NCBI GenBank assembly: GCA_023384675.1
Contig: JAHDVK010000007.1
Location: 1-64,000, forward strand
Direction: 5' to 3'
From: Bryobacteraceae bacterium
Lineage (GTDB): Bacteria; Acidobacteriota; Terriglobia; Bryobacterales; Bryobacteraceae
DNA: 64,000 bases
Position 1 is the first letter of the stretch; each line of letters opens with the position of its first letter. A program made the translations under genes and the position numbers. Positions 1-64,000 of this stretch are shown here, in pieces. The notes beneath the pieces are model-generated. The model was given only the letters and a program-made list of their open reading frames with translations. It was not told the origin of the DNA and ran no database searches.

Positions 1-128
1 GGTAATTCGTTGAAATGGGGCGGGATAAAAATATTTGCTATTGGCGAACACCGGGTTGGGGCCTCTCTCCTCCCAGCCTGCCCTGGACTAAGGCTGAACC
101 CTCATATCGAACCCTGCCGCGCCTGCCG

Positions 129-1376
129 ATGGACTGGACAGGAGGCGCGAATTTGCAGGTTCTGTCCATTGCCGCGATGGCCATCATATGTGCGGTTTCC
201 TTGCATGGGGACAGCGCCAGATGGCGGCAGTTTCAGTCCGCGAATTTCGACCTCCTGACCAATGCAGACGCCACGGAAGCGAACGCCGCTTTGGCGCATC
301 TCGAAGCCGTGCGCCTGCAAATCGCGTGTGCCGAGCCCTGGCTGGGCGCGCCGCCCGGCCGGGTCCGGATTCTTGCTTTCTCCTCGGAGAAGGAGTTTGA
401 GCCTTACCGCTCAAGCTCTCAATCACCCGCGTTCTTCGCCAGCGGCCCGGAAGGTGATCTCATCGTTCTGGGCCGTCTGGCGGAGGATCACTGGCCCACG
501 CTGGCGCATGAATATGTGCACGCGGCCGTGCGGGCCGCCGGTCTCCGTCTCCCGCTCTGGCTGGAGGAAGGCCTCGCCGAACTCTATTCGGGACGGCCGG
601 CTCCGCCCCGCGGGGCGAAGCGGCGCCCCGGACGATTCGATCTAACCGTCCTGGCAGCCGAGCGGCCTGCGGCGGCCCATCTGCGCGCGGCCCCGGCCGG
701 AACCGGGTTCTACCATCAAAGCCGGCAAATGGCGCACCTGTTGCGCCATCATCCCGGCTACACCCCGCGCTGGCCTGACCTCCTTCGTAACGCCAGCGCG
801 GGGCTTTTTTCCGGTGATCTTCCCGCCCTCTTAGGACGTACGCACCGGCAAATCGCAGCCGATGTCCGGCGTTTCCGGAAGCCTTTCCCCCTTCAGCCCG
901 CTCCGATTGCCACCTCTGTTGTCGAGCGTCCGCTGGGCCTCGACGAACACCGGTGGACGCTGGCCCTCGCGCTCACGAGGCTGGGCCGGGATGCGCAAGC
1001 GCTCGATCATCTCGAAGGCATCGAGTCGGCCGAAGCCCACGCGCTCGCCGCCAAACTGCTTCTGCGCCGGAACGATCCGCGCGCGGGCGCACGCCTCCGG
1101 CGCGCCTTTGAACTCGGCGCGCGGGACGAGTTCGCGCTGTGGCAACTCATTTGCCTGGAACAGGATAACCCAGCCAGCACCCTGCTGCTCCCGGCTTTTG
1201 AACGATTTGTCGAGGCGCGCCCGGAACGCGACGACGCCCGCCTGATCCTAGCCTCGCATTACCTCGCGCGCGGCCTCTATGTCGACGTTCGCCGCCACCT
1301 CGATTCGCTTCGCCAGGTGCCGCCCGAATACGCGGCCTACTACCAGCAGGCCCGCCGCATCATTGGCCCGGCCTGA
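129..1376 (+). CDS. secreted HExxH metalloprotease-like (peptidase MA type) protein with TPR-like tail
   Basis: Residues about 8-28 form a hydrophobic stretch that looks like a signal peptide. A gluzincin-type zinc motif HEYVH lies at residues 127-131, followed about 15 residues later by WLEEGLAELY, which supplies the expected third zinc ligand (Glu). This arrangement is typical of the peptidase MA / DUF1570 group. The C-terminal half (from about residue 290) is helical and TPR-like. I chose the ATG at 129 because it places the hydrophobic segment at the N terminus; the frame is open back to 15, but that extension is Pro/Trp-rich and unlike a leader. The gene's 3' end overlaps the convergent S9 hydrolase by 17 bp. 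Substrate unknown. Confidence 0.7.
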   Translation: MDWTGGANLQVLSIAAMAIICAVSLHGDSARWRQFQSANFDLLTNADATEANAALAHLEAVRLQIACAEPWLGAPPGRVRILAFSSEKEFEPYRSSSQSPAFFASGPEGDLIVLGRLAEDHWPTLAHEYVHAAVRAAGLRLPLWLEEGLAELYSGRPAPPRGAKRRPGRFDLTVLAAERPAAAHLRAAPAGTGFYHQSRQMAHLLRHHPGYTPRWPDLLRNASAGLFSGDLPALLGRTHRQIAADVRRFRKPFPLQPAPIATSVVERPLGLDEHRWTLALALTRLGRDAQALDHLEGIESAEAHALAAKLLLRRNDPRAGARLRRAFELGARDEFALWQLICLEQDNPASTLLLPAFERFVEARPERDDARLILASHYLARGLYVDVRRHLDSLRQVPPEYAAYYQQARRIIGPA

Positions 1377-2349
1377 GCACTTTCCCGAGAAACGCCCAGA
1401 TCTCCCGCCGCGACTCCCGCGCCAGCTTCGTATCCAGCCGGTTGAAGGCATGCCCGCCGGGCGCATCCTGATAGATCTTATGCTCGAACTGTTTGCCCGC
1501 CGACTTCAGAGCCGCGATCAGACGTTCCACCTCGAGCACGTTCACGTCCTCGTCGTTCGTCGTTGAGTGGATCAGCAGCGGCGTAGCCAGCTTGTGCGCA
1601 TGCGTGACCGGCGAACGCCGCAGATACTCCTTCACGTCCTCCTCGGCGGTCTTCCCGATGTGATAATCGGCCGAAAACAGCCCCCGGTAGGTATCGCTCT
1701 TGTAGCCCATCCGGGCCACCAGGTCGCTGACGGGCACTCCGGCATAGGCCGCGGCGTAGGCTTCGGGCCGGTCGAAGATGCTCATCAGCGTGATCATGCC
1801 GCCATGGGACCAGCCCAGGATCCCCACACGCTTCGGATCCACGAAATCGAAGCTTTCCAGGGCCCAGAGCCGTGCGGCCTCGATGTCGTCGTTCTCGCGC
1901 CCGCCGTAGTCGATGTGCTCCCAGAACCCGCGGCCGTAGCCGTTCGAACCGCGGTATTCGGGCGCGATCACCACGTAGCCCTGTTCCAGCATCTCGCGCA
2001 CCAGCGGCACGGCGGTGGTGGAGTGGTTCCCGTGTACGCCGCCGTGGACGTAGATCAGCATCGGGTGCTTTTTCGCCCGGTCGAGCTTCTTCGGGATGTA
2101 CGTGTAGGCGTTGATGATGAGCGGATTCCCCACCCCCTGCGCCGTAGGGTTGGGCTCTTTCGCGGGCGGCGTGCTGGTGAAGCGAACCTTGTTAACCTCG
2201 GCGAGGCCGTCCATCTTGACGTGCCACATCAGGTCGTCGACGGACTTCAGAATCCGGTCCACCGCGTGGGTATCGTAAACCTGAACCGGCGCCGGCGTCT
2301 GTCCCGCCGCCAGGGAGGAGAAGAGAATCAGGAATGCCGCGATCCGCAT
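1360..2349 (-). CDS. secreted S9-family (prolyl oligopeptidase-like) alpha/beta hydrolase
   Basis: A 329-aa protein with a clear signal peptide (residues 1-16, cleavage after AAG). The alpha/beta hydrolase fold is shown by the oxyanion region YVHGG (100-104), the nucleophile elbow GWSHGG with Ser181, an acid at Asp266 or Asp268 and His300 in PGGHAF. There is no N-terminal beta-propeller, so this is a stand-alone catalytic domain, as in short S9 or acetyl-xylan-esterase-like enzymes. It follows hypE by 19 bp on the same strand, so it may be read from the hyp operon. A -10-like TAAACT 7 nt before the start, inside the near-palindrome CCAGTTTACTGG at 2356-2367, could instead be its own promoter. 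Confidence 0.8.
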   Translation of the reverse strand: MRIAAFLILFSSLAAGQTPAPVQVYDTHAVDRILKSVDDLMWHVKMDGLAEVNKVRFTSTPPAKEPNPTAQGVGNPLIINAYTYIPKKLDRAKKHPMLIYVHGGVHGNHSTTAVPLVREMLEQGYVVIAPEYRGSNGYGRGFWEHIDYGGRENDDIEAARLWALESFDFVDPKRVGILGWSHGGMITLMSIFDRPEAYAAAYAGVPVSDLVARMGYKSDTYRGLFSADYHIGKTAEEDVKEYLRRSPVTHAHKLATPLLIHSTTNDEDVNVLEVERLIAALKSAGKQFEHKIYQDAPGGHAFNRLDTKLARESRREIWAFLGKVLRPGQ

Positions 2350-2368
2350 ACCCGCCAGTTTACTGGCA

Positions 2369-3364
2369 TCAGCAGATGCGCGGAAGCAGATCGCCGCTCA
2401 AATGATCGAGCGCGCGGCGGCCGCCGATGGCGCTTTCCATCGTCACGCGCGCGCGGCCTTCTTCGCCCACCCGGCCGATGATGGCGGCGCGCTCGTCGAA
2501 CTTCTTCATGGCCGCCAGAGCGCTCTCCGCGTCGGTGTCCTTGACGATGGCGATGAAGCGCCCTTCGTTGGCCACATAGAGCGGGTCCAACCCCAAGAAT
2601 TCGCACGCGCCGCGCACGGCCTCGCCCACCGGAATGGCGGCTTCCTGAACCTCGATCTCCACTCCACGCGCGCGGGCGATTTCATTCAGCGCGCTGGCCA
2701 ATCCCCCGCGCGTCAGGTCGCGCAGGCAGTGCACTTCTGCGCCGGCGCGCAGCAGTTTCTCCACGGCCGGCCACAGCGGGGCGGTGTCGCTGACGATTTC
2801 GGTTTCAAACGCCAACCCCTCGCGCACCGACATCACCGCCACGCCATGCGCGCCCACCTCGCCGCTGATCAGAATCGCGTCGCCGGGGCCGATCAACGCC
2901 GGTCCCACGCGCGCGCCGAATTCGACGAACCCGACGCCCGCGGTGGTGATGTAAAGACCGTCCGCCGCGCCGCGTTCCACAACTTTCGTGTCGCCGGTGA
3001 CGATCAGCACCTTGGCGGTCTGGGCCGCGCGGCCCATGTCCGTCACCACGCGCCGGAGCGTTTCGAGAGGGAGACCTTCTTCGAGGATGAAGCTCGCGCT
3101 GAGCCACCTCGGCCGCGCCCCGCACATCGCCAGATCGTTCGCGGTCCCGTACACAGCGAGTTCGCCAATCGAACCGCCGGGGAAGTAGAGCGGTTTCACG
3201 ACATAGGCATCGGTGCAGAAGATGATGGTGCCGTCGAGCCGCGCGCCGTCGTGGCGTTCGTGCGCCACGGGGTCGCCGAAAGCGGGCAGAAAGACCTCTT
3301 CGATGAGCTGGTCCATCATGCGGCCGCCGCTGCCGTGGGCCATTACGATGCGATCACTGGCCAT
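2369..3364 (-). CDS. hypE: hydrogenase expression/formation protein HypE
   Basis: 331 aa, PurM/AIR-synthase fold. HypE dehydrates the carbamoyl group placed on its C-terminal cysteine by HypF, giving the thiocyanate that becomes a cyanide ligand of the [NiFe] site. The protein ends in the diagnostic PRIC, with the acceptor Cys as last residue. The N-terminal HGSGG and the GDTKVVERG segment are family hallmarks. The start is set at the ATG preceding [12 protein letters not shown]; the frame is open 64 codons further upstream, but that sequence lies inside hypD and is not HypE-like. The start overlaps the end of hypD by 11 bp. HypF, its carbamoyl donor partner, is not in the window. Confidence 0.95.
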
Positions 3365-4436
3365 ATTGGTAGTACGCTGCGCAAGCGCCTTCGCTCGAAA
3401 CCATGGGCGCGCCGAGGGGGTGCGCCGGTGTACATTCGCGTCCGAACGCCGGACACGCGGGCGGCCGGAGCCGCCCCTGGAGTATATCTCCAGCGTGACA
3501 CAAAACGGCGCTGTTTTGCTCTCCGGAAGCCGTTTTGAAGCGTTTTTTGGCGTCAAAATCGTGGTATTCGCGCCTCAGGCAGAGACCGCTGCCCGGAATC
3601 ACGCCCACGCCCCGCCATTCCCGGTCGCACACCTCGAATACGTCGTCCATCACCCGCCGCGCCGCCGGGTTCCCCTCGCGGCGGACCGCCCGCGCGTACT
3701 GATTCTCCACTTCCGCGCGGCCGGCCTCGAGTTGCCGGACCGCCATCAGCGTGCCTTCGAGCAGGTCCGCCGGTTCGAAACCCGTAACGACGATCGGGAT
3801 CTTGAACTCCCGCGCGATCGGTTCGTACTCCTCGTAGCCCGCCACCGTACAAACATGGCCGGGCGCCAGCAGCGCCTGCACGCTGCAAGCCGCGCCCGCG
3901 AAAATCGCGCGGATCGCCGGCGGCACCAGCACGTGCGCCACCAGGATGCTGAAGTTCCGCACACCGAGCCGGGCGGCCTGCCAGACGGCCATGGCATTGG
4001 CGGGCGCGGTGGTTTCAAAACCAACGGCGAAGAAGACCACCTCGCGGTCAGGCTGCTGCCGCGCGAGCTTGAGGGCGTCGAGCGGCGAATAGACCACGCG
4101 CGCGTCGCCGCCTTCGGCGCGCGCCTCGAGCAGGCTGCGGCGCGAGCCGGGCACGCGCATCATGTCGCCGAACGACGTCACCGTAATGCCCGGACGCAGC
4201 GAGAGTTCCACAGCCGCGTCGATCAGCGGAACCGGCGTCACGCAAACCGGGCACCCGGGGCCGTGCACAAGTTCGATGCCATCGGGCAGCAGCGCCGTGA
4301 GGCCGGTCTTGAGGATCGTGTGCGTCTGTCCGCCACAGACCTCCATGATGGTCCAGCGCCCGCGCACCGCCGCCTTCAGTTCGGCGGCGAGGGCGCGCGC
4401 CAGAGCGGCTTCACGGTATTCATCCAGATGCTTCAT
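3354..4436 (-). CDS. hypD: hydrogenase expression/formation protein HypD
   Basis: 360 aa. HypD is the Fe-S scaffold that, with HypC, assembles the Fe(CN)2CO unit. Seen here are the conserved [10 protein letters not shown] near residue 35, [18 protein letters not shown], and a cysteine-rich C-terminal part ([21 protein letters not shown]) of the kind that holds the [4Fe-4S] cluster. The C terminus finishes with [13 protein letters not shown] as in the family. The start overlaps hypC by 4 bp (ATGA) and the end overlaps hypE, so the three are almost certainly cotranscribed and translationally coupled. Confidence 0.96.
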
Positions 4437-4678
4437 GGGCCGCCATCCGTGTCGAAACCGAGCGCGCGCAAAGCGGCCAGCCGTTCCGCGGCCTCGCGTT
4501 CGTCCACCACCTCGAGCGCGAAACCGGCATGCACCAGGACGTAGTCGCCGGGGCGCGCACCGGGCGTGAACGCGAGGCTCACTTCGCGGCGGACGCCGCC
4601 AAAATCCACGATGCCGCAGCGGAATTCAGGCTCCTCGCCGCGGACTTCCTGCACACGCGCCGGCGCCGCCAGACACAT
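4433..4678 (-). CDS. hypC: hydrogenase assembly chaperone HypC
   Basis: 81 aa, the family's usual size. It begins MCLAAPARV: Cys2 is the residue that ligates the Fe(CN)2CO intermediate and contacts the large-subunit precursor and HypD. An OB-fold pattern follows ([29 protein letters not shown]), ending with helical [12 protein letters not shown]. The gene sits between hypB and hypD, 3 bp from the first and overlapping the second by 4 bp. Confidence 0.95.
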
Positions 4679-4681
4679 TGT

Positions 4682-5329
4682 TCACCGCACCTCCCGCGCG
4701 GCCACCCACTCCACCCAGGCTTCCAACCCTTCGCCCGTGCGGCTGGAAAGCGGAAACACGGCGGCGCGCGGGCTGACCGCGCGCACGCTCTCCAGGAGCT
4801 CTTCGAGCGAGACATCGCAATAGGGCGCAAGGTCGATCTTGTTGATGACCACCGCGTCGCTCTGCAGAAACATTTTCGGGTACTTGCGTGGCTTATCGGA
4901 GCCTTCGGCGGCGCTGAAGACGGTGACGCGCCACGCTTCGCCAAGGTCGTAGGCGGCCGGGCACACCAGGTTGCCGATATTTTCGATGAACAGAAGATCC
5001 GGGTCCACCGCGATGAGCGTCCGCGCCGCCTCGCCCACCATGCGGGCGTCGAGATGGCAGGAGTTCACGTTGATCTGATGGGCGGCGATGCCCACGGCGC
5101 GGATCCGGCTGGCGTCGAGATCGGTCTGCATGTCGCCTTCGATCACCGCGCAACGCCGCGTGGCGAGACGGGGCAGGGTCTTTTCGAGCAGCGTGGTCTT
5201 GCCGGCGCCGGGCCCGGACATCAGGTTGATGACGGTCCAGCGGCGCGCGGCGAACCAGGCGCGATTTTCGGCGGCAAACTCGTCATTTTTGCGCAATACG
5301 GGGGCATTCAGGGCCACTTTTTGCGTCAT
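4682..5329 (-). CDS. hypB: hydrogenase nickel incorporation GTPase HypB
   Basis: 215 aa SIMIBI-class GTPase that, with HypA, loads nickel into the hydrogenase large subunit. Seen: P-loop SGPGAGKTTL near residue 40, GDMQTDLDA switch region, the metal-site segment NVNSCHLDA, and NKIDL for guanine recognition. It has no His-rich N-terminal nickel-storage stretch, so it is the minimal form. The ATG chosen (MTQKVAL) overlaps the hypA stop by 4 bp; upstream in-frame codons are inside hypA and Pro/Gly-rich. NVNSCHLD departs from the more usual QINTGxxCHLD spacing, but the Cys-His pair is kept. Confidence 0.95.
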   Translation of the reverse strand: MTQKVALNAPVLRKNDEFAAENRAWFAARRWTVINLMSGPGAGKTTLLEKTLPRLATRRCAVIEGDMQTDLDASRIRAVGIAAHQINVNSCHLDARMVGEAARTLIAVDPDLLFIENIGNLVCPAAYDLGEAWRVTVFSAAEGSDKPRKYPKMFLQSDAVVINKIDLAPYCDVSLEELLESVRAVSPRAAVFPLSSRTGEGLEAWVEWVAAREVR

Positions 5330-5676
5330 ACCGCCTCCCGGAGTTCGAGGCTTTCCACCTGGAGTTCCTGGCCCGCGATGACATCGAGGGGCTGGCCGCA
5401 GTCCGGACACCACAGGACCAGATCAGCGCCGGGTTGCGATTCCCGGCGGCAATGCGGGCAGCGCGCACGGACGGCGACGCGCTCGACGTGCAGCCGCGCC
5501 CCGGCCGCGGCAGTCCCCGCGCAGAGCGCTTCGAAGGCAAAACTGAGAGCCTCGGCCACCACGCCGGAGAGGTCGCCGACGCGCACCGTGACGGCCGCGA
5601 TGCCCGCCGCGCCGCGGCGCGCCGCCTCGCGTTCAGCGATATCGAGGATCTCGGCGGCTATTCCGGTTTCGTGCAT
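5326..5676 (-). CDS. hypA: hydrogenase maturation nickel metallochaperone HypA
   Basis: 116 aa. Starts MHETGIAAEIL: His2 with the adjacent Glu forms the nickel site. Two CxxC pairs (CPHC and CPDC, about 20 residues apart) form the structural zinc site. It is the first gene of the hypABCDE set. A GGAAAG sequence 8 nt before the ATG can serve as ribosome-binding site. An extended -10 candidate lies 33 nt upstream of the start. Confidence 0.95.
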   Translation of the reverse strand: MHETGIAAEILDIAEREAARRGAAGIAAVTVRVGDLSGVVAEALSFAFEALCAGTAAAGARLHVERVAVRARCPHCRRESQPGADLVLWCPDCGQPLDVIAGQELQVESLELREAV

Positions 5677-5709
5677 TTTCGCGGCTTTCCGGCGAACGCC
5701 ACTACCGCG

Positions 5710-5718
5710 ATCATATCA
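5710..5718 (-). promoter_or_regulatory. candidate extended -10 promoter of the hyp operon
   Basis: On the minus strand the sequence reads TGATATGAT, an extended -10 element (TGn plus TATGAT, 5 of 6 matches to TATAAT). It is placed so that transcription would start about 25 nt before hypA. No good -35 is visible, as is common for extended -10 promoters. Confidence 0.4.
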
Positions 5719-5732
5719 GGTTTTCAGACCTG
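5717..5732. promoter_or_regulatory. inverted repeat CAGGT-N6-ACCTG upstream of hypA
   Basis: A 5-bp perfect inverted repeat with 6-nt loop lies in the 68-bp gap between the S9/FGE gene and hypA, right beside the candidate -10 element. It could be an operator for the hyp operon or a 3'-end hairpin of the gene upstream; there is no T-tract, so a rho-independent terminator is not supported. Confidence 0.25.
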
Positions 5733-5744
5733 CTTAGTACATTA

Positions 5745-8399
5745 TTAATCGCGAACCACGCGGAAGCCGACGTATTCGGAGCGGGGTTCGCCTTGCGCTT
5801 TCGGGTCCACGGGCCGGTCGGCGGAACCGCCCATGGCCTTGCCTTTGCCGTCTTTCGTGACGACCCACTCGGCGGCGTTCCCGCCGAGGTCATACACAGG
5901 ATCGTCGCCTTTGCCGGCGAACGAGCCGACGGGCTTGAGCAGGGCGCCGGGGGCGAGGCCCTCCAGAAGCGATTGCAGGCGGCCCGCGTCGTCCGGATTG
6001 ATGGAATAGCCCGCCCAGGCGTCGAGCGTGTTTTCAGTCCTGGCGGCGGTGAGCAGCGAGCCGAGTTCCTCCTCCGTGCCGAGGCGGAACTTCTGCCCGG
6101 ACTTCTTGGACAGCCAATCGCAATACGCCTTGGCTTTGTCGAAAGAAACATTGTTTGCCGGATAATTTCCGGTGCCTTCGGGGTACTGATATCCGGCGTC
6201 AAATGCTTTGAATTGCGCACGCGTGACTTCAAAACGGCCAACGTGAATGGCGCCGCGTTCGACAACTTCGGGCGTGTCATTCGCACTCTGAAGCTTGAGC
6301 GCGGCAGCCAGGGCGGATTCCTTTTTCAGCGCCTCATTTTCGTCCTTGAGCGTGCCGAACAGGTGTTTGTCAAACCAGCGCAATTCCTCTTCGAGCTTTC
6401 TTTCCTGAAAAGCAAGTTTCCGAAGTCCGTGCGCCTCGCCGGGGAAGAGCATGAATTTCACAGGCGCTTTCCCGTAGTGCTGCAATGCGCGGTAATGCTG
6501 CCAGCCCTGCTCCGTGGGCACCTGTTTGTCCTCGGTGCCGAAGAAGATGATGGTAGGAGTGGTCACCTTGTCCATGCGGAACAGCGGCGACTTGCGGACG
6601 TACAGATCGGGCGCGTCCATGGGCGTCGTGCCCAGATAGTAACTGTCGAAGGAGTCGCCGAACACGGCGTTGCCCCAGTCGCTGATCCAGTTCACATTGC
6701 CCGCGCCGGCGCCCGCGGCTTTGTAGCGGGTGGTGCGCGTGGTGAGTTCGATGGTGATGATGGAGCCGTTGGACCAGCCCATCACGCCGAGTTTGTCCGC
6801 GTCCACCAGGCCCTTGGCGATCAGGTGATCGACGCCTTTTTCGACGTCGATCCATTCCAGATCGTTGTATTTCCCGCCGGAAATGGATTCACCGAACTTC
6901 AAGCCGTAGCCCGAGGAACCGTGGTAATTCGGCTTGAGAATAAACGCGCCCCGCTGGGCCATCAATTGATGCGGGTAGCCCCAGCTTTCGCGAAATGCAT
7001 CCATATCGTGGCCGTGCGGGCCGCCGTGAATCATCACGACCAGGGGATATTTCTTGCCTGCCTCATAATTGTGCGGGTAATAGAGAATCCCTTCGATTTC
7101 CTCATCCAGAGCGCCGGTCCAGGTGATCACTTCTGTTTTGGCAATCGTCTTTTTATCCCAACCGGCATTGGTTTTGACAAACGGTTTCGGTTCTACGATT
7201 TTCGCGCCGTTCAGGGCGGCGCGCATCCAGACGGCGGGTTTCGACGCGGTGGAATGGGTGTAAACGAGGCTGTTGCCATCGAAGGCGGTGGTGACGGAGA
7301 AGATATTGCGGACGTGCTCGCCCTCGAGCCAAGTCCGGCTCCAGGAATCGCCCGAGCGCGTGTAGCGGGCGGCGCGGTTGCGCGCGCCGTCGAGCAGCAC
7401 AGCCACGAAGCCGTCAGGGGTGACATCGTAGCCGTAGCCCGCGCCTCGCTCCCAATCGAGCGGCACTTCGGTGTGGCGGGCGGCGGCGAGATCGTAGTAG
7501 TACATCCGGTTGACGTAGGCGTTCAGCAGGTAGTCGTGATTGTTGAAGGGCGACATGAAATAGAAGCCCTTCGAGTCGCGCGCGAAGCTCACACCTCGCG
7601 CCAGCAGCTTCGTTCCGGCAAAAAGCTGAGTGCTGGTCCCTTTTTTGAGGTCGTGAAGGAAGGTGACCGGCTTGATTTTCTGGTTGAAGGTCTCGGCGAG
7701 GGAGCGGTTGTGATTGGTGACGGCCCACGCGCCGTCGGGCGACACGCTGACGTTGGTGATGCGGTCGGTGTTCGTAGTAAGCCGGGTGACCTTGGAGCCC
7801 TTGATTTCGAAGCGGAACAGGCGGACGGGCGCGGCGTGGTCTTCGTCGTCGAGGACATTGGTGTTGTCTTTGCGCTCCTTGTTGCGGAGTTCGAAGAGGC
7901 TGGAATCCTCGGCGGCTACGAGCAGCAGGGCGTCGTCGCCGAGCCATTCGAAGGCGCGCACGCCTTTCTCCATTTTGGTGAGGGCCCACGGTTCGCCGCC
8001 GCGCACATCGATGAGCCAGACCTGCGAGCCGCCGCTGTCGGCGGAAGCGCCAGGAGCGCCGGGCGCGCCGGGCACGCCGGGCGCGCCGGGCGCCTTCCGC
8101 GACGTGAGAAACGCGACGCGCTTCGAGTCGGGCGAGAACTTGGGCGAGGAAGCGCCATCGGAGCCGCGCGTCAGTGCGATCTCAAAGTCATCGGCGATGT
8201 GTTTCAGATAGACATTCGAGACGGAAACACCCTTTTCCTTGTCGATTCTCGACTTGGTGTAGACGGCGAAGCGCCCGTCGCGGCTCAGATCGAGTGAGCC
8301 GGCACTTTCCTGCATCAGTACGTCCTGCGGAGTCCACTTTTCGGCGCCGGAGAGGGACAAGACCAACGTGATGAAAACGGGAGCGAGTCGAATCCACAT
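5745..8399 (-). CDS. secreted S9 peptidase fused to a C-terminal FGE/sulfatase-modifying-factor-like domain
   Basis: 884 aa. Residues 1-19 are a signal peptide; about 30-400 form the beta-propeller of S9 peptidases (WD40-like blades, for example FSPDSKRVAFLTS); about 430-680 are the alpha/beta hydrolase with GWSNGS (Ser543), GTEDKQVP (Asp624) and GEAHGL (His657). After a linker, residues 713-884 match the formylglycine-generating-enzyme/SUMF1 fold: GRFEVTRAQFKAF, PANNVSFDKAKAYCDWLS, DLGGNAAEWV, YVGFRVVRD. The domain has only one Cys (760) and none in its C-terminal part, so the copper-binding cysteine pair of true FGE is absent; it is probably a binding or structural module. Five (A/V)PG triplets at residues 103-117 interrupt the propeller. 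A separate short S9 enzyme lies 3.4 kb away. Confidence 0.85.
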   Translation of the reverse strand: MWIRLAPVFITLVLSLSGAEKWTPQDVLMQESAGSLDLSRDGRFAVYTKSRIDKEKGVSVSNVYLKHIADDFEIALTRGSDGASSPKFSPDSKRVAFLTSRKAPGAPGVPGAPGAPGASADSGGSQVWLIDVRGGEPWALTKMEKGVRAFEWLGDDALLLVAAEDSSLFELRNKERKDNTNVLDDEDHAAPVRLFRFEIKGSKVTRLTTNTDRITNVSVSPDGAWAVTNHNRSLAETFNQKIKPVTFLHDLKKGTSTQLFAGTKLLARGVSFARDSKGFYFMSPFNNHDYLLNAYVNRMYYYDLAAARHTEVPLDWERGAGYGYDVTPDGFVAVLLDGARNRAARYTRSGDSWSRTWLEGEHVRNIFSVTTAFDGNSLVYTHSTASKPAVWMRAALNGAKIVEPKPFVKTNAGWDKKTIAKTEVITWTGALDEEIEGILYYPHNYEAGKKYPLVVMIHGGPHGHDMDAFRESWGYPHQLMAQRGAFILKPNYHGSSGYGLKFGESISGGKYNDLEWIDVEKGVDHLIAKGLVDADKLGVMGWSNGSIITIELTTRTTRYKAAGAGAGNVNWISDWGNAVFGDSFDSYYLGTTPMDAPDLYVRKSPLFRMDKVTTPTIIFFGTEDKQVPTEQGWQHYRALQHYGKAPVKFMLFPGEAHGLRKLAFQERKLEEELRWFDKHLFGTLKDENEALKKESALAAALKLQSANDTPEVVERGAIHVGRFEVTRAQFKAFDAGYQYPEGTGNYPANNVSFDKAKAYCDWLSKKSGQKFRLGTEEELGSLLTAARTENTLDAWAGYSINPDDAGRLQSLLEGLAPGALLKPVGSFAGKGDDPVYDLGGNAAEWVVTKDGKGKAMGGSADRPVDPKAQGEPRSEYVGFRVVRD
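8049..8093 (-). repeat. five collagen-like (A/V)PG triplets inside the S9 peptidase
   Basis: A tandem 9-bp-like GC-rich repeat (units close to ccgggcgcg) codes for APG-APG-VPG-APG-APG. It falls in a loop between two propeller blades and is followed by a Ser/Gly linker. Short tandem units of this kind can expand and contract by slippage. Confidence 0.7.
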
Positions 8400-8438
8400 G
8401 AGAACAGAAGCCTTTCTATGCGCGTGAATGCCTTTATT

Positions 8439-9299
8439 TTAGAGGAACTCCGTCGTGGGATCGTGAGCGCGCCAGTGGCGGCGGGCGCGCGCCGGGGTAT
8501 CGACCGCGTAGCAATACACGCAGCCGTGCGGGCAGGTTTCGTAGGCACCGATATCGCGCGATTCGGCGCATTCGCACCCCGGGCGATTTCCTTTCTGACG
8601 CGCCGCGATCCGCCGGCCGGCCACATCGGCGAGACGGGCGGCGTCGATGCAGCGGGCCGGTTCACCGCCCGCCTCGGGCTGCGCGCAGACGGTGACGCGC
8701 TGGCCGTTCACGCGGGCGATGGCGGCAAGTTCGCGCAGGAGCCGTTGTTTGAGTTCGAGTTCCGGGTCCTGCCAGGTGAAGCCTTGGGCGCGGGCGGCCC
8801 ATTCCAGATTGCGGCGGGTCTTCCGGTAGATGTGCGCGAAGCTGATCACGGCCTCATCGGTCAGGCCCGCTAATTCCGCTGAAATCGCGGAGAAATTGCG
8901 GAGGTGCCAGTCCGGCGGAGTGAGCGAGGTGGCGAGAATGGTGTCGTAGCGCCAGACGCCCACGCGCGGACCGAACTCTTCGGCCAGCCAGCGCATGTGC
9001 TCGGCGGCGCGCCGCCAGTCGGTAACGGCGCGTTCCAACTCGCGGGGATAGCCGTTGATGGTGTACTGCACCACAAAAGGGCGGTTTTCGCGGCGCAATG
9101 CTGTCAAAACCGGCTGAAATGGGCCGAGATTCTTGGTCCAAAATACATAGCCGTCCACATCCTCCGGCCGCAGGGAGACACGATAGGGCTGCCCGCTGTA
9201 AGGGTTGCGGACGAGGCAGTAGCCCGCCCGGCGGCGCGTTTCGAACCATTCACCGTAGAACGCCGGGATGTCGGTCCGATAGGAAGCGGAGATGATCAT
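8439..9299 (-). CDS. DUF1848 family protein with Cys-rich radical-SAM-like C terminus
   Basis: 286 aa. Starts MIISASYRTDIPAFYGEWF, the typical DUF1848 N terminus, and has RNPYSGQPYRVSLRPEDVDGYVFWTKN and DTILATSLTPPDW-like segments. Near the C terminus are CECAESRDIG and CPHGCVYCYA, the second resembling the CxxxCxxC iron-sulfur signature of radical SAM enzymes but at the wrong end of the protein. The function of the family is not established. The start was taken at the MIIS methionine; the 16 upstream in-frame residues overlap the divergent gene's start region. Start codons of this gene and the divergent oxidoreductase are only 42 bp apart. Confidence 0.8.
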   Translation of the reverse strand: MIISASYRTDIPAFYGEWFETRRRAGYCLVRNPYSGQPYRVSLRPEDVDGYVFWTKNLGPFQPVLTALRRENRPFVVQYTINGYPRELERAVTDWRRAAEHMRWLAEEFGPRVGVWRYDTILATSLTPPDWHLRNFSAISAELAGLTDEAVISFAHIYRKTRRNLEWAARAQGFTWQDPELELKQRLLRELAAIARVNGQRVTVCAQPEAGGEPARCIDAARLADVAGRRIAARQKGNRPGCECAESRDIGAYETCPHGCVYCYAVDTPARARRHWRAHDPTTEFL

Positions 9300-9341
9300 G
9301 GGGCGTCCTTCAGATATGATAAGTGCCGGAAGGATCCACCT

Positions 9342-10931
9342 ATGCAACGACGCGCTCTTCTAAAATCCACCGCCGCGGGACTCACCGTTCTGAAAAGCGG
9401 CCTTCTGCGCGGGCAGACCGCGCCCTCGAACCGGCTGAACGTCGCGCTGATCGGCGTTTGGGGCCGCGGCACGGCGTTTTACGACTCGCTGCGCAACGAA
9501 AACGTGGTCGCGCTGTGCGACGTGAACGATCTGCGCCTGAAGGAGGCCGTCGAACTGTTTCCAAAGGCCAAGACGTACACCGACTGGCGCCGGCTCCTGG
9601 ATCAGAAGGACGTGGAGGCGGTGGTGATCTGCACGGCCGATCATCATCACGCTTTCGTCGCCAACTGGGCGCTGAACCGCGACATGCACGTGTTCTGCGA
9701 AAAGCCGCTGGGCATCAGCGTGGAGGAAGCGCGCGTGGTGCGCGCGAATTACCTGAAGCGAAAAGCAAAGGTGGCCACGCAGCACGGCACACAGAGGCAT
9801 GCCTATCCGAACTTCGAGCGCATCCGCGAGCTGATTCTCGACGGCGCGATTGGCGACTTGAAGGTGGTGCATAGCTGGGATGCGCGCCAGTTGCCCCGGC
9901 CCGGCTATCCGGAAGCGCAGGGACAGCCGCCGGCGGGCTTCCACTACGAACAGTGGATCGGACCGTCGCCGTATCATCCATACAGCCCGCAATACTTCGG
10001 CGGTTCGAGCGGTTTGAATTGCTTGTTCTGGAATATGTACCGCGATTTCGGCGTGGGCCAGATGGGCGACATGGGCGCGCATACGATGGACCTGGTGTGG
10101 AACGCGATCGACGCGGGCGGGCCCATCAGCGTGGATGTCGACTTTGAGGTCAGCGACAAGTTCCACCCCGACATCTGCCCCGTGAAGCTGAAGGCGATGT
10201 TCGAGCATCCGGCCAATAGCTGGCGCGGCCCGGTGCAGGTGGTGTGGTACCAGGGAGGCCTGAAACCGGAACCGCCCAAGGGCTACATCAGCCTCGATCG
10301 CGTGGGCAACGGCGCCATCTTCGAAGGCACCAAAGGCAGCATCTTCGCGGACTTCACCAGCCGGGTGATTATTCCGAACAACGATGACGGCGACCTGACG
10401 TATTACAAGCGCCGCGCGAGCAGCGAAACGCTCCCGCTGGTGCATGGCGTGGGGAATCCGACGCAGGCGGGGCCGCAGGGCGGGCGTCCGCAGGGCCGAC
10501 GTCAGCCGCCGGCGCTGCCTCCGGGCTTCACCGCGATGCCGAACGCGACGCCGCGCCCGGGCGGGTTTCCCGAGGTCCAGATGCTCAACGGCAAAGTCCC
10601 AGCCGCGTTGGGGCTGCCCAACGACTCCATCACGACGGTCCTGGAAGCCGCCAGGGAAGGCCGCCCGCGCCGTCTCGATCCCTTCCAGCTGGAATGGCTC
10701 GCCGCCTGCAAAGGGCAGAACAGCAACGTCAAACACGGCACCAGCAGCAAGACGCACTGCGATTTCGATTACTCGGGGACGATGATCGAGCAGATGCTAC
10801 TGGGTCTGGTGGCGCACCGGGCAGGCAAAAAGCTCACCTATGATCCGGCCAGCGGACGCGTCACCAACATGCCCGAGGCGAACGATTACCTGAAGCGCAC
10901 CTACCGCGCGGGTTGGAAGCTCGACGGTTAG
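9342..10931 (+). CDS. Tat-exported Gfo/Idh/MocA family oxidoreductase
   Basis: 529 aa. The leader carries a twin-arginine pattern (MQRRALLKSTAAG). The Rossmann part begins at VALIGVWGRGTAFY, includes ICTADHHHAFVANWAL and the EKPLG motif (Lys of the family active site), then GTQRHAYPNFERI, QWIGPSPYHPYSPQYF and GDMGAHTMDLVWN. These secreted forms act on unknown sugars or inositols with NAD(P). A Pro/Gln-rich insert lies at about residues 370-400. GGAAGGA at 9328-9334 is a good ribosome-binding site 7 nt from the ATG, which settles this start against a much longer upstream open frame. A TATGAT at 9315-9320 could be its -10. Its stop interlocks with the convergent gene's stop. Confidence 0.9.
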   Translation: MQRRALLKSTAAGLTVLKSGLLRGQTAPSNRLNVALIGVWGRGTAFYDSLRNENVVALCDVNDLRLKEAVELFPKAKTYTDWRRLLDQKDVEAVVICTADHHHAFVANWALNRDMHVFCEKPLGISVEEARVVRANYLKRKAKVATQHGTQRHAYPNFERIRELILDGAIGDLKVVHSWDARQLPRPGYPEAQGQPPAGFHYEQWIGPSPYHPYSPQYFGGSSGLNCLFWNMYRDFGVGQMGDMGAHTMDLVWNAIDAGGPISVDVDFEVSDKFHPDICPVKLKAMFEHPANSWRGPVQVVWYQGGLKPEPPKGYISLDRVGNGAIFEGTKGSIFADFTSRVIIPNNDDGDLTYYKRRASSETLPLVHGVGNPTQAGPQGGRPQGRRQPPALPPGFTAMPNATPRPGGFPEVQMLNGKVPAALGLPNDSITTVLEAAREGRPRRLDPFQLEWLAACKGQNSNVKHGTSSKTHCDFDYSGTMIEQMLLGLVAHRAGKKLTYDPASGRVTNMPEANDYLKRTYRAGWKLDG

Positions 10932-11545
10932 CGCCCGCCGGGCAGCAGCCTGTACTCCACGTTCCGCAGCGCGCCTTCGGTGGCGAACGAAGCAAAGCCG
11001 AGCGGCGCTGACAGCTTGATTTCGCCGGGCCGCAGAGAGATCTCGCGGCCCGCGATGTCTGCATGAACGATTCGTTCGTCATCGATCCAGGCTGAGATAC
11101 GCTCGGGCGTGACTTGCAGGCGGAAGCGGTACCAGCGGTTGTTGTCGAAGTTGAAGTAGGTGCGGGTTTCGTTCTCGGCGGCGGTCATACCGTCGATGCT
11201 CGACAGGCCTACGATGTCGCCACCCCAGCCGCCGGCAATCCAGGTGCAAAAATCGCCGCCGGCTGGAAATGTGAGGCTGGCGAAGAAATCGTTGCCGCGA
11301 AGACGGATGGCTTCGAACCGGATTTCGTAGCGCGTATGCGGGAACTCGCCGGCCCAGGTGACACCGGTGAGGGGCGCGCCGGGAGCGAGCACGATGCGTC
11401 CCTGCTCGGCTCGGGCTTCACCGCCGTTGGTGAAGGGCGTGACGCGCCAGCCCTTGAGCGATTGCTCGTCGAACAGGGGCTTCCAATCTTGTGCCGGCGC
11501 AGCGAACGCAACCAGGATCAACAGCAGGACAAGTCGAAGACGCAT
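10928..11545 (-). CDS. secreted DUF1080 / 3-keto-disaccharide hydrolase-like protein
   Basis: 205 aa with a signal peptide (MRLRLVLLLILVAFAAPAQ). The mature part is a single beta-jelly-roll domain of DUF1080 type: WKPLFDEQSLKGW, TRYEIRFEAIRLRGNDFFASLTFP, NRWYRFRLQVTPERISAWIDDE, PLGFASFATEGALRNVEYR. DUF1080 domains occur with Gfo/Idh oxidoreductases in systems that oxidise sugars to 3-keto forms and then cleave them; its place next to such an oxidoreductase fits, though here the two are convergent, not in one operon. The stop codon shares bases TTAG at 10928-10931 with that of the oxidoreductase. Confidence 0.75.
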   Translation of the reverse strand: MRLRLVLLLILVAFAAPAQDWKPLFDEQSLKGWRVTPFTNGGEARAEQGRIVLAPGAPLTGVTWAGEFPHTRYEIRFEAIRLRGNDFFASLTFPAGGDFCTWIAGGWGGDIVGLSSIDGMTAAENETRTYFNFDNNRWYRFRLQVTPERISAWIDDERIVHADIAGREISLRPGEIKLSAPLGFASFATEGALRNVEYRLLPGGR

Positions 11546-11572
11546 CGCGCTTCGAGTATCGCACGAGCCCGC

Positions 11573-12628
11573 TCAGGACCACGAGCGGTACAGCCGGCCC
11601 ATGGCTTCGAGCTTGCCCTTGTTCGAAGCCACCGCCTGCACGGTGAACATCATGATTCCCGTAGCCGCGCCTGTGGCGCCCAAGCGCAACACGTTGTTGA
11701 ATTCGAGCGGGCTGATTTCGCGGGGCTTGTCGAGCGCCTGGACAATGGGCCACAGCTTCGCGCGTCCCTGGAGGCGGCGAGACCACCACTCGACGTTTTC
11801 GCCCACCCATTCCGGCGCGCGGCCCATGATGGCGTGATAGACCATGGGTGAGAAGACGTCCACCTCGTTCGCGAGCATGTCGATGTCAATGCCGAGAATG
11901 CGGCGGCGCGCGCCGTTGAAATCCTCATCGGTCCAGGGGCAATGGTAGGCGCCCAAAAGCGTGCCGGGGCGTTTCTCGCGGATCACCGCACGCAGCATTT
12001 GCGCCCATTCGACAAGTTGGCGGCAGCGCCAGGTGCGCCAGGCGGCATCGTGCCCGCCGAGAATCCTGGCGGCGCGCTCCCGCACCGTGCTGCCCGGCAC
12101 GGTACGGCCCGTGTCCTTCTGGAATTTACTCACGCAGGAATCGCAAAAGCAGGTTTCGGGAAGGACGGGATTCGGGTCTTCGAATTGGGCGTGCCAGTGG
12201 ACATAGTCCATGAAGACGCCCGCCACGTCGAATTTGCTGAGCAGCACGTTCAGTTGCCATTTGCGGAATTCGCGAAACTTCGGCTCGGTGGGGCACGCGC
12301 CCATGAACCACGTAGCGGCGGGGGCGCGTTCGCCCTGCTCATTCACGGGCCAGGCTTCGGGATGCTTCTCGATGTAGCCTTTGCCGTTCAGTGTGGGGAA
12401 TTCGGCGTAAACCTGGGCGCGTTCCTTATGCGCGCGCTCGATGACCTCCTGGCTGATGCCGCTGCCATGGACGAACAGCGCGTTGACGCCGTAGTCCGGC
12501 AGGCGCGCGCCAGTGTCCCAGAATGGCTTGGGACTGGCGTACATGCCGCGGATGGGGACTTTTTTCTCCTGAGCGGCGCTGCCCCCAAACACCGACGTAG
12601 CGAGCGCGATGGCGGTGCGGCGGGTCAC
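11573..12628 (-). CDS. putative exported glycoside-hydrolase-like TIM-barrel protein
   Basis: 351 aa from a GTG that overlaps the aminotransferase stop (GTGA). The leader VTRRTAIALATSVFGGSAAQ has a twin-arginine look. The body is barrel-like: GVNALFVHGSG, AQVYAEFPTLNG, FDVAGVFMDYVHWHA (typical strand-4 carboxylate region), then the cysteine cluster CFCDSC (160-165) and DVFSPMVYHAIMGR. The pattern resembles hypothetical glycosyl hydrolase families (GHL types) and shares the CxCxxC block with the protein at 24184-26313. The catalytic residues are not assigned. Coupling to the Tat-type aminotransferase suggests both act on the same exported sugar pathway. Confidence 0.6.
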   Translation of the reverse strand: MTRRTAIALATSVFGGSAAQEKKVPIRGMYASPKPFWDTGARLPDYGVNALFVHGSGISQEVIERAHKERAQVYAEFPTLNGKGYIEKHPEAWPVNEQGERAPAATWFMGACPTEPKFREFRKWQLNVLLSKFDVAGVFMDYVHWHAQFEDPNPVLPETCFCDSCVSKFQKDTGRTVPGSTVRERAARILGGHDAAWRTWRCRQLVEWAQMLRAVIREKRPGTLLGAYHCPWTDEDFNGARRRILGIDIDMLANEVDVFSPMVYHAIMGRAPEWVGENVEWWSRRLQGRAKLWPIVQALDKPREISPLEFNNVLRLGATGAATGIMMFTVQAVASNKGKLEAMGRLYRSWS

Positions 12629-13938
12629 GCTTTCGCGATCTCCGCCGCGCCGCGGTGAACTTTGCGGACGGCTTCGGCGATGCGGTCCATGACACCGCGC
12701 TCGGCGAGCAGGATGTTCTGGCCGAACCAGACATGCTCCTGGCACACGCGCTCGAACTTCGGCAGATCGAAGCTCTGTCTGGACCATTCCTGTAGTCTTT
12801 TCTCGCCAAAAAGCTTCAGAAATGCGCGATCTTTGGGCAGTTCGCGCAGGAATTCGAAGTTGCTGTGGGAAGCGTAGCCGGCGCGGAATGGGATGCCTTC
12901 GGCGTTCATCGCCTTGAGGAATTTCGCGCGCGGCAGGCCGCCGAACTGGCGCTGGTCGTAATGCATCATGTAGATGTGATAGGCGTTGCGCGTGCAGCCT
13001 TCATAGGTTTTCGCGGGGCGCACGCCGGTGGTTTCCTTGAGCAGCGAATCGAGATAGGCGGCGTTGGCAGAGCGGGTGCGGGTCTGCTCATCGAAGCGGG
13101 TCATTTGCGCCAGCAGCACGGCGGCCTGGAATTCGGAGAGGCGGAGGTTGCTTCCGCTGATCTTGTAGCCGGGACCGCGGCGGGAGCGCCCTTGGTTGTG
13201 GAAGGCATGGCAGCGGTCGATGAACTCCTCGTCGTCGGAGATGATCGCGCCGCCCTCGCCCGAGTTCAGGTTCTTGCTGGCCTGGAAGCTGAAGCAGCCG
13301 GCGGTCCCGGTGCGGCCTACGTTCTTGCCGCGCCACTGCGCGGTCCACGCCTGGCAGGCGTCCTCGAGCACGCCGAGCGAATGCTTGCGCGCGAAAGGCA
13401 TCACGCCGTCCATGTTCACGCACGAACCGCCAATGTGAACCGGCATGATGGCGCGCGTGCGCTCGTTCACCAGGCCCTCCATCGCCGCGGGATCCAGGAG
13501 GAACGATTCGGGATCGGAGTCCACGAACACCGGCAGCGCGTGCTGGCGCAGAATCACGTTGAAGGAGGCGAGGAATGTGAAGGGGGTGAGGAGAACCTCG
13601 TCGCCCGCCGTAACGCCCATCACATTGAGCGCGGTGTAAAGCGAGTTTGTTCCGTTCACCGTGCTGACGCAGGCCTTCGCGCCGGTGAGCCGGGCGTAGG
13701 CCGTTTCGAACTCATCGACCTTCTTGCCGTAGCCGCGGAACCAGGCGCCGCTGCGCACAACTTCGGCCAGGGCGTTCTCTTCCGTCTTGTCGAACACGGG
13801 CCACTTTGGGAACTTGCCGTTGTGGACGGGTTTGCCGCCCAGCATTGCGGGCCGGGTGTCGACGGCCTGGAGCGTGGGCGCGGCGGCGAGCGCGCCGGTC
13901 GCGGCCATGAAGCGGCGGCGGGTGGTGGATTGATGCAT
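12625..13938 (-). CDS. Tat-exported DegT/DnrJ/EryC1/StrS-family PLP aminotransferase
   Basis: 437 aa. It starts with a Tat-like leader (TTRRRFMAATGALAAAP). The fold-type I PLP signature is intact: NGTNSLYTAL, EDACQA with Asp193, and SKNLNSGEGGAI with Lys222 as the Schiff-base lysine. Family members transaminate or dehydrate keto-sugars; an exported one would have to fold with PLP in the cytoplasm, which the Tat route allows. The ATG at 13938 is supported by GGAGG at 13944-13948, 5 nt upstream, and by a good promoter further up. The frame is open 21 codons longer, but that would run through the -10 element. It is the first gene of a two-gene operon with the glycosidase-like protein. Confidence 0.85.
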   Translation of the reverse strand: MHQSTTRRRFMAATGALAAAPTLQAVDTRPAMLGGKPVHNGKFPKWPVFDKTEENALAEVVRSGAWFRGYGKKVDEFETAYARLTGAKACVSTVNGTNSLYTALNVMGVTAGDEVLLTPFTFLASFNVILRQHALPVFVDSDPESFLLDPAAMEGLVNERTRAIMPVHIGGSCVNMDGVMPFARKHSLGVLEDACQAWTAQWRGKNVGRTGTAGCFSFQASKNLNSGEGGAIISDDEEFIDRCHAFHNQGRSRRGPGYKISGSNLRLSEFQAAVLLAQMTRFDEQTRTRSANAAYLDSLLKETTGVRPAKTYEGCTRNAYHIYMMHYDQRQFGGLPRAKFLKAMNAEGIPFRAGYASHSNFEFLRELPKDRAFLKLFGEKRLQEWSRQSFDLPKFERVCQEHVWFGQNILLAERGVMDRIAEAVRKVHRGAAEIAKA

Positions 13939-13971
13939 AAGAACCTCCAGACTCGAATCGGCTTTGTGCCC

Positions 13972-14001
13972 ACTATATGAGCTTGGTCGCGGCGGGGTCA
14001 A
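13972..14001 (-). promoter_or_regulatory. sigma70-type promoter of the Tat aminotransferase operon
   Basis: On the minus strand: TTGACC (13996-14001), an 18-bp spacer, then TATAGT (13972-13977). Both hexamers match consensus at 5 of 6 positions. Transcription would start near 13965, giving a leader of about 27 nt that contains the GGAGG site. Confidence 0.6.
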
Positions 14002-14056
14002 TGGCGGAGGTATGCTGGGCTTTGCATTCGAGTAAAGGGAGTCTCCGTCTCAAGTC

Positions 14057-14950
14057 ATGCTCAGCGAAGTGACCACAGCCGCCATCTGCTTCGACGGCCA
14101 GCCCGGACGCGTGGAGGCGAACCTCGAAGGGATCGCCGGCTGGTGCCGCCGGGCAGCGCAGTCCGGCGCGCAGCTTGCCCTGTTTCCCGAACTGAGCGTG
14201 ACGGGATTCATCCCCAACCATCCCAGCGGAGATCATGCGGCATGGCTGGCGGAAGTGCTGCGCGGCGCGTGGCGGACGGCGCAACCGCTGGACGGCCCGG
14301 CAGTGCAGCAATTGAAGTCGCTTTCCAAAGAATGCAACATCTATATCTCCGCTGGATTGCTGGAAAACGCCGGCAATGTTCTATACAATACGCATATTGT
14401 TGCCGGCGATGGACGGCTTCTTGGCATTTGGCGGAAAATGCATATTCCATTGTTTGAAATGCAGGTTTACAACGGCGGCGGACCGGCCGGAGTGGTCGAG
14501 ACCGATCTGGGAAAACTCGGCGTCAATATCTGCTTTGACGCATTCCTGCCCGAGTCCACGCGCCTGCTCGGGGTGCGCGGCGCGGAGATCGCGCTGTTCC
14601 CCTTTGCGGCGGATCCGCCGCCCGCGACGGCGGCTGCCTGGGCGGCCTGGGCGCAGCCGGTTCTCCAGGCCCGCTGTTCGGAAAACGGCCTGTTTGGTGT
14701 GGCGTGCAACTATTTCGGGCAGGCGAGCCTCGCCGGCGTGGAACAGAGCTTCCCGGGCGGAGCGCTCACAGTGGGCCCAGGCGGCGATGTGCTCGCCGCG
14801 TCCACGGAACAATCAGCCGAACCCCACATGCTGCTCACAGTCTTGAAGCGGGACGATCTATTGGAAGCCCGCGCACAATTCGAATACACTTTCCGCTTCC
14901 GGAGACCCGAATTATATGGGTCGATCGCCAACCGGTCCGATGAAAAATGA
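14057..14950 (+). CDS. carbon-nitrogen hydrolase (nitrilase superfamily)
   Basis: 297 aa. The catalytic triad is visible: Glu45 in LFPELSVTG, Lys127 in WRKMHIP, and Cys159 in VNICFDAFLPE. Family members hydrolyse amides or nitriles, for example N-carbamoyl amines in polyamine routes. No signal peptide, so it is cytoplasmic. The stop overlaps the start of the next gene by 4 bp (ATGA), so the two are coupled. That neighbour resembles deoxyhypusine synthase, an enzyme of polyamine chemistry; this makes an amine or amide substrate attractive, but it is an inference. The start codon has no strong Shine-Dalgarno; an in-frame alternative is not apparent. Confidence 0.8.
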   Translation: MLSEVTTAAICFDGQPGRVEANLEGIAGWCRRAAQSGAQLALFPELSVTGFIPNHPSGDHAAWLAEVLRGAWRTAQPLDGPAVQQLKSLSKECNIYISAGLLENAGNVLYNTHIVAGDGRLLGIWRKMHIPLFEMQVYNGGGPAGVVETDLGKLGVNICFDAFLPESTRLLGVRGAEIALFPFAADPPPATAAAWAAWAQPVLQARCSENGLFGVACNYFGQASLAGVEQSFPGGALTVGPGGDVLAASTEQSAEPHMLLTVLKRDDLLEARAQFEYTFRFRRPELYGSIANRSDEK

Positions 14951-16047
14951 ATCCAAAGTCTCTAGATTGGTCCCAATTAAAAGTTTACCCGCTCGAACAG
15001 CGCCGCAGTCTGACTCGCGTGGAAGACATCCTTGTCGATCCCGCCGCCGAGCCGAAACCCGCCCCGCCCGGAGCCGCCGAAGCCATCGCCGCCTGCGCGA
15101 AGCAGGTGCGGGCGGCACGCGACCGGGGCGCGGGCGTCATCCTCATGTACGGCGCGCATCTGCTGCGCAACGGCGCCGCGCTGATCCTCGACCACATGAT
15201 GGAGCGGCGATGGCTAACCCACGTGGCCACCAACGGCGCCGGCACAATCCATGACTGGGAATACGCCTGGCTCGGCCGTTCCACCGAAAGCGTGGAGGAG
15301 AATGTCGCCACCGGAACCTTCGGCGCATGGGACGAAACCGGGCGGAACCTGCACGTGGCCATGATGGCCGGAGCGCTACGTCACGAGGGTTATGGAGGGT
15401 CCATCGGGCGCTTCATCAAGGAAGACGGCGCGGACCTGCCCGCTCCAGATGAACTCCGGGCGGAAATCGCCCGGCAACCCGATCATCCGCTCACCGCCGC
15501 TCGCGCGGACCTGCTCGAAACCATGCTGCGCTTCGGAATTCCGGGCGGCCGGTTCCCTGTGAACCACGGCTGGAAGCAGGCCTCGATTCTCGCGTCTGCC
15601 TTCCGGCATGGCGTTCCCGCGACCGCCCATCCCGGTATCGGCTACGACATCATCGCGAATCATCCGATCTTCAACGGCGCGGTGGTGGGCCGCGCGGCGG
15701 GCCTCGATTTCCGGCTCTTCGGCGCTTCGGTGGAAACGCTGGACGGCGGCGTGGTTCTGTCAGTTGGTTCGGCAATCATGGCGCCGCAGGTGTTCGAAAA
15801 GAGCCTGAGTTGCGTGAACAATCTGCGCCTGTCCACCGGAAGGCCCATCGTGAAGGACCTGACTATTTACGTTGTGGACTTGCAGGACAGCGGTAATTGG
15901 GACTGGACCAAGGGCGAACCCCCGAAGACAAATCCGGCCTATTATCTGCGCTTTTGTAAGAGTTTTTCGCGCATGGGCGGATCAATGCACTATGTGCAGT
16001 GCGACAACCTGGCGTTCATCCACAATCTGTGGCGGGCGTTAGCCTAG
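14947..16047 (+). CDS. deoxyhypusine-synthase-like protein of unknown function
   Basis: 366 aa, no signal peptide. Segments that recall bacterial deoxyhypusine-synthase-like proteins are VILMYGAHLLRNGAAL, HVATNGAGTIHDWEYAW, VATGTFGAWDETG, IGYDIIANHPIFNGAVVG, VLSVGSAIMAPQVFEKS and the C-terminal YYLRFCKSFSRMGGSMHYV. The assignment rests on recalled family patterns, not a search. Bacteria have no eIF5A, so bacterial relatives do something else, such as making homospermidine or modified amines. I cannot point to the active-site Lys with confidence. The coupled nitrilase upstream is the best clue to its pathway. The 3' end overlaps hldD by 9 bp, tail to tail. Confidence 0.5.
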   Translation: MNPKSLDWSQLKVYPLEQRRSLTRVEDILVDPAAEPKPAPPGAAEAIAACAKQVRAARDRGAGVILMYGAHLLRNGAALILDHMMERRWLTHVATNGAGTIHDWEYAWLGRSTESVEENVATGTFGAWDETGRNLHVAMMAGALRHEGYGGSIGRFIKEDGADLPAPDELRAEIARQPDHPLTAARADLLETMLRFGIPGGRFPVNHGWKQASILASAFRHGVPATAHPGIGYDIIANHPIFNGAVVGRAAGLDFRLFGASVETLDGGVVLSVGSAIMAPQVFEKSLSCVNNLRLSTGRPIVKDLTIYVVDLQDSGNWDWTKGEPPKTNPAYYLRFCKSFSRMGGSMHYVQCDNLAFIHNLWRALA

Positions 16048-17034
16048 AATCTCATCGCCGAGGCGGCGGTCCTTCAAGAGGTAATGGCGGACGTAGTCGG
16101 CGACGGCATCGGCGAGCGGGGTAAGCGGCCGGTCATAGCCCGTGGCGCGGAGTTTCGCGATGGTGGCGCAGGTCCGGTATTGATACTTCGCGCGGAGGTG
16201 TTCGGGCATTGCGATGAACTCGATCGCGGGTTCGCGGCGGAGCGCCTTGAAGATAGCATTCGCGAGCTCGAGCCAGGTATGGGGCGTGCCGGAGCCCAGG
16301 TTGTACAAGCCCGTGGCATCGGGCTGTTCCGCGAGATGGACGGTCATCGCCACCGCGTCCTTCACATAGAGGAAATCCCTCTGCTGGCATCCGTCGGCAT
16401 ATTCCGGCCGGTGGCTTTTGAAAAGCTCGAGTTTGCCGGTGGCCTGAATCTGATGAAAGGCCTTGTGGACCACGCTGCGCATGTCGCCTTTGTGGTCTTC
16501 ATTGGGTCCGAAAACATTGAAATACTTGAGGCCGGTGATATCGTTGAGCAGTCCGGCGCGCTTGGCGTATTGATCGAAGAGGTGCTTCGAATAGCCGTAC
16601 ATGTTGAGCGGGCGCAGCGACTCGAGCGGCAGGTCTTCGCGGAAATCGTCCTCGCGCGCGCCGTACGTGGCGGCCGAAGAGGCATACACGAAGCGGGCGC
16701 CGCGGCCCACGGCCCAGTAGGCGAGCGTCCGGGTGTACTCGAAGTTATTGCGCATGAGGAAATCGGCGTCGGTCTCCGTGGTCGCTGAGCAGGCGCCGAG
16801 ATGGAAGACGGCGTCGATTTCATCGAGGCGAGAGAGGCTTTTGAGCAGATCGTCGGCGTCGATGTAGTCGAGAAAGCGCAGAGGGACAAGGTTGCGCCAC
16901 TTCTCGGAGCGGTCCATCCGGTCGGCGATCAGGATGCGGTCGAAGCCGAGCCGGTTGAGATGCCAAACAACCGCGCTGCCAATCAATCCGGCGCCGCCGG
17001 TGACCAGAACGCGCCGGTTATCAGTCCATGCCAT
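16039..17034 (-). CDS. hldD: ADP-L-glycero-D-manno-heptose 6-epimerase
   Basis: 331 aa extended short-chain dehydrogenase. It epimerises ADP-D-glycero- to ADP-L-glycero-D-manno-heptose for the LPS inner core. Seen: VLVTGGAGLIGSAVV (NADP site), HLGACSATTETDADFLMRNN, YASSAATYGA and the YGYSKHLFDQ catalytic Tyr/Lys, then KYFNVFGPNEDHKGDMRSVV and QQRDFLYVKDAV, which are hldD hallmarks. The length matches the family. There is no Shine-Dalgarno before the ATG, but a TAATCT hexamer sits 6 nt upstream. No other heptose gene lies nearby. Confidence 0.93.
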   Translation of the reverse strand: MAWTDNRRVLVTGGAGLIGSAVVWHLNRLGFDRILIADRMDRSEKWRNLVPLRFLDYIDADDLLKSLSRLDEIDAVFHLGACSATTETDADFLMRNNFEYTRTLAYWAVGRGARFVYASSAATYGAREDDFREDLPLESLRPLNMYGYSKHLFDQYAKRAGLLNDITGLKYFNVFGPNEDHKGDMRSVVHKAFHQIQATGKLELFKSHRPEYADGCQQRDFLYVKDAVAMTVHLAEQPDATGLYNLGSGTPHTWLELANAIFKALRREPAIEFIAMPEHLRAKYQYRTCATIAKLRATGYDRPLTPLADAVADYVRHYLLKDRRLGDEILG

Positions 17035-17040
17035 TTCTCA

Positions 17041-17046
17041 AGATTA
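17041..17046 (-). promoter_or_regulatory. candidate -10 element for a leaderless hldD mRNA
   Basis: TAATCT on the minus strand, with a 6-nt gap to the hldD ATG. A start about 7 nt downstream of this hexamer would fall at or beside the start codon. No -35 was recognised. Confidence 0.3.
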
Positions 17047-17080
17047 GCGCGGGGCAGCCTGGGATGGCGCCGGAACCGGA

Positions 17081-18118
17081 TCAGCGGGTCGCAACGAGCA
17101 GGCCGTCATCCGCCGCGGGCCGCTCGACGCGGCTGAATCCGGCCGCTTTCAGCCATTCGCGGTATTCGCGCTCGCTGTAATTCGACCCGCCGCGGGTCTG
17201 TACCAGCATATGGACGGCGAAGAGCGCGCCGCCCCGCGGGGACGTCTTGTCCTCATCGAGGATGAAATCGCGGATGACCAGGCGTCCGCCGGGCGCTAAG
17301 GCCTGGTAGGAGCGGCGGAACAGGTCCTGATTCTGCGCTTCATCGAGCATGTGGCAGATGGCGGAAAGCAGAATCAGATCATAACCGCGGCCGAAATCGT
17401 CCCTGGTGAGGTCGCCCACGCGCGTGGTCACCCGTTCACTGAGGCCCGCCTCCGCGATATGCCGCTGGGCGATCCTGACCACCGGCGCGAGGTCGAGCAC
17501 CTCGGCGCGCAGCTCTGGATTGGCTTGAGCGAAGGCGATGGAATAGACGCCCGAACCGCCGCCCACATCGAGTACGCGGCGCACCTTCTTCATGCCCAGC
17601 GCGTCGGCCAGGGCGCGCGCTGTGGGCCCGGCGTTGCGGTGCATGGCGGCGATGAAGCTTTCGGTCCATTCGGCGTCGCGGGCCTCGACGCCCGGTTCCA
17701 CAGCGGTGGTGCCGCGGCGTACCGCTTCGGTGAGTTGACTCCAGGCATCCCAGCCATGCACGGTGTGCAGCAGGGCGGCGCGGGCGTCATCGGGCGAGCC
17801 GGCGGTGAGATAGCGGGCGGTTTCAGGCGTGTTGCGGTAGCGGTCGCCCTGTTTGACCAGCGCGCCCACCGCGACCAGTGCGTTCAGAAATGTTTCGGTA
17901 GAACGCGGATGGGCCTTGATTTTCGCGGCGACCTCCGCAGCCGTGGCGCCGGCGCCGGCGGCGGTGAAGACATCGAGTTCCACCGCGCTCAACAGCAGTC
18001 GGCTCTCCTGAAAGCCGCGCATGATGCGGCTGAGTTCGGCGAAGGAAACAGGGGACATGGCGGCAGGGCATACGGCCGCCGCCAGCAGAATTGAAGCCAG
18101 GACAGCGGAACGCAACAT
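17081..18118 (-). CDS. O-methyltransferase-family SAM methyltransferase with a signal peptide
   Basis: 345 aa. Family-2 O-methyltransferase architecture: an N-terminal winged-helix dimerisation domain (from MRGFQESRLLLSAVELDVF) and a C-terminal Rossmann domain with VLDVGGGSGVYSIAF (motif I), LISAICHMLDEAQ-like and LAPGGRLVIRDFILDED. Residues 1-20 (LRSAVLASILLAAAVCPAA) look like a cleavable signal peptide. The start with this leader is backed by AGGAGG located 6 nt upstream of the ATG at 18118; the alternative ATG at 18058 would remove the leader but has no ribosome-binding site. Export of a SAM enzyme is unexpected, since SAM is cytoplasmic. Substrate unknown. Confidence 0.75.
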   Translation of the reverse strand: MLRSAVLASILLAAAVCPAAMSPVSFAELSRIMRGFQESRLLLSAVELDVFTAAGAGATAAEVAAKIKAHPRSTETFLNALVAVGALVKQGDRYRNTPETARYLTAGSPDDARAALLHTVHGWDAWSQLTEAVRRGTTAVEPGVEARDAEWTESFIAAMHRNAGPTARALADALGMKKVRRVLDVGGGSGVYSIAFAQANPELRAEVLDLAPVVRIAQRHIAEAGLSERVTTRVGDLTRDDFGRGYDLILLSAICHMLDEAQNQDLFRRSYQALAPGGRLVIRDFILDEDKTSPRGGALFAVHMLVQTRGGSNYSEREYREWLKAAGFSRVERPAADDGLLVATR

Positions 18119-18206
18119 GGCGGCCTCCTTGCGCTCATCATATGCGGCGGGGCGCGCGGACGCCAGGGGCGCAGCCTTTCACGGCCGCGACCCCCGCGGT
18201 CCGCTG

Positions 18207-18215
18207 TGATAGGCT
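18207..18215 (+). promoter_or_regulatory. candidate extended -10 element upstream of the FGE/PL11 gene
   Basis: TGATAGGCT with 10 nt to the ATG at 18226. It has the same spacing as the TGATAGAAT before the oxidoreductase at 47184. No Shine-Dalgarno lies between it and the start codon. Confidence 0.3.
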
Positions 18216-18225
18216 ACTCATCGCT

Positions 18226-20577
18226 ATGAAATCGGCCTTGAATTGCTTTGTTTTCGCCGTCTTTCTTTGTTCCGCCGCCGCTGCGCAGGAGAAGTTTTTT
18301 CTCATCCAGGGCGGGGAAGTGCCCGACCGGCCTGGCGTTCGCGTCGAGAGCTTCGAGATGGCCGACACCCCCCTGACCAATGCCCAATATGCCGAGTTCC
18401 TCCGCGCCACGGGCTATCGCGCTCCGGAACACTTCATCAACGGCGCTCCCCCGCCGGGCTTCGAGAACCACCCTGTCATTTTCGTCAACCGGTATGACGT
18501 TTACGAATACGTCCGGTGGCGGTCGAAGCAAGAGAACCGCATCTATCGCCTGCCGCTCTCAGCCGAACACGAATACGCCGCCAAGGCCGGCCGCGTGGGC
18601 CTTAAATACGTGTGGGGCGATGCTGATCCGCAAGGCAAGGCCAACTACGCCGATTCCGGCGACCGCGATTTCAGCGCCTGGCAGAAGCACCTCAAAGCAG
18701 TGAAAAGCTACGAACCGAACCCCTGGGGCCTGTATGACATGTCGGGCAACGTCTGGCAGATGGTGGGCAATGAGTACGAACTCGCCGGCCGCCAGTGGAT
18801 CTTCCGGCTCACGCATCCGATGGAGAAAGACGGCGGCGTGGCGGGCGGCTCTTGGGCGCGCAGCGCCGCCTACCTGCCGGTGAATACGCGCGGCGGCACG
18901 AGCGCGGGCATTCGTCACCCCGATCTTGGCTTCCGGCTGGTTCGCGAACCGTTGGGCACGACTCATTTCCACCGGCAGGCGCGCCGCCTCGCCGCGCTGC
19001 CCGCCGAAGGGGGCGTGTTGCTGTCCTGGCAGATGCTCCCGGGCGACGCCCCCGGCTATCACGTCTATCGCTCGCCCCGGCTCGATGCGGCGGGAGTGCG
19101 CATAACCTCGAAGCCCATCACCGATGCCACCACCTTTGTCGATCGCACGGCCCCGGCGGGCGTCCGGCTGCATTTCCGCGTGCGCGCCGTGGCGGCGGAC
19201 GGCAAGGAGTCCGCCCCGTCCGAGTGGGCATCCGTCACCGCCGGTGGCCCCGCGACGAACGTGGCGGCCGTCTTCGATCCCAGCCCCGCGCAGGGCGACT
19301 GCACGCCGATGTTCGGCGATCTCGATGGCGACGGCAAGCTCGATGTGCTGTTCCGCTGCAACAACGGCATCCGCGAGAACACGCGCGACCCCGGCCTGCC
19401 CGTCGAACTCGAAGCGTTCACCTCCTATGGCAAGCAGCTCTGGCGCAGGCCCCTGATCGACTATGAACACTGCTACGGCAACGCCAACAACTCGCCAGTG
19501 CTCATTTACGATTTCGACGGCGACGGCAAGGCCGAGGTCGCCGCCCGCATGCTGGTCAACGGCAGCATCGATCTGGCGATCCTCGACGGCATGACCGGCA
19601 AGCTGCTGCGACGCGTACCCTGGCCCGAGATGGCCACCGACCATTCGGGCACCTCCACGCGCGTCCACATGGCGGTTGCCTATCTCGACGGCAAACGCCC
19701 GTCCCTCATCACCCAAACGGGGCTTTACGAGAACGAACGCTTCCACGCCTGGGACCCCGCCACTCTAAGCCAGATCTGGGAGTTCAACAGCTTTGGCGCC
19801 ACCAGCGGCTCGGGCTCCCATCACGTTGACATCGCCGACGTCGATGGCGACGGCCGCGACGAGGTCTTCAACGGCACCACGCTGCTCAATCCCGATGGCA
19901 CGATCCGCTGGTCGCTTTATCGCGCGCACCCCGATATCGTTGCCATCAAGCACATACTGCCGAACACGAAAACCCGCCAGGTGTTCTATGTGGTCGAGAC
20001 CTCGACCCATGCCGGAGCCTACCTGGTCGATGCTGCAACCGGCAAAATGATCTGGAAGGTGAATCGCGAGGACGACCCCCGTTGGACCCACGCCCACATC
20101 GGCTGGGCCGCCGACATTTCCGCCGCGCATCCCGGCATGGAGATGCTCACCAACCGCGACGGCCACCTGGCCAAGCAGACAGTCATCTTCGGCGCCGATG
20201 GCAAGATCCTGATGGAGGGTTTCCCGGCGCGATACCGCCCCGTGAACTGGACCGGCTCGGATGCCCGCGACCTTGTCAGTCCGGACTCGCACGAAATCGC
20301 ACGGTTTGACGGGACGAAACTCGTGTCATCGTCGTCCCCCGCGCCTTCTGCCGACGCCTGCAACGTCATCATGGTTGCCGACCTGCTCGGCGATTACCGC
20401 GACGAAATCGTGTGCTGGCGCCCGGCGGAGGGCGGCAGGCGGCAAATCGTCATCCTGACCAATGCCACGACGAGCCGCAAAGAGATCACCCGCACCGCCT
20501 CGCGCGAATACCGGCTCTGGCTGGCGCGCAATCTGGGCGCGGGCTACGGTTCGTACTTTGAATGGCAGCCGGAGTAG
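18226..20577 (+). CDS. secreted fusion of FGE-like domain and PL11-type rhamnogalacturonan lyase
   Basis: 783 aa. Signal peptide 1-20. Residues 25-242 are FGE/SUMF1-like (FEMADTPLTNAQYAEFLRATGY, PLSAEHEYAAKAG, WGLYDMSGNVWQMVGNEYE, VAGGSW, HPDLGFRLVRE). Residues 252-340 are a beta-sandwich like the N-terminal domain of PL11 lyases (RLAALPAEGGVLLSWQML, PGYHVYRS, FRVRAVAADGKES). Residues 345-783 form the PL11 propeller with calcium-type DxDGDG loops (GDLDGDGKLD, YDFDGDGKAEV, ADVDGDGRDEVFNG). PL11 enzymes cleave the rhamnogalacturonan I backbone of pectin. The FGE-like part has no cysteine at all, so it cannot make formylglycine. The ATG at 18226 was chosen because the leader follows it directly. 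Confidence 0.8.
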   Translation: MKSALNCFVFAVFLCSAAAAQEKFFLIQGGEVPDRPGVRVESFEMADTPLTNAQYAEFLRATGYRAPEHFINGAPPPGFENHPVIFVNRYDVYEYVRWRSKQENRIYRLPLSAEHEYAAKAGRVGLKYVWGDADPQGKANYADSGDRDFSAWQKHLKAVKSYEPNPWGLYDMSGNVWQMVGNEYELAGRQWIFRLTHPMEKDGGVAGGSWARSAAYLPVNTRGGTSAGIRHPDLGFRLVREPLGTTHFHRQARRLAALPAEGGVLLSWQMLPGDAPGYHVYRSPRLDAAGVRITSKPITDATTFVDRTAPAGVRLHFRVRAVAADGKESAPSEWASVTAGGPATNVAAVFDPSPAQGDCTPMFGDLDGDGKLDVLFRCNNGIRENTRDPGLPVELEAFTSYGKQLWRRPLIDYEHCYGNANNSPVLIYDFDGDGKAEVAARMLVNGSIDLAILDGMTGKLLRRVPWPEMATDHSGTSTRVHMAVAYLDGKRPSLITQTGLYENERFHAWDPATLSQIWEFNSFGATSGSGSHHVDIADVDGDGRDEVFNGTTLLNPDGTIRWSLYRAHPDIVAIKHILPNTKTRQVFYVVETSTHAGAYLVDAATGKMIWKVNREDDPRWTHAHIGWAADISAAHPGMEMLTNRDGHLAKQTVIFGADGKILMEGFPARYRPVNWTGSDARDLVSPDSHEIARFDGTKLVSSSSPAPSADACNVIMVADLLGDYRDEIVCWRPAEGGRRQIVILTNATTSRKEITRTASREYRLWLARNLGAGYGSYFEWQPE

Positions 20578-20654
20578 CTACGCTCGCCAGACTGTGCCGG
20601 TTTCATTTGGGCGGTCCGGGCATGAGTCAGGGCGGTGGGTTCCGGCCGCATCCC

Positions 20655-21434
20655 CTATTCCCAGACTGAAAAGCGCCTGATGGTGGAGGGGCTCTCCAGG
20701 ACCTGCTTCCAGAAATCGTAATAGTGCGCCACTTTCCGGTAGCCGGAGTGATCCTTCTTCACGATGCGGTGGCAATCGACGACGAAGACGTTCGGGCATT
20801 TCTGCTCGATGACCTTTGGCCGCTGCGGTCCGTTTTTGCCGAGGGCGCGGTCGGCTTTGGCCAGGGTGTACATCCTGAGCACCGAATCCTGTTTGGAATG
20901 GAGCACGTAGCAGCGGCGGGTACGGGCGAGAACTTCGTTGAATTCCTGCTGTGGATCCAGGCATTCGTTGTCCACGGCGGGAGCGGTGAGAATGAGGTTG
21001 TCCGTTTTGACTTCGGATTGCGCGGCGAGCCCTTGGAGGGCGACTCGCGCGCCCAGCGAGTGGGTTTGTACGTCGATGGTCCGGGTGGTACCGGTGAGCA
21101 GTTGCATCAGGTCGTAGAAGTACTCCGATGCGGCATTGGCGTGCGGGATGGCGGCGGGGAAGCTGACGCGCAAGCGGTAGCTGGGCCAGGCGAAGCCGAC
21201 GACCTCGCCATAGTTCGTTGGCGAGATGAGCCCTTGAGCGCGAAGGCCATCCTCGATGGCCAGGTACGCTGCGCGCACGTTGTGGATGGGCGTCCGGTAG
21301 CCGTGGATGAGGATCAGGACATGTTTTCCGCGAACGCGATCGGCCAACTGGGCATCGGTCATGCCTTCGACTTGATTGGCGGGCGCGAACTGCCGATCGG
21401 AGTTGAAATCCTTGCGGCAACTAACGAGAATCAC
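20655..21434 (-). CDS. DUF900-type alpha/beta hydrolase
   Basis: 259 aa from a GTG. The fold is indicated by HVLILIHGYRTPIHNV (strand and oxyanion region), FAWPSYRLRVSFP, and the nucleophile elbow QTHSLGARVAL. YVLHSKQDSVLRM is the likely acid segment and the HR/HYYD tail may supply the histidine. The HGY...WPS pattern is characteristic of DUF900 hydrolases. No signal peptide; MILVSC at the N terminus is too short. Substrate unknown. A TATCAT hexamer lies 5 nt before the start codon. The gene is convergent to the PL11 gene with a 77-bp gap. Confidence 0.7.
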   Translation of the reverse strand: MILVSCRKDFNSDRQFAPANQVEGMTDAQLADRVRGKHVLILIHGYRTPIHNVRAAYLAIEDGLRAQGLISPTNYGEVVGFAWPSYRLRVSFPAAIPHANAASEYFYDLMQLLTGTTRTIDVQTHSLGARVALQGLAAQSEVKTDNLILTAPAVDNECLDPQQEFNEVLARTRRCYVLHSKQDSVLRMYTLAKADRALGKNGPQRPKVIEQKCPNVFVVDCHRIVKKDHSGYRKVAHYYDFWKQVLESPSTIRRFSVWE

Positions 21435-21600
21435 GTCTCATGATAAGCCCGATCCACAAGAAATCCACCGGAAATCTGGCCTACTTCGGGCGCCGGCTTT
21501 TCATTACGCGGGAGTGATGCGCGATGGTTGTGGGGCCTCCGCCGCCGAGCGGCTGTTCGCCGGCCTGTGAACCGCGTATCGTGGAGTAAGGAGTACGACG

Positions 21601-24075
21601 ATGGAGATCCCAGTTCCCGATCATGAGCACACCCGCACCGGGATGGGCGTGGATGCCCTCAAGCGCGCGCTGAGTGAGAACCTTTTCTATGTACAGGGGC
21701 GTTCGCCCTCGAATTGCACTGAACTCGATTTATATCTTGCCCTGGCCTACACGGTACGGGACCGGCTGCTGGCCCGGTGGGTGCGCACGGTGGATGCGAC
21801 TTTCGAAAACCGGGAAACACGGATCTGCTGTTATTTGTCGGCGGAATTCCTGCTTGGCCCGCATTTGGAGAATAACCTGTATTGCCTGAGTATCCGGGAG
21901 CAAATGAAGCAGGCAGTGACCGAACTGGGCTACGACTACCAGAAGCTCGTCGAAATGGAAGAGGAGCCTGGGCTGGGCAATGGCGGTTTGGGGCGGCTGG
22001 CGGCGTGTTTTCTCGATTCGCTCGCCACGCTCGATCTGCCCGCGATCGGCTATGGGATCCGGTACGAGTACGGGATTTTCGATCAGGAGATCCGCGATGG
22101 GTGGCAGGTGGAGATCAGCGACCTGTGGCTGCGATATGGGAATCCATGGGAAATTCAGCGGCCGATGCGGGCGGTGGAGGTTGCGCTGGGCGGGCACACC
22201 GAGCAGTACTACGACACGGACGGGCGTTACCGCGTGCGGTGGGTCCCGAGCCGGGTGGTGAAGGGCGTTCCTTACGATACGCCGGTCCTTGGCTACCACA
22301 CGGGGACGGCGAATCTTCTCCGGCTGTGGAAGAGCGAGGCGGCGGAGAGCTTCGATTTCGAGGCTTTCAATGTGGGTGATTACTTCGGCGCGGTGGAAGA
22401 GAAGGTGGTGTCGGAGAACATCTCGAAGGTGCTCTATCCGAACGATTCCGGCGTGCAGGGCAAGCAACTGAGGCTGGAGCAGCAATACTTCTTCGTGAGT
22501 TGCTCGCTGCAGGATGCGCTGCGGGCGGTACTGCGGATGGGGTTGCCGCCGTCGCGTTTTCATGAACGGTACGCCTTCCAACTGAACGATACGCATCCGG
22601 CGATCGGGGTGGCGGAACTGATGCGGCTGCTGGTGGATGTTCACGGTCTGGATTGGGATCAGGCGTGGGACACCACCCGCCGCACGTTCAGCTATACGAA
22701 TCACACGCTGCTGCCGGAGGCATTGGAGCGCTGGCCGCTGCCGTTGTTCGCAAGCGTGCTGCCGCGGCATCTGGAGATCATTTACGAGATCAACCGGCGC
22801 TTCATCGATGAGTTGTACGGGCGGTTCCCGAACGATCCGGAGCGGATCGCGCGGATGTCGCTGATCGACGAGCAGCACCCGAAGTATGTGCGCATGGCGC
22901 ATCTGGCGGCGCTAGGATCGAATACGGTGAACGGCGTGGCGGCGCTGCACACGCGGCTGTTGAAGTCGCAGGTGATGCACGATTTCGACGATTACTGGCC
23001 GGGCAAGTTCGTGAATGTGACCAACGGGGTGACGCCGCGGCGCTGGCTGCTGTTGGCCAATCCGCGGCTATCGGCGCTCATTACGGGCCATATCGGCGAT
23101 GGGTGGGTGAAGAACCTGGATGACCTGCGGAGGCTGGAGCCGCTGGCCAACGATGCGGAGTTTTGCGCGGAATGGAGCCAGGCGCAGTTGGAGGGGCGGC
23201 GGGATCTGGCGCGTTTCATCGAACAGCGGCTGGGGGTTATCGCCGATCCGGAGTCGATGTACGACGTGCTGGTGAAGCGGATTCATGAGTACAAACGGCA
23301 ACACCTGCTGGTGCTGGCGATTATCGCGATGTTCCTGCGGATCAAGGACAATCCGGGCTTTGACGTTGCGCCGCGTACGTTCATCTTCGGCGGCAAAGCG
23401 GCGCCGGGCTACACGATGGCGAAGCTGATCATCAAGCTAATCCATTCGGTGGGCGAGGTGGTGAATCACGATCCGGATGTGCGCGGGCGGCTGAAGGTGG
23501 TGTTCCTGCCCGACTACAACGTGACTTTGGGGCAGCGCGTGTATCCGGCGGCCGACCTGTCGGAGCAGATTTCGATGGCCGGCAAGGAGGCTTCAGGGAC
23601 CGGAAACATGAAGTTTTCGATGAATGGAGCGCTGACGATCGGGACTCTTGATGGCGCGAATGTCGAGATACGCGAGGCGGTGGGCGAGGAGAATTTCTTC
23701 CTGTTCGGGCACTCGGCCGAGGAAGTGCAGCGGGTGAAGGCCGGCGGTTACTATCCGCATGGAATCTACGAGACGAATGAATTGCTGCGGCGGGCGATTG
23801 ATGCGCTGGGTTCGGGCTGGCTCTCGCGCGGCGACCGCGGTCTGTTCCGGCCGCTGATCGACTCGCTGCTGTGGCGGGACGAATATCTGGTGCTGGCCGA
23901 TTTCGCTTCGTATCTGGAGCAACAGGACGAGGTTTCGGCGGCATGGCGGGACCAGGAAGAGTGGATGCGCAAGTCGATTTTGAACACGGCGCGGATGGGG
24001 CGGTTCAGTTCGGACCGGTCGATCCGGGAGTACGCCGAGAAGATCTGGAAAATTAAGCCTTTGAACGGGAGGTGA
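21601..24075 (+). CDS. glgP: glycogen/alpha-glucan phosphorylase
   Basis: 824 aa, GT35 family, usual length. Releases glucose 1-phosphate from alpha-1,4-glucans. Seen: AEFLLGPHLENNL, the EEEPGLGNGGLGRLAACFLDSLATL block, QLNDTHPAI, KRIHEYKRQHLL, and the PLP site EASGTGNMKFSMNGALTIGTLDGANVE with Lys671. AAGGAG about 8 nt before the ATG is the ribosome-binding site. It stands alone here; the branching enzyme gene is at the right end of the window. Together they imply glycogen storage and use. Confidence 0.97.
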   Translation: MEIPVPDHEHTRTGMGVDALKRALSENLFYVQGRSPSNCTELDLYLALAYTVRDRLLARWVRTVDATFENRETRICCYLSAEFLLGPHLENNLYCLSIREQMKQAVTELGYDYQKLVEMEEEPGLGNGGLGRLAACFLDSLATLDLPAIGYGIRYEYGIFDQEIRDGWQVEISDLWLRYGNPWEIQRPMRAVEVALGGHTEQYYDTDGRYRVRWVPSRVVKGVPYDTPVLGYHTGTANLLRLWKSEAAESFDFEAFNVGDYFGAVEEKVVSENISKVLYPNDSGVQGKQLRLEQQYFFVSCSLQDALRAVLRMGLPPSRFHERYAFQLNDTHPAIGVAELMRLLVDVHGLDWDQAWDTTRRTFSYTNHTLLPEALERWPLPLFASVLPRHLEIIYEINRRFIDELYGRFPNDPERIARMSLIDEQHPKYVRMAHLAALGSNTVNGVAALHTRLLKSQVMHDFDDYWPGKFVNVTNGVTPRRWLLLANPRLSALITGHIGDGWVKNLDDLRRLEPLANDAEFCAEWSQAQLEGRRDLARFIEQRLGVIADPESMYDVLVKRIHEYKRQHLLVLAIIAMFLRIKDNPGFDVAPRTFIFGGKAAPGYTMAKLIIKLIHSVGEVVNHDPDVRGRLKVVFLPDYNVTLGQRVYPAADLSEQISMAGKEASGTGNMKFSMNGALTIGTLDGANVEIREAVGEENFFLFGHSAEEVQRVKAGGYYPHGIYETNELLRRAIDALGSGWLSRGDRGLFRPLIDSLLWRDEYLVLADFASYLEQQDEVSAAWRDQEEWMRKSILNTARMGRFSSDRSIREYAEKIWKIKPLNGR

Positions 24076-24183
24076 GTGCGGGATCTGCGCTCACCTCTGT
24101 GGGATCGGCCGGCTTGCGGGCAGGCAGTGGCTACGGCGGCGGACCTCCGGCTGGGATATGCTGGACGCGCACAGGAGACTGCC

Positions 24184-26313
24184 ATGGAAACGACGCGCCG
24201 GGAGTTGATTCTCATGACGGGAGCCGCTTGGCTCGGGTCGCCGCTGCGGGCGGACGAGGGCAAGCCGTGGCATCAGCGGCTCCGGCGCGTGGGCCAGGTG
24301 AACTTCAACGAGCGGGATCCGGCCGAGGCGGATGTCGAGGCTTGGGCGAACTACTGGGCCGAGGTGAAGGTGGATGCCGTCCTGTTGAATGTCACCGGGA
24401 TGCTGGCGTTTTATCCCACCGAGGTGCCGTTCCACCGCCGCAGCAAGTATTTAGGGGACCGGGACTTTTTCGGCGAGTGCTGCGCCGCGGCAAAGAAGCG
24501 GGGGATCCGGGTGATCGGGCGGTTGAGTCCCGACCTGCAATGGGAAGAGGTGATCCCGCAGCGGCCCGAATGGTTCATGCGCGACCGGGAGGGGAAGCCG
24601 GTGCCGGTGTTCAGCCGCGCTCCCGGGTTGTACCAGACGTGCATGTTCACCAGCTATTTCTCGGAGTTCACCCCCGCGGTGATGCGGGAAATCAATGCCC
24701 GCTATGACGTAGATGGCCTGTACGCCAACGGCTGGCCCAACTTCAACGTGCCGCGCTGCTATTGCGATGCCTGCCGGCGGATCGGCGAGCCGGATTCGTT
24801 CGAGTACCACCGGCGCTACATGGATCGCGCAATCGAAATCTGGCAGCTATACGACCGGATCGCCATAGAAAAGCGCCCGGACAACCTGTTTTTCGGCAAT
24901 CTTGGGGGAGGGGTGCGCTCCGGTCTGGATTTGCACCGGCTGGGGGCGGTAGCTGCCTGGTTCAATGCCGACAATCAGGGCAGGACCGGGGCCTCGCCGC
25001 AATGGGGCGCGGCGCAACAGGGGCGGGTGGCGCAAGCGGTGATGCAGGGCCGCACGATTACGAACGTGACCGCGGCCTGGTCCACCGGGAGCCCGATGTG
25101 GCGCAACGCCACGAAGGCGCCGGCCGAAGCGGAGACTTGGATGGCGCAGACCGTGGCCAGCGGCATGGTGATCTGGTACCACTGGCTGGGCGCACAGACG
25201 GGTTTGGGTGAGGACCGGCGCTGGCAGGACACCGGACGGCGCTTCCTGCAATGGCACGCGCGCCACGACCGGCATTTCGCGAATCAGCGCTCGATCGCCA
25301 ACGTGGCGATCGTTCTTGGACAGCGCACCCAGACCTTCTACACGCCGCCTGGCGAAGGCGACGCAGGCGAGGAAGTCCAGGGCGTGTACTACGCACTCGT
25401 CGAGAACCGGATCCCCTTCGATTTTGTCCACGAGGACAATCTGGAACCGGAGGTTTTGCGCAAATACGACGCGCTCATTCTCCCGAACGTGGCTTACTTC
25501 AGCGATGCCCAGTGCCGCCGGATTGCAGATTATGTGGAAGCGGGCGGATCGCTGATCGCCACGTTTGAAACCAGCCTGTATGACGAGAGAGGCCGGGCCC
25601 GCGGCGATTTTGGCCTGGGCCAGGTCCTGGGGATCCGCCGTGCCGGCGAACGGCAAGGGTCGCGCGGTTTTCAGAACTCCTTTTACGCCCGCATCGAACG
25701 GAGACATGCCCTGACGGAAGGCTTCGAACATACCAACTGGATCGCGGGCGCGGAATGGCGCGTTCCCATCCACGCGGAAGGCGAGCCGGTGATGACTGTG
25801 GTGCCGCCCTATCCGGCGTATCCGACTGAGATCACCTACACGGAATCGATGCGCACATCCGAACCGGCCGCCGTGGCGCGCGAGCGCGGACCGTCGCGGC
25901 TTGTCTATCTGCCGGGCGACATCGGGCGTACCTACTGGCGGGCGGGGCATCCCGATCCGGGCGGATTGCTGGCGAATGCCTTGCGCTGGGTGCTGCGTGG
26001 CCGGACGGCGGTGGAGGTGCGAGGAGATGGTCTGCTGGAGATGTTCGCTTGGGAGACCGGGCCGGGCTTCGCGATCCACCTGCTGAACTACAACAACCCG
26101 AACTTCCACCGCGGTTCGGTACGGCGGCATTCGCCAATAGGCGCTCAAAGTGTGCGTTTTTTGGCTCCGGAAGGGGCAAAAATACGCAAAATAACGCTAT
26201 TGCGCGCGGAAATGCCGGTCCGCTTCCGGCAACAGGGCAGGGCAGTGGAGTTCACGATTCCGCGTACCGAAGACTACGAAGTGGCGGCCCTGGAAACCTC
26301 CGCGGCCCGCTAG
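24184..26313 (+). CDS. putative exported glycoside hydrolase (GHL6/GH42-like) with trimerisation-type domain
   Basis: 709 aa. Leader METTRRELILMTGAAWLGS has a twin-arginine pattern. Residues about 35-340 form a barrel-like catalytic part: VDAVLLNVTGMLAFYPTEVP, GIRVIGRLSPDLQWE, VDGLYANGWPNF, then CYCDAC. Residues about 400-520 resemble the GH42 trimerisation (glutamine-amidotransferase-like) fold: PFDFVHEDNLEPEVLRKYDALILPN, CRRIADYVEAGGSLIATFETS. The shape matches hypothetical glycosyl hydrolase 6 proteins; substrate unknown. AGGAGA at 24173-24178 and TATGCT at 24157-24162 suit this start. It shares the CxCxxC block with the protein at 11573-12628. Its stop shares CTAG with the arsM stop. Confidence 0.7.
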   Translation: METTRRELILMTGAAWLGSPLRADEGKPWHQRLRRVGQVNFNERDPAEADVEAWANYWAEVKVDAVLLNVTGMLAFYPTEVPFHRRSKYLGDRDFFGECCAAAKKRGIRVIGRLSPDLQWEEVIPQRPEWFMRDREGKPVPVFSRAPGLYQTCMFTSYFSEFTPAVMREINARYDVDGLYANGWPNFNVPRCYCDACRRIGEPDSFEYHRRYMDRAIEIWQLYDRIAIEKRPDNLFFGNLGGGVRSGLDLHRLGAVAAWFNADNQGRTGASPQWGAAQQGRVAQAVMQGRTITNVTAAWSTGSPMWRNATKAPAEAETWMAQTVASGMVIWYHWLGAQTGLGEDRRWQDTGRRFLQWHARHDRHFANQRSIANVAIVLGQRTQTFYTPPGEGDAGEEVQGVYYALVENRIPFDFVHEDNLEPEVLRKYDALILPNVAYFSDAQCRRIADYVEAGGSLIATFETSLYDERGRARGDFGLGQVLGIRRAGERQGSRGFQNSFYARIERRHALTEGFEHTNWIAGAEWRVPIHAEGEPVMTVVPPYPAYPTEITYTESMRTSEPAAVARERGPSRLVYLPGDIGRTYWRAGHPDPGGLLANALRWVLRGRTAVEVRGDGLLEMFAWETGPGFAIHLLNYNNPNFHRGSVRRHSPIGAQSVRFLAPEGAKIRKITLLRAEMPVRFRQQGRAVEFTIPRTEDYEVAALETSAAR

Positions 26314-27143
26314 AAGGGTTTCGTGGCCCGGATATAAGCGCTGAAGACCTTGCCGTCGGCGGCCGCGCCGAGGGCTTCCACGTCGATGCCGGCGGCTTCC
26401 AGCATTTCGCGGGCGTCAGCAGCCTTGTATTCGCGGGTGGGCTCGAGGGAGATGTTCTCGAAGCCGGCGGCGGCGAGTTTTTCGCGGTATTCGTTCTGTT
26501 CAAGCGCGCCCGCGACGCAACCTACCCACAGCGCGAGGCTCTCGCGAATCTGCTCAGGCACTGCTCCGCGGAAGGCGATATCGGAAACCGCGAACCGCCC
26601 GCCCGGCTTCAAGACCCGAAAGGCCTCCCGGAGCACCTGCCCCTTGTCGGCGGAGAGATTGATGACGCAGTTCGAGATCAGCACGTCCACGGAATTGTCC
26701 GGCAGGGGGATGTCCTCGATCTCGCCCTTCAGGAACTCGACGTTGTCGACGCCCGCTTTGAGCTTATTTTCGTTCGCCAGGGCGAGCATCTCATCGGTCA
26801 TATCGAGACCATAGGCCTTGCCCGCCGGGCCCACGCGGCGTGCCGACAGCAGTACGTCAATCCCGCCGCCCGAACCCAGATCGAGCACCGTTTCCCCGGG
26901 CTTGAGTTCGGCCAAAGCGGTCGGGTTGCCGCAGCCGAGCGAGGCCAGCAAGGCGTCGGCCGGGACGAGGGCGGCCTCGCCGTCCACGTACAGATCGCGG
27001 GTGATCGGGTCCACGGCGTGCAGCGGTTTTGCCGTGCCGCAGCAGGAGGTCTTGCCTTCGGTTACGACGCGGAGCGCTGCTTCGCCGTACTTCTTCTTGA
27101 CCAGTTCCTTGACAGAATCTGGATCTGTGAGGTTGATGTTCAT
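26310..27143 (-). CDS. arsM: arsenite S-adenosylmethionine methyltransferase
   Basis: 277 aa. ArsM converts As(III) to methylated, finally volatile, species. Class I SAM fold: VLDLGSGGGIDVLLSA (motif I), GLDMTDEML. The As-binding cysteines are in place: Cys34-Cys35 in SCCG, Cys159 in LISNCVINLS, and Cys209 in WVGCVAGAL, matching the layout of characterised ArsM enzymes. It is divergent from arsR, and its promoter overlaps the likely ArsR operator. The ATG at 27143 has no Shine-Dalgarno; the -10 element ends 6 nt before it, so the mRNA is probably leaderless. Confidence 0.95.
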   Translation of the reverse strand: MNINLTDPDSVKELVKKKYGEAALRVVTEGKTSCCGTAKPLHAVDPITRDLYVDGEAALVPADALLASLGCGNPTALAELKPGETVLDLGSGGGIDVLLSARRVGPAGKAYGLDMTDEMLALANENKLKAGVDNVEFLKGEIEDIPLPDNSVDVLISNCVINLSADKGQVLREAFRVLKPGGRFAVSDIAFRGAVPEQIRESLALWVGCVAGALEQNEYREKLAAAGFENISLEPTREYKAADAREMLEAAGIDVEALGAAADGKVFSAYIRATKPF

Positions 27144-27165
27144 ATTTCTAGGATAATCGAAATAT
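27142..27165. promoter_or_regulatory. candidate ArsR operator, inverted repeat ATATTTC-N10-GAAATAT
   Basis: A perfect 7-bp inverted repeat with centre-to-centre spacing suited to a dimeric winged-helix repressor. It covers the arsM -10 element, the start point and the start codon, so ArsR bound here would block RNA polymerase. It lies 60 bp upstream of arsR, so it may control both directions. Confidence 0.5.
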
Positions 27166-27177
27166 TGTGCATGTCAA
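27150..27177 (-). promoter_or_regulatory. arsM promoter, predicted leaderless
   Basis: On the minus strand: TTGACA (27172-27177, perfect -35), a 16-bp spacer and TATCCT (27150-27155, 4 of 6). Only 6 nt separate the -10 from the arsM ATG, so transcription should start at or next to the A of the start codon. Confidence 0.6.
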
Positions 27178-27225
27178 GTGGGGGACAGGCAATTTTTCGG
27201 CTTTTCGGGTATTCTGGAGGACGCG

Positions 27226-27576
27226 ATGGCTTCCTCGAATCAGCCGGCGCCCGATGTGGCCCGATTCGCCGACATGTTCGCGGCGATGGGGGCGGAGCCG
27301 CGGCTCCGAATCATCCGGCTCTTACTGGCGGCGCATCCGGAGGGGATGGTTGCGGGCGACATTCAATCGGAGCTTGGGATTCCGGCCTCCACTCTTTCGC
27401 ATCATCTGGACAAGCTGAAGAACGAGGGTCTGGTGGCGGTGCGGCGCGACGGGACGTTCTTGTGGTACCGGGCGAACACCGAATCGCTCCGGAACCTGTT
27501 GGATTTTCTGTACGCCGAGTGCTGCACGAGGAATCAAGCGATTCCACCTGACCAGCTTGTTCGTTTCTGCGAGTAG
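27226..27576 (+). CDS. arsR: ArsR-family arsenite-responsive repressor
   Basis: 116 aa winged-helix repressor: FAAMGAEPRLRIIRLLLAA, then the recognition helix IPASTLSHHLDKLKNEGLV and the wing VRRDGTFLWYRAN. Metal sensing is likely by the C-terminal cysteines Cys99-Cys100 (AECCTRN) and Cys115, as in ArsR types with a C-terminal As(III) site, since the helix-4 CxC of the plasmid type is missing. The ATG at 27226 is fixed by CTGGAGG at 27214-27220, 5 nt upstream. Divergent from arsM and followed after 76 bp by arsC. Confidence 0.92.
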   Translation: MASSNQPAPDVARFADMFAAMGAEPRLRIIRLLLAAHPEGMVAGDIQSELGIPASTLSHHLDKLKNEGLVAVRRDGTFLWYRANTESLRNLLDFLYAECCTRNQAIPPDQLVRFCE

Positions 27577-27603
27577 TCTGACGAACCTGAGGAGGAGTGC
27601 CAC

Positions 27604-27732
27604 GTGACGCATTGCCGGACGTGTCTCGCGGTTTGGAGCGGGGGGCGAGAGAGTGAGTGTCCTGGTGTTGTGTACGGGCAATTCCGCGCGCAGCCAATTG
27701 GCGGAGGGGTTTTTGCAGTCTCGGGATCCTGA
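27604..27732 (+). CDS. possible 42-codon upstream ORF overlapping arsC
   Basis: A GTG-initiated frame of 42 codons begins 8 nt after a perfect GGAGG (27591-27595) in the arsR-arsC gap. It reads MTHCRTCLAVWSGG at the start and ends at a TGA inside arsC, in another frame. It contains three cysteines, two as HCRTC. It could be a leader peptide that couples or senses, or an accident of the strong ribosome-binding site. No homologue is recognised. Confidence 0.25.
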   Translation: MTHCRTCLAVWSGGRESECPGVVYGQFRAQPIGGGVFAVSGS

Positions 27733-28075
27733 TTTGGAAGTGCATTCGGCAGGGACCGAGCCTGCGCGGCGAGTGAATCCTTACGCGGTCCGGGCGATGG
27801 AGGAGATCGGCATCGATATATCGGGCGGCAAGCCGAAGCATGTCCGGCAATTTCGTGAGCTTCCCTTCGATTTCGTGGTGACGGTGTGCGGGGAAGCGGA
27901 TGAGAGCTGCCCCATATTGCGGGGTCGAGCCGGCAAGCGGCTGCACATCGGGTTTCCCGATCCCGCCAAGGCAACGGGGAGCGACGAGCAGATCATGACG
28001 CCGTTCAGGCAAGTGGGGGACGACATCCGGAAGCGTTTCAAGGAGTTTCACGGTCAGGAGATCAGGAAAGCCTGA
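27653..28075 (+). CDS. arsC: thioredoxin-type arsenate reductase (low-molecular-weight phosphatase fold)
   Basis: 140 aa. Reduces arsenate to arsenite. The phosphatase-type loop CTGNSAR (Cys7 to Arg13) binds arsenate; Cys79 (VTVCGEA) and Cys86 (ESCPIL) form the redox relay seen in thioredoxin-coupled ArsC; FPDPA carries the general-acid Asp. It starts at GTG 27653, directly ahead of VLVLCTGNS, with only a weak purine-rich stretch before it. The product, arsenite, is the substrate of ArsM encoded 500 bp away. No efflux pump (ArsB/Acr3) is present. Confidence 0.92.
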   Translation: MSVLVLCTGNSARSQLAEGFLQSRDPDLEVHSAGTEPARRVNPYAVRAMEEIGIDISGGKPKHVRQFRELPFDFVVTVCGEADESCPILRGRAGKRLHIGFPDPAKATGSDEQIMTPFRQVGDDIRKRFKEFHGQEIRKA

Positions 28076-28398
28076 GCGGGCTCGCCGGCGCAGCGGTTGC
28101 CGGCTCGTGTGAGCACATCGCCCCAGCTTGCCGCCTGAAGATGGCAGGTTTAACATATTGAAAAATAATACTTTTCTTACCCGCAGCGTTCCAGCTGCGC
28201 GTATAAACCGGCGGTCACGTTCCTGACGCTGGCGAGAGCCGGGAGCCTGTGGATGCTGGCTCATTCTGAGAATTTACAAATTGAGCCTGGAACCGGATGA
28301 ACGTATGAGCCGTTTCATTGCTAGGCTGCGCGTATCTGCCCAGAGGAGGCAAAGGCATGATCATGAGCTGGGAAGAAGAACAGATGATCCAGGTGGTG
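28076..28398. other. intergenic region between convergent arsC and the kinase gene
   Basis: No convincing gene. A GC hairpin GCCGGC-N9-GCCGGC at 28084-28104, 9 bp after the arsC stop, could protect or end the arsC transcript but lacks a T-tract. A second small hairpin CGCAGC-N6-GCTGCG at 28182-28199 is followed, in the minus-strand direction, by an A/T-rich run and could end the kinase operon. Both are weak. Confidence 0.4.
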
Positions 28399-30837
28399 CT
28401 ACAACCCGAGAGCCGCCAGCCGCTGGCGGACGCGCTTGAGCTCGCCCAGCGACTCCGTGTTCGCCTGCTTGCGCAGCTCGAGCTCCTCGATGAGGGCGAC
28501 GGCGCGCCGGTAGCTTTGTGTGGCTCCGTCGCGCTGGCCGAGGGCAAGCTGAGCATCGCCGAGTGCCCCGAGTGAGACGGCGACTTCCGCGCGGGCTCCC
28601 GCGTTCGCTGGGTCATGCCCGGAGAGATTTTCCCGCATAGCGAGGGCGATACCAAGACTCTTCAGGGCGGAACGGGCCTGACCAGCGGCGGTTTCGACCA
28701 CACCCATGCGGTGATGGGCGTTGGCCAGCATGAAGGCCGTGCGGGCGTCCTTCGGATCGGCGTTGTGCAGCCGTTGATAGATCTCGATGGCGGCACGCAG
28801 GTCATCCAGCGCTTCGGTGAAACGGCCCTGTTCGAGCCGGATGGTGCTTCGCGCGCCCAGGGTGGTAGCGCGGGTGAGGCGGATGGGGGAGTGGCCCGGA
28901 AACCGGCGCAGACCTTCTTCGCCGGCCGTCAAGGCTTCCTCGTAGCATTTCAGAGCCTCGGCGGTTTTGCCATTCCGCGCCAGGACGGATCCCATGCGCA
29001 CGGCGGCGAGCATGAATACACGGTAATCGGGTCCAGTGGGCTGGCCGGTGGTCATGAGCCGCTGGGCGAGTTCGTAGGCCTTGGTACGGTGCTTGAGCAC
29101 ATTCTCGTGGTCGGCGACGTGGTAGAAAGAGCCGCCCAGGGAAGTGTGGCTGGCGGTAACGAGGCGGAGCAGTTCGCGGTTGTCCGGGTCGGCGGCGAAG
29201 AGTTCCTCGCGGATGGAAAGGCCTTTGAGATCGTGTAGGATTCCGCCGTGAAAGTCCCCCGCGATACGGAGAGCGCCGGCGAGGCGGAGGTGGGTTTGGG
29301 CCAGATCCTTGCGCGTCCTGGGGGAGCGGGGAAGCTGCTCGCGCAGAGCGAGAGCCTTGCGGTAGGACTCGAGGGAACCGGCGGTATCACCGAGGTGAGG
29401 GCCGTCGGCGCGGCCCTGAACATCGCCCATTTTTTCGTAGGCCAGCGCGAGCTCTTCGATCAAGCCGGGCGCTTCGCGGGCTTCAGCGGCCATGGCGTCG
29501 AGATAACGGAGGGCGTCGGTCATGAGCTTCTCGCGAAGTCCGGTGCCGCCGGGGATGGAAGCGAGCGCGTCGTGTTCGATGAGGAAGGCATTTGCCAGGC
29601 GGCGGCCGTCTTCAAACCAACGGGTGGCGCGGTCGCGCTCCCAGCGTGCGACTCGGGCCTGCCAGGCGGTGGCGACGGCGCCGCCGACGAGGGCGATGGC
29701 CAGCAGCGCGGCGAATGCGACGCCGGCGCGGTTTCGCGCAACGAACTTGCGTGCGCGGTAGGTGAGGGTGTCGGGCCGGGCGAGGACCGGCAGGCCGGCC
29801 TCCCATCGGCGCAGGTCTTCGGAGAATTGCTCGACTGACAGGTACCGGCGGCTGCTGTCCTTATGGAGCGCCTTGAGGATGATGGTGTCGAGGTCGCCGC
29901 GCAAGATGGGGGCATGTTCGGCGCAAACCTCGCTGGGGCGGGCGACCTCGGTTTCGCAGACGACGCGCTCGAGTTCGGCCGCAGACAGATTCTCGAACCG
30001 GTGGGCGCGTTTGCCGGTCAGAAGCTCATAGAGGACCGCGCCGAGCGAGTAGACGTCGGAGGCGGTATTCACTGGTTCGCCGCGAACCTGTTCCGGGCTG
30101 GCGTAGTCGGGTGTGAGGCGGCGCTCATTCAGGGTGAGCGTGGCGGATTGGCCAGGCAGGTTGGGCACCAGGATTTTGGCGATGCCGAAATCGAGCAGCT
30201 TGGGCTCGCCTTGGGTGTTGATGAGGATGTTGCCGGGCTTGAGATCCCGGTGAACGATCAAGTTGCGGTGGGCATATTGCACCGCTTCACAGACCCGGCG
30301 GAACAGGTCGAGGCGCGCAGGGATGGAGAGACCGTGAATCGAGCAATAATCGTTGATCGGGATGCCCTCGACGAGTTCCATGACGAGGTAAGGGCGGCCA
30401 TCGGGAGCGGCGCCGCCGTCGAGGATCCGGCCAATATTGGGATGGTTGAGAAAGGCCAGGATCTGCCTTTCGTACCGGAAGCGCTCGAGGACTTCGACGG
30501 TGTCCATGCCGCGCTTGACCACCTTGATGGCGACTTCCTGCTGGAACTGGTCGTCGTCGCGGACGGCGCGATAGACGGCGCCCATTCCTCCGCGGCCGAG
30601 CTGTTCGGCAAGCCGCCAGGGTCCGAGACGGGTGCCGGGCGTGAGGTCCTGCTCGAGCGCGGGCTGTTCCAGAAAGGCGCCGGCTTCATCGTCGGCCGCG
30701 AGCAACGATTCCACCTCGGCGCGCAGCTGCCTGTCGCCGGCACAAAGAGAGTCCAGGAGGAACGGACGCGCGGCTCGGGGCTGGTCCAACAATTGCTGGA
30801 GGGTGGATTTGACTTGACGCCAGCGCTCCGGGGTCAT
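28399..30837 (-). CDS. transmembrane Ser/Thr protein kinase with C-terminal TPR repeats
   Basis: 812 aa. Hanks-type kinase domain at about 74-350: glycine loop LGRGGMGAVY (80-89), VAIKVV with Lys105, HRDLKPGNIL (196-205), DFGIAK (216-221), DYASPEQ. One membrane helix at about 371-392, then an extracytoplasmic TPR region at about 450-800. The start ATG overlaps the sigma-factor stop by 4 bp, so the two are coupled; the first 60 residues contain the short helical motif common to kinases paired with ECF factors. All catalytic residues are present, so it should be active. This kinase/TPR layout is frequent in Acidobacteriota and Planctomycetes. Confidence 0.9.
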   Translation of the reverse strand: MTPERWRQVKSTLQQLLDQPRAARPFLLDSLCAGDRQLRAEVESLLAADDEAGAFLEQPALEQDLTPGTRLGPWRLAEQLGRGGMGAVYRAVRDDDQFQQEVAIKVVKRGMDTVEVLERFRYERQILAFLNHPNIGRILDGGAAPDGRPYLVMELVEGIPINDYCSIHGLSIPARLDLFRRVCEAVQYAHRNLIVHRDLKPGNILINTQGEPKLLDFGIAKILVPNLPGQSATLTLNERRLTPDYASPEQVRGEPVNTASDVYSLGAVLYELLTGKRAHRFENLSAAELERVVCETEVARPSEVCAEHAPILRGDLDTIILKALHKDSSRRYLSVEQFSEDLRRWEAGLPVLARPDTLTYRARKFVARNRAGVAFAALLAIALVGGAVATAWQARVARWERDRATRWFEDGRRLANAFLIEHDALASIPGGTGLREKLMTDALRYLDAMAAEAREAPGLIEELALAYEKMGDVQGRADGPHLGDTAGSLESYRKALALREQLPRSPRTRKDLAQTHLRLAGALRIAGDFHGGILHDLKGLSIREELFAADPDNRELLRLVTASHTSLGGSFYHVADHENVLKHRTKAYELAQRLMTTGQPTGPDYRVFMLAAVRMGSVLARNGKTAEALKCYEEALTAGEEGLRRFPGHSPIRLTRATTLGARSTIRLEQGRFTEALDDLRAAIEIYQRLHNADPKDARTAFMLANAHHRMGVVETAAGQARSALKSLGIALAMRENLSGHDPANAGARAEVAVSLGALGDAQLALGQRDGATQSYRRAVALIEELELRKQANTESLGELKRVRQRLAALGL

Positions 30838-31403
30838 GCTGGGGGTGCACCGCGACTCAGTTCGCGATAGAGCCAGGCACGGGCGGCGGCCCATTCGCGC
30901 TTCACCGTGGCTGGTGAGACGTTCAGAACCGCGGCGGTCTCCTCGATGGAGAGCCCGCCGAAAAAGCGCAATTCGATGACGCGGCTTTGCTGGGGATCGA
31001 GTTCGGCCAGCGCGCCGAGGGCGTCGTCGAGCGCGACGAGGTCGAGGTCGCGGGGAGCGGCGGCGTCGAAGTTGTCGTCGATGGCGAAGTGAGCGGCGCC
31101 GGCGCCCCGTTTGGCGGCCTGGTGCGCGCGGGCGTGGTCAACGAGAATGCGCCGGATCATCTGCGCGGCGACTCCGAAAAAGTGTGCCCGGCCCTGCCAT
31201 TCGACACGGCTTTGGTCGATCAGCCGCAGAAACGCTTCATGAACCAATGCGGTGGGCTGCAGGGTGTGGCCTGCGCGCTCGCGGCTGAGGTAGCGGGCGG
31301 CGAGACGCCGCAACTCATCGTAAACAGCGGGCGCGAGCTGTTCGAACGCGCCTTGATTGCCTTGGCTCCAATCGGCCAACAACCGGGTGACGTCGGCGCC
31401 CAT
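30834..31403 (-). CDS. ECF-subfamily RNA polymerase sigma factor
   Basis: 189 aa. Region 2: QLAPAVYDELRRLAARYLSRE, then HTLQPTALVHEAFLRLI and FFGVAAQMIRRILVDHARA, hallmarks of the acidobacterial/planctomycete ECF group (TIGR02999-like). Region 4: LDPQQSRVIELRFFGGLSIEETAAVLNVSPATVKREWAAARAWL. No anti-sigma factor is adjacent; instead the coupled kinase is probably the regulator, by phosphorylating the sigma factor or a partner. The start ATG was chosen ahead of GADVTRLL because the upstream frame contains the -10 element. Confidence 0.9.
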   Translation of the reverse strand: MGADVTRLLADWSQGNQGAFEQLAPAVYDELRRLAARYLSRERAGHTLQPTALVHEAFLRLIDQSRVEWQGRAHFFGVAAQMIRRILVDHARAHQAAKRGAGAAHFAIDDNFDAAAPRDLDLVALDDALGALAELDPQQSRVIELRFFGGLSIEETAAVLNVSPATVKREWAAARAWLYRELSRGAPPA

Positions 31404-31764
31404 GACCTTCGGTATTTTACCACGCTGTGAGGATAGAGCTACGGAACTGTCCAGATTGCCGTTGGCCAGGCGAGGCGCAACCCGCAAGGGATGTGATGCG
31501 ATTCACGCGATGAAATCCGCCGGATGGCACACGACAACGGTGGTATGCGCGGCGTGGGCGGTTCATGACGTGGGGCGGTGCGGGGTGCAAGGCGATGGGC
31601 GATCGGGCGGCACGGATTTCGCGTTCTATGAGGCGCACGTGGCGGTGAAGCGCTGACCCTTGCCAACGGAGAGGGCAGGTCCTGTCCGGCGGAATCAATG
31701 AGGCGCGGTGGCTAGTTGAACAGTTCGATCTGACTGGGTCACGAGATTGGAACAGGTGGATGGC
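31404..31764. other. intergenic region upstream of the sigma factor
   Basis: Apart from the sigma-factor promoter I see no firm feature. A 48-codon open frame at 31510-31656 on the plus strand ends in GGTDFAFYEAHVAVKR, which looks protein-like at its tail, but there is no ribosome-binding site and no recognised homologue. It may be a gene remnant. Confidence 0.4.
31414..31422 (-). promoter_or_regulatory. candidate extended -10 promoter of the sigma/kinase operon
   Basis: TGGTAAAAT on the minus strand: TGn plus TAAAAT (5 of 6). It ends 10 nt before the ATG. A GAAGG close to the start is a poor ribosome-binding site at 3-nt spacing, so a very short leader is likely. Confidence 0.4.
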
Positions 31765-33246
31765 TCAGCGGGTGAGGCTGGCGACGAGGAGGTCGCCGCG
31801 GCCGAGGCGGTCGAAGAGCAGGGCGGCGCCGCGCGCCGGGGTCAGGAGATGGCGGGCGCGGGCGATGTCTTCGGGCGTGACGCCGGGGCAGGCGCCGTGG
31901 GGGGCTTGGAGTTCGCTGTGGATGAGCGATTCGACGGGGGTGGCGGTGTGGAGGTGGCGCAGGTGCAGGCCGCTTTTTTTGGCGAGGATGCGCAGGGCGC
32001 GCGGGGAGTAGATGGCATTGACGTGCGGGCTGTGCCACTGGCTCCATGCGGGTCCGTAACGGGCGGCCCAGATGCTGTGCAGGTTGGGGGTGGCGATGAT
32101 CGGGTGGGGGCGGTTCCGGGCGGCGTGGACGAATTCGTCCAGGGGTGTCTGCGCGGGATTGAGCGCATCGGTGGGAACCCGGAGGTTGGAGGGGCGGGCG
32201 AGGCTGCCAAGGATGGAATAGAGGGGCTTTCCGCTCAGCAGGCCGCAGGTCGCGAAAGGGCGATGCGGAGCCGGGCGTGGCGGCCCGGCGGGTTCGCCGG
32301 GCGGCGGGTCGACGAAGGCGAGGTCGCAGGCGGCGCAGTGATACCAGGTGCGGGCGGAGCGGCTTTCGGGGCCGCAGGCGGTGGTGAAGAGTAGGCGCGC
32401 AGGCGGTTTGCCGCAGAGGGGGCAGCGGCCTTCGCTGGCCGGGCGGGGAGCAGTTAGAAGAGGCCACGCGAGGTGCTCGTCGCGCAAAGGGTAGACCAGA
32501 TGGTCCGGCTGGGCGGCGCGTTTCGAGGTTGGGGCGGGCGGAATGCGGCGGTGTTGGTCGCGGCGGATCGCGAGAAGGCGGGCGACCTCCATTTCGCGCC
32601 GGTATTCGCGGGGATCGCCCGAAAGCTGGCCGGGGCGGATGCGGAAGCAGCCCGCCGATTCGGGGATGAAGTGGAACGGGTAGCGGGCGGCGAGGCGGAG
32701 CCAGAGGTCGTAGTCGCCGGCGAGGCGGAAGTTCGCGCGATCGAGTCCGTCCACGGAATGATATGCGCGGCGGGTAAAGAAGACGCACTCCTGGTAGAGG
32801 ATGTGGCCGCGGAGCAGATCATGGTATCCGATCTGGCGTTGCGGCCGGTTTTGGAGGCGCCAGCCCTCTTTGAGAATCGTGCCTTCGAAGTAGACCACGT
32901 CGCGCTTTGGATGGTCGTGGAAGGCGGCGGTGGCACGAAACAGCGCGCCGGGTTCGTAGAGGTCGTCGCTGTTGAGCCAGGCAAAGATCTCGCCGGAGGC
33001 GGCTTCGAAGCCCTTGGCGAGGGCGTCGTAGATGTTGCGGTCGCGGCCTTGGAGGAGCAGGTCCACATGATGTGACTGGCGCTGGATGATTTCGAGCGAG
33101 TCGTCGGTGGAACCTCCGTCCACGATGATGTACTCGAGATTCGGGTAGTGCTGGTTGACGATGCTGAGGATGGTCTCCTCGAGGTGGGCGCCCCCATTGA
33201 GGTTGGGGGTGACAACCGTGATGCGGGGCCATTGTTCGGAGGGCAT
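31765..33246 (-). CDS. GT2 glycosyltransferase with a truncated methyltransferase tail
   Basis: 493 aa. Residues 1-240 are a GT-A glycosyltransferase: TVVTPNLNGGAHLEETILSI, IIVDGGSTDDS (41-50), AWLNSDDLYEPG (DxD-like, 89-100), AGDYDLWLRLA. Residues 270-310 are a zinc-ribbon-like CPLC (275-278) with CAAC (304-307), as found at the front of SAM methyltransferases that modify sugars. After FVDPPPGEP the SAM-binding motif I segment is absent; the sequence resumes with IIATPNLHSIWA and IYSPRALRILAKKSGL, the last part of such enzymes. About 60-80 residues of the Rossmann core seem lost, so methyl transfer is unlikely. The gene starts 8 bp after the preceding GT2. Confidence 0.75.
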   Translation of the reverse strand: MPSEQWPRITVVTPNLNGGAHLEETILSIVNQHYPNLEYIIVDGGSTDDSLEIIQRQSHHVDLLLQGRDRNIYDALAKGFEAASGEIFAWLNSDDLYEPGALFRATAAFHDHPKRDVVYFEGTILKEGWRLQNRPQRQIGYHDLLRGHILYQECVFFTRRAYHSVDGLDRANFRLAGDYDLWLRLAARYPFHFIPESAGCFRIRPGQLSGDPREYRREMEVARLLAIRRDQHRRIPPAPTSKRAAQPDHLVYPLRDEHLAWPLLTAPRPASEGRCPLCGKPPARLLFTTACGPESRSARTWYHCAACDLAFVDPPPGEPAGPPRPAPHRPFATCGLLSGKPLYSILGSLARPSNLRVPTDALNPAQTPLDEFVHAARNRPHPIIATPNLHSIWAARYGPAWSQWHSPHVNAIYSPRALRILAKKSGLHLRHLHTATPVESLIHSELQAPHGACPGVTPEDIARARHLLTPARGAALLFDRLGRGDLLVASLTR

Positions 33247-33254
33247 GGGGCGAG

Positions 33255-34499
33255 TCAACCGGACCGGCCTCCCAGCCATCGCGCGGCGCGGTAGAGGGAT
33301 CTCAGTCCGGGGATGCGGCGGAGCCGGTTGAGCTGGCCTTCGATGTGATTGCGGTAGTTCCGCAATTCGTCGAGTTCGCGGTACAGCTCGTTGAGGTGCT
33401 GCTCGAAGTGGTGCAGGCTGCCGTGGGCTTCCGGGTGGGCTTGATAGAAGGACTCGGCGAGGCGGCGTGCGCCACCCATGCCGGCGAGCAGAGTGGCGTA
33501 GTGGCGGCGGTAGATGCGGCGTGCGCGTTCGTGGTGCGCGGGCTGCTGAAGCATCCAGTGGAGCAGAAAGAGCAGCACTTCGAGCCGGCTGCCCGAGGCG
33601 AAGCCCGCGCGCAGGTACTCGGCGGTGTAGCTGCCTTCGTGCACGGTGTAGTGGATGAGGGGTTCCGGGATGAGCTGGATGGGGGCGGCGAGGGACAGCT
33701 TGAGGAAGAGGAGCCAGTCTTCGGCCTGATGGCTCATGGTGCGGGGGTAGTCGCCGGCGCGGTGGAAGGCCTCGCGGCGGACGATGACGGTGGAGTTGAC
33801 GATGGGATCGCCGCGGAGGAGTTGGTCGAAATCGTAAGGAGGGCGGAAGTCGAGCGGAGCGGGCGCGCGGCGGTGGTCGCCGGCGAGTTCCGTGCCGCTC
33901 CAGCCGGGCAGCGGTTCGCCGGCGAGGTTGCGGTTGTAGCCGAAGGCGCAGACGCACGTGGATTCCGGATGCTGCTCGAAGTGCGGCATCTGAGTGGCGA
34001 GTTTGTGCGGGAGCCAGACATCGTCCGCATCCAACAGCGCAAGGAAGGCGCCGCGCGCATGGGCGGCGCAGCGGTTGCGGGTGGCGCTGACGCCATGGTT
34101 GCCGGCATCCTCGTGCGTGAGGACGTGAACGGGGATCTGGTGGCGCGCGGCCCAAGCGCGGGCGGTGGCGAGGGAATCGTCGCGGGAGCCATCGTCGCAG
34201 ACGATGATCTCGAGGCCATAGCCGCAAGGCTGTTGGGTGGCTGCGGAATCGAGACAGCGTTCGATGAAAGCCGCGCCATTGTGGAGCGGCACGATGACGG
34301 AGATCAGCCGGGAATCCACGTCCGCCGGGGCTGAAGGCGCCGGCTGGCTCGCGGCCGAGCCGCTGGCGGCGAGCCATTCCAGAGGATCTTCGCGCAGGCG
34401 TTGCAGCTGCTGTTGAGCGGACTCGTTCCGGGAGCGCAAGTCAGCCACTTCGCGCTGGAGGTCGCCGATGTACTCGTTGTGCGCGTCCGATGAAGCCAT
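33255..34499 (-). CDS. GT2-family glycosyltransferase
   Basis: 414 aa. A short N-terminal coiled coil (about 8-40) precedes a GT-A domain at about 66-300: ISVIVPLHNGAAFIERCLDS, IIVCDDGSRDDSL, FLALLDADDVWLPHKL (DxD motif) and MSHQAEDWLLFLKLS. The C-terminal 100 residues are helical with a second coiled coil (HFEQHLNELYRELDELRNY). Sugar and acceptor unknown; surface polysaccharide synthesis is likely. It forms a two-gene operon with the downstream GT2/methyltransferase fusion. Confidence 0.85.
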   Translation of the reverse strand: MASSDAHNEYIGDLQREVADLRSRNESAQQQLQRLREDPLEWLAASGSAASQPAPSAPADVDSRLISVIVPLHNGAAFIERCLDSAATQQPCGYGLEIIVCDDGSRDDSLATARAWAARHQIPVHVLTHEDAGNHGVSATRNRCAAHARGAFLALLDADDVWLPHKLATQMPHFEQHPESTCVCAFGYNRNLAGEPLPGWSGTELAGDHRRAPAPLDFRPPYDFDQLLRGDPIVNSTVIVRREAFHRAGDYPRTMSHQAEDWLLFLKLSLAAPIQLIPEPLIHYTVHEGSYTAEYLRAGFASGSRLEVLLFLLHWMLQQPAHHERARRIYRRHYATLLAGMGGARRLAESFYQAHPEAHGSLHHFEQHLNELYRELDELRNYRNHIEGQLNRLRRIPGLRSLYRAARWLGGRSG

Positions 34500-34538
34500 T
34501 CAGTGTGTGCCGGGCCGCCTGTGGCCTTGCGGTAAACG

Positions 34539-35840
<1,302 letters not shown>

Positions 35841-35900
35841 GGCATCCACTCCTATGGTTCCCCATCATATTCGGTTCCGAGGCAGGATGCTCGGCAGGGG

Positions 35901-38063
35901 CTACTTCTTCCGGACGACCCGCTTCTTCGTAGCCGGCTTCGGAGCGGCCTTGCGGGGCGCGGGTTTGGCGGGCGCGGCTTCCGCGGGAACGGGCGTGCCG
36001 GCGTAGAGCCACTCGTAAATGTCCTGATTGCGCAAAATGATCTGGACGTAATTCCGAGTCTCTGAGAAGGGAATCGTTTCGACGAATTCGCTAGGTTCGC
36101 GGAATTGGCCCCAGGTTTTCCAGCGGACAACACGGGAAGCGCCCGCGTTGTATCCGGCCAAGGTTTCTTCAATGGAGCCGCCACGCAGGTCCAACAATTT
36201 CCGCAGATAAAAAGTTCCGAGATTCAGATTAAAGAGCGGCTGGCGAAGGCGGGCGTTGGTCGACGTGCCGAGGCGTAACTGGCGGGCGAGCTGGCGGCCG
36301 GTGGGGGGCATGATCTGCATGAGGCCGACCGCGCCGGCCCGGGAGACGACCACAGGGTCGAATTCAGACTCCTGCCGGATCAGGGCGGCGACGAAGTACG
36401 GGTTCAGGTTCCGCTGCCGGGCGAAGCGGGTGATTTCGGCGCGGTAAGGAAAGGGGAAGGCGAGACGCCAGAACTTCTCCGGCGCGGCTTCGCGAGGCAG
36501 GTAGAGATAGCCGGGGGCGGTCCCTTTGATGTAGCGAAGAGCTTGCGCGTGGGCGCCGCGCGCCGCGGCGGTAGACGCGAGTTCCATGGCGAGCAGCCAG
36601 CGGTTGGCGCCGTGCTGCGCGCCGAAACGCATCTCGGTTTCGGCCCAGGGGGCGAGCCGGGCCTGCTGGAGCAGGCGGCCGCGCTGGAGGCGGGCAGTGG
36701 TCTCGGGATCGGCCTGGAATGAAGGGTTCTGGTCGCGATCGAGGAACGGAACGGAAGCGAGAAAGCGAGCCGTGGCTTCGTGGCGGGGAGCGTTGGCGAA
36801 TTGTGGCTGTTTCAACTCGTCACGCGACAAAACGGCGTGGTAATAGTTGGGAAAACGGGAAACAGCTTCCTCGAAATAGAGGCGGGCGGCGCCGTATTGC
36901 TTTTCGGATTCCGCTAGTTTTGCCAGGTAATAAAGAGCCGCGCCCGCCTTCTCGAAGGCGGCAAAATGGCGCAGGTGATCGCGGAGCATTTCCGCTGCTC
37001 CGGCGCTTCTTTCCAGCCAGGCGCGCCACACGACTTTCCAGTGGCAGTAAGCGCCGCCCGCATCGCCGGGGAAGGCTTCGGCGCAGGCGGAGTAGTGGGG
37101 AACGTAGTGGGCGTGATCGTTCTCTAGGAGGTAGCGGTCACCCGCGAGGGCGAGGGCGTCGCGCCGCCAGGTGGATTCGGGAGCACGGCGGGCGAGTTGG
37201 GCGACGGCCGATTCCATGCCTTCGTCGCGGTTGGCGCGGCGATGCGCGGCGGCGAGCCAGTACCAGCGTTCGGCCTCGGCTTCGGCTTCGGTGAGGCGCA
37301 GCGCGTTCAACTGGCTGATGGCGGCGGTGGTGTTGCGCTGGTCGTAGAGCGTGGCGGCGGCGCGCACCATGGCGCGTTCGCGGTCGAGGCCCGCGAGCTC
37401 GGCGGCCATCTCATGGTACTCGGCGCGGGCGTTGTCGTACTGGCGCGCTCTGGAGAAGCGCTCGGCACGCTCAAAACGGGCCTCAGCGGGCACAGCAGGG
37501 TACTCCGCGCCGAGGGTTTTCTTCAACCGTTCGAGCGCCGCTTCAGCATCACGCGCTTCTTTCGACACGGGGTAGTAGTAGTGGATGGTCTTCCAGGCAG
37601 CGACAGCGGCAATGGGATGACCGAGCGCCTCCTGGGCGCGGGCGGCGAGCAGAGAAGCTTCGGGCTCGGCGCGCAGAGCCGCGGGTACGCGGTTGAGCCA
37701 GGTCAGCGCCGCTTGCGGTTCGTTGATCTCCAGCAGGCTGCGGGCGGCCAGGACGGCGGCGCGCCCTGCAAGCGGAGAGCGTGTGGCGATGCGGAAGACG
37801 GGCTCGAGCGCGGGCGGGACGTTGGCATAATCCTTCAGTTGGAAACGCGCCTGTCCGAGGAAGAAAGCGGGATAGTCGGCCAGAGCGGGCAGGCGGGCAG
37901 GCAGGGGAGCGAGGGCGCGCGCAGCGCCGGTGGCGTTGCCTTTTTCGAGCATGTCCACGGCGGAGGCCAATTGTTGCACGGCGGCGTCCTGGGCGGGTGC
38001 GAAGGCGGCGAACAGACACAGGACGGCCGCGAGCCGGACAGACACTGGAAGGCCCACTCCCAT
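35901..38063 (-). CDS. soluble lytic murein transglycosylase
   Basis: 720 aa. Signal peptide at about 5-25. Residues about 30-520 form the helical TPR-like superhelix of Slt-type enzymes. The catalytic domain near 550-690 has ALIRQESEFDPVVVSRAGAVGLMQIMPPTG, with the catalytic Glu in QESEF, and the substrate-groove LAGYNAGASRVVRW. It cleaves peptidoglycan, leaving 1,6-anhydro ends. The C terminus is a Lys/Arg/Pro/Ala-rich tail of about 28 residues that may bind the wall or polyanions. The gene starts 1 bp after the stop of the coiled-coil protein gene, so they share an operon. Confidence 0.88.
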   Translation of the reverse strand: MGVGLPVSVRLAAVLCLFAAFAPAQDAAVQQLASAVDMLEKGNATGAARALAPLPARLPALADYPAFFLGQARFQLKDYANVPPALEPVFRIATRSPLAGRAAVLAARSLLEINEPQAALTWLNRVPAALRAEPEASLLAARAQEALGHPIAAVAAWKTIHYYYPVSKEARDAEAALERLKKTLGAEYPAVPAEARFERAERFSRARQYDNARAEYHEMAAELAGLDRERAMVRAAATLYDQRNTTAAISQLNALRLTEAEAEAERWYWLAAAHRRANRDEGMESAVAQLARRAPESTWRRDALALAGDRYLLENDHAHYVPHYSACAEAFPGDAGGAYCHWKVVWRAWLERSAGAAEMLRDHLRHFAAFEKAGAALYYLAKLAESEKQYGAARLYFEEAVSRFPNYYHAVLSRDELKQPQFANAPRHEATARFLASVPFLDRDQNPSFQADPETTARLQRGRLLQQARLAPWAETEMRFGAQHGANRWLLAMELASTAAARGAHAQALRYIKGTAPGYLYLPREAAPEKFWRLAFPFPYRAEITRFARQRNLNPYFVAALIRQESEFDPVVVSRAGAVGLMQIMPPTGRQLARQLRLGTSTNARLRQPLFNLNLGTFYLRKLLDLRGGSIEETLAGYNAGASRVVRWKTWGQFREPSEFVETIPFSETRNYVQIILRNQDIYEWLYAGTPVPAEAAPAKPAPRKAAPKPATKKRVVRKK

Positions 38064-38064
38064 T

Positions 38065-39243
38065 TCAGACCAGCGGTCCCGGGTACTCGGGCCCCAGAAG
38101 CGCGGGGTCGTCGTTGGCGAGCGTCCGGACGACTTCGATGTGGAAGTAGTCGACCATTGAGGAAACCTGGAGGAACTCGTGTTTGAACTGCGCGCGGGAG
38201 CGGTCCATTTCGCCGCGGAGCGCCATGTAGAGCCGCGCCTGATCGCGGCCCTGGCGCACGGCCATGGCTTGATAGAGCCGCATTTCGGCGACGCGAACGC
38301 GCGCGAAGCGTTGGGCCTTGGCGTGCCACTCCTGGTCTTCGCGGGTAAGCGAGGCGAGCGGTGGCGGTTCGGGCAGGGGCGGCGGTTCAGCGAGTGGCCC
38401 GGCCTCTTCACCGTCGGTCTCGGCGCCGATGCTGATCAGCTCGCCGGCGGCGGCGACGGGCTTGGCCGGCGCGGGAGCGCGGCGGTTGAGCCGGCAGTCG
38501 AGGGTGGCTCCGGCGAGGGAAGCGAGCAGCTCCAGCGCGTTGGGGTCCGAAGGCGTTTCGCCCGGTTCGGCATAGACGATGGCCGCCACCCGGGGCGACG
38601 CCGTGGAACGGCCAATGATCACGGGCAGCAGGCAGACGCGCTTGGCTGGGTCGGCGCCGACAGCCTGAGTCAAAGTCTCAGTCAATTCGCCGGGAGTGGC
38701 GAGCGCGATCACGGTGTCGAGAGTCTCAAGGACATTGGCGAAGGCCGGCGGGGCATCGGCTTCGAGATCCACTTCGGCCGCCGCGTCGAGCGAACGGCCA
38801 TGAGAGGCGCGGTGCCCCTCGTGGCGGAGCTTGCCGGTGAGGACGCTGAACAGGACCACCTGGGGAGCGAACGCGTGCATACCATCGAGCAGCGCGGCGG
38901 CCCAGGCCGGGGCGTCCTCGGCCTGCTCGAGGCGGCGCGCGGTCTGGTTGAGGCGCTCCGTGTAGCGGCGCAATTCCGCGGCGGCTGAGTCGCGGGCGTT
39001 CTCCTCGGCGGCTGCGGCGACTTCGGCGACGCGGCGCGCGGTTTCTGTTTCCATCCGCTGGGCCAATTCGGCGAAGCGTTCGCCGATGGTGTGATCGAGG
39101 TGGTCGCGCCAGCCTGCGTCGAACTGCTGCTGGACCTGTTCGACCTGCAGTTGCCATGCAGCATTCAACTGGTCGCGAAGAGTGTCCTGCTCCTGCTGGA
39201 GGAAGGAGGGCACGGCCGGGGGCGGATTCTCGGGTTGCGCCAT
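38065..39243 (-). CDS. coiled-coil protein of unknown function, GAF-like middle
   Basis: 392 aa, no signal peptide. Residues about 12-125 are strongly helical and likely coiled coil (QQEQDTLRDQLNAAWQLQVEQ). Residues about 130-260 alternate strands and helices in a GAF-like pattern (VVLFSVLTGKLRHEGHRA, RVCLLPVIIGR, AAIVYAEPG). A Pro/Glu linker precedes a basic helix bundle (AKAQRFARVRVAEMRLYQA). I do not recognise a named family. The start is the ATG of MAQPENPPP; upstream in-frame sequence is not protein-like. Tight coupling to slt suggests a role in envelope growth or its control. Confidence 0.6.
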   Translation of the reverse strand: MAQPENPPPAVPSFLQQEQDTLRDQLNAAWQLQVEQVQQQFDAGWRDHLDHTIGERFAELAQRMETETARRVAEVAAAAEENARDSAAAELRRYTERLNQTARRLEQAEDAPAWAAALLDGMHAFAPQVVLFSVLTGKLRHEGHRASHGRSLDAAAEVDLEADAPPAFANVLETLDTVIALATPGELTETLTQAVGADPAKRVCLLPVIIGRSTASPRVAAIVYAEPGETPSDPNALELLASLAGATLDCRLNRRAPAPAKPVAAAGELISIGAETDGEEAGPLAEPPPLPEPPPLASLTREDQEWHAKAQRFARVRVAEMRLYQAMAVRQGRDQARLYMALRGEMDRSRAQFKHEFLQVSSMVDYFHIEVVRTLANDDPALLGPEYPGPLV

Positions 39244-39283
39244 TCTTAAATGAAATTGTAGCGGGAATCGGGCCGGGACCCAA

Positions 39284-41632
39284 TCAGAGCGGCGGCGGCC
39301 AGACGAATGCCAGGCTGCGCCGGGGTGAGATGAGTTCCACACTGATCCGGTCCGGCGAAGTGGCTACGGGGCCGGCTATGAAATACTCGGCGCCGTCGCG
39401 AGCTTCGAGGCAGCTCAACCGCAAGCGGGCCGGAGCGGGCCGGGAGGCGTCGTAGTCATAGCAGGCGGCAAGCCAGTCAGGCCGCTCGCCGGCGGCGGGT
39501 AAAGGGTACGCATCGAGACGGCCCGCAAGCCGCAGTTGATCGAGAAGATCCCGGCCGAATCCCTGGGCGCGCAAGTCGACAGTGGCGGCGATCGAGGCGC
39601 CCGCCAGGGGAACTCGGTCCACCCGGCCAAGCAGGCGGTAGTGGGGGGCGCCGGCGCGCAACTCCACGCTGGCGCGGCCCTGGAAGTGGGCGGCGTCGCG
39701 GCGCAATTCGAGCCAGGGGATGTCGATTTCCGTGCCGTCCCAGAAGGCATGCAAGCGAAGCCGCTCGTACGCCTCGCCGCCGAGTTGGAACTGCCGCGCG
39801 TCGAGTTGCAGATCCAATCCGCGGCCGGCCAGCCACGGCGGAAGGCGCGCGGCTCGGCGGAGAGTGCGGTCGAGGAAGGACGAGGGGCGGTCGACGGCGG
39901 GCCGCAGTACGGCTTCGAGTTGCCCGGAGTCGAGCTCGGGGGTCTGCATGGCGAGCCGCAAGGGCCGCTGCGAGGAGGGGTCGGCGTCGGCGCTAGCGAT
40001 GGCGTCCATCTCTCCCCAGCGCAGGGTCGCCTTGCGGACCGACCACCGCGGGCCTTTGACGGTCAGGGGTGCGCGGACCAGCCGGACCGGGCCGGGAACG
40101 CCAGGGACTTCGCACAGTACATTCTGCAGCAGTAATGCCGCGACCCAGACGCCATCCGCGGCCCCGGATGCGGTGTCATAACGAAGGCTGCCGCCGAGAG
40201 TTCCCTCCCGGCATTGCTGCAAGGGCGCGGGCGCGGCGGAGGCGGGCAGGTCGCGCAAAGCTGTGTTGAGTTCATCGAGCGGCAGGGAGGGGAAGCTCGC
40301 CTGGAAGGACAGCGCGCCGGAGGGGGCGGCCCAGCGTCCGGCGAGTTCGGCCGTAGCGCCGCTGGGGGTGGCCAGCGTAGCCGGCAGCAGTTCGACGGTC
40401 CCCGCGGCCAGGCGAACCGTGGCCTTTTCGATCAGCACAGGCCCGGCGGAACGCAGGCGCACTTCGGCATCGCGCAGTTCGACATCGCCATTCAGGGAGC
40501 CTTGCCGCGGCAGCGCAATCGCTCCATGGAGGGTGCCCTCGATGGAGAAGCCGGGCGGGGTTTCGGCGCCCAGCCTGCGGGCGATGTCCAGAAACGTCGC
40601 CGCGGGGATGCCGTTCAAGGTGAAGGCGGCCTCCACTTCCGGCCGGGTGTAAAGGGAGGTTACGGCCATCAGGATGGTGAGCGGCGAGTCGTGTTCCTCA
40701 CCTTGCTCCACAGTGCGCAGCTCGAGCTGTTGCCGGCCCAGACTCAAATCGCCTTGGAAGGGCAGTACCCATTCCTTGCCGCGCGGGCCGAAACGCCCGC
40801 CGCGGTCGAAGCCTTCCAGTTCGAGGCGTCCGAGCAGCTTCAGATTGTCTGGGGGGCCATCGAGTCGAACGCGGGCGCCGAGTCTTCCCTGGATGCCCAG
40901 GTCGCGGCCGGCGAGCAGGATAGCCACCTCGCTGGCGGCGCTTCGTTCCAGCTCGATTTCGACGTCGGCGATGCCCGGTTGATCGGCCAGAGGCCTCCAC
41001 TGTCCGCCGCCGCTAAAGCGGCCGAAACCCTGTTCCGAGCGGTCGGTCCTGGCGGGCGAGGCCTCGAAACTCCAGCGCAGCGAGCCACCCTCGCGGCTGG
41101 GGGGGCTGATGTCGAGATCCACCGTATTGAGAAAGAAAGGCGACTTCAATGTGCCCTGGCGGAAGTTGATCCGGCCGCTGCGCAGAGAGAAGGACGGGGC
41201 GTGGCGCTGCGACTTCATGCGATCTTCGACCTGCCGCAGCAGGACACCCGCGTTCCAGCCCCGCGCGTCATCGCGGCTCAGGTTGATGCTGCCTTCCACC
41301 AGCCGCAGAGAGGCGAGCACCAGCCGGCGGCGGAAGAGCGACGACCAATGGATGCCCGCCTGCATCTCCGTGACGTAAGCGAACGGTTCGAGGCCAAACT
41401 CCGGGTCTTCGGGAATCACCAGGTCCGTCGCGGAAAGACCGATGGAAGGAAACAGCGTGTAGCGGACTTCGCGGAGCGTAACGGGCCGGCCCAACTGTTC
41501 ACTCAGCGCAGCTTGCAGAGGTTCGCGCAGAGCCCTGGCCTCGAACTGAGGCGCCAGGAGCGCCGCAATCAGAAAGAGCACGGGCAGCAGCGCGAGCGTC
41601 AGCAGGAGACGTTTCAGCCATTTCCGTTTCAT
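39284..41632 (-). CDS. AsmA-like inner-membrane-anchored protein
   Basis: 782 aa. One N-terminal membrane helix (about 8-28), then EARALREPLQAALSEQLGRPVTLREVRYTLFPSIGLSATDLVI, the diagnostic start of AsmA-family proteins. The rest is a long repetitive beta-rich body. Related proteins bridge the periplasm and move lipids to the outer membrane or limit outer-membrane assembly. The start overlaps the mocA stop by 4 bp (ATGA), placing it at the end of an xdhC-mocA-asmA-like transcript, an unusual pairing with molybdenum-cofactor genes. Confidence 0.8.
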   Translation of the reverse strand: MKRKWLKRLLLTLALLPVLFLIAALLAPQFEARALREPLQAALSEQLGRPVTLREVRYTLFPSIGLSATDLVIPEDPEFGLEPFAYVTEMQAGIHWSSLFRRRLVLASLRLVEGSINLSRDDARGWNAGVLLRQVEDRMKSQRHAPSFSLRSGRINFRQGTLKSPFFLNTVDLDISPPSREGGSLRWSFEASPARTDRSEQGFGRFSGGGQWRPLADQPGIADVEIELERSAASEVAILLAGRDLGIQGRLGARVRLDGPPDNLKLLGRLELEGFDRGGRFGPRGKEWVLPFQGDLSLGRQQLELRTVEQGEEHDSPLTILMAVTSLYTRPEVEAAFTLNGIPAATFLDIARRLGAETPPGFSIEGTLHGAIALPRQGSLNGDVELRDAEVRLRSAGPVLIEKATVRLAAGTVELLPATLATPSGATAELAGRWAAPSGALSFQASFPSLPLDELNTALRDLPASAAPAPLQQCREGTLGGSLRYDTASGAADGVWVAALLLQNVLCEVPGVPGPVRLVRAPLTVKGPRWSVRKATLRWGEMDAIASADADPSSQRPLRLAMQTPELDSGQLEAVLRPAVDRPSSFLDRTLRRAARLPPWLAGRGLDLQLDARQFQLGGEAYERLRLHAFWDGTEIDIPWLELRRDAAHFQGRASVELRAGAPHYRLLGRVDRVPLAGASIAATVDLRAQGFGRDLLDQLRLAGRLDAYPLPAAGERPDWLAACYDYDASRPAPARLRLSCLEARDGAEYFIAGPVATSPDRISVELISPRRSLAFVWPPPL

Positions 41633-42246
41633 GGCGGGGAGATCTCTCCGGTCAGGCGGCGGTAGTCCTCCGGGGTATCCGCATCCCGCAGAATGCCGGG
41701 GTCTTCCACATCCACGTCAATGGTCCGCTCAACGTGGCGGCGCAGCACATCCCGCGCGGAACCCTCTGGGGGCAGGGCGAGCAACTCGGGGATCAGGGCG
41801 GCGGCGAGCAAGACGGGATGACCCTTCCGGCCCCGGTGGCGCGGCTGAAGAACCAGGGTTCCGGCTGGAGCGGCCTCCCAGGCCGCACACAGGCGGATAA
41901 TCGATTCCTCCTGAATCGCTGGAATGTCCACCGGGTGAAAGAACGCGGCGCTTGGGTGGGGAGCCAGCGCGCGAAGGCCGGTCTGAAGGGAGGATAACTG
42001 GCCGCATTCCGGCTTCGGATTCAGGACCAGCACGGGAGCGCCGGGACGCTGCAAACCCCGCGCGACGGCTTCGGCCTGATAGCCCAGCACGGCGATCACG
42101 CGACGGCAATGCGGAGAGAAGAGCCGGACGAGCCGGTCGAGAAACGTCTCGCCCTCGAACTGAAGCAGCGGCTTGGGAGCGCCCATGCGCGTAGAGGCCC
42201 CGCCCGCCAGCAGGACGGCAGCGAATTCAGGAGGGCCGGGCTTCAC
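41629..42246 (-). CDS. mocA: MocA-like molybdenum cofactor nucleotidyltransferase
   Basis: 205 aa. NTP-transferase start AAVLLAGGASTRMGAPKPLLQFEGETFLDRL, then CGQLSSLQTGL, FHPVDIPAIQ (PVD metal/nucleotide site) and GRKGHPVLL. This is the CTP:molybdopterin cytidylyltransferase (MocA) pattern; a generic MobA-like transferase is the alternative. It overlaps xdhC upstream and the AsmA-like gene downstream by 4 bp each. MCD cofactor is used by xanthine/CO dehydrogenase-type enzymes, which fits the xdhC neighbour. Confidence 0.8.
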   Translation of the reverse strand: MKPGPPEFAAVLLAGGASTRMGAPKPLLQFEGETFLDRLVRLFSPHCRRVIAVLGYQAEAVARGLQRPGAPVLVLNPKPECGQLSSLQTGLRALAPHPSAAFFHPVDIPAIQEESIIRLCAAWEAAPAGTLVLQPRHRGRKGHPVLLAAALIPELLALPPEGSARDVLRRHVERTIDVDVEDPGILRDADTPEDYRRLTGEISPP

Positions 42247-43079
42247 TTGAGCAGCGCTTTCAACTCTTCGTGCGCAAACACGGACTTCGCGAGCGCGCGC
42301 CAGGCAGGGTCCGGGTTGCGGCGGACGGCGATCATCTCAGCGGCCACGGCGATGGCGATCTCCTCGGGGGTGATCGCGCCGATGTCCAGGCCCATTGGCG
42401 CGAACAGCCGGTGGAAGGCCTCCCGGGCAATCCCTTCCTTCTCGAGTTCTTTCACCACCGCAATGGTCTTGCGCTTCGACCCGATCATGGCGATGTAGCG
42501 CGCGGGCGTGGTGATGGCCCAGCGCAGCACCCGCATGTCGTCGCGATGACCGCGCGTGACGATGATCAGATAAGAAGACCCGTTCACGTTCAACTTGGGG
42601 AAAGCGTCCTCGTATTCCTCCGCATACACATCATCGGCCATGGGGAAGCGTTCGCGGTTCGCGAAGCTCTCGCGGTTGTCGATCACGGCCGTGGAAAAAC
42701 CGGCCAGCGCGGCAACCTGGCACAGGCTTTTCGAAATGTGTCCGGCTCCGAAGATGAACGCGCGGGGGTGAGGAAGCAGCGGCTCGATGTACACATCGAG
42801 TTGTCCGCCGCAAATGAGTCCATTGTCGTAGGCCGCGTCCTGCCCGAGATTGAACTGCATGCGGCGGGGCTTTTCGGTTTCGATGACTTCCCGCGCGGCG
42901 GCCCAGACATCGGCTTCGACGCAGCCGCCGCCGATGGTGCCGGCCATGGTGCCGTCGTCACGCACCAGGATTTTCGCCGACTCATAGCTGGGAATCGACC
43001 CGTTCACTTCCACAATCGTGGCCAGCGCGCACTTTCGCCCCTCGCGGCGCAGGCGCACGGCTTCTTCGAGCAGGTCCAT
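42243..43079 (-). CDS. xdhC: XdhC/CoxI family molybdoenzyme maturation protein
   Basis: 278 aa. N-terminal XdhC domain: CALATIVEVNGSIP, TMAGTIGGGCVEADVWAAA. C-terminal Rossmann domain: PRAFIFGAGHISKSLCQVAALAGF, VIDNRESFANRERFP, YLIIVTRGHRDD. XdhC binds the molybdenum cofactor and delivers it, after sulfuration, to xanthine-dehydrogenase-type enzymes. No such enzyme subunit is in the window, so this is an orphan maturation set with mocA. A perfect TATAAT lies 10 nt before the ATG and there is no clear ribosome-binding site. Confidence 0.88.
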   Translation of the reverse strand: MDLLEEAVRLRREGRKCALATIVEVNGSIPSYESAKILVRDDGTMAGTIGGGCVEADVWAAAREVIETEKPRRMQFNLGQDAAYDNGLICGGQLDVYIEPLLPHPRAFIFGAGHISKSLCQVAALAGFSTAVIDNRESFANRERFPMADDVYAEEYEDAFPKLNVNGSSYLIIVTRGHRDDMRVLRWAITTPARYIAMIGSKRKTIAVVKELEKEGIAREAFHRLFAPMGLDIGAITPEEIAIAVAAEMIAVRRNPDPAWRALAKSVFAHEELKALLK

Positions 43080-43089
43080 GATTGCTTTG

Positions 43090-43095
43090 ATTATA
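43090..43095 (-). promoter_or_regulatory. candidate -10 element (TATAAT) of the xdhC operon
   Basis: Consensus TATAAT on the minus strand, 10 nt upstream of the xdhC ATG, between this gene and the FG-GAP gene upstream. No -35 recognised. A 3-4 nt leader is predicted. Confidence 0.45.
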
Positions 43096-43104
43096 ACGGG
43101 CGCG

Positions 43105-44316
43105 CTACCGGCGCCCTTCGTTCAGCAGAACGTGGATCGCCGGCACTTTGTAGTTGTAGGGCTTCACCAGGATATCGAAGCGGCCATTTCCCGTGAGATC
43201 GGCGATGCGGGATTCGTGGTTGTCCAACCCCGTAGCGACCACCTCGCGGCGGAAATTCCCTTGGCCGTCACCGAGGAAGATCCAGGTCTTCGATGCGGGG
43301 TTGCCGCCGTTCAGGCGCATTTCGCCCAGGAAGATGTCCATGTGGCCGTCGCCGTTGAAGTCCACAATGTCGAGCGAATGGGCGTTGTCGACGTCCGCGA
43401 GTTGATGCGGAATCCAGGCGCCTTTCACCCACTCGTACCAGATCAAGGGACCTGTGCCATCGCCAATCGAGAGGACCACTTCCGGCCTTCCCCCCGCCTT
43501 GAGTTGACCCACTGCCGAACGCGAGAAGTGAAAGCTCGAATCGATATCGTTGGGCAAGTAACGGTCGCCGCCGAGATGTTTGAACCACAGCCCGGCGCCC
43601 ACCAGATCCGGCTTGCCGTCGAGGTCGATGTCGGCGAAGGCAAGGCCCTCATGCTCATTCGTCCGCCGCCAAGCGGGCGGATTGCCGCGCTGCCGCGTTT
43701 CGCTGTCGGCCGAGTATTCGTAGAGCGTGGTCAAGGGCCATTCGCTCGCGGCTTTGAGATTGGCGGGCGCCCGCGCCAGCATCAGGCGCTGCGCACCCTG
43801 ATTCCAGAACACCAGTTCGCGTTTGCCGTCGCCATCGGCGTCCACCCACATCACATCGTGGTGCTTGTTCGCCCCGCTTTTCTTGACGTTGCGGCGGACC
43901 CAGGGTTTGCGCGGATCGAGATCGCGGCCGGGATTCTCGTACCACCAGATCTCATTTGAACGCCCGTCTCCACCGGCGATGAAATCGAGATGGCCATCGC
44001 CGTCGATGTCGCCGAACGTGGCGCCCGCCTCGATGCGGCGGATCTCATTATCTATGACGATACGTTGCCAGCCATTCCCTTGACGGATGTAGCCCACCAC
44101 GCTCGGCGCGGCGGTCCGTTCGGTGATGACGAAATCGTTGACGCCGTCGCCGTTGATGTCGAAAACCGCCGAAGCGGTCTGCTGATCCCCGGGGAAGGGC
44201 TTTTCGAGTCCGCCGGTATCGGATGAGACCAGCCGCCAGCCGGGGGCGACGACAGGCGCGTCACTGGTTTGAGCCCACAGCAGCGCGGCAAACAGGAGAG
44301 GGTATGTTCGGACCAT
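43105..44316 (-). CDS. secreted FG-GAP/VCBS repeat protein
   Basis: 403 aa. Signal peptide (MVRTYPLLFAALLWAQ). The body is a beta-propeller with at least six calcium-type loops: DINGDGVND, DIDGDGHLD, DADGDGKRE, DIDLDGKPD, DFNGDGHMD, DLTGNGRFD. Such integrin-like propellers bind ligands or carry enzyme activity; no catalytic site is visible. The start was set at the leader methionine. It is divergent from the HAD gene with a 65-bp gap. Confidence 0.8.
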   Translation of the reverse strand: MVRTYPLLFAALLWAQTSDAPVVAPGWRLVSSDTGGLEKPFPGDQQTASAVFDINGDGVNDFVITERTAAPSVVGYIRQGNGWQRIVIDNEIRRIEAGATFGDIDGDGHLDFIAGGDGRSNEIWWYENPGRDLDPRKPWVRRNVKKSGANKHHDVMWVDADGDGKRELVFWNQGAQRLMLARAPANLKAASEWPLTTLYEYSADSETRQRGNPPAWRRTNEHEGLAFADIDLDGKPDLVGAGLWFKHLGGDRYLPNDIDSSFHFSRSAVGQLKAGGRPEVVLSIGDGTGPLIWYEWVKGAWIPHQLADVDNAHSLDIVDFNGDGHMDIFLGEMRLNGGNPASKTWIFLGDGQGNFRREVVATGLDNHESRIADLTGNGRFDILVKPYNYKVPAIHVLLNEGRR

Positions 44317-44363
44317 GGAGAAGGCCTCGCAGGCGCACTCCTGCCGGAGTCGCGCGCCCTGTA

Positions 44364-44372
44364 TGCTATCAT
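44364..44372 (+). promoter_or_regulatory. candidate extended -10 (TGCTATCAT) for the HAD gene
   Basis: Nine bases identical to the element before hom at 56115-56123. Nine nt separate it from the GTG at 44382; there is no Shine-Dalgarno in between. Confidence 0.4.
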
Positions 44373-44381
44373 TTGCCGCGA

Positions 44382-45059
44382 GTGAATACACGAGCGAAGT
44401 GGCCCAAGGGGCTTGCCCTGATATTCGACATGGACGGCGTGGTCATCAACTCCACGGACATGCATACTGTCGCCTGGGAGCGGTATCTGGCCGGCCTGAA
44501 CGTGAACGCCAACGGCATCATGAGCCGCATGCTGGGCAAGCGGAACGATCAAATCGTCCGTGACTTGTTTGGCCCGCACCTGCCGCAGGCTGAAGTGGAC
44601 CGGCATGGATCGGCGAAGGAAAGCCTGTACCGGGAGCTCATGACGCCCGTGTTAGAGCAGCATTTGGTGCCCGGCGTCGCCGCATTCGTCCGGGAGGCGG
44701 CGGAGGCGGGGATACCCCTGGCGATGGGCACGAACGCCGAGCCGCTCAACGTCGACTTCGTGTTGCAGGGCGCGGGTCTCGAAGGACTGTTCGGCGCCGT
44801 GGTGGACGGGCATCAGGTGAGCCGGCCAAAGCCCGACCCGGAGGTCTATCTCGAGGCCGCCCGGCGGATCGGAGTGCCGCCGGGAGATTGCATTGTCTTC
44901 GAAGATTCGCCGGGCGGAATGGCCGCCGCGCGCGCAGCCGGCGCCCGCCTGGTGGCCTTGCTCACAACCCTTTCCGAAGCGCCGCAAGCCGCCCTGGCGA
45001 TTCGCGATTTCACCGATCCGCGCCTGCCCGAATGGCTGGCCGCGCAGAGGCCGCTCTAA
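44382..45059 (+). CDS. HAD-superfamily phosphatase / beta-phosphoglucomutase-like
   Basis: 225 aa from a GTG. HAD motif I FDMDGVVINS (nucleophile and general-acid Asp), cap helix region, motif II MGTNAE (a Thr in place of the commoner Ser/Thr-N context), motif III Lys in SRPKPDPEVY, motif IV FEDSPGGMAAARAAG. This is the beta-phosphoglucomutase/phosphatase subgroup. Either a sugar-phosphate phosphatase or a mutase is possible. It is followed after 3 bp by the degenerate kinase gene, so the two are likely cotranscribed. Confidence 0.82.
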   Translation: MNTRAKWPKGLALIFDMDGVVINSTDMHTVAWERYLAGLNVNANGIMSRMLGKRNDQIVRDLFGPHLPQAEVDRHGSAKESLYRELMTPVLEQHLVPGVAAFVREAAEAGIPLAMGTNAEPLNVDFVLQGAGLEGLFGAVVDGHQVSRPKPDPEVYLEAARRIGVPPGDCIVFEDSPGGMAAARAAGARLVALLTTLSEAPQAALAIRDFTDPRLPEWLAAQRPL

Positions 45060-45062
45060 TTC

Positions 45063-46613
45063 ATGAACGAGCTGCTGAGTCCGACACCGCTGATCACCGC
45101 GATCCTCTCGATGGCGGCGGCTTCGCTGGTCTGGTGGTTCCGCGACCAGCGCGTCAACCGGCTGCGTAAGCGAATCGCGGCGATTCAGGCGTTGTCCGAA
45201 GATGTGCTCACGGGCCGTTCGGCGACGGCCGTTCAGGAACTGCTTGCGGAAACCCTCCCCGGCCTGACCGGAGGCGCGCAGGCGCGGCTTTGGATCGCCG
45301 AGCCTTCCACGGGGGAGTTGGAGGCGGCGGACGGGCGCGGTCCAGCAATACCGGCGCAGGGCCAGTCCGACGCGCGCCGGCAGTGCTTCGACAGCGGCGC
45401 TGCGCGCCGCGATGAATCCGGAGACGGGTTGCGCTTGCTCTTGCCCATGCGCACGGAAGGGCGGACGCTGGGCGTCCTGGAACTGCATTGGGCGCAGCGC
45501 ACGCCTCGGATTTCCGTGGAAGAGCAGGCCGCCCTGGCGCACCTTGCCAACCAGATCGCCATCGCGCTGCGGCTTCTGGATCAGAGCCTGCTCCGGGAGC
45601 AGGTGCTTCGCAGTGAACGGCTGGGAGCCGTGGGCCAGCTCATGTCCGGAGTCGCCGCTGAGCTGCAGGAACCGATCGAAGAGATCGCGCGGATCGCCGG
45701 CCGCCTCCAGACATCGGACCCCAACCAGGAGGCCTTCCGTGCGTTGAACGAGTGGAGCGCGGCCGCCACGCAGGCGCTCGACCGGCTGGTGGCCTTCGGG
45801 CGCCCGGCCGAATCGCGGGCACGGCCGGTGGACCTCGGCGAACTGCTCAGAAAGCTCGCCCACTTTCGTGAGCGCACGTGGCGCCTTCGCCAGGTTGGAA
45901 CGCGTTTGGAGTTGCTTTCCGCTCCGCTCACTGTCATGGGCTCGTACGGCCAGTTGGAACAGGCTCTGCTCAGTGTGATCCTGCGGGCGGAGGAATTGTT
46001 GCCGGCGGACGGCGACCGGCGCCTTGCGGTCACCTTGGCCCGGGAGGAAGGGCGCGCCCGTGTGATCGTCGAGTTTGCCCTTGAACAGGAGCCCGGTGAA
46101 TGGGGCCTGTCGGTCGCAAGCGGAATCGCGGGCAATCATGGGGGCAGTCTTCGCATCACCCGGGAGCCCCGAGGAGCGCGTTGCGAGATCAACCTCCCCT
46201 TGCTGAGCGCCGCCTCGCCCGTGAGCCCCTCGCTCACGGAGCCTTCCCGCCCGCTCACCTTACTGGTGCTGGCGCCCGACCCGCACGACAGCCGCCACCT
46301 CGTGGACCTGCTCGCGGCGCGCAATCATCGGGCGGTACCGGTGGCCTCGGATACCGAGGCTCTCGACCTCTGCGGCCGCTTTCGCTTCGACGCCTTGTTC
46401 GCGGCCGTATCTTCTTCCGATCCATCCTGGGCAGGACTCCACGAACGCACACGCCGGCATGTGCCCAGCTTCGTTCTGCTGCCCGACGCCGAAGAAAGCG
46501 CCTCGGTGCCGCAGCCCGCCGGCGGACCGGTTCTCGTGCTGCGCAGGCCGCCCGATCCGGCCGAACTCGGCCGCTTGCTGGTGGAAATCGGAGGCCGCTA
46601 CCCGGGCGCTTGA
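45063..46613 (+). CDS. degenerate hybrid histidine kinase (pseudokinase with pseudo-receiver)
   Basis: 516 aa. One N-terminal membrane helix (about 9-26), a GAF-like domain (about 40-172), then a HisKA-like helix: ERLGAVGQLMSGVAAELQEP. In active kinases this reads GVAHExNNP, so the phosphoacceptor His is Ala199. The ATPase part keeps the shape (SYGQLEQALLSVILRAEELL, SVASGIAGNHGGSLRI) but the N-box Asn residues are Ser304 and Arg308. The C-terminal receiver-like domain (about 397-512) has APD where the acidic pocket should be, Ala448 where the phosphorylated Asp should be, and Arg in place of the Lys. Four separate catalytic features are lost while the fold and frame are kept, so it is probably a sensor or scaffold. 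Confidence 0.75.
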   Translation: MNELLSPTPLITAILSMAAASLVWWFRDQRVNRLRKRIAAIQALSEDVLTGRSATAVQELLAETLPGLTGGAQARLWIAEPSTGELEAADGRGPAIPAQGQSDARRQCFDSGAARRDESGDGLRLLLPMRTEGRTLGVLELHWAQRTPRISVEEQAALAHLANQIAIALRLLDQSLLREQVLRSERLGAVGQLMSGVAAELQEPIEEIARIAGRLQTSDPNQEAFRALNEWSAAATQALDRLVAFGRPAESRARPVDLGELLRKLAHFRERTWRLRQVGTRLELLSAPLTVMGSYGQLEQALLSVILRAEELLPADGDRRLAVTLAREEGRARVIVEFALEQEPGEWGLSVASGIAGNHGGSLRITREPRGARCEINLPLLSAASPVSPSLTEPSRPLTLLVLAPDPHDSRHLVDLLAARNHRAVPVASDTEALDLCGRFRFDALFAAVSSSDPSWAGLHERTRRHVPSFVLLPDAEESASVPQPAGGPVLVLRRPPDPAELGRLLVEIGGRYPGA

Positions 46614-46663
46614 GTTCTGCAACCGTGCGGGCCGCGCGAGCGTCTGCTGAAATTAGAGAAGCT

Positions 46664-47155
46664 ATGGCTATGTCACGTGTTGTCGCTTGTACCTTTCTCG
46701 CATTCGCGCTCGCGGCTGCGTTGACCGCGCAAGGCCGTTACGACGGACCTCGGCCGGAGAAGGCGGATTTGCCGTACCTGCTGCATGCCCGTAATCTCGT
46801 CGAAACCGAACCCGGCGAGGCGGTGATGTCCACGGACAAACGCTTCACCGTATACACGGTCGCCGGCGCGGCTTCGTCAGTGAAAACGCCAGTGCCCGAG
46901 CCGATTTTCCTGTTCAAGTCCGAGCGCATCAACGCCGACCGGCTCTCCCTTTACAAGATGACTGTGGAACGGGGCAGCCGTGTGATTCGCTTTCCCGAAC
47001 GGCCCGGCAAGAACACGCCCAAGCCCGTCTTTCTGATGGTCACACCGCTAGAAAAGGGCCTGTTCAAAGTAGAAGTGAACGAGCCCATCGAAGATGGCGA
47101 ATACTGCCTCACGCCAGACGGCGAGAACATTGTCTTCTGCTTCACCACTTACTGA
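46664..47155 (+). CDS. small secreted protein of unknown function
   Basis: 163 aa with a signal peptide (about 1-22, cut before GRYDG). The mature part has HARNLVETEPGEAVMSTDKRF, a hydrophobic VYTVAGAASSVKTPVPEPIFLF, and a C-terminal DGEYCLTPDGENIVFCF. No family recognised. Two in-frame ATGs at 46664 and 46670 are both possible starts. It lies 50 bp after the pseudokinase and 28 bp before the oxidoreductase, all on the plus strand. Confidence 0.6.
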   Translation: MAMSRVVACTFLAFALAAALTAQGRYDGPRPEKADLPYLLHARNLVETEPGEAVMSTDKRFTVYTVAGAASSVKTPVPEPIFLFKSERINADRLSLYKMTVERGSRVIRFPERPGKNTPKPVFLMVTPLEKGLFKVEVNEPIEDGEYCLTPDGENIVFCFTTY

Positions 47156-47164
47156 GGCACGCTC

Positions 47165-47173
47165 TGATAGAAT
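47165..47173 (+). promoter_or_regulatory. candidate extended -10 (TGATAGAAT) upstream of the oxidoreductase
   Basis: TGn plus TAGAAT (5 of 6), with 10 nt to the ATG at 47184. The interval contains no Shine-Dalgarno. Confidence 0.4.
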
Positions 47174-47183
47174 CGCTTTCGCC

Positions 47184-48482
47184 ATGAGCGATCGCCGCGC
47201 CTTCATCAAAACCGCGTCCGCCGCGGGACTCACTACCCACATCTTTCCACGGCTTGCCCGGGGGGCAAACGATAAGTTGCAAGCAGCGTTCATCGGCATG
47301 GGCCGCATGGGCATGGGAAACCTGAGCGCCGCCATGCGGCAGGACAACCTCGTACCCGTCGCCGTGTGCGACGTCTATCAGCCGAATCTCGACAAAGGCT
47401 ACGAAGCCGCGGCCAAGAACCTCCACGGAGCCACAGTCCGCAAGGTGAAGGATTTCCGCCAGATTCTTGCCGACAAGTCCATCGATATCGTTTGCATCTC
47501 AACGCCCGATCACTGGCACGCCTACATGACCGTGGAAGCCTGCAAGGCTGGCAAGGATGTGTACGTCGAAAAGCCCGTCTCGGTCACCATCGAGGAAGGG
47601 CAGTTGATGGTGAAGGCCGCGCGCAAGTACAGCCGTGTCGTGCAGGCCGGCACGCAGCAGCGCTCGCAGCCCCACTATCAGAGGTTGACGAAGATGATCG
47701 CCGATGGCGCCATCGGCGATGTCACCTTTGTCCGCACGGGCAACTACGGCTTCACCGCCCCTGAGGGCATCGGCGCGCCGGCCGATGAGAAGCCCCCGGC
47801 GGATCTCGATTGGGACCTCTGGCTAGGCCCGTCGCCCATGCGCCCGTATAACCGGAACCGCTTCGGCGTCGATCCGAAATCCTTCTCCCACTTCCGCTGG
47901 TTCTGGGATTATGCCGGCGGCATGATGACCGATTGGGGCGTCCACCTGCTCGACATCGTGCAATTGGCCTTCGGCGAGGAGATGCCCACCGCCTGCGTGG
48001 CCCTGGGCAAGAAGACTTACATCCAGGACAATCGCGACACGCCCGACACGCTGGAAGCCAATTACGAGTACTCGAAATTCATCGCCACCTACGAAAACAG
48101 GCTCGCCAACAACCACTCCCCGTTCCCCTACGGCAACACCGCATTCCACGGTTCGAAGGGCACGTTATACTGCGACCGCTCGGGCTTCCGCATCGTGCCC
48201 ATCCGGGGCAGCGGCATCGAACCGCTCGAGATGCTCGCCGAACGAGGCGGCGGCAACGTTCAGCATTGGGCCAATTTCCTGGATTGCGTGAAAACGCGTC
48301 AAAAACCCGTCTCCGACATCGAAAACTGCCATAAATCGACGACAACCTGTCATCTGGCGAATATCTCGATCCGCGCCAAGTGCCGCGTGGATTTTGATCC
48401 GGCCACCGAGACGGTAAGTCCCGTTGAGGCGCGGCGCTTCGCTTCCCGCGAAGCGCGCGCGCCCTGGAAGATTACGCTGTAG
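47184..48482 (+). CDS. Tat-exported Gfo/Idh/MocA family oxidoreductase
   Basis: 432 aa. Leader DRRAFIKTASAAG with twin arginines. Rossmann start AAFIGMGRMGMGNL, ISTPDHWHAYMTVEAC, VEKPVS (active-site motif), AGTQQRSQPHYQRL, LGPSPMRPYNRNRFGVDP, FRWFWDYAGGMMTDWGVHLLDIV. Secreted members of this family act on sugars or polyols. Third of three such genes in the window; closest in motifs to the one at 34539. The sequence contains the usual family length and no obvious defects. Confidence 0.9.
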   Translation: MSDRRAFIKTASAAGLTTHIFPRLARGANDKLQAAFIGMGRMGMGNLSAAMRQDNLVPVAVCDVYQPNLDKGYEAAAKNLHGATVRKVKDFRQILADKSIDIVCISTPDHWHAYMTVEACKAGKDVYVEKPVSVTIEEGQLMVKAARKYSRVVQAGTQQRSQPHYQRLTKMIADGAIGDVTFVRTGNYGFTAPEGIGAPADEKPPADLDWDLWLGPSPMRPYNRNRFGVDPKSFSHFRWFWDYAGGMMTDWGVHLLDIVQLAFGEEMPTACVALGKKTYIQDNRDTPDTLEANYEYSKFIATYENRLANNHSPFPYGNTAFHGSKGTLYCDRSGFRIVPIRGSGIEPLEMLAERGGGNVQHWANFLDCVKTRQKPVSDIENCHKSTTTCHLANISIRAKCRVDFDPATETVSPVEARRFASREARAPWKITL

Positions 48483-48497
48483 CGGCCTTGCGCGGGT

Positions 48498-51251
48498 TTA
48501 TTGCGCGCGTTCGTTGATGATCCGCTCGATGGATTCCATCTCGCGGCCCGCCTCGGCGTATTTGCCCTGGCCCTGCAACTCGCGGTACCGCCTGAGATGG
48601 TTTCGCAGCCTGTTGAGCGCCTCGGAGGCCGGTTGCGCGGCCGCGGGAACAGGCGCTTCCGTGGCCGCCGCCGCCACTGCGGCAGCGGTCTGCGGCGGCG
48701 GTGCAGCGTCGAGAAATTCGCCGCCCGCAAGCGCCTGCAACGCTTCTTCATACGTGTCTTCGTAAATCAGCCGGTTGCCCACCGCGATGACGACTTTCCT
48801 CAACTGCGGCATGCGCGCCTCGGCGGCCTGCAGATAAATCGGTTCGATGTAAACGAACGTATCGTCCACGGGCAGCACCAGCATTTGGCCGCGCAAGACT
48901 TGCGACCCTTGCTGATTCCAGAGTGACAGGTCTTTCGAGATGAACTGATCCTGGTTGATGCGCGCCTCGATCTGCATCGAGCCAAACATCAGCTCCTGTT
49001 TCGACAGCTTCAGGAACACCAGTTCGCCCAGATGCTCGCCGTCGCAGCGCGCCACCATGAGCCCGATCATGTTGTCCTTGTTTCTCGGCGTGAAAGAGGT
49101 CATCAGCAGGAATTCGGGCTCGTCCTGGCCGGGCAGGGTGGCGATCACATAAGTCGGCGCGGCAGGCTCCGCGCGGCCGGTTGGATTGTTCAGGTTCCGC
49201 GCGATCTCCCAGACGTCCTCCTTATTGAAGAACGCCTCGGTGTCGGTCATGTGGAACGTCCGGTAGATCTCGGCCTGCACGCGGAACATGAACTCGGGAT
49301 AGCGGGTGTGTTGGCGCAGATCCGATGGCATCTCGGACTTCGGCGTGAACAGCTTCGGGAACAGATGCCGGTAGGCGCGCAGCACCGGGTCCTTCTCATC
49401 GAAGACGTAAATGGTGATGGTGCCGTCATAGGCGTCCACCACCGCCTTGACCGAATTGCGGATGTAGCTCACCTCGCCCATTCCGGCCAGACGCACGGAG
49501 CGGGAATAGGGGTGCGACGACGCGCTCGTGTATCCGTCAATGATCCAGGCCAACTGGCCGTTGTCGCGAATGACCAGATACGGATCCGGTTCCCAATGCA
49601 GGAAACCCGCCAGCGCCGTAATCCGCTCGCGCACCTTGCGCCGGATCATCATCCGGCTCTCGGGCTTCAGGTAGCTGGTCAGTACAATGTTCCAGTCGCC
49701 CGTGGCCAAAGCCGCGGCGAACCGCATCGGCGGAGAGGAAATCGGGAAGCCGCCTTTCCCGCTGTAGCGGGTTTCGACGTTGCCGCTGCCCGAGGGGTAG
49801 TTGAATTCGGGCTGCGCCGTGCGTACAAATACCGGCTCGTGGGTTACTTCGCCGTAATAGATCTCCGGCCGCGTCAGTTTCAGGGAATCCGTGCGAACTT
49901 CCGCAGGGGCGTTCAACACCAGCAGACGCGGCAAGCCGTCCGGCGTAATCCGTGCCGCCTCCGCAACCACCATCCCATAGCCGTGGGTGTAGATGAAGTG
50001 CGGATTGATCCAGCGAGACCTTGCATCCCCGGGCAACTGGTTGACGTCCAACTCGCGTGGCGAAAGCAACACCTGCCGCAACTGCCCGTCGATCATATAG
50101 CGGTCGACGTCGCTATCGTGAAAGACGTAATAGGGGCGCAATGCCTGGATCTGCGTGATGGTGTCGTGGAAGGCCCGCCAATCCCACAGCCGCACGTTGT
50201 TGAACAAAGCGCGATGGCGGTTGGGATCCACGGGAGCTGCCTGCGAAGCGGGGAATTCGATTTCCTTGCTGCGCACGGTCAGCCCGTACGCTTCCCGGGT
50301 TGCCGCGATATGCCTGGTGATATACGGGGCCTGAATCGTAATCTCGCTTGGCCGGACGTACAGGGTATAGAGAATGCTGGGCACGATTAGATAGAGGGCC
50401 ACCGTTACTGGCAAAAGGAGCAGAAGTTTCCACTTGCCGGCAAACAGGCCGACGGCCCCCAGGACCGCCGCCGCCATGCAAGCCCACAACAGCCGCATCG
50501 TCACCGTTTCCGCGGTCCAATCCATGCCGACCAGCGAACTGTGGTCCTGGTACAGGAGTTCGTATCGCGTCAGGAAAAACCGCACCGCCAAGGCGAGCAG
50601 GAAGACGCCGCCCGCGACGCGGATGAAGCGCGTTTCGAGGGCTCCGCCGAGATTCAAGTCGCGCAGGTCGAACTGCAGCCCCGCTTCCGGGGTCCACTCC
50701 GGTATCCGCGAACGCAGCGACCACAGCCGCGCCGTCAGCCAGTAGATCACCGCCGTGAAAATAGTCGCCACCAAAAGCAGCCGCAGCAGGACGCCATAGA
50801 AAGGCACGTGGAAGAAGTAATACTTGAGCGGCAATTGAAAGACCGGATCGCGCCAGGCGTCCTGCGCGTCCACTGCGAGTCCGCCCGTGAAACGCGCCAC
50901 GGTCCACGAATCGACGGTTGCTGTTCCCACAATGAGGCTTAGGACAAACAGCGCCGCGGTCGCCAGCTTCGCATAGCCGGGATAGGCGCGCATCCGGGTG
51001 CCCGCCTTCTTCATGCCGCGCGCGTGCGCGATCCAGAACAGGGCAAACACGAGCAACGCAGCAGAAAGCCCGGGCAGGTAGTTGAAGCTCAACATGCGGT
51101 ACCAGGTTTCCAACTGGCCCATTTCCTGCCACCACTGGTACTCGATGACGAAGCGGGCGATCGCCCGCACACTCATCAGAGCCGCCAATATGAGGACGAT
51201 TACCAATCCGAGGCCGAACCTCGCGCGGGGACGTTGAATCTCATCTGTCAT
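48498..51251 (-). CDS. UPF0182 family multi-pass membrane protein
   Basis: 917 aa. About seven membrane helices in the first third (first at GLGLVIVLILAALMSV, then around YLPGLSAALLVFALFW, LATAALFVLSLIVG, VLLRLLLVATIFTAVIYW). The large C-terminal part carries the family motifs WDWRAFHDTITQIQALRPYY, DVDRYMIDGQLRQVLLSPREL, WINPHFIYTHGYGMV and TSFTPRNKDNMIGLMVARCDG. The C-terminal 100 residues are Ala-rich with a short coiled coil. Function unknown. The ATG at 51251 was chosen because upstream in-frame sequence is not membrane-like. Confidence 0.9.
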   Translation of the reverse strand: MTDEIQRPRARFGLGLVIVLILAALMSVRAIARFVIEYQWWQEMGQLETWYRMLSFNYLPGLSAALLVFALFWIAHARGMKKAGTRMRAYPGYAKLATAALFVLSLIVGTATVDSWTVARFTGGLAVDAQDAWRDPVFQLPLKYYFFHVPFYGVLLRLLLVATIFTAVIYWLTARLWSLRSRIPEWTPEAGLQFDLRDLNLGGALETRFIRVAGGVFLLALAVRFFLTRYELLYQDHSSLVGMDWTAETVTMRLLWACMAAAVLGAVGLFAGKWKLLLLLPVTVALYLIVPSILYTLYVRPSEITIQAPYITRHIAATREAYGLTVRSKEIEFPASQAAPVDPNRHRALFNNVRLWDWRAFHDTITQIQALRPYYVFHDSDVDRYMIDGQLRQVLLSPRELDVNQLPGDARSRWINPHFIYTHGYGMVVAEAARITPDGLPRLLVLNAPAEVRTDSLKLTRPEIYYGEVTHEPVFVRTAQPEFNYPSGSGNVETRYSGKGGFPISSPPMRFAAALATGDWNIVLTSYLKPESRMMIRRKVRERITALAGFLHWEPDPYLVIRDNGQLAWIIDGYTSASSHPYSRSVRLAGMGEVSYIRNSVKAVVDAYDGTITIYVFDEKDPVLRAYRHLFPKLFTPKSEMPSDLRQHTRYPEFMFRVQAEIYRTFHMTDTEAFFNKEDVWEIARNLNNPTGRAEPAAPTYVIATLPGQDEPEFLLMTSFTPRNKDNMIGLMVARCDGEHLGELVFLKLSKQELMFGSMQIEARINQDQFISKDLSLWNQQGSQVLRGQMLVLPVDDTFVYIEPIYLQAAEARMPQLRKVVIAVGNRLIYEDTYEEALQALAGGEFLDAAPPPQTAAAVAAAATEAPVPAAAQPASEALNRLRNHLRRYRELQGQGKYAEAGREMESIERIINERAQ

Positions 51252-51342
51252 TGATTTGTCTCTCCACCAGTGTATCCACCTGCGTCCGCCGTTTCCCGAT
51301 TTCCACCGCGATGCGACACAATGGTTTCTCCGTACTATCGCT

Positions 51343-52671
51343 ATGTCTCTCAACCCGTACCTGTTCCGCGCCACGATCGTCGCCGCTCTCGGCGGCCTGC
51401 TGTTTGGTTTCGACACAGCCGTGATCGCCGGCGCCACCGCGGCGCTTGCTGCGCTGTTTGAGCTCACTCCCGCCATGCTCGGAGTTACGGTTTCCAGCGC
51501 CCTGTGGGGCACGGTGCTCGGCGCGATGTTTGCCGGATGGTCGGGCGACCGCTTCGGGCGCCGCGATTCGCTACGCCTGCTGGGCCTGTTTTACTTGCTC
51601 TCCGCGCTGGGCTGCGCGCTGGCCTGGGACTGGTATTCGTTTCTCGTGGCGCGCTTCCTCGGCGGCCTCGCCATCGGCGCCTCATCGGTGCTGGGGCCCA
51701 TGTACATCGCCGAGATCGCCCCGGCCCGGCTGCGCGGCCGCCTGGTGGGCCTGTTCCAGTTCAATATCGTGCTGGGCATCCTGCTGGCCTACTTCTCGAA
51801 TTACCTGATCGGCCTCATCGGCCTTGGCGCCCAGGAGTGGCGCTGGAAACTTGGAATCGAAGCCGTGCCCGCCGCGGTTTTTCTGGCGCTGCTGTTCTTC
51901 ATTCCCCGCAGTCCCCGCTGGCTCGTCAAGCGGGGCCTGATCGATGAGGCGCGCCAGGTGCTCAAGATGACCGGCGAGACCAACTATGAGGCGGAACTCC
52001 AGGCCATCATCGAATCGATCGATGCCGAGCACGGCCTCGCCGACGAGCCGCTGTTTACGCGCAAGTACCGCTTTCCCATCCTTCTCGCCGTCTCACTGGC
52101 GATGTTCAACCAGCTTTCGGGCATCAACGCCATCCTTTATTACCTGAACGACATCTTCGCGCAGGCCGGTTTTGACAAGGTCTCCAGCGATCTGCAGGCC
52201 GTCGCGCTGGGTTCGGCGAACCTCGTGTTCACGATCCTCGCCATGAGCGTCATCGACAAACTCGGCCGCAAGAAACTGCTGCTCATCGGCTCCGTCGGCT
52301 GCGCATTGTCATTGGCCGGCACGGCCTGGATCTTTTTTACCGGCACAAACAAACACCTGCTCGTCTTCATGCTGGCCGGCTTTACGGCGTCGTTCGCTTT
52401 CTCGCAGGGCGCGGTGATCTGGGTTTACCTCAGCGAGATCTTCCCGAACCGCGTCCGCGCCAAGGGCCAGAGCCTGGGCAGCTTTACCCATTGGGCGATG
52501 AACGCCATCATCGCCGCGGTCTTCCCCGTGCTTGCCGCCCTCAGCCAGGCCGGCCCGTTCGTCTTCTTCTGTGCCATGATGGTGGCCCAGTTCTTCGTGG
52601 TGCTGAGTATCTTCCCGGAGACCCGCGGCTACACGCTCGAGCAGATGCAGAAGCGGCTGGGCATTCACTGA
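51343..52671 (+). CDS. sugar porter family MFS transporter
   Basis: 442 aa with twelve predicted helices. Family motifs: ALGGLLFGFDTAVIAG in helix 1, the loop GDRFGRRDSLR, the GLAIGASSVLGPMYIAEIAPARLRGRLVG block, SPRWLVKRGLIDEA, NQLSGINAILYYLNDIF (sugar-contacting helix 7), DKLGRKKLL and WVYLSEIFPNRVRAKGQ. It resembles XylE/GalP-type H+/sugar symporters. The substrate cannot be told from sequence. It is divergent from the UPF0182 gene, with 91 bp between the starts. Confidence 0.92.
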   Translation: MSLNPYLFRATIVAALGGLLFGFDTAVIAGATAALAALFELTPAMLGVTVSSALWGTVLGAMFAGWSGDRFGRRDSLRLLGLFYLLSALGCALAWDWYSFLVARFLGGLAIGASSVLGPMYIAEIAPARLRGRLVGLFQFNIVLGILLAYFSNYLIGLIGLGAQEWRWKLGIEAVPAAVFLALLFFIPRSPRWLVKRGLIDEARQVLKMTGETNYEAELQAIIESIDAEHGLADEPLFTRKYRFPILLAVSLAMFNQLSGINAILYYLNDIFAQAGFDKVSSDLQAVALGSANLVFTILAMSVIDKLGRKKLLLIGSVGCALSLAGTAWIFFTGTNKHLLVFMLAGFTASFAFSQGAVIWVYLSEIFPNRVRAKGQSLGSFTHWAMNAIIAAVFPVLAALSQAGPFVFFCAMMVAQFFVVLSIFPETRGYTLEQMQKRLGIH

Positions 52672-52769
52672 GGAACAGCGCTGAACTCTGCTTCGTGAAA
52701 TCTACGTTTGCGCCAAGCGACGGCTGAGCATGGTATCGCAAGGGACGCGAGTCGCAAGCGATCTCATCT

Positions 52770-54068
52770 TTAGAAGCCTGCCGCCCTCCATACCACCTCG
52801 CCGCCCACGACCGTCACAATCGGTCCTCCCCGGAACGTCCGCCCGCTGAACGGGGAATTGCGGCTTTTCGATTCCGATTTCGTCACGTCGTACGTCCACG
52901 GGTACTCGGGATGGAACACCGTGGCGTTCGCCTTCACGCCCTGGCGCAGCGTGCCGCGTTCGCGCGCGCCCGTCCAGCCCATCACGCGCGCGGGCTCGCT
53001 GGTGTACAGCGCCACCAGCCGCGGCAGCGCGATCTTGCCCGAATGCACCAGCACCTCCAGCGACACGCCCAGGGCCGTCTCCAGCCCGATAATCCCGAAC
53101 GGGCACTTCTCGAACTCCTGCATCTTGTCGTCGCCCGCGTGCGGCGCATGATCCGTCGCCAGACAGTCGATCGCCCCGCTCACCACGCCGTTGATCACCG
53201 CATCCACATCGTGATCGCAGCGCAGCGGCGGCTTCATCTTGTAGTTCGAATCGTAGGGACGCATGTGCCCGGTGTGCAGCGCGATATGGTGCTGCGTCAC
53301 CTCGGAGGTCACGCGCAGGCCGCGCTGCTTGGCAAACGCGACCATCGCCACCGCGTTCTTCGTGGAAATGTGCGCCACGTGATATCGCGCGCCCGTCATC
53401 TCGGCCAGGATAATATCGCGGGCCACCATGACATCCTCGGCCGCTGAAGGAATCCCGCCCAGGCCCAGTCGCACGCTCTCAACGCACTCGTGCATGTCGC
53501 CGCCCGCGCTCAGGTTCAGGTCCTCGCAATGGTCGATCACCGGGATATCGAGCGCCTGCGCCGCTTCCATCGCCCGCCGCATCACGCGCGAGTTCATCAC
53601 CGGACGGCCGTCGTCGCTGATCGCCACGGCCCCCGCCGCCACCATGGAACCGATCGAAGCCATCTCCTCGCCCGCGCTGCCTTTGGTGATCGCCCCGATC
53701 GGAAACACCTCCACCACCGCGTGCTTGCGCGCCTTATCGACGATGTAGCTCGTCACCGTGGCCGAATCGTTCACCGGCTTCGTATTCGGCATGCAGCAAA
53801 CCGTGGTGAAGCCGCCCGCCGCCGCGGCGCGGGCGCCCGTCTCGATGGTTTCGGCGTGCTCGAACCCTGGCTCGCGCAGATGGACATGGATGTCGATGAA
53901 CCCCGGCGCCACCACCAGTCCCGTGGCGTCGATCACCTCCGCTCCCGAAGTCTCCAATCGCGGACCCACACCCGCGATGAGCCCTTCCTCAATCAGCACG
54001 TCGCTCACCGCGTCCAAACCCGATGCCGGGCAAATCACGCGTCCGCCGCGAATCAACAGCTTCTTCAC
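52770..54068 (-). CDS. pyrC: dihydroorotase
   Basis: 432 aa, type I dihydroorotase/amidohydrolase. Cyclises carbamoyl-aspartate to dihydroorotate. Metal ligands: HVHLREPG, AISDDGRPV, DHCED, HVAHIST and CLATDHAPH are all present, so the enzyme should be active rather than a PyrB-supporting pseudo-DHO. The start overlaps the pyrB stop by 4 bp. Confidence 0.95.
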   Translation of the reverse strand: MKKLLIRGGRVICPASGLDAVSDVLIEEGLIAGVGPRLETSGAEVIDATGLVVAPGFIDIHVHLREPGFEHAETIETGARAAAAGGFTTVCCMPNTKPVNDSATVTSYIVDKARKHAVVEVFPIGAITKGSAGEEMASIGSMVAAGAVAISDDGRPVMNSRVMRRAMEAAQALDIPVIDHCEDLNLSAGGDMHECVESVRLGLGGIPSAAEDVMVARDIILAEMTGARYHVAHISTKNAVAMVAFAKQRGLRVTSEVTQHHIALHTGHMRPYDSNYKMKPPLRCDHDVDAVINGVVSGAIDCLATDHAPHAGDDKMQEFEKCPFGIIGLETALGVSLEVLVHSGKIALPRLVALYTSEPARVMGWTGARERGTLRQGVKANATVFHPEYPWTYDVTKSESKSRNSPFSGRTFRGGPIVTVVGGEVVWRAAGF

Positions 54069-54976
54069 TGCAACAACACCCTTTCCAGCACCGCCATCCG
54101 CACCGCAATGCCGTTTTCCACCTGATTCAGGATCATCGACCGCTGCGAATCAGCAACCTCGCTCGCGATCTCACGCCCCCGGTTGATCGGCCCCGGGTGC
54201 ATGACAATCGCCTCCGGCTTGGCGAGTTCCAGATGTTCCAGCCGCAACCCATAAAAACGGAAATACTCGCCCGCGGGCATCGACGGCTCGTGAATCCGCT
54301 CCAGTTGCACGCGCAGCATCATCATCACGTCGGCATCGCGCACCGCCTCGCGAATATCCGTCTCCAGGCTGATGCCCGGCGCGATCGCCGCCAACTCCCG
54401 CGGCGCCAGCGCGGGCGGCCCGCAAAGCACCACGTTTGCGCCGAATTTCGAAAGCAGGTGGATGTTCGAACGCGCCACCCGGCTGTGCAGAATGTCGCCG
54501 ATAATAGCCACGCGCAAGCCTTCCAGCCGCCCCAGCCGGTCGAGAATCGTGCGCGCGTCCAGCAGCGCCTGTGTCGGATGCTCATGCATGCCGTCGCCCG
54601 CGTTTACGATCGGCGTCGTCAGGTGCCGCGACAGAAAATGCGGCGCACCCGAAGCCGCGTGCCGCATCACGATCGCCGACGGATGCATCGCCACCAGCGT
54701 ATTCAGCGTGTCCACCAGGCTTTCGCCTTTTGACACGCTCGAACCCGCCGCGGTGATCGACAGCGTATCCGCGCCCAGACGCCGCGCCGCAATCTCAAAG
54801 CTCGACCGGGTACGCGTCGAGTTCTCGTAAAAAAGATTGACCACCATGCGCCCGGCGCAGGTGGTCAATTTCTGAAACGGGCCTTGTCCATGCCATTGAA
54901 ACGCCTCGGCGCGGGTCAGAATCTCTAAGATCTCGCTCCGCTCCAGCGGCTCAATGCCCAGGAGTCCTTTCGCCAT
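54065..54976 (-). CDS. pyrB: aspartate carbamoyltransferase catalytic subunit
   Basis: 303 aa. Committed step of UMP synthesis. Seen: FYENSTRTRSSFE (carbamoyl-phosphate site), VMRHAASGAP, GDGMHEHPTQALLD, GDILHSRVARSN, MMLRVQLER and the VMHPGPINRG aspartate loop. No regulatory subunit gene (pyrI) is adjacent; the layout pyrR-pyrB-pyrC is the class-B type. Confidence 0.96.
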   Translation of the reverse strand: MAKGLLGIEPLERSEILEILTRAEAFQWHGQGPFQKLTTCAGRMVVNLFYENSTRTRSSFEIAARRLGADTLSITAAGSSVSKGESLVDTLNTLVAMHPSAIVMRHAASGAPHFLSRHLTTPIVNAGDGMHEHPTQALLDARTILDRLGRLEGLRVAIIGDILHSRVARSNIHLLSKFGANVVLCGPPALAPRELAAIAPGISLETDIREAVRDADVMMMLRVQLERIHEPSMPAGEYFRFYGLRLEHLELAKPEAIVMHPGPINRGREIASEVADSQRSMILNQVENGIAVRMAVLERVLLQ

Positions 54977-54994
54977 TGGCTCCTCCCGCCGGCG

Positions 54995-55546
54995 TCAGCC
55001 GATCCTCTCTACCAGCAAAACCTTCTCGGTTTCGTCCACCTCGGCGAACTTCACCTCGATAATCTCCCGCGACGACGTGGGCACCTTGCGGCCCACATAC
55101 TGCGCTTCGATCGGCAACTCGCGGTGGCCGCGGTCGATCAACACCAGCAGTTGGACCCGCGCCGGACGCCCCAGCTCGAACAGCGCATCAAGCGCCGCCC
55201 GAATGGTCCGCCCCGTGTAGAGCACATCGTCCATCAGCACGATGTCCTTCCCCGTCACCTCGAACTCAATCTGCGTGCCGCTCACCACCGGCTTCGGACC
55301 GACCGTCGAGAGGTCGTCGCGGTAAAGGTGGATATCCAAAACGCCGACGGGGATCTTCAGGTTCTCCAGGGCTTCGATCTTCGATGCCAGCCGCTGTGCG
55401 ATCGGTACGCCGCGCCGCTTGATACCGAGAAAGGCAAGCTGCGTCAAGTCAGTCGTCTTTTCCAGGATTTCGTGCGCCAGCCGCACCAGTGTGCGGTCGA
55501 TCTCCGAGGCGCTCATCAATTGGGCTTTGTCGCGTGTGGCACTCAT
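54995..55546 (-). CDS. pyrR: PyrR bifunctional regulator / uracil phosphoribosyltransferase
   Basis: 183 aa. PRPP-binding motif IVLMDDVLYTGRTIRAALDAL, KRRGVPIAQRLASKI, DIHLYRDDLS and the RGHRELPIEAQYVGR region of PyrR. In Bacillus it binds pyr mRNA to cause attenuation; I did not find a PyrR-type anti-antiterminator in the 39 bp upstream of the start. The ATG chosen (MSATRDKAQLM) gives the family's standard length. Confidence 0.93.
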   Translation of the reverse strand: MSATRDKAQLMSASEIDRTLVRLAHEILEKTTDLTQLAFLGIKRRGVPIAQRLASKIEALENLKIPVGVLDIHLYRDDLSTVGPKPVVSGTQIEFEVTGKDIVLMDDVLYTGRTIRAALDALFELGRPARVQLLVLIDRGHRELPIEAQYVGRKVPTSSREIIEVKFAEVDETEKVLLVERIG

Positions 55547-55585
55547 GCAGGTTGTCCGCCGAACCCCCCAGCCTAGCACATGAAA

Positions 55586-55897
55586 TCAGAACCGGCGCAT
55601 CCGGGAATGGATCCGCTTGCTCAGCTTCTCCACCTCCTCCAAATCCTTGAAAACTTCACGGTTCACCTTTCCGGGAGCCGCCTTCTCCAGTGCCTCGTCG
55701 ATGCCCTTCAGTAACTCTTCCATCTGCTCCAGTTCCCGCAGATTGCGCTCATAGTCGTCGCGCAGAATCGCCTCGTTCTGGAGGCGTCCGTCCGGCAGGC
55801 GCTTCGGGCGATCCCTCGGATCGGGAAAGCCCGGCGGCGGCAACTGGCTCGCCAGCGCGGGCAGCGCCGCCAGCATGATGAGAGCCCGCCGCTTCAT
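55586..55897 (-). CDS. small secreted helical protein, paralogue of the next gene
   Basis: 103 aa. Signal peptide (MKRRALIMLAALPALA). Mature part Pro-rich then a long charged helix; ends LEEVEKLSKRIHSRMRR. The C-terminal 17 residues parallel the end of the gene upstream (LEEIEKLSKDVRGRLRR), so the two are paralogues by tandem duplication or domain sharing. Start overlaps that gene's stop by 4 bp. It lies 39 bp upstream of pyrR. No known family. Confidence 0.6.
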   Translation of the reverse strand: MKRRALIMLAALPALASQLPPPGFPDPRDRPKRLPDGRLQNEAILRDDYERNLRELEQMEELLKGIDEALEKAAPGKVNREVFKDLEEVEKLSKRIHSRMRRF

Positions 55898-56178
55898 CGC
55901 CGCAGCCTCCCGCGCACGTCCTTGCTCAGTTTTTCGATCTCCTCCAGCCGCTCCAGCGCCTTGATTGACAGCGCGTGAAATTTCTTTTCTTCTAATTCCT
56001 CGCGCAGTTCACCCGCCAACTCGCGCATACGCCCCACTTCCTTCCGAGCCTCCGCGAACTCCTGCGCGCGGCGCTCTGCCGCGCTCAACTTGGCCTTTCG
56101 TGGCGGCGGCTCACTGCTATCATGGCCTTTTATGCGCGACGTCCATGTAGGCATCATCGGTCTGGGCAATGTAGGCAC
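55894..56178 (-). CDS. small helical protein, start uncertain
   Basis: Up to 94 aa. Coiled-coil-like: AAERRAQEFAEARKEVGRMRELAGELREELEEKKFHALSIKALERLEEIEKLSKDV. The longest start (ATG 56178) overlaps the divergent hom gene by 47 bp, so a downstream TTG near residue 31 (before SAAERRAQ, with GAAAGG 5 nt upstream) may be the true start. No signal peptide in either case, unlike its paralogue downstream. Function unknown; it heads the strand that carries pyrR-pyrB-pyrC. Confidence 0.5.
   Translation of the reverse strand: MPTLPRPMMPTWTSRIKGHDSSEPPPRKAKLSAAERRAQEFAEARKEVGRMRELAGELREELEEKKFHALSIKALERLEEIEKLSKDVRGRLRR
56115..56123 (+). promoter_or_regulatory. candidate extended -10 (TGCTATCAT) for a leaderless hom mRNA
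   Basis: TGn plus TATCAT, 8 nt before the hom ATG at 56132 with no Shine-Dalgarno. The nine bases are identical to the element before the HAD gene at 44364-44372. Confidence 0.4.
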
Positions 56179-57436
56179 CGGTTCTCTTACTATTCTGACG
56201 GAAAACGCCGCTCAACTGGCGCAAAAACTCGGTTTTCGGTTGATTGTGAGCGCCGTCTGTAGCCGCACGGCGAAGTCCAGGGCGCTTCCCGCGGGCCTCG
56301 AGGCAGCCCTGGTCACCGAGGACTGGCGCGAAGTCGTCGCCCATCCGGATGTCGAGATTGTCGCCGAACTCATCGGCGGCACCACCGCCGCCCGCGAGAT
56401 CGTCGAAGCCGCCATCGCCGCGGGAAAAGCGGTGGTCACCGCCAACAAGGAACTCATCGCGCTCGAAGGTGCGGCCCTCTGGCGCCAGGCGGCCGCCCGG
56501 GGCGTTCAACTCGCCATCGAAGCCAGCGTCTGCGGTGGCATCCCGATCCACGGAGTCCTCCGCGAAGGCATCGCCGCCGACCGCCTGGAAGCCTTTTATG
56601 GCATCCTCAATGGCACCAGTAACTACATTCTGAGCGAAATCGAGCAATATAACAGCGAATTTGATGCTGTTTTGGCCGAAGCGCAGCGCCTCGGTTACGC
56701 CGAAGCCGATCCCACCGCCGATGTGGATGGTTTCGACGCGCGCTCCAAACTCGCCCTGCTCGCTTCGCTCGCCTTCGGCGTGGAACTCACGCCTTCCGAC
56801 ATCCCTACTTCCGGCATCCGCCCCATCACGCCGGTGGATTTCCGCTATGCCGCCCAACTGGGCTGCACCATCCGGCTCGTCTGCTCCGCCGAAGCAACCC
56901 CTGCTGGGCTCTTCCTCGCCGTTCGCCCCGCGCTGATCCCCAAGGATGCCATCCTCGCCTCGGTGCGCGGCGCGTATAACGCGGTCTGGACGCGCGGCGC
57001 TTACGGCGCGGACACCTTCTACTATGGCAAAGGCGCCGGCCCGACACCGACCGGCGTCGCCGTTGTCTCCGACCTGATGCGCGTCGCGCGCGACTTGCGC
57101 TCCGGCGCCTCCGGCCGCGTCTCCCCCTTCGGTTTCACCGGACCAAAACCCGCGAAACCCCGGCCCATCGGCGAACAGCAGCGCGCCTGGTACCTGCGGT
57201 TTCGCGTGCAGGACCGCCCCGGCATCATCGCTTCGCTCTCCGCGATCCTCGCCCAACACGAGATCTCCATCGACGCCGTCCTGCAACTCCCCAAGGAGGA
57301 CTGGCGCAACCTCCCCTTCGTCATCACCGTCGAATCCACAAGCGGCATGCGCATCAGCCGCGCGCTCGAACAGATGAGCGGCCTCGACTTCATGGTTGAG
57401 CCGCCCCTTGCCATGCCCCTGGAGCCCGGATTGTGA
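56132..57436 (+). CDS. hom: homoserine dehydrogenase with C-terminal ACT domain
   Basis: 434 aa. Reduces aspartate semialdehyde to homoserine. NAD(P) site VGIIGLGNVGTGSL, VTANKELIAL, the catalytic-domain NGTSNYILSEIEQ, and EADPTADVDGFDARSKLALLASLAFG. The last 65 residues (WYLRFRVQDRPGIIASLSAILAQHEISIDAVLQ) form an ACT domain for feedback control, typically by threonine. The stop overlaps the next gene by 4 bp (GTGA). A second, ACT-less homologue lies 0.7 kb downstream on the other strand. Confidence 0.95.
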   Translation: MRDVHVGIIGLGNVGTGSLTILTENAAQLAQKLGFRLIVSAVCSRTAKSRALPAGLEAALVTEDWREVVAHPDVEIVAELIGGTTAAREIVEAAIAAGKAVVTANKELIALEGAALWRQAAARGVQLAIEASVCGGIPIHGVLREGIAADRLEAFYGILNGTSNYILSEIEQYNSEFDAVLAEAQRLGYAEADPTADVDGFDARSKLALLASLAFGVELTPSDIPTSGIRPITPVDFRYAAQLGCTIRLVCSAEATPAGLFLAVRPALIPKDAILASVRGAYNAVWTRGAYGADTFYYGKGAGPTPTGVAVVSDLMRVARDLRSGASGRVSPFGFTGPKPAKPRPIGEQQRAWYLRFRVQDRPGIIASLSAILAQHEISIDAVLQLPKEDWRNLPFVITVESTSGMRISRALEQMSGLDFMVEPPLAMPLEPGL

Positions 57437-58104
57437 AACTACTCGCCCTCCTCTTGACTCTTACCGGCGCGCTGACGGCCCAGGTCGCCGCCGATGCGAA
57501 CCGTTCGTATAACAACGAAAAATCGCGCGCCGTCATGGTCGCCAACCTCAGCGACCCCGAGCGCCTCACCCGCCTGCAGGGCGAACGCATCATCGCCGCG
57601 CTTCCTCTCAAACCCGGCATGACCGTCGCCGACATCGGCACCGGCGCCGGTGTCATGCTGCCGCTATTAAGCAAAGCGGTCGGCCCCGCGGGCAAGGTCA
57701 TTTCTCAGGACATCTTCCCCGATTTCCTCGAAGCCGCACGCCGCAATTCCGCGCGGCAGGGTCTCGCCAATGTCGGGTTCGTCCTGGGCAACGAAAAGGA
57801 CGTCAAACTCCCGGCCGCCTGCTGCGACCTTGCTGTCACCATCGACAGCTACCACCACTTCGACTATCCGCCTCAAATGCTCGCCTCCATCGCCCGCGCC
57901 CTCAAACCCGGCGGCCAGCTTGTCATTATTGACTACTACAAGCGCCCCGGCGCCATGGGAGACCGCGTCGATGCCGTGGAGCATGTCCGCCTCGACATGG
58001 ACGACGTCATCAGGGAAGTAGAAGCCAACGGCTTCGAACTCGTCGAAAAACGCGAACACGTCCCCGGCAGTCAGTGGATGGGCTTCTTCAGGCCGCGCCG
58101 GTAG
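57433..58104 (+). CDS. class I SAM methyltransferase with a signal peptide
   Basis: 223 aa from a GTG coupled to hom. Residues 1-20 (KLLALLLTLTGALTAQVAA) form a signal peptide. The mature part is a complete Methyltransf-25/31-type fold: MTVADIGTGAGVMLPLLSKAVG, VISQDIFPDFLEAARRN, CDLAVTIDSYHHFDYPPQML, LKPGGQLVIIDYYKRPG. An exported SAM-dependent enzyme is odd; see the similar case at 17081. The substrate is unknown. It is convergent with the second homoserine dehydrogenase and overlaps it by 17 bp. Confidence 0.8.
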   Translation: MKLLALLLTLTGALTAQVAADANRSYNNEKSRAVMVANLSDPERLTRLQGERIIAALPLKPGMTVADIGTGAGVMLPLLSKAVGPAGKVISQDIFPDFLEAARRNSARQGLANVGFVLGNEKDVKLPAACCDLAVTIDSYHHFDYPPQMLASIARALKPGGQLVIIDYYKRPGAMGDRVDAVEHVRLDMDDVIREVEANGFELVEKREHVPGSQWMGFFRPRR

Positions 58105-59056
58105 CGCGCGCGATCTCGAGCAGATCCGCATACACACCGTAAGCCGTCTGATCGGGCGAGGACCCAATCGAGAACACGCCCACCTTGCCCATCAGGTCCG
58201 TCTCCAGCAGCAGAACGCTTCGCAGCCCGTCCGTGTTCGCCAGGAAATCGTCGCGCTCCAGTACCTCCGCGCGCACCCGAAGTTTCACGCCATCGCGGCC
58301 GCGGTGCGCTCGGGTCACCAAGCCCACCCGCTTTCCCTTCGCTTCCAGTTCCGCCAGCTTTTCCGGAGTCAGCCGGGTGATGCCCTTGCGGTCCACCTGC
58401 TGCGGAGTGATCCGCGCATCCATCAGCACGTTCGCCAGTGCCGCGGCTTTGCACGCCGAATCCCAGCCTTCCAGGTCGTACCACGGATCCGCCTCGGCGA
58501 TTCCCAAACGCTGCGCCTCCCGCACACCCTCCTCGAACGGCAGCCCGCGCTGCATCGCCGAAAGTACGATCTGTGACGTGGAATTCAGCGCGCCCGCGAA
58601 ACTGAGAACCTTCACTTGCGGCAAAGTGTGGCGCGCCAGGTTAAAGATCGGCGTGCCGTCCATGACCACCGATTCGTGCAGGAAATGCAGCCCCCGCGCT
58701 GCGGCCTCCTCCCGCAGCGCATGATACGCGTGCGCCACCGGTCCCTTGTTCGCCGTCACCACGTGCTTCCCGCGCGCAAACGCGGCGCGGATGTGCGTGA
58801 TCGCCGGCTCGCCCTCGAACGGATTCAACGTGGTCAACTCGGCCACCACATCGCACGGGCACTCGTCCAGAAACGCTTCCACCGTGCACGATGTCTCGAC
58901 AAGAACGGGATCCGGCGGAATGCCCGCCGGATCCAGAACGTAACCCCGGCGCGTCATCGCCCCCGTCATCACGAACGGATGCGCGCCGCGCTTCTGCTGT
59001 AACAGGCGCGCCAGGGCCCGCGCCACCGTGCCATAACCGATCAGCGCCAGCTTCAA
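58088..59056 (-). CDS. homoserine-dehydrogenase-like protein without ACT domain
   Basis: 322 aa. Nucleotide site LALIGYGTVARALARLL, ELTTLNPFEGEPAI, VTANKGPVAHAYHAL, GALNSTSQIVLSAMQRG, and EADPWYDLEGWDSACKAAALANVLMD, the family's catalytic Asp/Lys region. There is no regulatory domain. In other bacteria such short forms occur beside an ACT-containing Hom and may be deregulated or act on another semialdehyde. Its start overlaps the end of the DUF4139 gene by 4 bp, so they are cotranscribed. Confidence 0.82.
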   Translation of the reverse strand: MKLALIGYGTVARALARLLQQKRGAHPFVMTGAMTRRGYVLDPAGIPPDPVLVETSCTVEAFLDECPCDVVAELTTLNPFEGEPAITHIRAAFARGKHVVTANKGPVAHAYHALREEAAARGLHFLHESVVMDGTPIFNLARHTLPQVKVLSFAGALNSTSQIVLSAMQRGLPFEEGVREAQRLGIAEADPWYDLEGWDSACKAAALANVLMDARITPQQVDRKGITRLTPEKLAELEAKGKRVGLVTRAHRGRDGVKLRVRAEVLERDDFLANTDGLRSVLLLETDLMGKVGVFSIGSSPDQTAYGVYADLLEIARATGAA

Positions 59057-61053
59057 AAGTCGAGTCCCTCGATCAACGATTGAATCCGCGCCTCCAGCGC
59101 CGTCTTGCGTTTCTGCAGTTCCGCGCTGCGGTCGCGCGCCGTCACCATCCGCGTGTCGCCCTTCTGCAGCTCAGCCGCGTATGCCTGCACGCGCTGCTCC
59201 TGCCCGGCCACCTGCCGCAGCGCGCTCAGGTTCTGCCGGATCCGGTCCTGATCCTTCGTGATTTCGGACATCGTTTCGTTCAAGCTCCGCATCTCCGACT
59301 CCACTCCGTTCAGCTCCCGCTTCTGCGACGCGATCTCCTCAAGCTGCTTGCGCGCCGCGGCGGAAAGCGTCTTGTTCAGGATGAAGCTCTGCAGCACATC
59401 CGGAGTCATCGAGCTGACCTGCGTGGTCTGCGCCATCTCGCGCTCCTCCACCACCGCCAACGTCTGCCCTCCGTTCGCCGGCAGGCTCACGTTGAACCGG
59501 TAGTCGTTCGCGGTCGTTTCCGCCGGCGCCGGCGACACCAGCTTCACCCCCGGCGTAATCGGGTGTTCCACCACCAGTGTCTTCGCCCGCGCGTCGATGT
59601 TGTTTATCGTGAACGTGGTCTTCGTCTCCACCGCGCTGCGCGTCGTGATCACTCCGCGCCTCGCCGTGATCTGCCGTGTCGCCGCCGTGCTCGAATCCAG
59701 CTTCGTTGTGATGCGCGTGCCGAGATCCATCGCATAGCTGATCAGCCGCTTGTCTCCCGCCTTGAACGTCTCCATCAGCGCCTCGCCCGCGTACGAACCA
59801 GCCTGCGCCACCGTGATCGGCCCGCCGTCCAGCGTCTTGCCCGTGCTGTTCGTTAACTCCGCCGCCGCCCGCGGGTGCGCGCTCGACCGGTCCGAATACA
59901 TCAGCAACCGCCGCGCCGTGATCTTCTGCTGCACGAACGGCAACAACAGCGACTCTCCCCGCCGCGCCGACACCGCGGTCCCGAACTTGTACTCGAACAG
60001 CTCGCCTGCTTCCCGTGCCGCCGCCGCCACCGCCACGCTGCTCATCATCGGCGCCGGCGCCGCGAATCGGCCTGCGCCGACACCACCCGCGGTGCCCGGC
60101 GCCAACCGCACCGCCATCCTCGCCCGCCCCTCATTTGCGTCCGCCATCAACTCCGCCGCCACGGCCTCCTCCCGCACCGCCCCTGCGTACAACTCCGGCG
60201 CCACCGCTTCATCCTCCGGCAGCGATGCCACCTGCCGCCGCACATATCGCGGCTCATACAACCGGCTGATGAAGCTCACCGGCCTACCCGACACCACCGT
60301 CAACTCCACCTTCGACCAGTCCTCGCCCGTGTTGTTCTCGACAATCGCCCAGCCCTCCAGCATCGCATCGCCCGTGTCCGGCAGCGTCAGCCGGTAGCTC
60401 GACTTCCACACCGGCGCCGGGACCACATACCGCGCTGCCAGGTTCCGCGCTCCCTGCCCCGCCGCATCGATGAACACCGACCGCTTCTCCCGCGTCCGGC
60501 TCTGCGCATACGCCAGCAGCGCCGCCTGCAACTGCCCCTGGAGCCGCGCATCCTCCAACCGGATCCCGGTCGCGTTCTCAATCGCGAGCATGCGCATTTC
60601 GCCCGAATCCAGCAGCAGCGTCAATTCCTGCCGTTGCCCCTGCTCCTGGCCCGCCGCCGCCAGCCGCCCGCTCAGGATCGTCCCCTTCACCATCGCCCCG
60701 CCATAACTCATCTCCACCCGCGCACCCTTCCACTGATCCAGCAGCACCACCAGCGGCTGCCCAGGCGATAAATGCACCCCCGCATCCGCCAGCTTCTTCT
60801 CGAGCGGCTCATCGAGTTCATAGCGCACCTGCGTCACGCTGCCGCCGCCGCGGTCCTCCACCACCAGCGACTTCAGCACGTCGTCCATCTCTTCGGCCTT
60901 GAACTCCAGCCGCGCTGTCTCGCCCGCCGGCACCGCGCCCGCGCGCTCGTAATACGCCACGCCATTCTTGTAAATCACCACCCGCGTCACCGGTAATTCC
61001 GCGCCGCTCATCGTCAGCGCCGCCGCAAGCATCAGGCTCAGAATCTGTTTCAT
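59053..61053 (-). CDS. secreted DUF4139 domain protein
   Basis: 666 aa. Signal peptide (about 1-18). N-terminal TRVVIYKNGVAYYERAGAVPAG is the DUF4140/4139 type start, followed by a beta-rich body with WKSSYRLTLPDTGDAMLEGWAIVENNTGEDWSKVELTVVSGRPVSF, the DUF4139 core. An Ala/Gly-rich segment separates the halves, and the C terminus is a coiled coil (about 560-660, LNGVESEMRSLNETMSEITKDQD). Related to the mucoidy-inhibitor MuiA group; function unknown. Unexpectedly precedes a homoserine-dehydrogenase gene in one operon. Confidence 0.78.
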   Translation of the reverse strand: MKQILSLMLAAALTMSGAELPVTRVVIYKNGVAYYERAGAVPAGETARLEFKAEEMDDVLKSLVVEDRGGGSVTQVRYELDEPLEKKLADAGVHLSPGQPLVVLLDQWKGARVEMSYGGAMVKGTILSGRLAAAGQEQGQRQELTLLLDSGEMRMLAIENATGIRLEDARLQGQLQAALLAYAQSRTREKRSVFIDAAGQGARNLAARYVVPAPVWKSSYRLTLPDTGDAMLEGWAIVENNTGEDWSKVELTVVSGRPVSFISRLYEPRYVRRQVASLPEDEAVAPELYAGAVREEAVAAELMADANEGRARMAVRLAPGTAGGVGAGRFAAPAPMMSSVAVAAAAREAGELFEYKFGTAVSARRGESLLLPFVQQKITARRLLMYSDRSSAHPRAAAELTNSTGKTLDGGPITVAQAGSYAGEALMETFKAGDKRLISYAMDLGTRITTKLDSSTAATRQITARRGVITTRSAVETKTTFTINNIDARAKTLVVEHPITPGVKLVSPAPAETTANDYRFNVSLPANGGQTLAVVEEREMAQTTQVSSMTPDVLQSFILNKTLSAAARKQLEEIASQKRELNGVESEMRSLNETMSEITKDQDRIRQNLSALRQVAGQEQRVQAYAAELQKGDTRMVTARDRSAELQKRKTALEARIQSLIEGLDF

Positions 61054-61108
61054 AAAGCGTTTGGCTCCTGACCTCGATATGCCGTTCCGGCCCCGATCCT
61101 TTCACGCA

Positions 61109-61117
61109 TGATATGGT
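61109..61117 (+). promoter_or_regulatory. candidate extended -10 (TGATATGGT) upstream of the response regulator
   Basis: TGn plus TATGGT, 8 nt before the ATG at 61126. It lies in the 72-bp divergent gap to the DUF4139 gene. No Shine-Dalgarno precedes the start. Confidence 0.35.
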
Positions 61118-61125
61118 CAAACTGC

Positions 61126-61491
61126 ATGGCCCACAGCATCCTTTTGGTGGACGACGAACGTCCGCTGCTCAGCCTGCTGACGAAATTCCTCGAACGCCGC
61201 GGATACCAGGTCGCCGCCTGCGAAACCGGCCAGGCCGCTCTCGCCCTGTTCCGCGAAGACCCCGCGCGCTTCAGCCTCGTAGTGCTGGATCTGAAGTTGC
61301 CCGACGTGCCCGGCGACGAACTCCTCACCAGCCTGCTCGATATCTCGCCCACCATTCGCGTCCTCATCTGCAGCGGCAGCGCCTGGAGCCCGGCGCACCT
61401 GCCCGAAGCCCACCAGCCGCGCACCGCGTCCATCCTCAAGCCTTTCATGCCCAACGCTCTCGTTGAAACCATCGAAGACCTGCTCGCCTAG
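61126..61491 (+). CDS. single-domain response regulator (CheY-like receiver)
   Basis: 121 aa. All receiver residues are present: Asp9-Asp10 (acid pocket), Asp55 in VVLDLKLPD (phosphorylation site), Ser83 and Lys105 in ILKPF. There is no output domain and no cognate kinase adjacent. The ATG at 61126 was chosen because an earlier in-frame ATG at 61108 overlaps the promoter element. The stop shares bases CTAG (61488-61491) with the convergent gene. Confidence 0.9.
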   Translation: MAHSILLVDDERPLLSLLTKFLERRGYQVAACETGQAALALFREDPARFSLVVLDLKLPDVPGDELLTSLLDISPTIRVLICSGSAWSPAHLPEAHQPRTASILKPFMPNALVETIEDLLA

Positions 61492-62042
61492 CCGGGAAAT
61501 TCCTCCAGGCGCGCCGCGAAATTCTCCTCAGTCTCCGACCACAACAACCGCCGCTCCACCGGCAGCGCCGCATCCAGGTCCTGCGCCAGATGCAGCACGC
61601 TGCGGATGTTCGACTGCACCGGCCGCCACTGATCGCTCGCCGGGTTCGGCAGGAACAGATCCTCGGGCCCCGCGTCCACCAGCAGATGTTCGCCGCTTGC
61701 GCTTTCAAAGTCAGGCCCGTAAACCTCAACCGACACTCGCGACGGCTGTAATGACCATTCGCCATCCCAGCGCCACAAATCCCAGTAGGTTTCCAACGTA
61801 AACACGCAATCCGTATGCAGAAATTCCCGCGCCAGCGCGGCAGCTTCCTTCAAGTCCAGCCCCCCGGCGAGCAAACGCTCCAACTGTGGCGGCTCCCGAA
61901 AAGAAATCGCATGCACCCGCAGCACCGCCTCCGGCCGCAGCTTCGAGACTGGTAACACCTCCAGCGCCTTCTCGAAATACACCGGCAGCCCCATCGGATG
62001 AAATCCCTTCAGCCAGTAACTCAGGAACAAATGGTCACCCAC
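61488..62042 (-). CDS. conserved small protein, GTG start, coupled to glgB
   Basis: 184 aa. N terminus [35 protein letters not shown], then [37 protein letters not shown] and [29 protein letters not shown]. Similar proteins are widespread in acidobacterial genomes as I recall, with no known role. The GTG start overlaps the end of glgB by 8 bp, so translation is coupled to it. Confidence 0.65.
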
Positions 62043-64000
62043 TATGGGGATCGCCTCCCGGCCCCGCCACCTTGCGCAGCACAATCACGCCTAGCGGCGG
62101 CAGCGTGACCGTGATGTGCTGATCCTGCGTCTGCATTCGCTCCTGCCTCGTCCACACCGGACCCGCATTCCGCACGCCGCTGCCCCCATACAGCTCCGAA
62201 TCGCTGTTCAGTACTTCAAGATACGCGCCCGGCTCCGGCACGCCCACGTGATAGTTATGCCGCACCAGCGGCGTGAAATTGCACACCACCACCACATAAT
62301 TCCCCCGGTCCTTCGCGCGCCGCACGAAGCTGATCACCGAATTATCCACATCGTGGAAATCGATCCACTCAAACCCGCCCCAATGGAAATCAACCTCATA
62401 CAGCGCCGGCTCATGCGAATAAAACCGGTTCAATTCCTTCACCCACTCCAGCGCGCCCCGGTGCAGGGGATACTGCAGCAAATCCCAGCGCAGCGAGCCC
62501 TGCCAGTTCCACTCCTCGTACTGCCCCAGCTCTGAACCCATGAACAGCAGCTTTTTGCCCGGGTGCGTCCACATATATCCCAAAAATGCCCGCAAATTCG
62601 CGAACCGCTGCCACTCGTCGCCCGGCATCTTGCCGATCAGCGACGCCTTCCCGTGCACCACTTCGTCATGCGAAATCGGCAGCATGAAATTCTCGGTAAA
62701 TGCATAGAGCAAGCTAAATGTAATATGATTATGATTGAATCTTCGGTAAACCGGGTCGCTTTTGAAGTACGCGAGCATGTCGTGCATCCACCCCATGTTC
62801 CACTTCATGGTGAACCCCAGCCCGCCCGTGTACACCGGCCGCGATACCCCCGCGTACGACGTGCTCTCTTCGGCCACCGTCACCGCCCCCGGCACCTTGT
62901 GCGCCTCTTCATTGAACTTCTGCAGGAATTGGATCGCCTCCAGGTTATGATTGCCGCCGTACTCGTTCGGAATCCACTCGCCCTCCTGCCGGCCGTAATC
63001 CAGATAAAGCATCGACGCCACCGCGTCCACCCGCAGCCCGTCGATGTGATACTCCTTCAGCCAGAAAAGCGCGTTCGAGATCAGGAAATTCCGCACCTCG
63101 TTGCGCCCGAAGTTGAACACCAGCGTGCCCCACTCCTTGTGCTCGCCTTTGCGCGGATCCTCGTGCTCGTAGCAGGCCGTCCCGTCGAAGCGCGCCAGCC
63201 CGTGCGCATCCTTCGGAAAATGCGCCGGCACCCAGTCGATGATCACGCCCAGATCGTGCCGGTGGCACATGTCCACGAAGTACCGGAACTCGTCCGGCGT
63301 GCCAAAACGCGCCGTCGGCGCAAAGAAGCCCACCACCTGATAACCCCAGGAACCCGCGTACGGATGCTCCATCGGCGGCATCAACTCCAGATGCGTGAAG
63401 CCAAGTCCCTTCGCATAGGGAATCAGCCGCTCCACCATCTCGCGGTACGTCAACGGCCGGCCTTCCGGCGTCTTCATCCACGACTCCAAATGCACTTCGT
63501 ACACCGACACCGGCTTCTCCAGCCAGTTCGTCCGCCCCCGCCGCTCCATCCACTCGTGGTCACCCCAATCGTAGTGGTCCAGGCTGTGGATGACCGACCC
63601 CTGCTTCGGCGGCACTTCCGATGCGAACCCGTACGGGTCGCACTTCAACGCATGCACCCCGAAGATCTGCGACCGCACAAAGTACTTGTAAATTTGCCCC
63701 TCGCGCGCCTCCGGAATGAAGATCTCCCACACGCCTCCATCGCGCTTGCGCATCGCATGCCGCCGCGCGTCCCATTGGTTGAAATCGCCCGTCACGCTCA
63801 CCATCTCCGCATGCGGCGCCCACACCGCAAACCGCACCCCGCGCACACCCTCGCACTCCACCAGGTGCGCCCCCATCGAGCGCCACGCCTCGTAGTTGGT
63901 CCCTTCGGCGTGCAGATGCACATCGAACGCCGTCAGCAGCGGCGGAAAGCGATACGGATCGTCGATTTCCTCGATCTCGCCGTCGTAACGTGTCACTCTG
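62035..64000 (-). CDS. glgB: 1,4-alpha-glucan branching enzyme, 5' end beyond the window
   Basis: At least 653 aa seen. CBM48 domain ([23 protein letters not shown]), then the GH13 barrel with [28 protein letters not shown], nucleophile Asp in [15 protein letters not shown], Glu in VAEESTS and Asp in [12 protein letters not shown]-terminal beta domain to HSG. The frame is open to the right edge: the GTG at 63996 is preceded by an Arg codon, and the sequence before DDPYRF matches the end of the usual N1 domain ([11 protein letters not shown]), so roughly 80-100 further residues should lie outside. Adds alpha-1,6 branches to glycogen. Confidence 0.93.

Follow-up and report, generated by a model that had tools for sequence, protein, structure and literature searches.

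Bacteria are known to have both pseudo-histidine kinases and pseudo-receivers, each a recognised class of protein (PMC12632262). The kinase that offers the closest comparison here is DivL of Caulobacter, which has tyrosine at the phosphoacceptor site and, in the published account of it, binds DivK~P while having neither kinase nor phosphatase activity (PMC4211667). On the receiver side there are FrzS, CikA, ShkA and the second domain of PleD, presented in one survey as receiver folds without phosphotransfer residues that act via contacts or ligands; the same survey counts about 6% of the receivers in a representative bacterial collection as pseudo-receivers and describes their switching mechanisms as a mystery (PMC12632262). 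By its counts the histidine is missing from 0.9% of HisKA domains (722 of 76,471) and the aspartate from 2.0% of receivers (3,111 of 152,269) (PMC12632262).

The 64,000 nucleotides of Bryobacteraceae DNA analysed here (the window) encode on the forward strand a protein of 516 amino acids (45063-46613) that joins the two conditions in one chain. Its reading frame is open throughout, with an in-frame stop immediately before the start. What appears to be new is that a protein dead, by sequence, in both halves has been conserved throughout a family of soil bacteria and is linked there to a gene for a HAD phosphatase. No paper on this family was found in the open-access literature searched by title and the start of the abstract. 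I propose, with a probability of roughly 0.55, that the best explanation of the whole is a family of hybrid kinases, dead in appearance, that would serve as membrane-bound GAF sensors or adaptors working via contact, and that the HAD phosphatase is the likeliest thing they touch.

The protein, a pseudo-hybrid histidine kinase by sequence, alignment and AlphaFold2 model, opens with a membrane helix at about residues 8-26 (45084-45140), its limits drawn by eye from the hydrophobic sequence within a model helix of residues 8-49. A GAF domain follows at about residues 54-172 (45222-45578; limits from the model), then DHp-like helices at about residues 177-246 (45591-45800; alignment and model), an ATPase-fold domain at residues 251-381 (45813-46205; alignment and structure match) and a pseudo-receiver at about residues 397-512 (46251-46598; alignment, a separate model and structure match). 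With Pfam at E <= 1, only GAF passes its cut-off (PF01590, 1.8e-6, matched residues 107-169); HATPase_c is sub-threshold (0.15), and neither HisKA nor Response_reg (PF00072) gives a match. The structures say more. The whole protein was modelled with mean pLDDT 88.3 and pTM 0.57, and residues 251-381 match the ATPase domains of histidine kinases (3a0z_B, Z 19.1, rmsd 2.0, 129 aligned). The C-terminal part, modelled alone (pLDDT 86.6), takes the receiver fold (4l85_C, Z 16.2, rmsd 2.1, 116 aligned). Both folds are kept in the models, and the initial annotation was right to see membrane helix, GAF-like, DHp, ATPase-like and receiver-like domains in a single frame. Sensor kinases of the AtoS/ZraS type are the nearest by profile: AtoS is the best NCBIfam match of the window protein (5.7e-16), and among solved chains it is ZraS 9jfj that the family profile matches best. 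Unlike them, the window protein scores 58 bits where the AtoS cut-off is 646, and it lacks the catalytic residues.

It has, in fact, none of the seven canonical ones. Ala199 (45657-45659) stands at the position of the phosphoacceptor His, with the Glu200 that follows it kept; Ser304 (45972-45974) and Arg308 (45984-45986) take the places of the N-box Asn residues; Ala404/Pro405 occupy the positions of the receiver's acidic pair, Ala448 (46404-46406) that of its Asp and Arg495 (46545-46547) that of its Lys. The replacements of His, both N-box Asn and receiver Asp are read directly from the protein; these, and the loss of the Lys, had been reported already and are confirmed. The loss goes beyond that report: the DxGxG (G1) box is absent and the ATP lid is mostly deleted, segment 336-349 (46068-46109) having 14 residues where all 14 canonical outgroup kinases have 34. 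Trp456 (46428-46430), at the D+8 position of the pseudo-receiver, is typical of the family. All seven of the other kinase-like homologues examined in the same genome (nine were found) keep their H-box. An active hybrid histidine kinase was considered and rejected, as His, N-box Asn, DxGxG, full lid, acidic pair, Asp and Lys are all absent. As far as sequence can place it, the protein belongs with the pseudo-histidine kinases, having the fold and ancestry of a kinase with its functions lost (a class defined by its logic and not by common descent), and it sits as well among the pseudo-receivers, with a receiver fold that lacks the key phosphotransfer residues.

Then there is the evidence from relatives. 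When 257 genomes of the window's order were searched with a profile (E <= 1e-62), a homologue turned up in 141 of them and in 50 of 84 genera; of the 163 genomes with completeness of 90% or more and contamination of 5% or less, 93 have one. Ten genomes with fragmentary matches were left out, and the examined set comprises 130 fetched homologues and the window protein. The named relatives are mostly labelled Bryobacterales, Bryobacteraceae, Candidatus Solibacter or Acidobacteria. One family member comes from a metagenome bin titled Bordetella parapertussis (L084); it groups with Bryobacterales proteins, and the record is probably mislabelled.

The His site is something other than His in 130 of the 131 (Asn 42, Ser 24, Ala 22, Thr 17, Gly 12, others 13, His 1), a variety that speaks against selection of any single substitute. 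The receiver Asp is absent from 126 of the 130 homologues readable there and present in four (L244 has a gap). Proline has replaced the second receiver acidic residue in 113/131, the receiver Lys is kept in 86/131, and the first N-box Asn survives in 78 of the 131, the second in 2. The 14 canonical outgroup kinases, every one, keep both His and receiver Asp. Set against the survey rates, a double loss of His and Asp across nearly the whole family is more than chance would be expected to give. A private mutation or a sequencing error in the window is ruled out by losses that are family-wide.

The 127 members from the window's own family all keep three or fewer of the seven residues, and 15 of them, the window protein included, keep none. 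Closest to home, in the comparison that the initial annotation had put forward as a check, the four genomes of the same genus lack His, both N-box Asn, receiver Asp and Lys, two of them keeping the first acidic residue only. The lid segment in the 127 runs from 12 to 34 residues (median 20), so its loss too is graded. Letters that fit DxGxG occur in one of the 127 (L212), outside the aligned G1 box. The initial annotation had spoken of a coordinated loss in the two partners of the phosphorelay. Both halves have indeed lost their residues, but the losses are inherited and come in degrees, from none to three of the seven residues kept, so the window protein marks the far end of a trend rather than the outcome of one event.

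Where the trend began can be seen in a distant relative from another family of the same order (L215, the same protein as L023), which keeps all seven canonical residues and a lid segment of 34 and matches HisKA, HATPase_c, Response_reg (6.9e-14) and GAF in Pfam. It shares domain order and clade with the pseudo-kinases and differs from them in its full residue set and in having no HAD gene that could be found beside it. Such a protein shows that the pseudo-kinases descend from an ordinary GAF hybrid kinase; coming from a distant relative in another family, its intact residues speak to ancestry and do not refute the reading of the window protein as one retained without catalysis. The 131 homologues form one clade against the 14 outgroup kinases (FastTree support 0.997; SH-aLRT 100 in an IQ-TREE of 59 rows). 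Within it, FastTree places the intact protein with three His-less members of another family at a support of 0.32, and a quick IQ-TREE requires two changes of the His; a single clade of all His-less rows is not rejected and fits better (p-AU 0.816), so that the trees allow for one loss of the His or for two. Reading frames around this locus and three others (L236, L242, L253), inspected by eye, gave no lead. The intact protein would be useful as an active comparator.

A protein that has lost so much might be thought simply to be decaying, or to be an artefact of sequencing. Divergence is fast (the window protein is only 36% identical to two of its three same-genus homologues), many genomes are without the gene, and in one of the 131 (L244) it is truncated by internal stops, so gene loss does occur. 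But dN/dS lies between 0.033 and 0.320, always below 1, in the 32 close pairs with finite dS (34 were tried), and dN is below dS in the GAF, kinase-like and receiver-like parts alike wherever dS is finite. For the window gene and the relative nearest to it, which share about 63% identity over the core, dN is 0.305 and dS 1.355, the latter near saturation. Seven of the matches listed by the profile search contain a stop; in six it lies only at the 3' end, which leaves L244 as the one truly interrupted copy. The structure models, moreover, are confident. Decay is barely credible on this showing, and the family is, by the pattern of substitution, under purifying selection.

Some of what has replaced the lost residues is itself fixed widely. 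Among same-family members with a letter at the site, Pro405 is found in 111/126 (Asp in 14/14 outgroups), Trp456 in 118/125 (Gly in 14/14 outgroups) and Arg183 in 121/127 (Gln or His in the outgroups). The earlier judgement that the gene was retained in a non-catalytic role, rather than decaying, finds its grounds here: few canonical residues in any of the 127, dN/dS below 1 and new residues widely fixed. Since catalytic residues are gone and selection has kept the gene, the protein probably signals by touching partners and not by chemistry, and I regard retention in a non-catalytic role that works by contact as very likely. That the role is one of sensing or scaffolding, as had been suggested, is plausible.

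The fixed replacements could be read another way, as a sign that one of the emptied domains, ATPase or receiver, has acquired a new ligand switch or a new chemistry; a small molecule might, for instance, bind close to Pro405/Trp456. There is precedent in pseudo-receivers reported to bind c-di-GMP or quinones, ShkA and CikA (PMC12632262). The ATPase domain, however, can be deleted altogether, as will be seen, and I consider the idea quite improbable. The parallel with ShkA and CikA is in any case incomplete, for there the pseudo-receiver restrains a live kinase, and in this family the kinase half, on the same chain, appears to be dead as well.

Another possibility is that catalysis has not vanished but has been reduced to dephosphorylation of a response regulator. 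HisKA kinases have a phosphatase motif, E/DxxT/N, that begins just after the His, and in 121 of the 127 same-family members the residue after the His site is still acidic. The motif as a whole, however, is complete in only 27 of the 127, compared with 14/14 outgroups, its fourth position in the window protein is Glu203, and neither the G1 box nor most of the lid is left. A kinase acting solely as phosphatase is extremely unlikely, and I reject it on the failure of the motif to be conserved.

If the protein works by contact, the question is with what. The main functional lead is the gene upstream, which encodes a HAD-superfamily phosphatase resembling beta-phosphoglucomutase (44223-45059, forward strand; Pfam PF00702, 2.6e-26). 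Its match to TIGR02009 (2.5e-39) is below that model's cut-off, and homology sets in only near 44406, which makes a GTG at about 44382 a possible true start. The reading frame ends at 45059, 3 bp before the ATG of the pseudo-kinase, the spacing noted at the outset. This is no peculiarity of the window: in 98 of the 128 loci with enough sequence, the next gene upstream, read from the same strand, is a HAD gene. It is not adjacent in the remaining 30, although one of these (L292) is adjacent by match coordinates. In 83 of the 98 a possible in-frame start is no more than 30 nt from the HAD stop, and in 16 there is a 4-nt overlap, counts that lean towards closeness because the start nearest the HAD gene was chosen. 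Across the 98 linked copies the HAD catalytic residues are in place (DxD in all 94 with letters, the other four being gaps; S/T, K and the acidic motif IV residues E and D in 98/98), and the enzyme looks catalytically active.

The two genes do not always travel together. The HAD gene was found in 191 of the 257 genomes (E <= 1e-70), as against 141 for the pseudo-kinase (E <= 1e-62). Twenty HAD loci were picked from genomes outside the 141: in nine the HAD gene is followed directly by a gene for a small secreted protein, in two (L316, L318) by a degenerate homologue of the pseudo-kinase, and in nine by neither, one of these with little sequence left. An obligate partnership is ruled out, since each gene occurs without the other.

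One of those degenerate homologues, L318, leads to an instructive form of the family. It is the same gene as L320, which with L321 represents two species of one genus. Their proteins have 339-343 residues, are encoded directly after the HAD gene in both species, and match the profile at positions 6-221 and 419-508 (or 524). They keep the helix, the GAF domain, the first part of DHp and the pseudo-receiver but have neither the remainder of DHp nor any of the ATPase domain. Identity between them is 73%, and dN/dS is 0.21. In the one genus where this form is found, then, the kinase core is dispensable, the input and the pseudo-receiver being what survives.

The proposal that the family consists of membrane sensors or adaptors can now be put more concretely. 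The membrane helix and the GAF domain, with an OB-fold-like N-terminal region added in many relatives, would receive a signal; the DHp helices would hold the dimer and relay the change; and the locked pseudo-receiver, together with the empty ATPase domain where there is one, would offer the contact surface. The likeliest contact would be the upstream HAD phosphatase, whose activity or placement at the membrane might be controlled in this way, and a second possible contact would be an active kinase or response regulator encoded at an unlinked site. What makes the HAD enzyme the best candidate for a direct partner is that no neighbour is more constant and that it stays beside the form without the ATPase domain, but as a specific claim this is tentative, and I give it rather less than an even chance. 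The active sites of receivers and of HAD phosphatases both employ a phospho-aspartate. From that shared chemistry, a dead receiver may dock on the HAD phosphatase or mimic one of its states.

The main rival to a HAD partnership is an effect like that of DivL, in which a dead assembly of DHp, ATPase domain and receiver exerts a tuning effect by docking on a response regulator or by forming a pair with an active histidine kinase whose gene lies elsewhere, and the HAD gene is a mere neighbour in the operon. As in DivL, the kinase fold is kept, the His is lost and function without catalysis is probable, on the showing of sequence and model; and the published behaviour of DivL, a pseudo-kinase that binds the phosphorylated regulator, provides a precedent (PMC4211667). 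The DHp fold is kept, the model matches DivL itself (4q20_B, Z 17.3, rmsd 7.2, 193 aligned), and an acidic residue follows the His site in 125 of the 131. Unlike DivL, the family has a dead receiver as well, is missing its G1 box together with much of its ATP lid, and usually adjoins a HAD gene. The two species with the shortened protein have kept it despite losing part of the DHp hairpin along with the ATPase domain, which means that the protein can in some cases do without the classical docking helices. Nor did any two-component kinase or receiver turn up among the ten recurrent neighbours, besides HAD and CutA, that were scanned with Pfam. I take a role of this kind to be possible, on the unlikely side.

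To return to the HAD phosphatase as partner, the most specific form of that idea would have a two-component hybrid kinase converted, throughout the family, into a membrane-bound subunit dedicated to regulating the enzyme: the GAF domain (with the OB-fold-like region in many relatives) as input, the pseudo-receiver as output, and the kinase core as a dimer frame that one genus has discarded. In so definite a shape I think it unlikely. What the family supplies is more than 100 natural variants, with a complete hybrid kinase at one end, partial losses between, and at the other end a form with no ATPase domain, together with a short-listed partner gene. It makes directly testable what purpose the frame of a histidine kinase serves when it no longer catalyses anything, and whether proteins of this sort can regulate enzymes that lie outside two-component signalling.

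The added N-terminal region is not present in the window protein. An extension of more than 150 residues is found in 68 of the 131 reading frames; three were scanned against Pfam, and the OB-fold match was just above the cut-off in one and below it in two. OB-fold-like regions of this sort lie in long members at L071:5284-6000 and L068:1735-2520.

Other neighbours recur less often. In 23 loci with wide flanks (the window and 22 named relatives), clustered after ignoring reading frames that overlap HAD, CutA or the focal gene on another frame, the commonest neighbour is the upstream HAD gene (19 loci), then CutA (12); every other non-overlapping cluster is found in at most six. CutA was identified as CutA1 from the one copy scanned (PF03091, 3.7e-33) and lies upstream in 34 of 122 loci of the full set. 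Downstream of the pseudo-kinase, 50 of 125 loci have a gene for a small secreted-looking protein, represented in the window by 163 residues at 46664-47155 on the forward strand, with no match to a Pfam or NCBIfam family. In some of the family the conserved gene order also takes in CutA and the small secreted protein, so the linkage to HAD may reflect no more than a shared operon. Of the ten further recurrent neighbours, nine match other Pfam families, mostly housekeeping (ribose-phosphate pyrophosphokinase, queuosine synthesis, tRNA modification and acylphosphatase among them), and one has no match at E <= 1e-8. The CutA1-like gene stands upstream of HAD in L068-L073, L076-L079, L081 and L085; the order cutA-HAD-pseudo-kinase does not occur in the window. 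Farther upstream there, at 41629-43079, two minus-strand reading frames overlap by 4 nt and, by eye, resemble a molybdenum-cofactor nucleotidyltransferase and XdhC.
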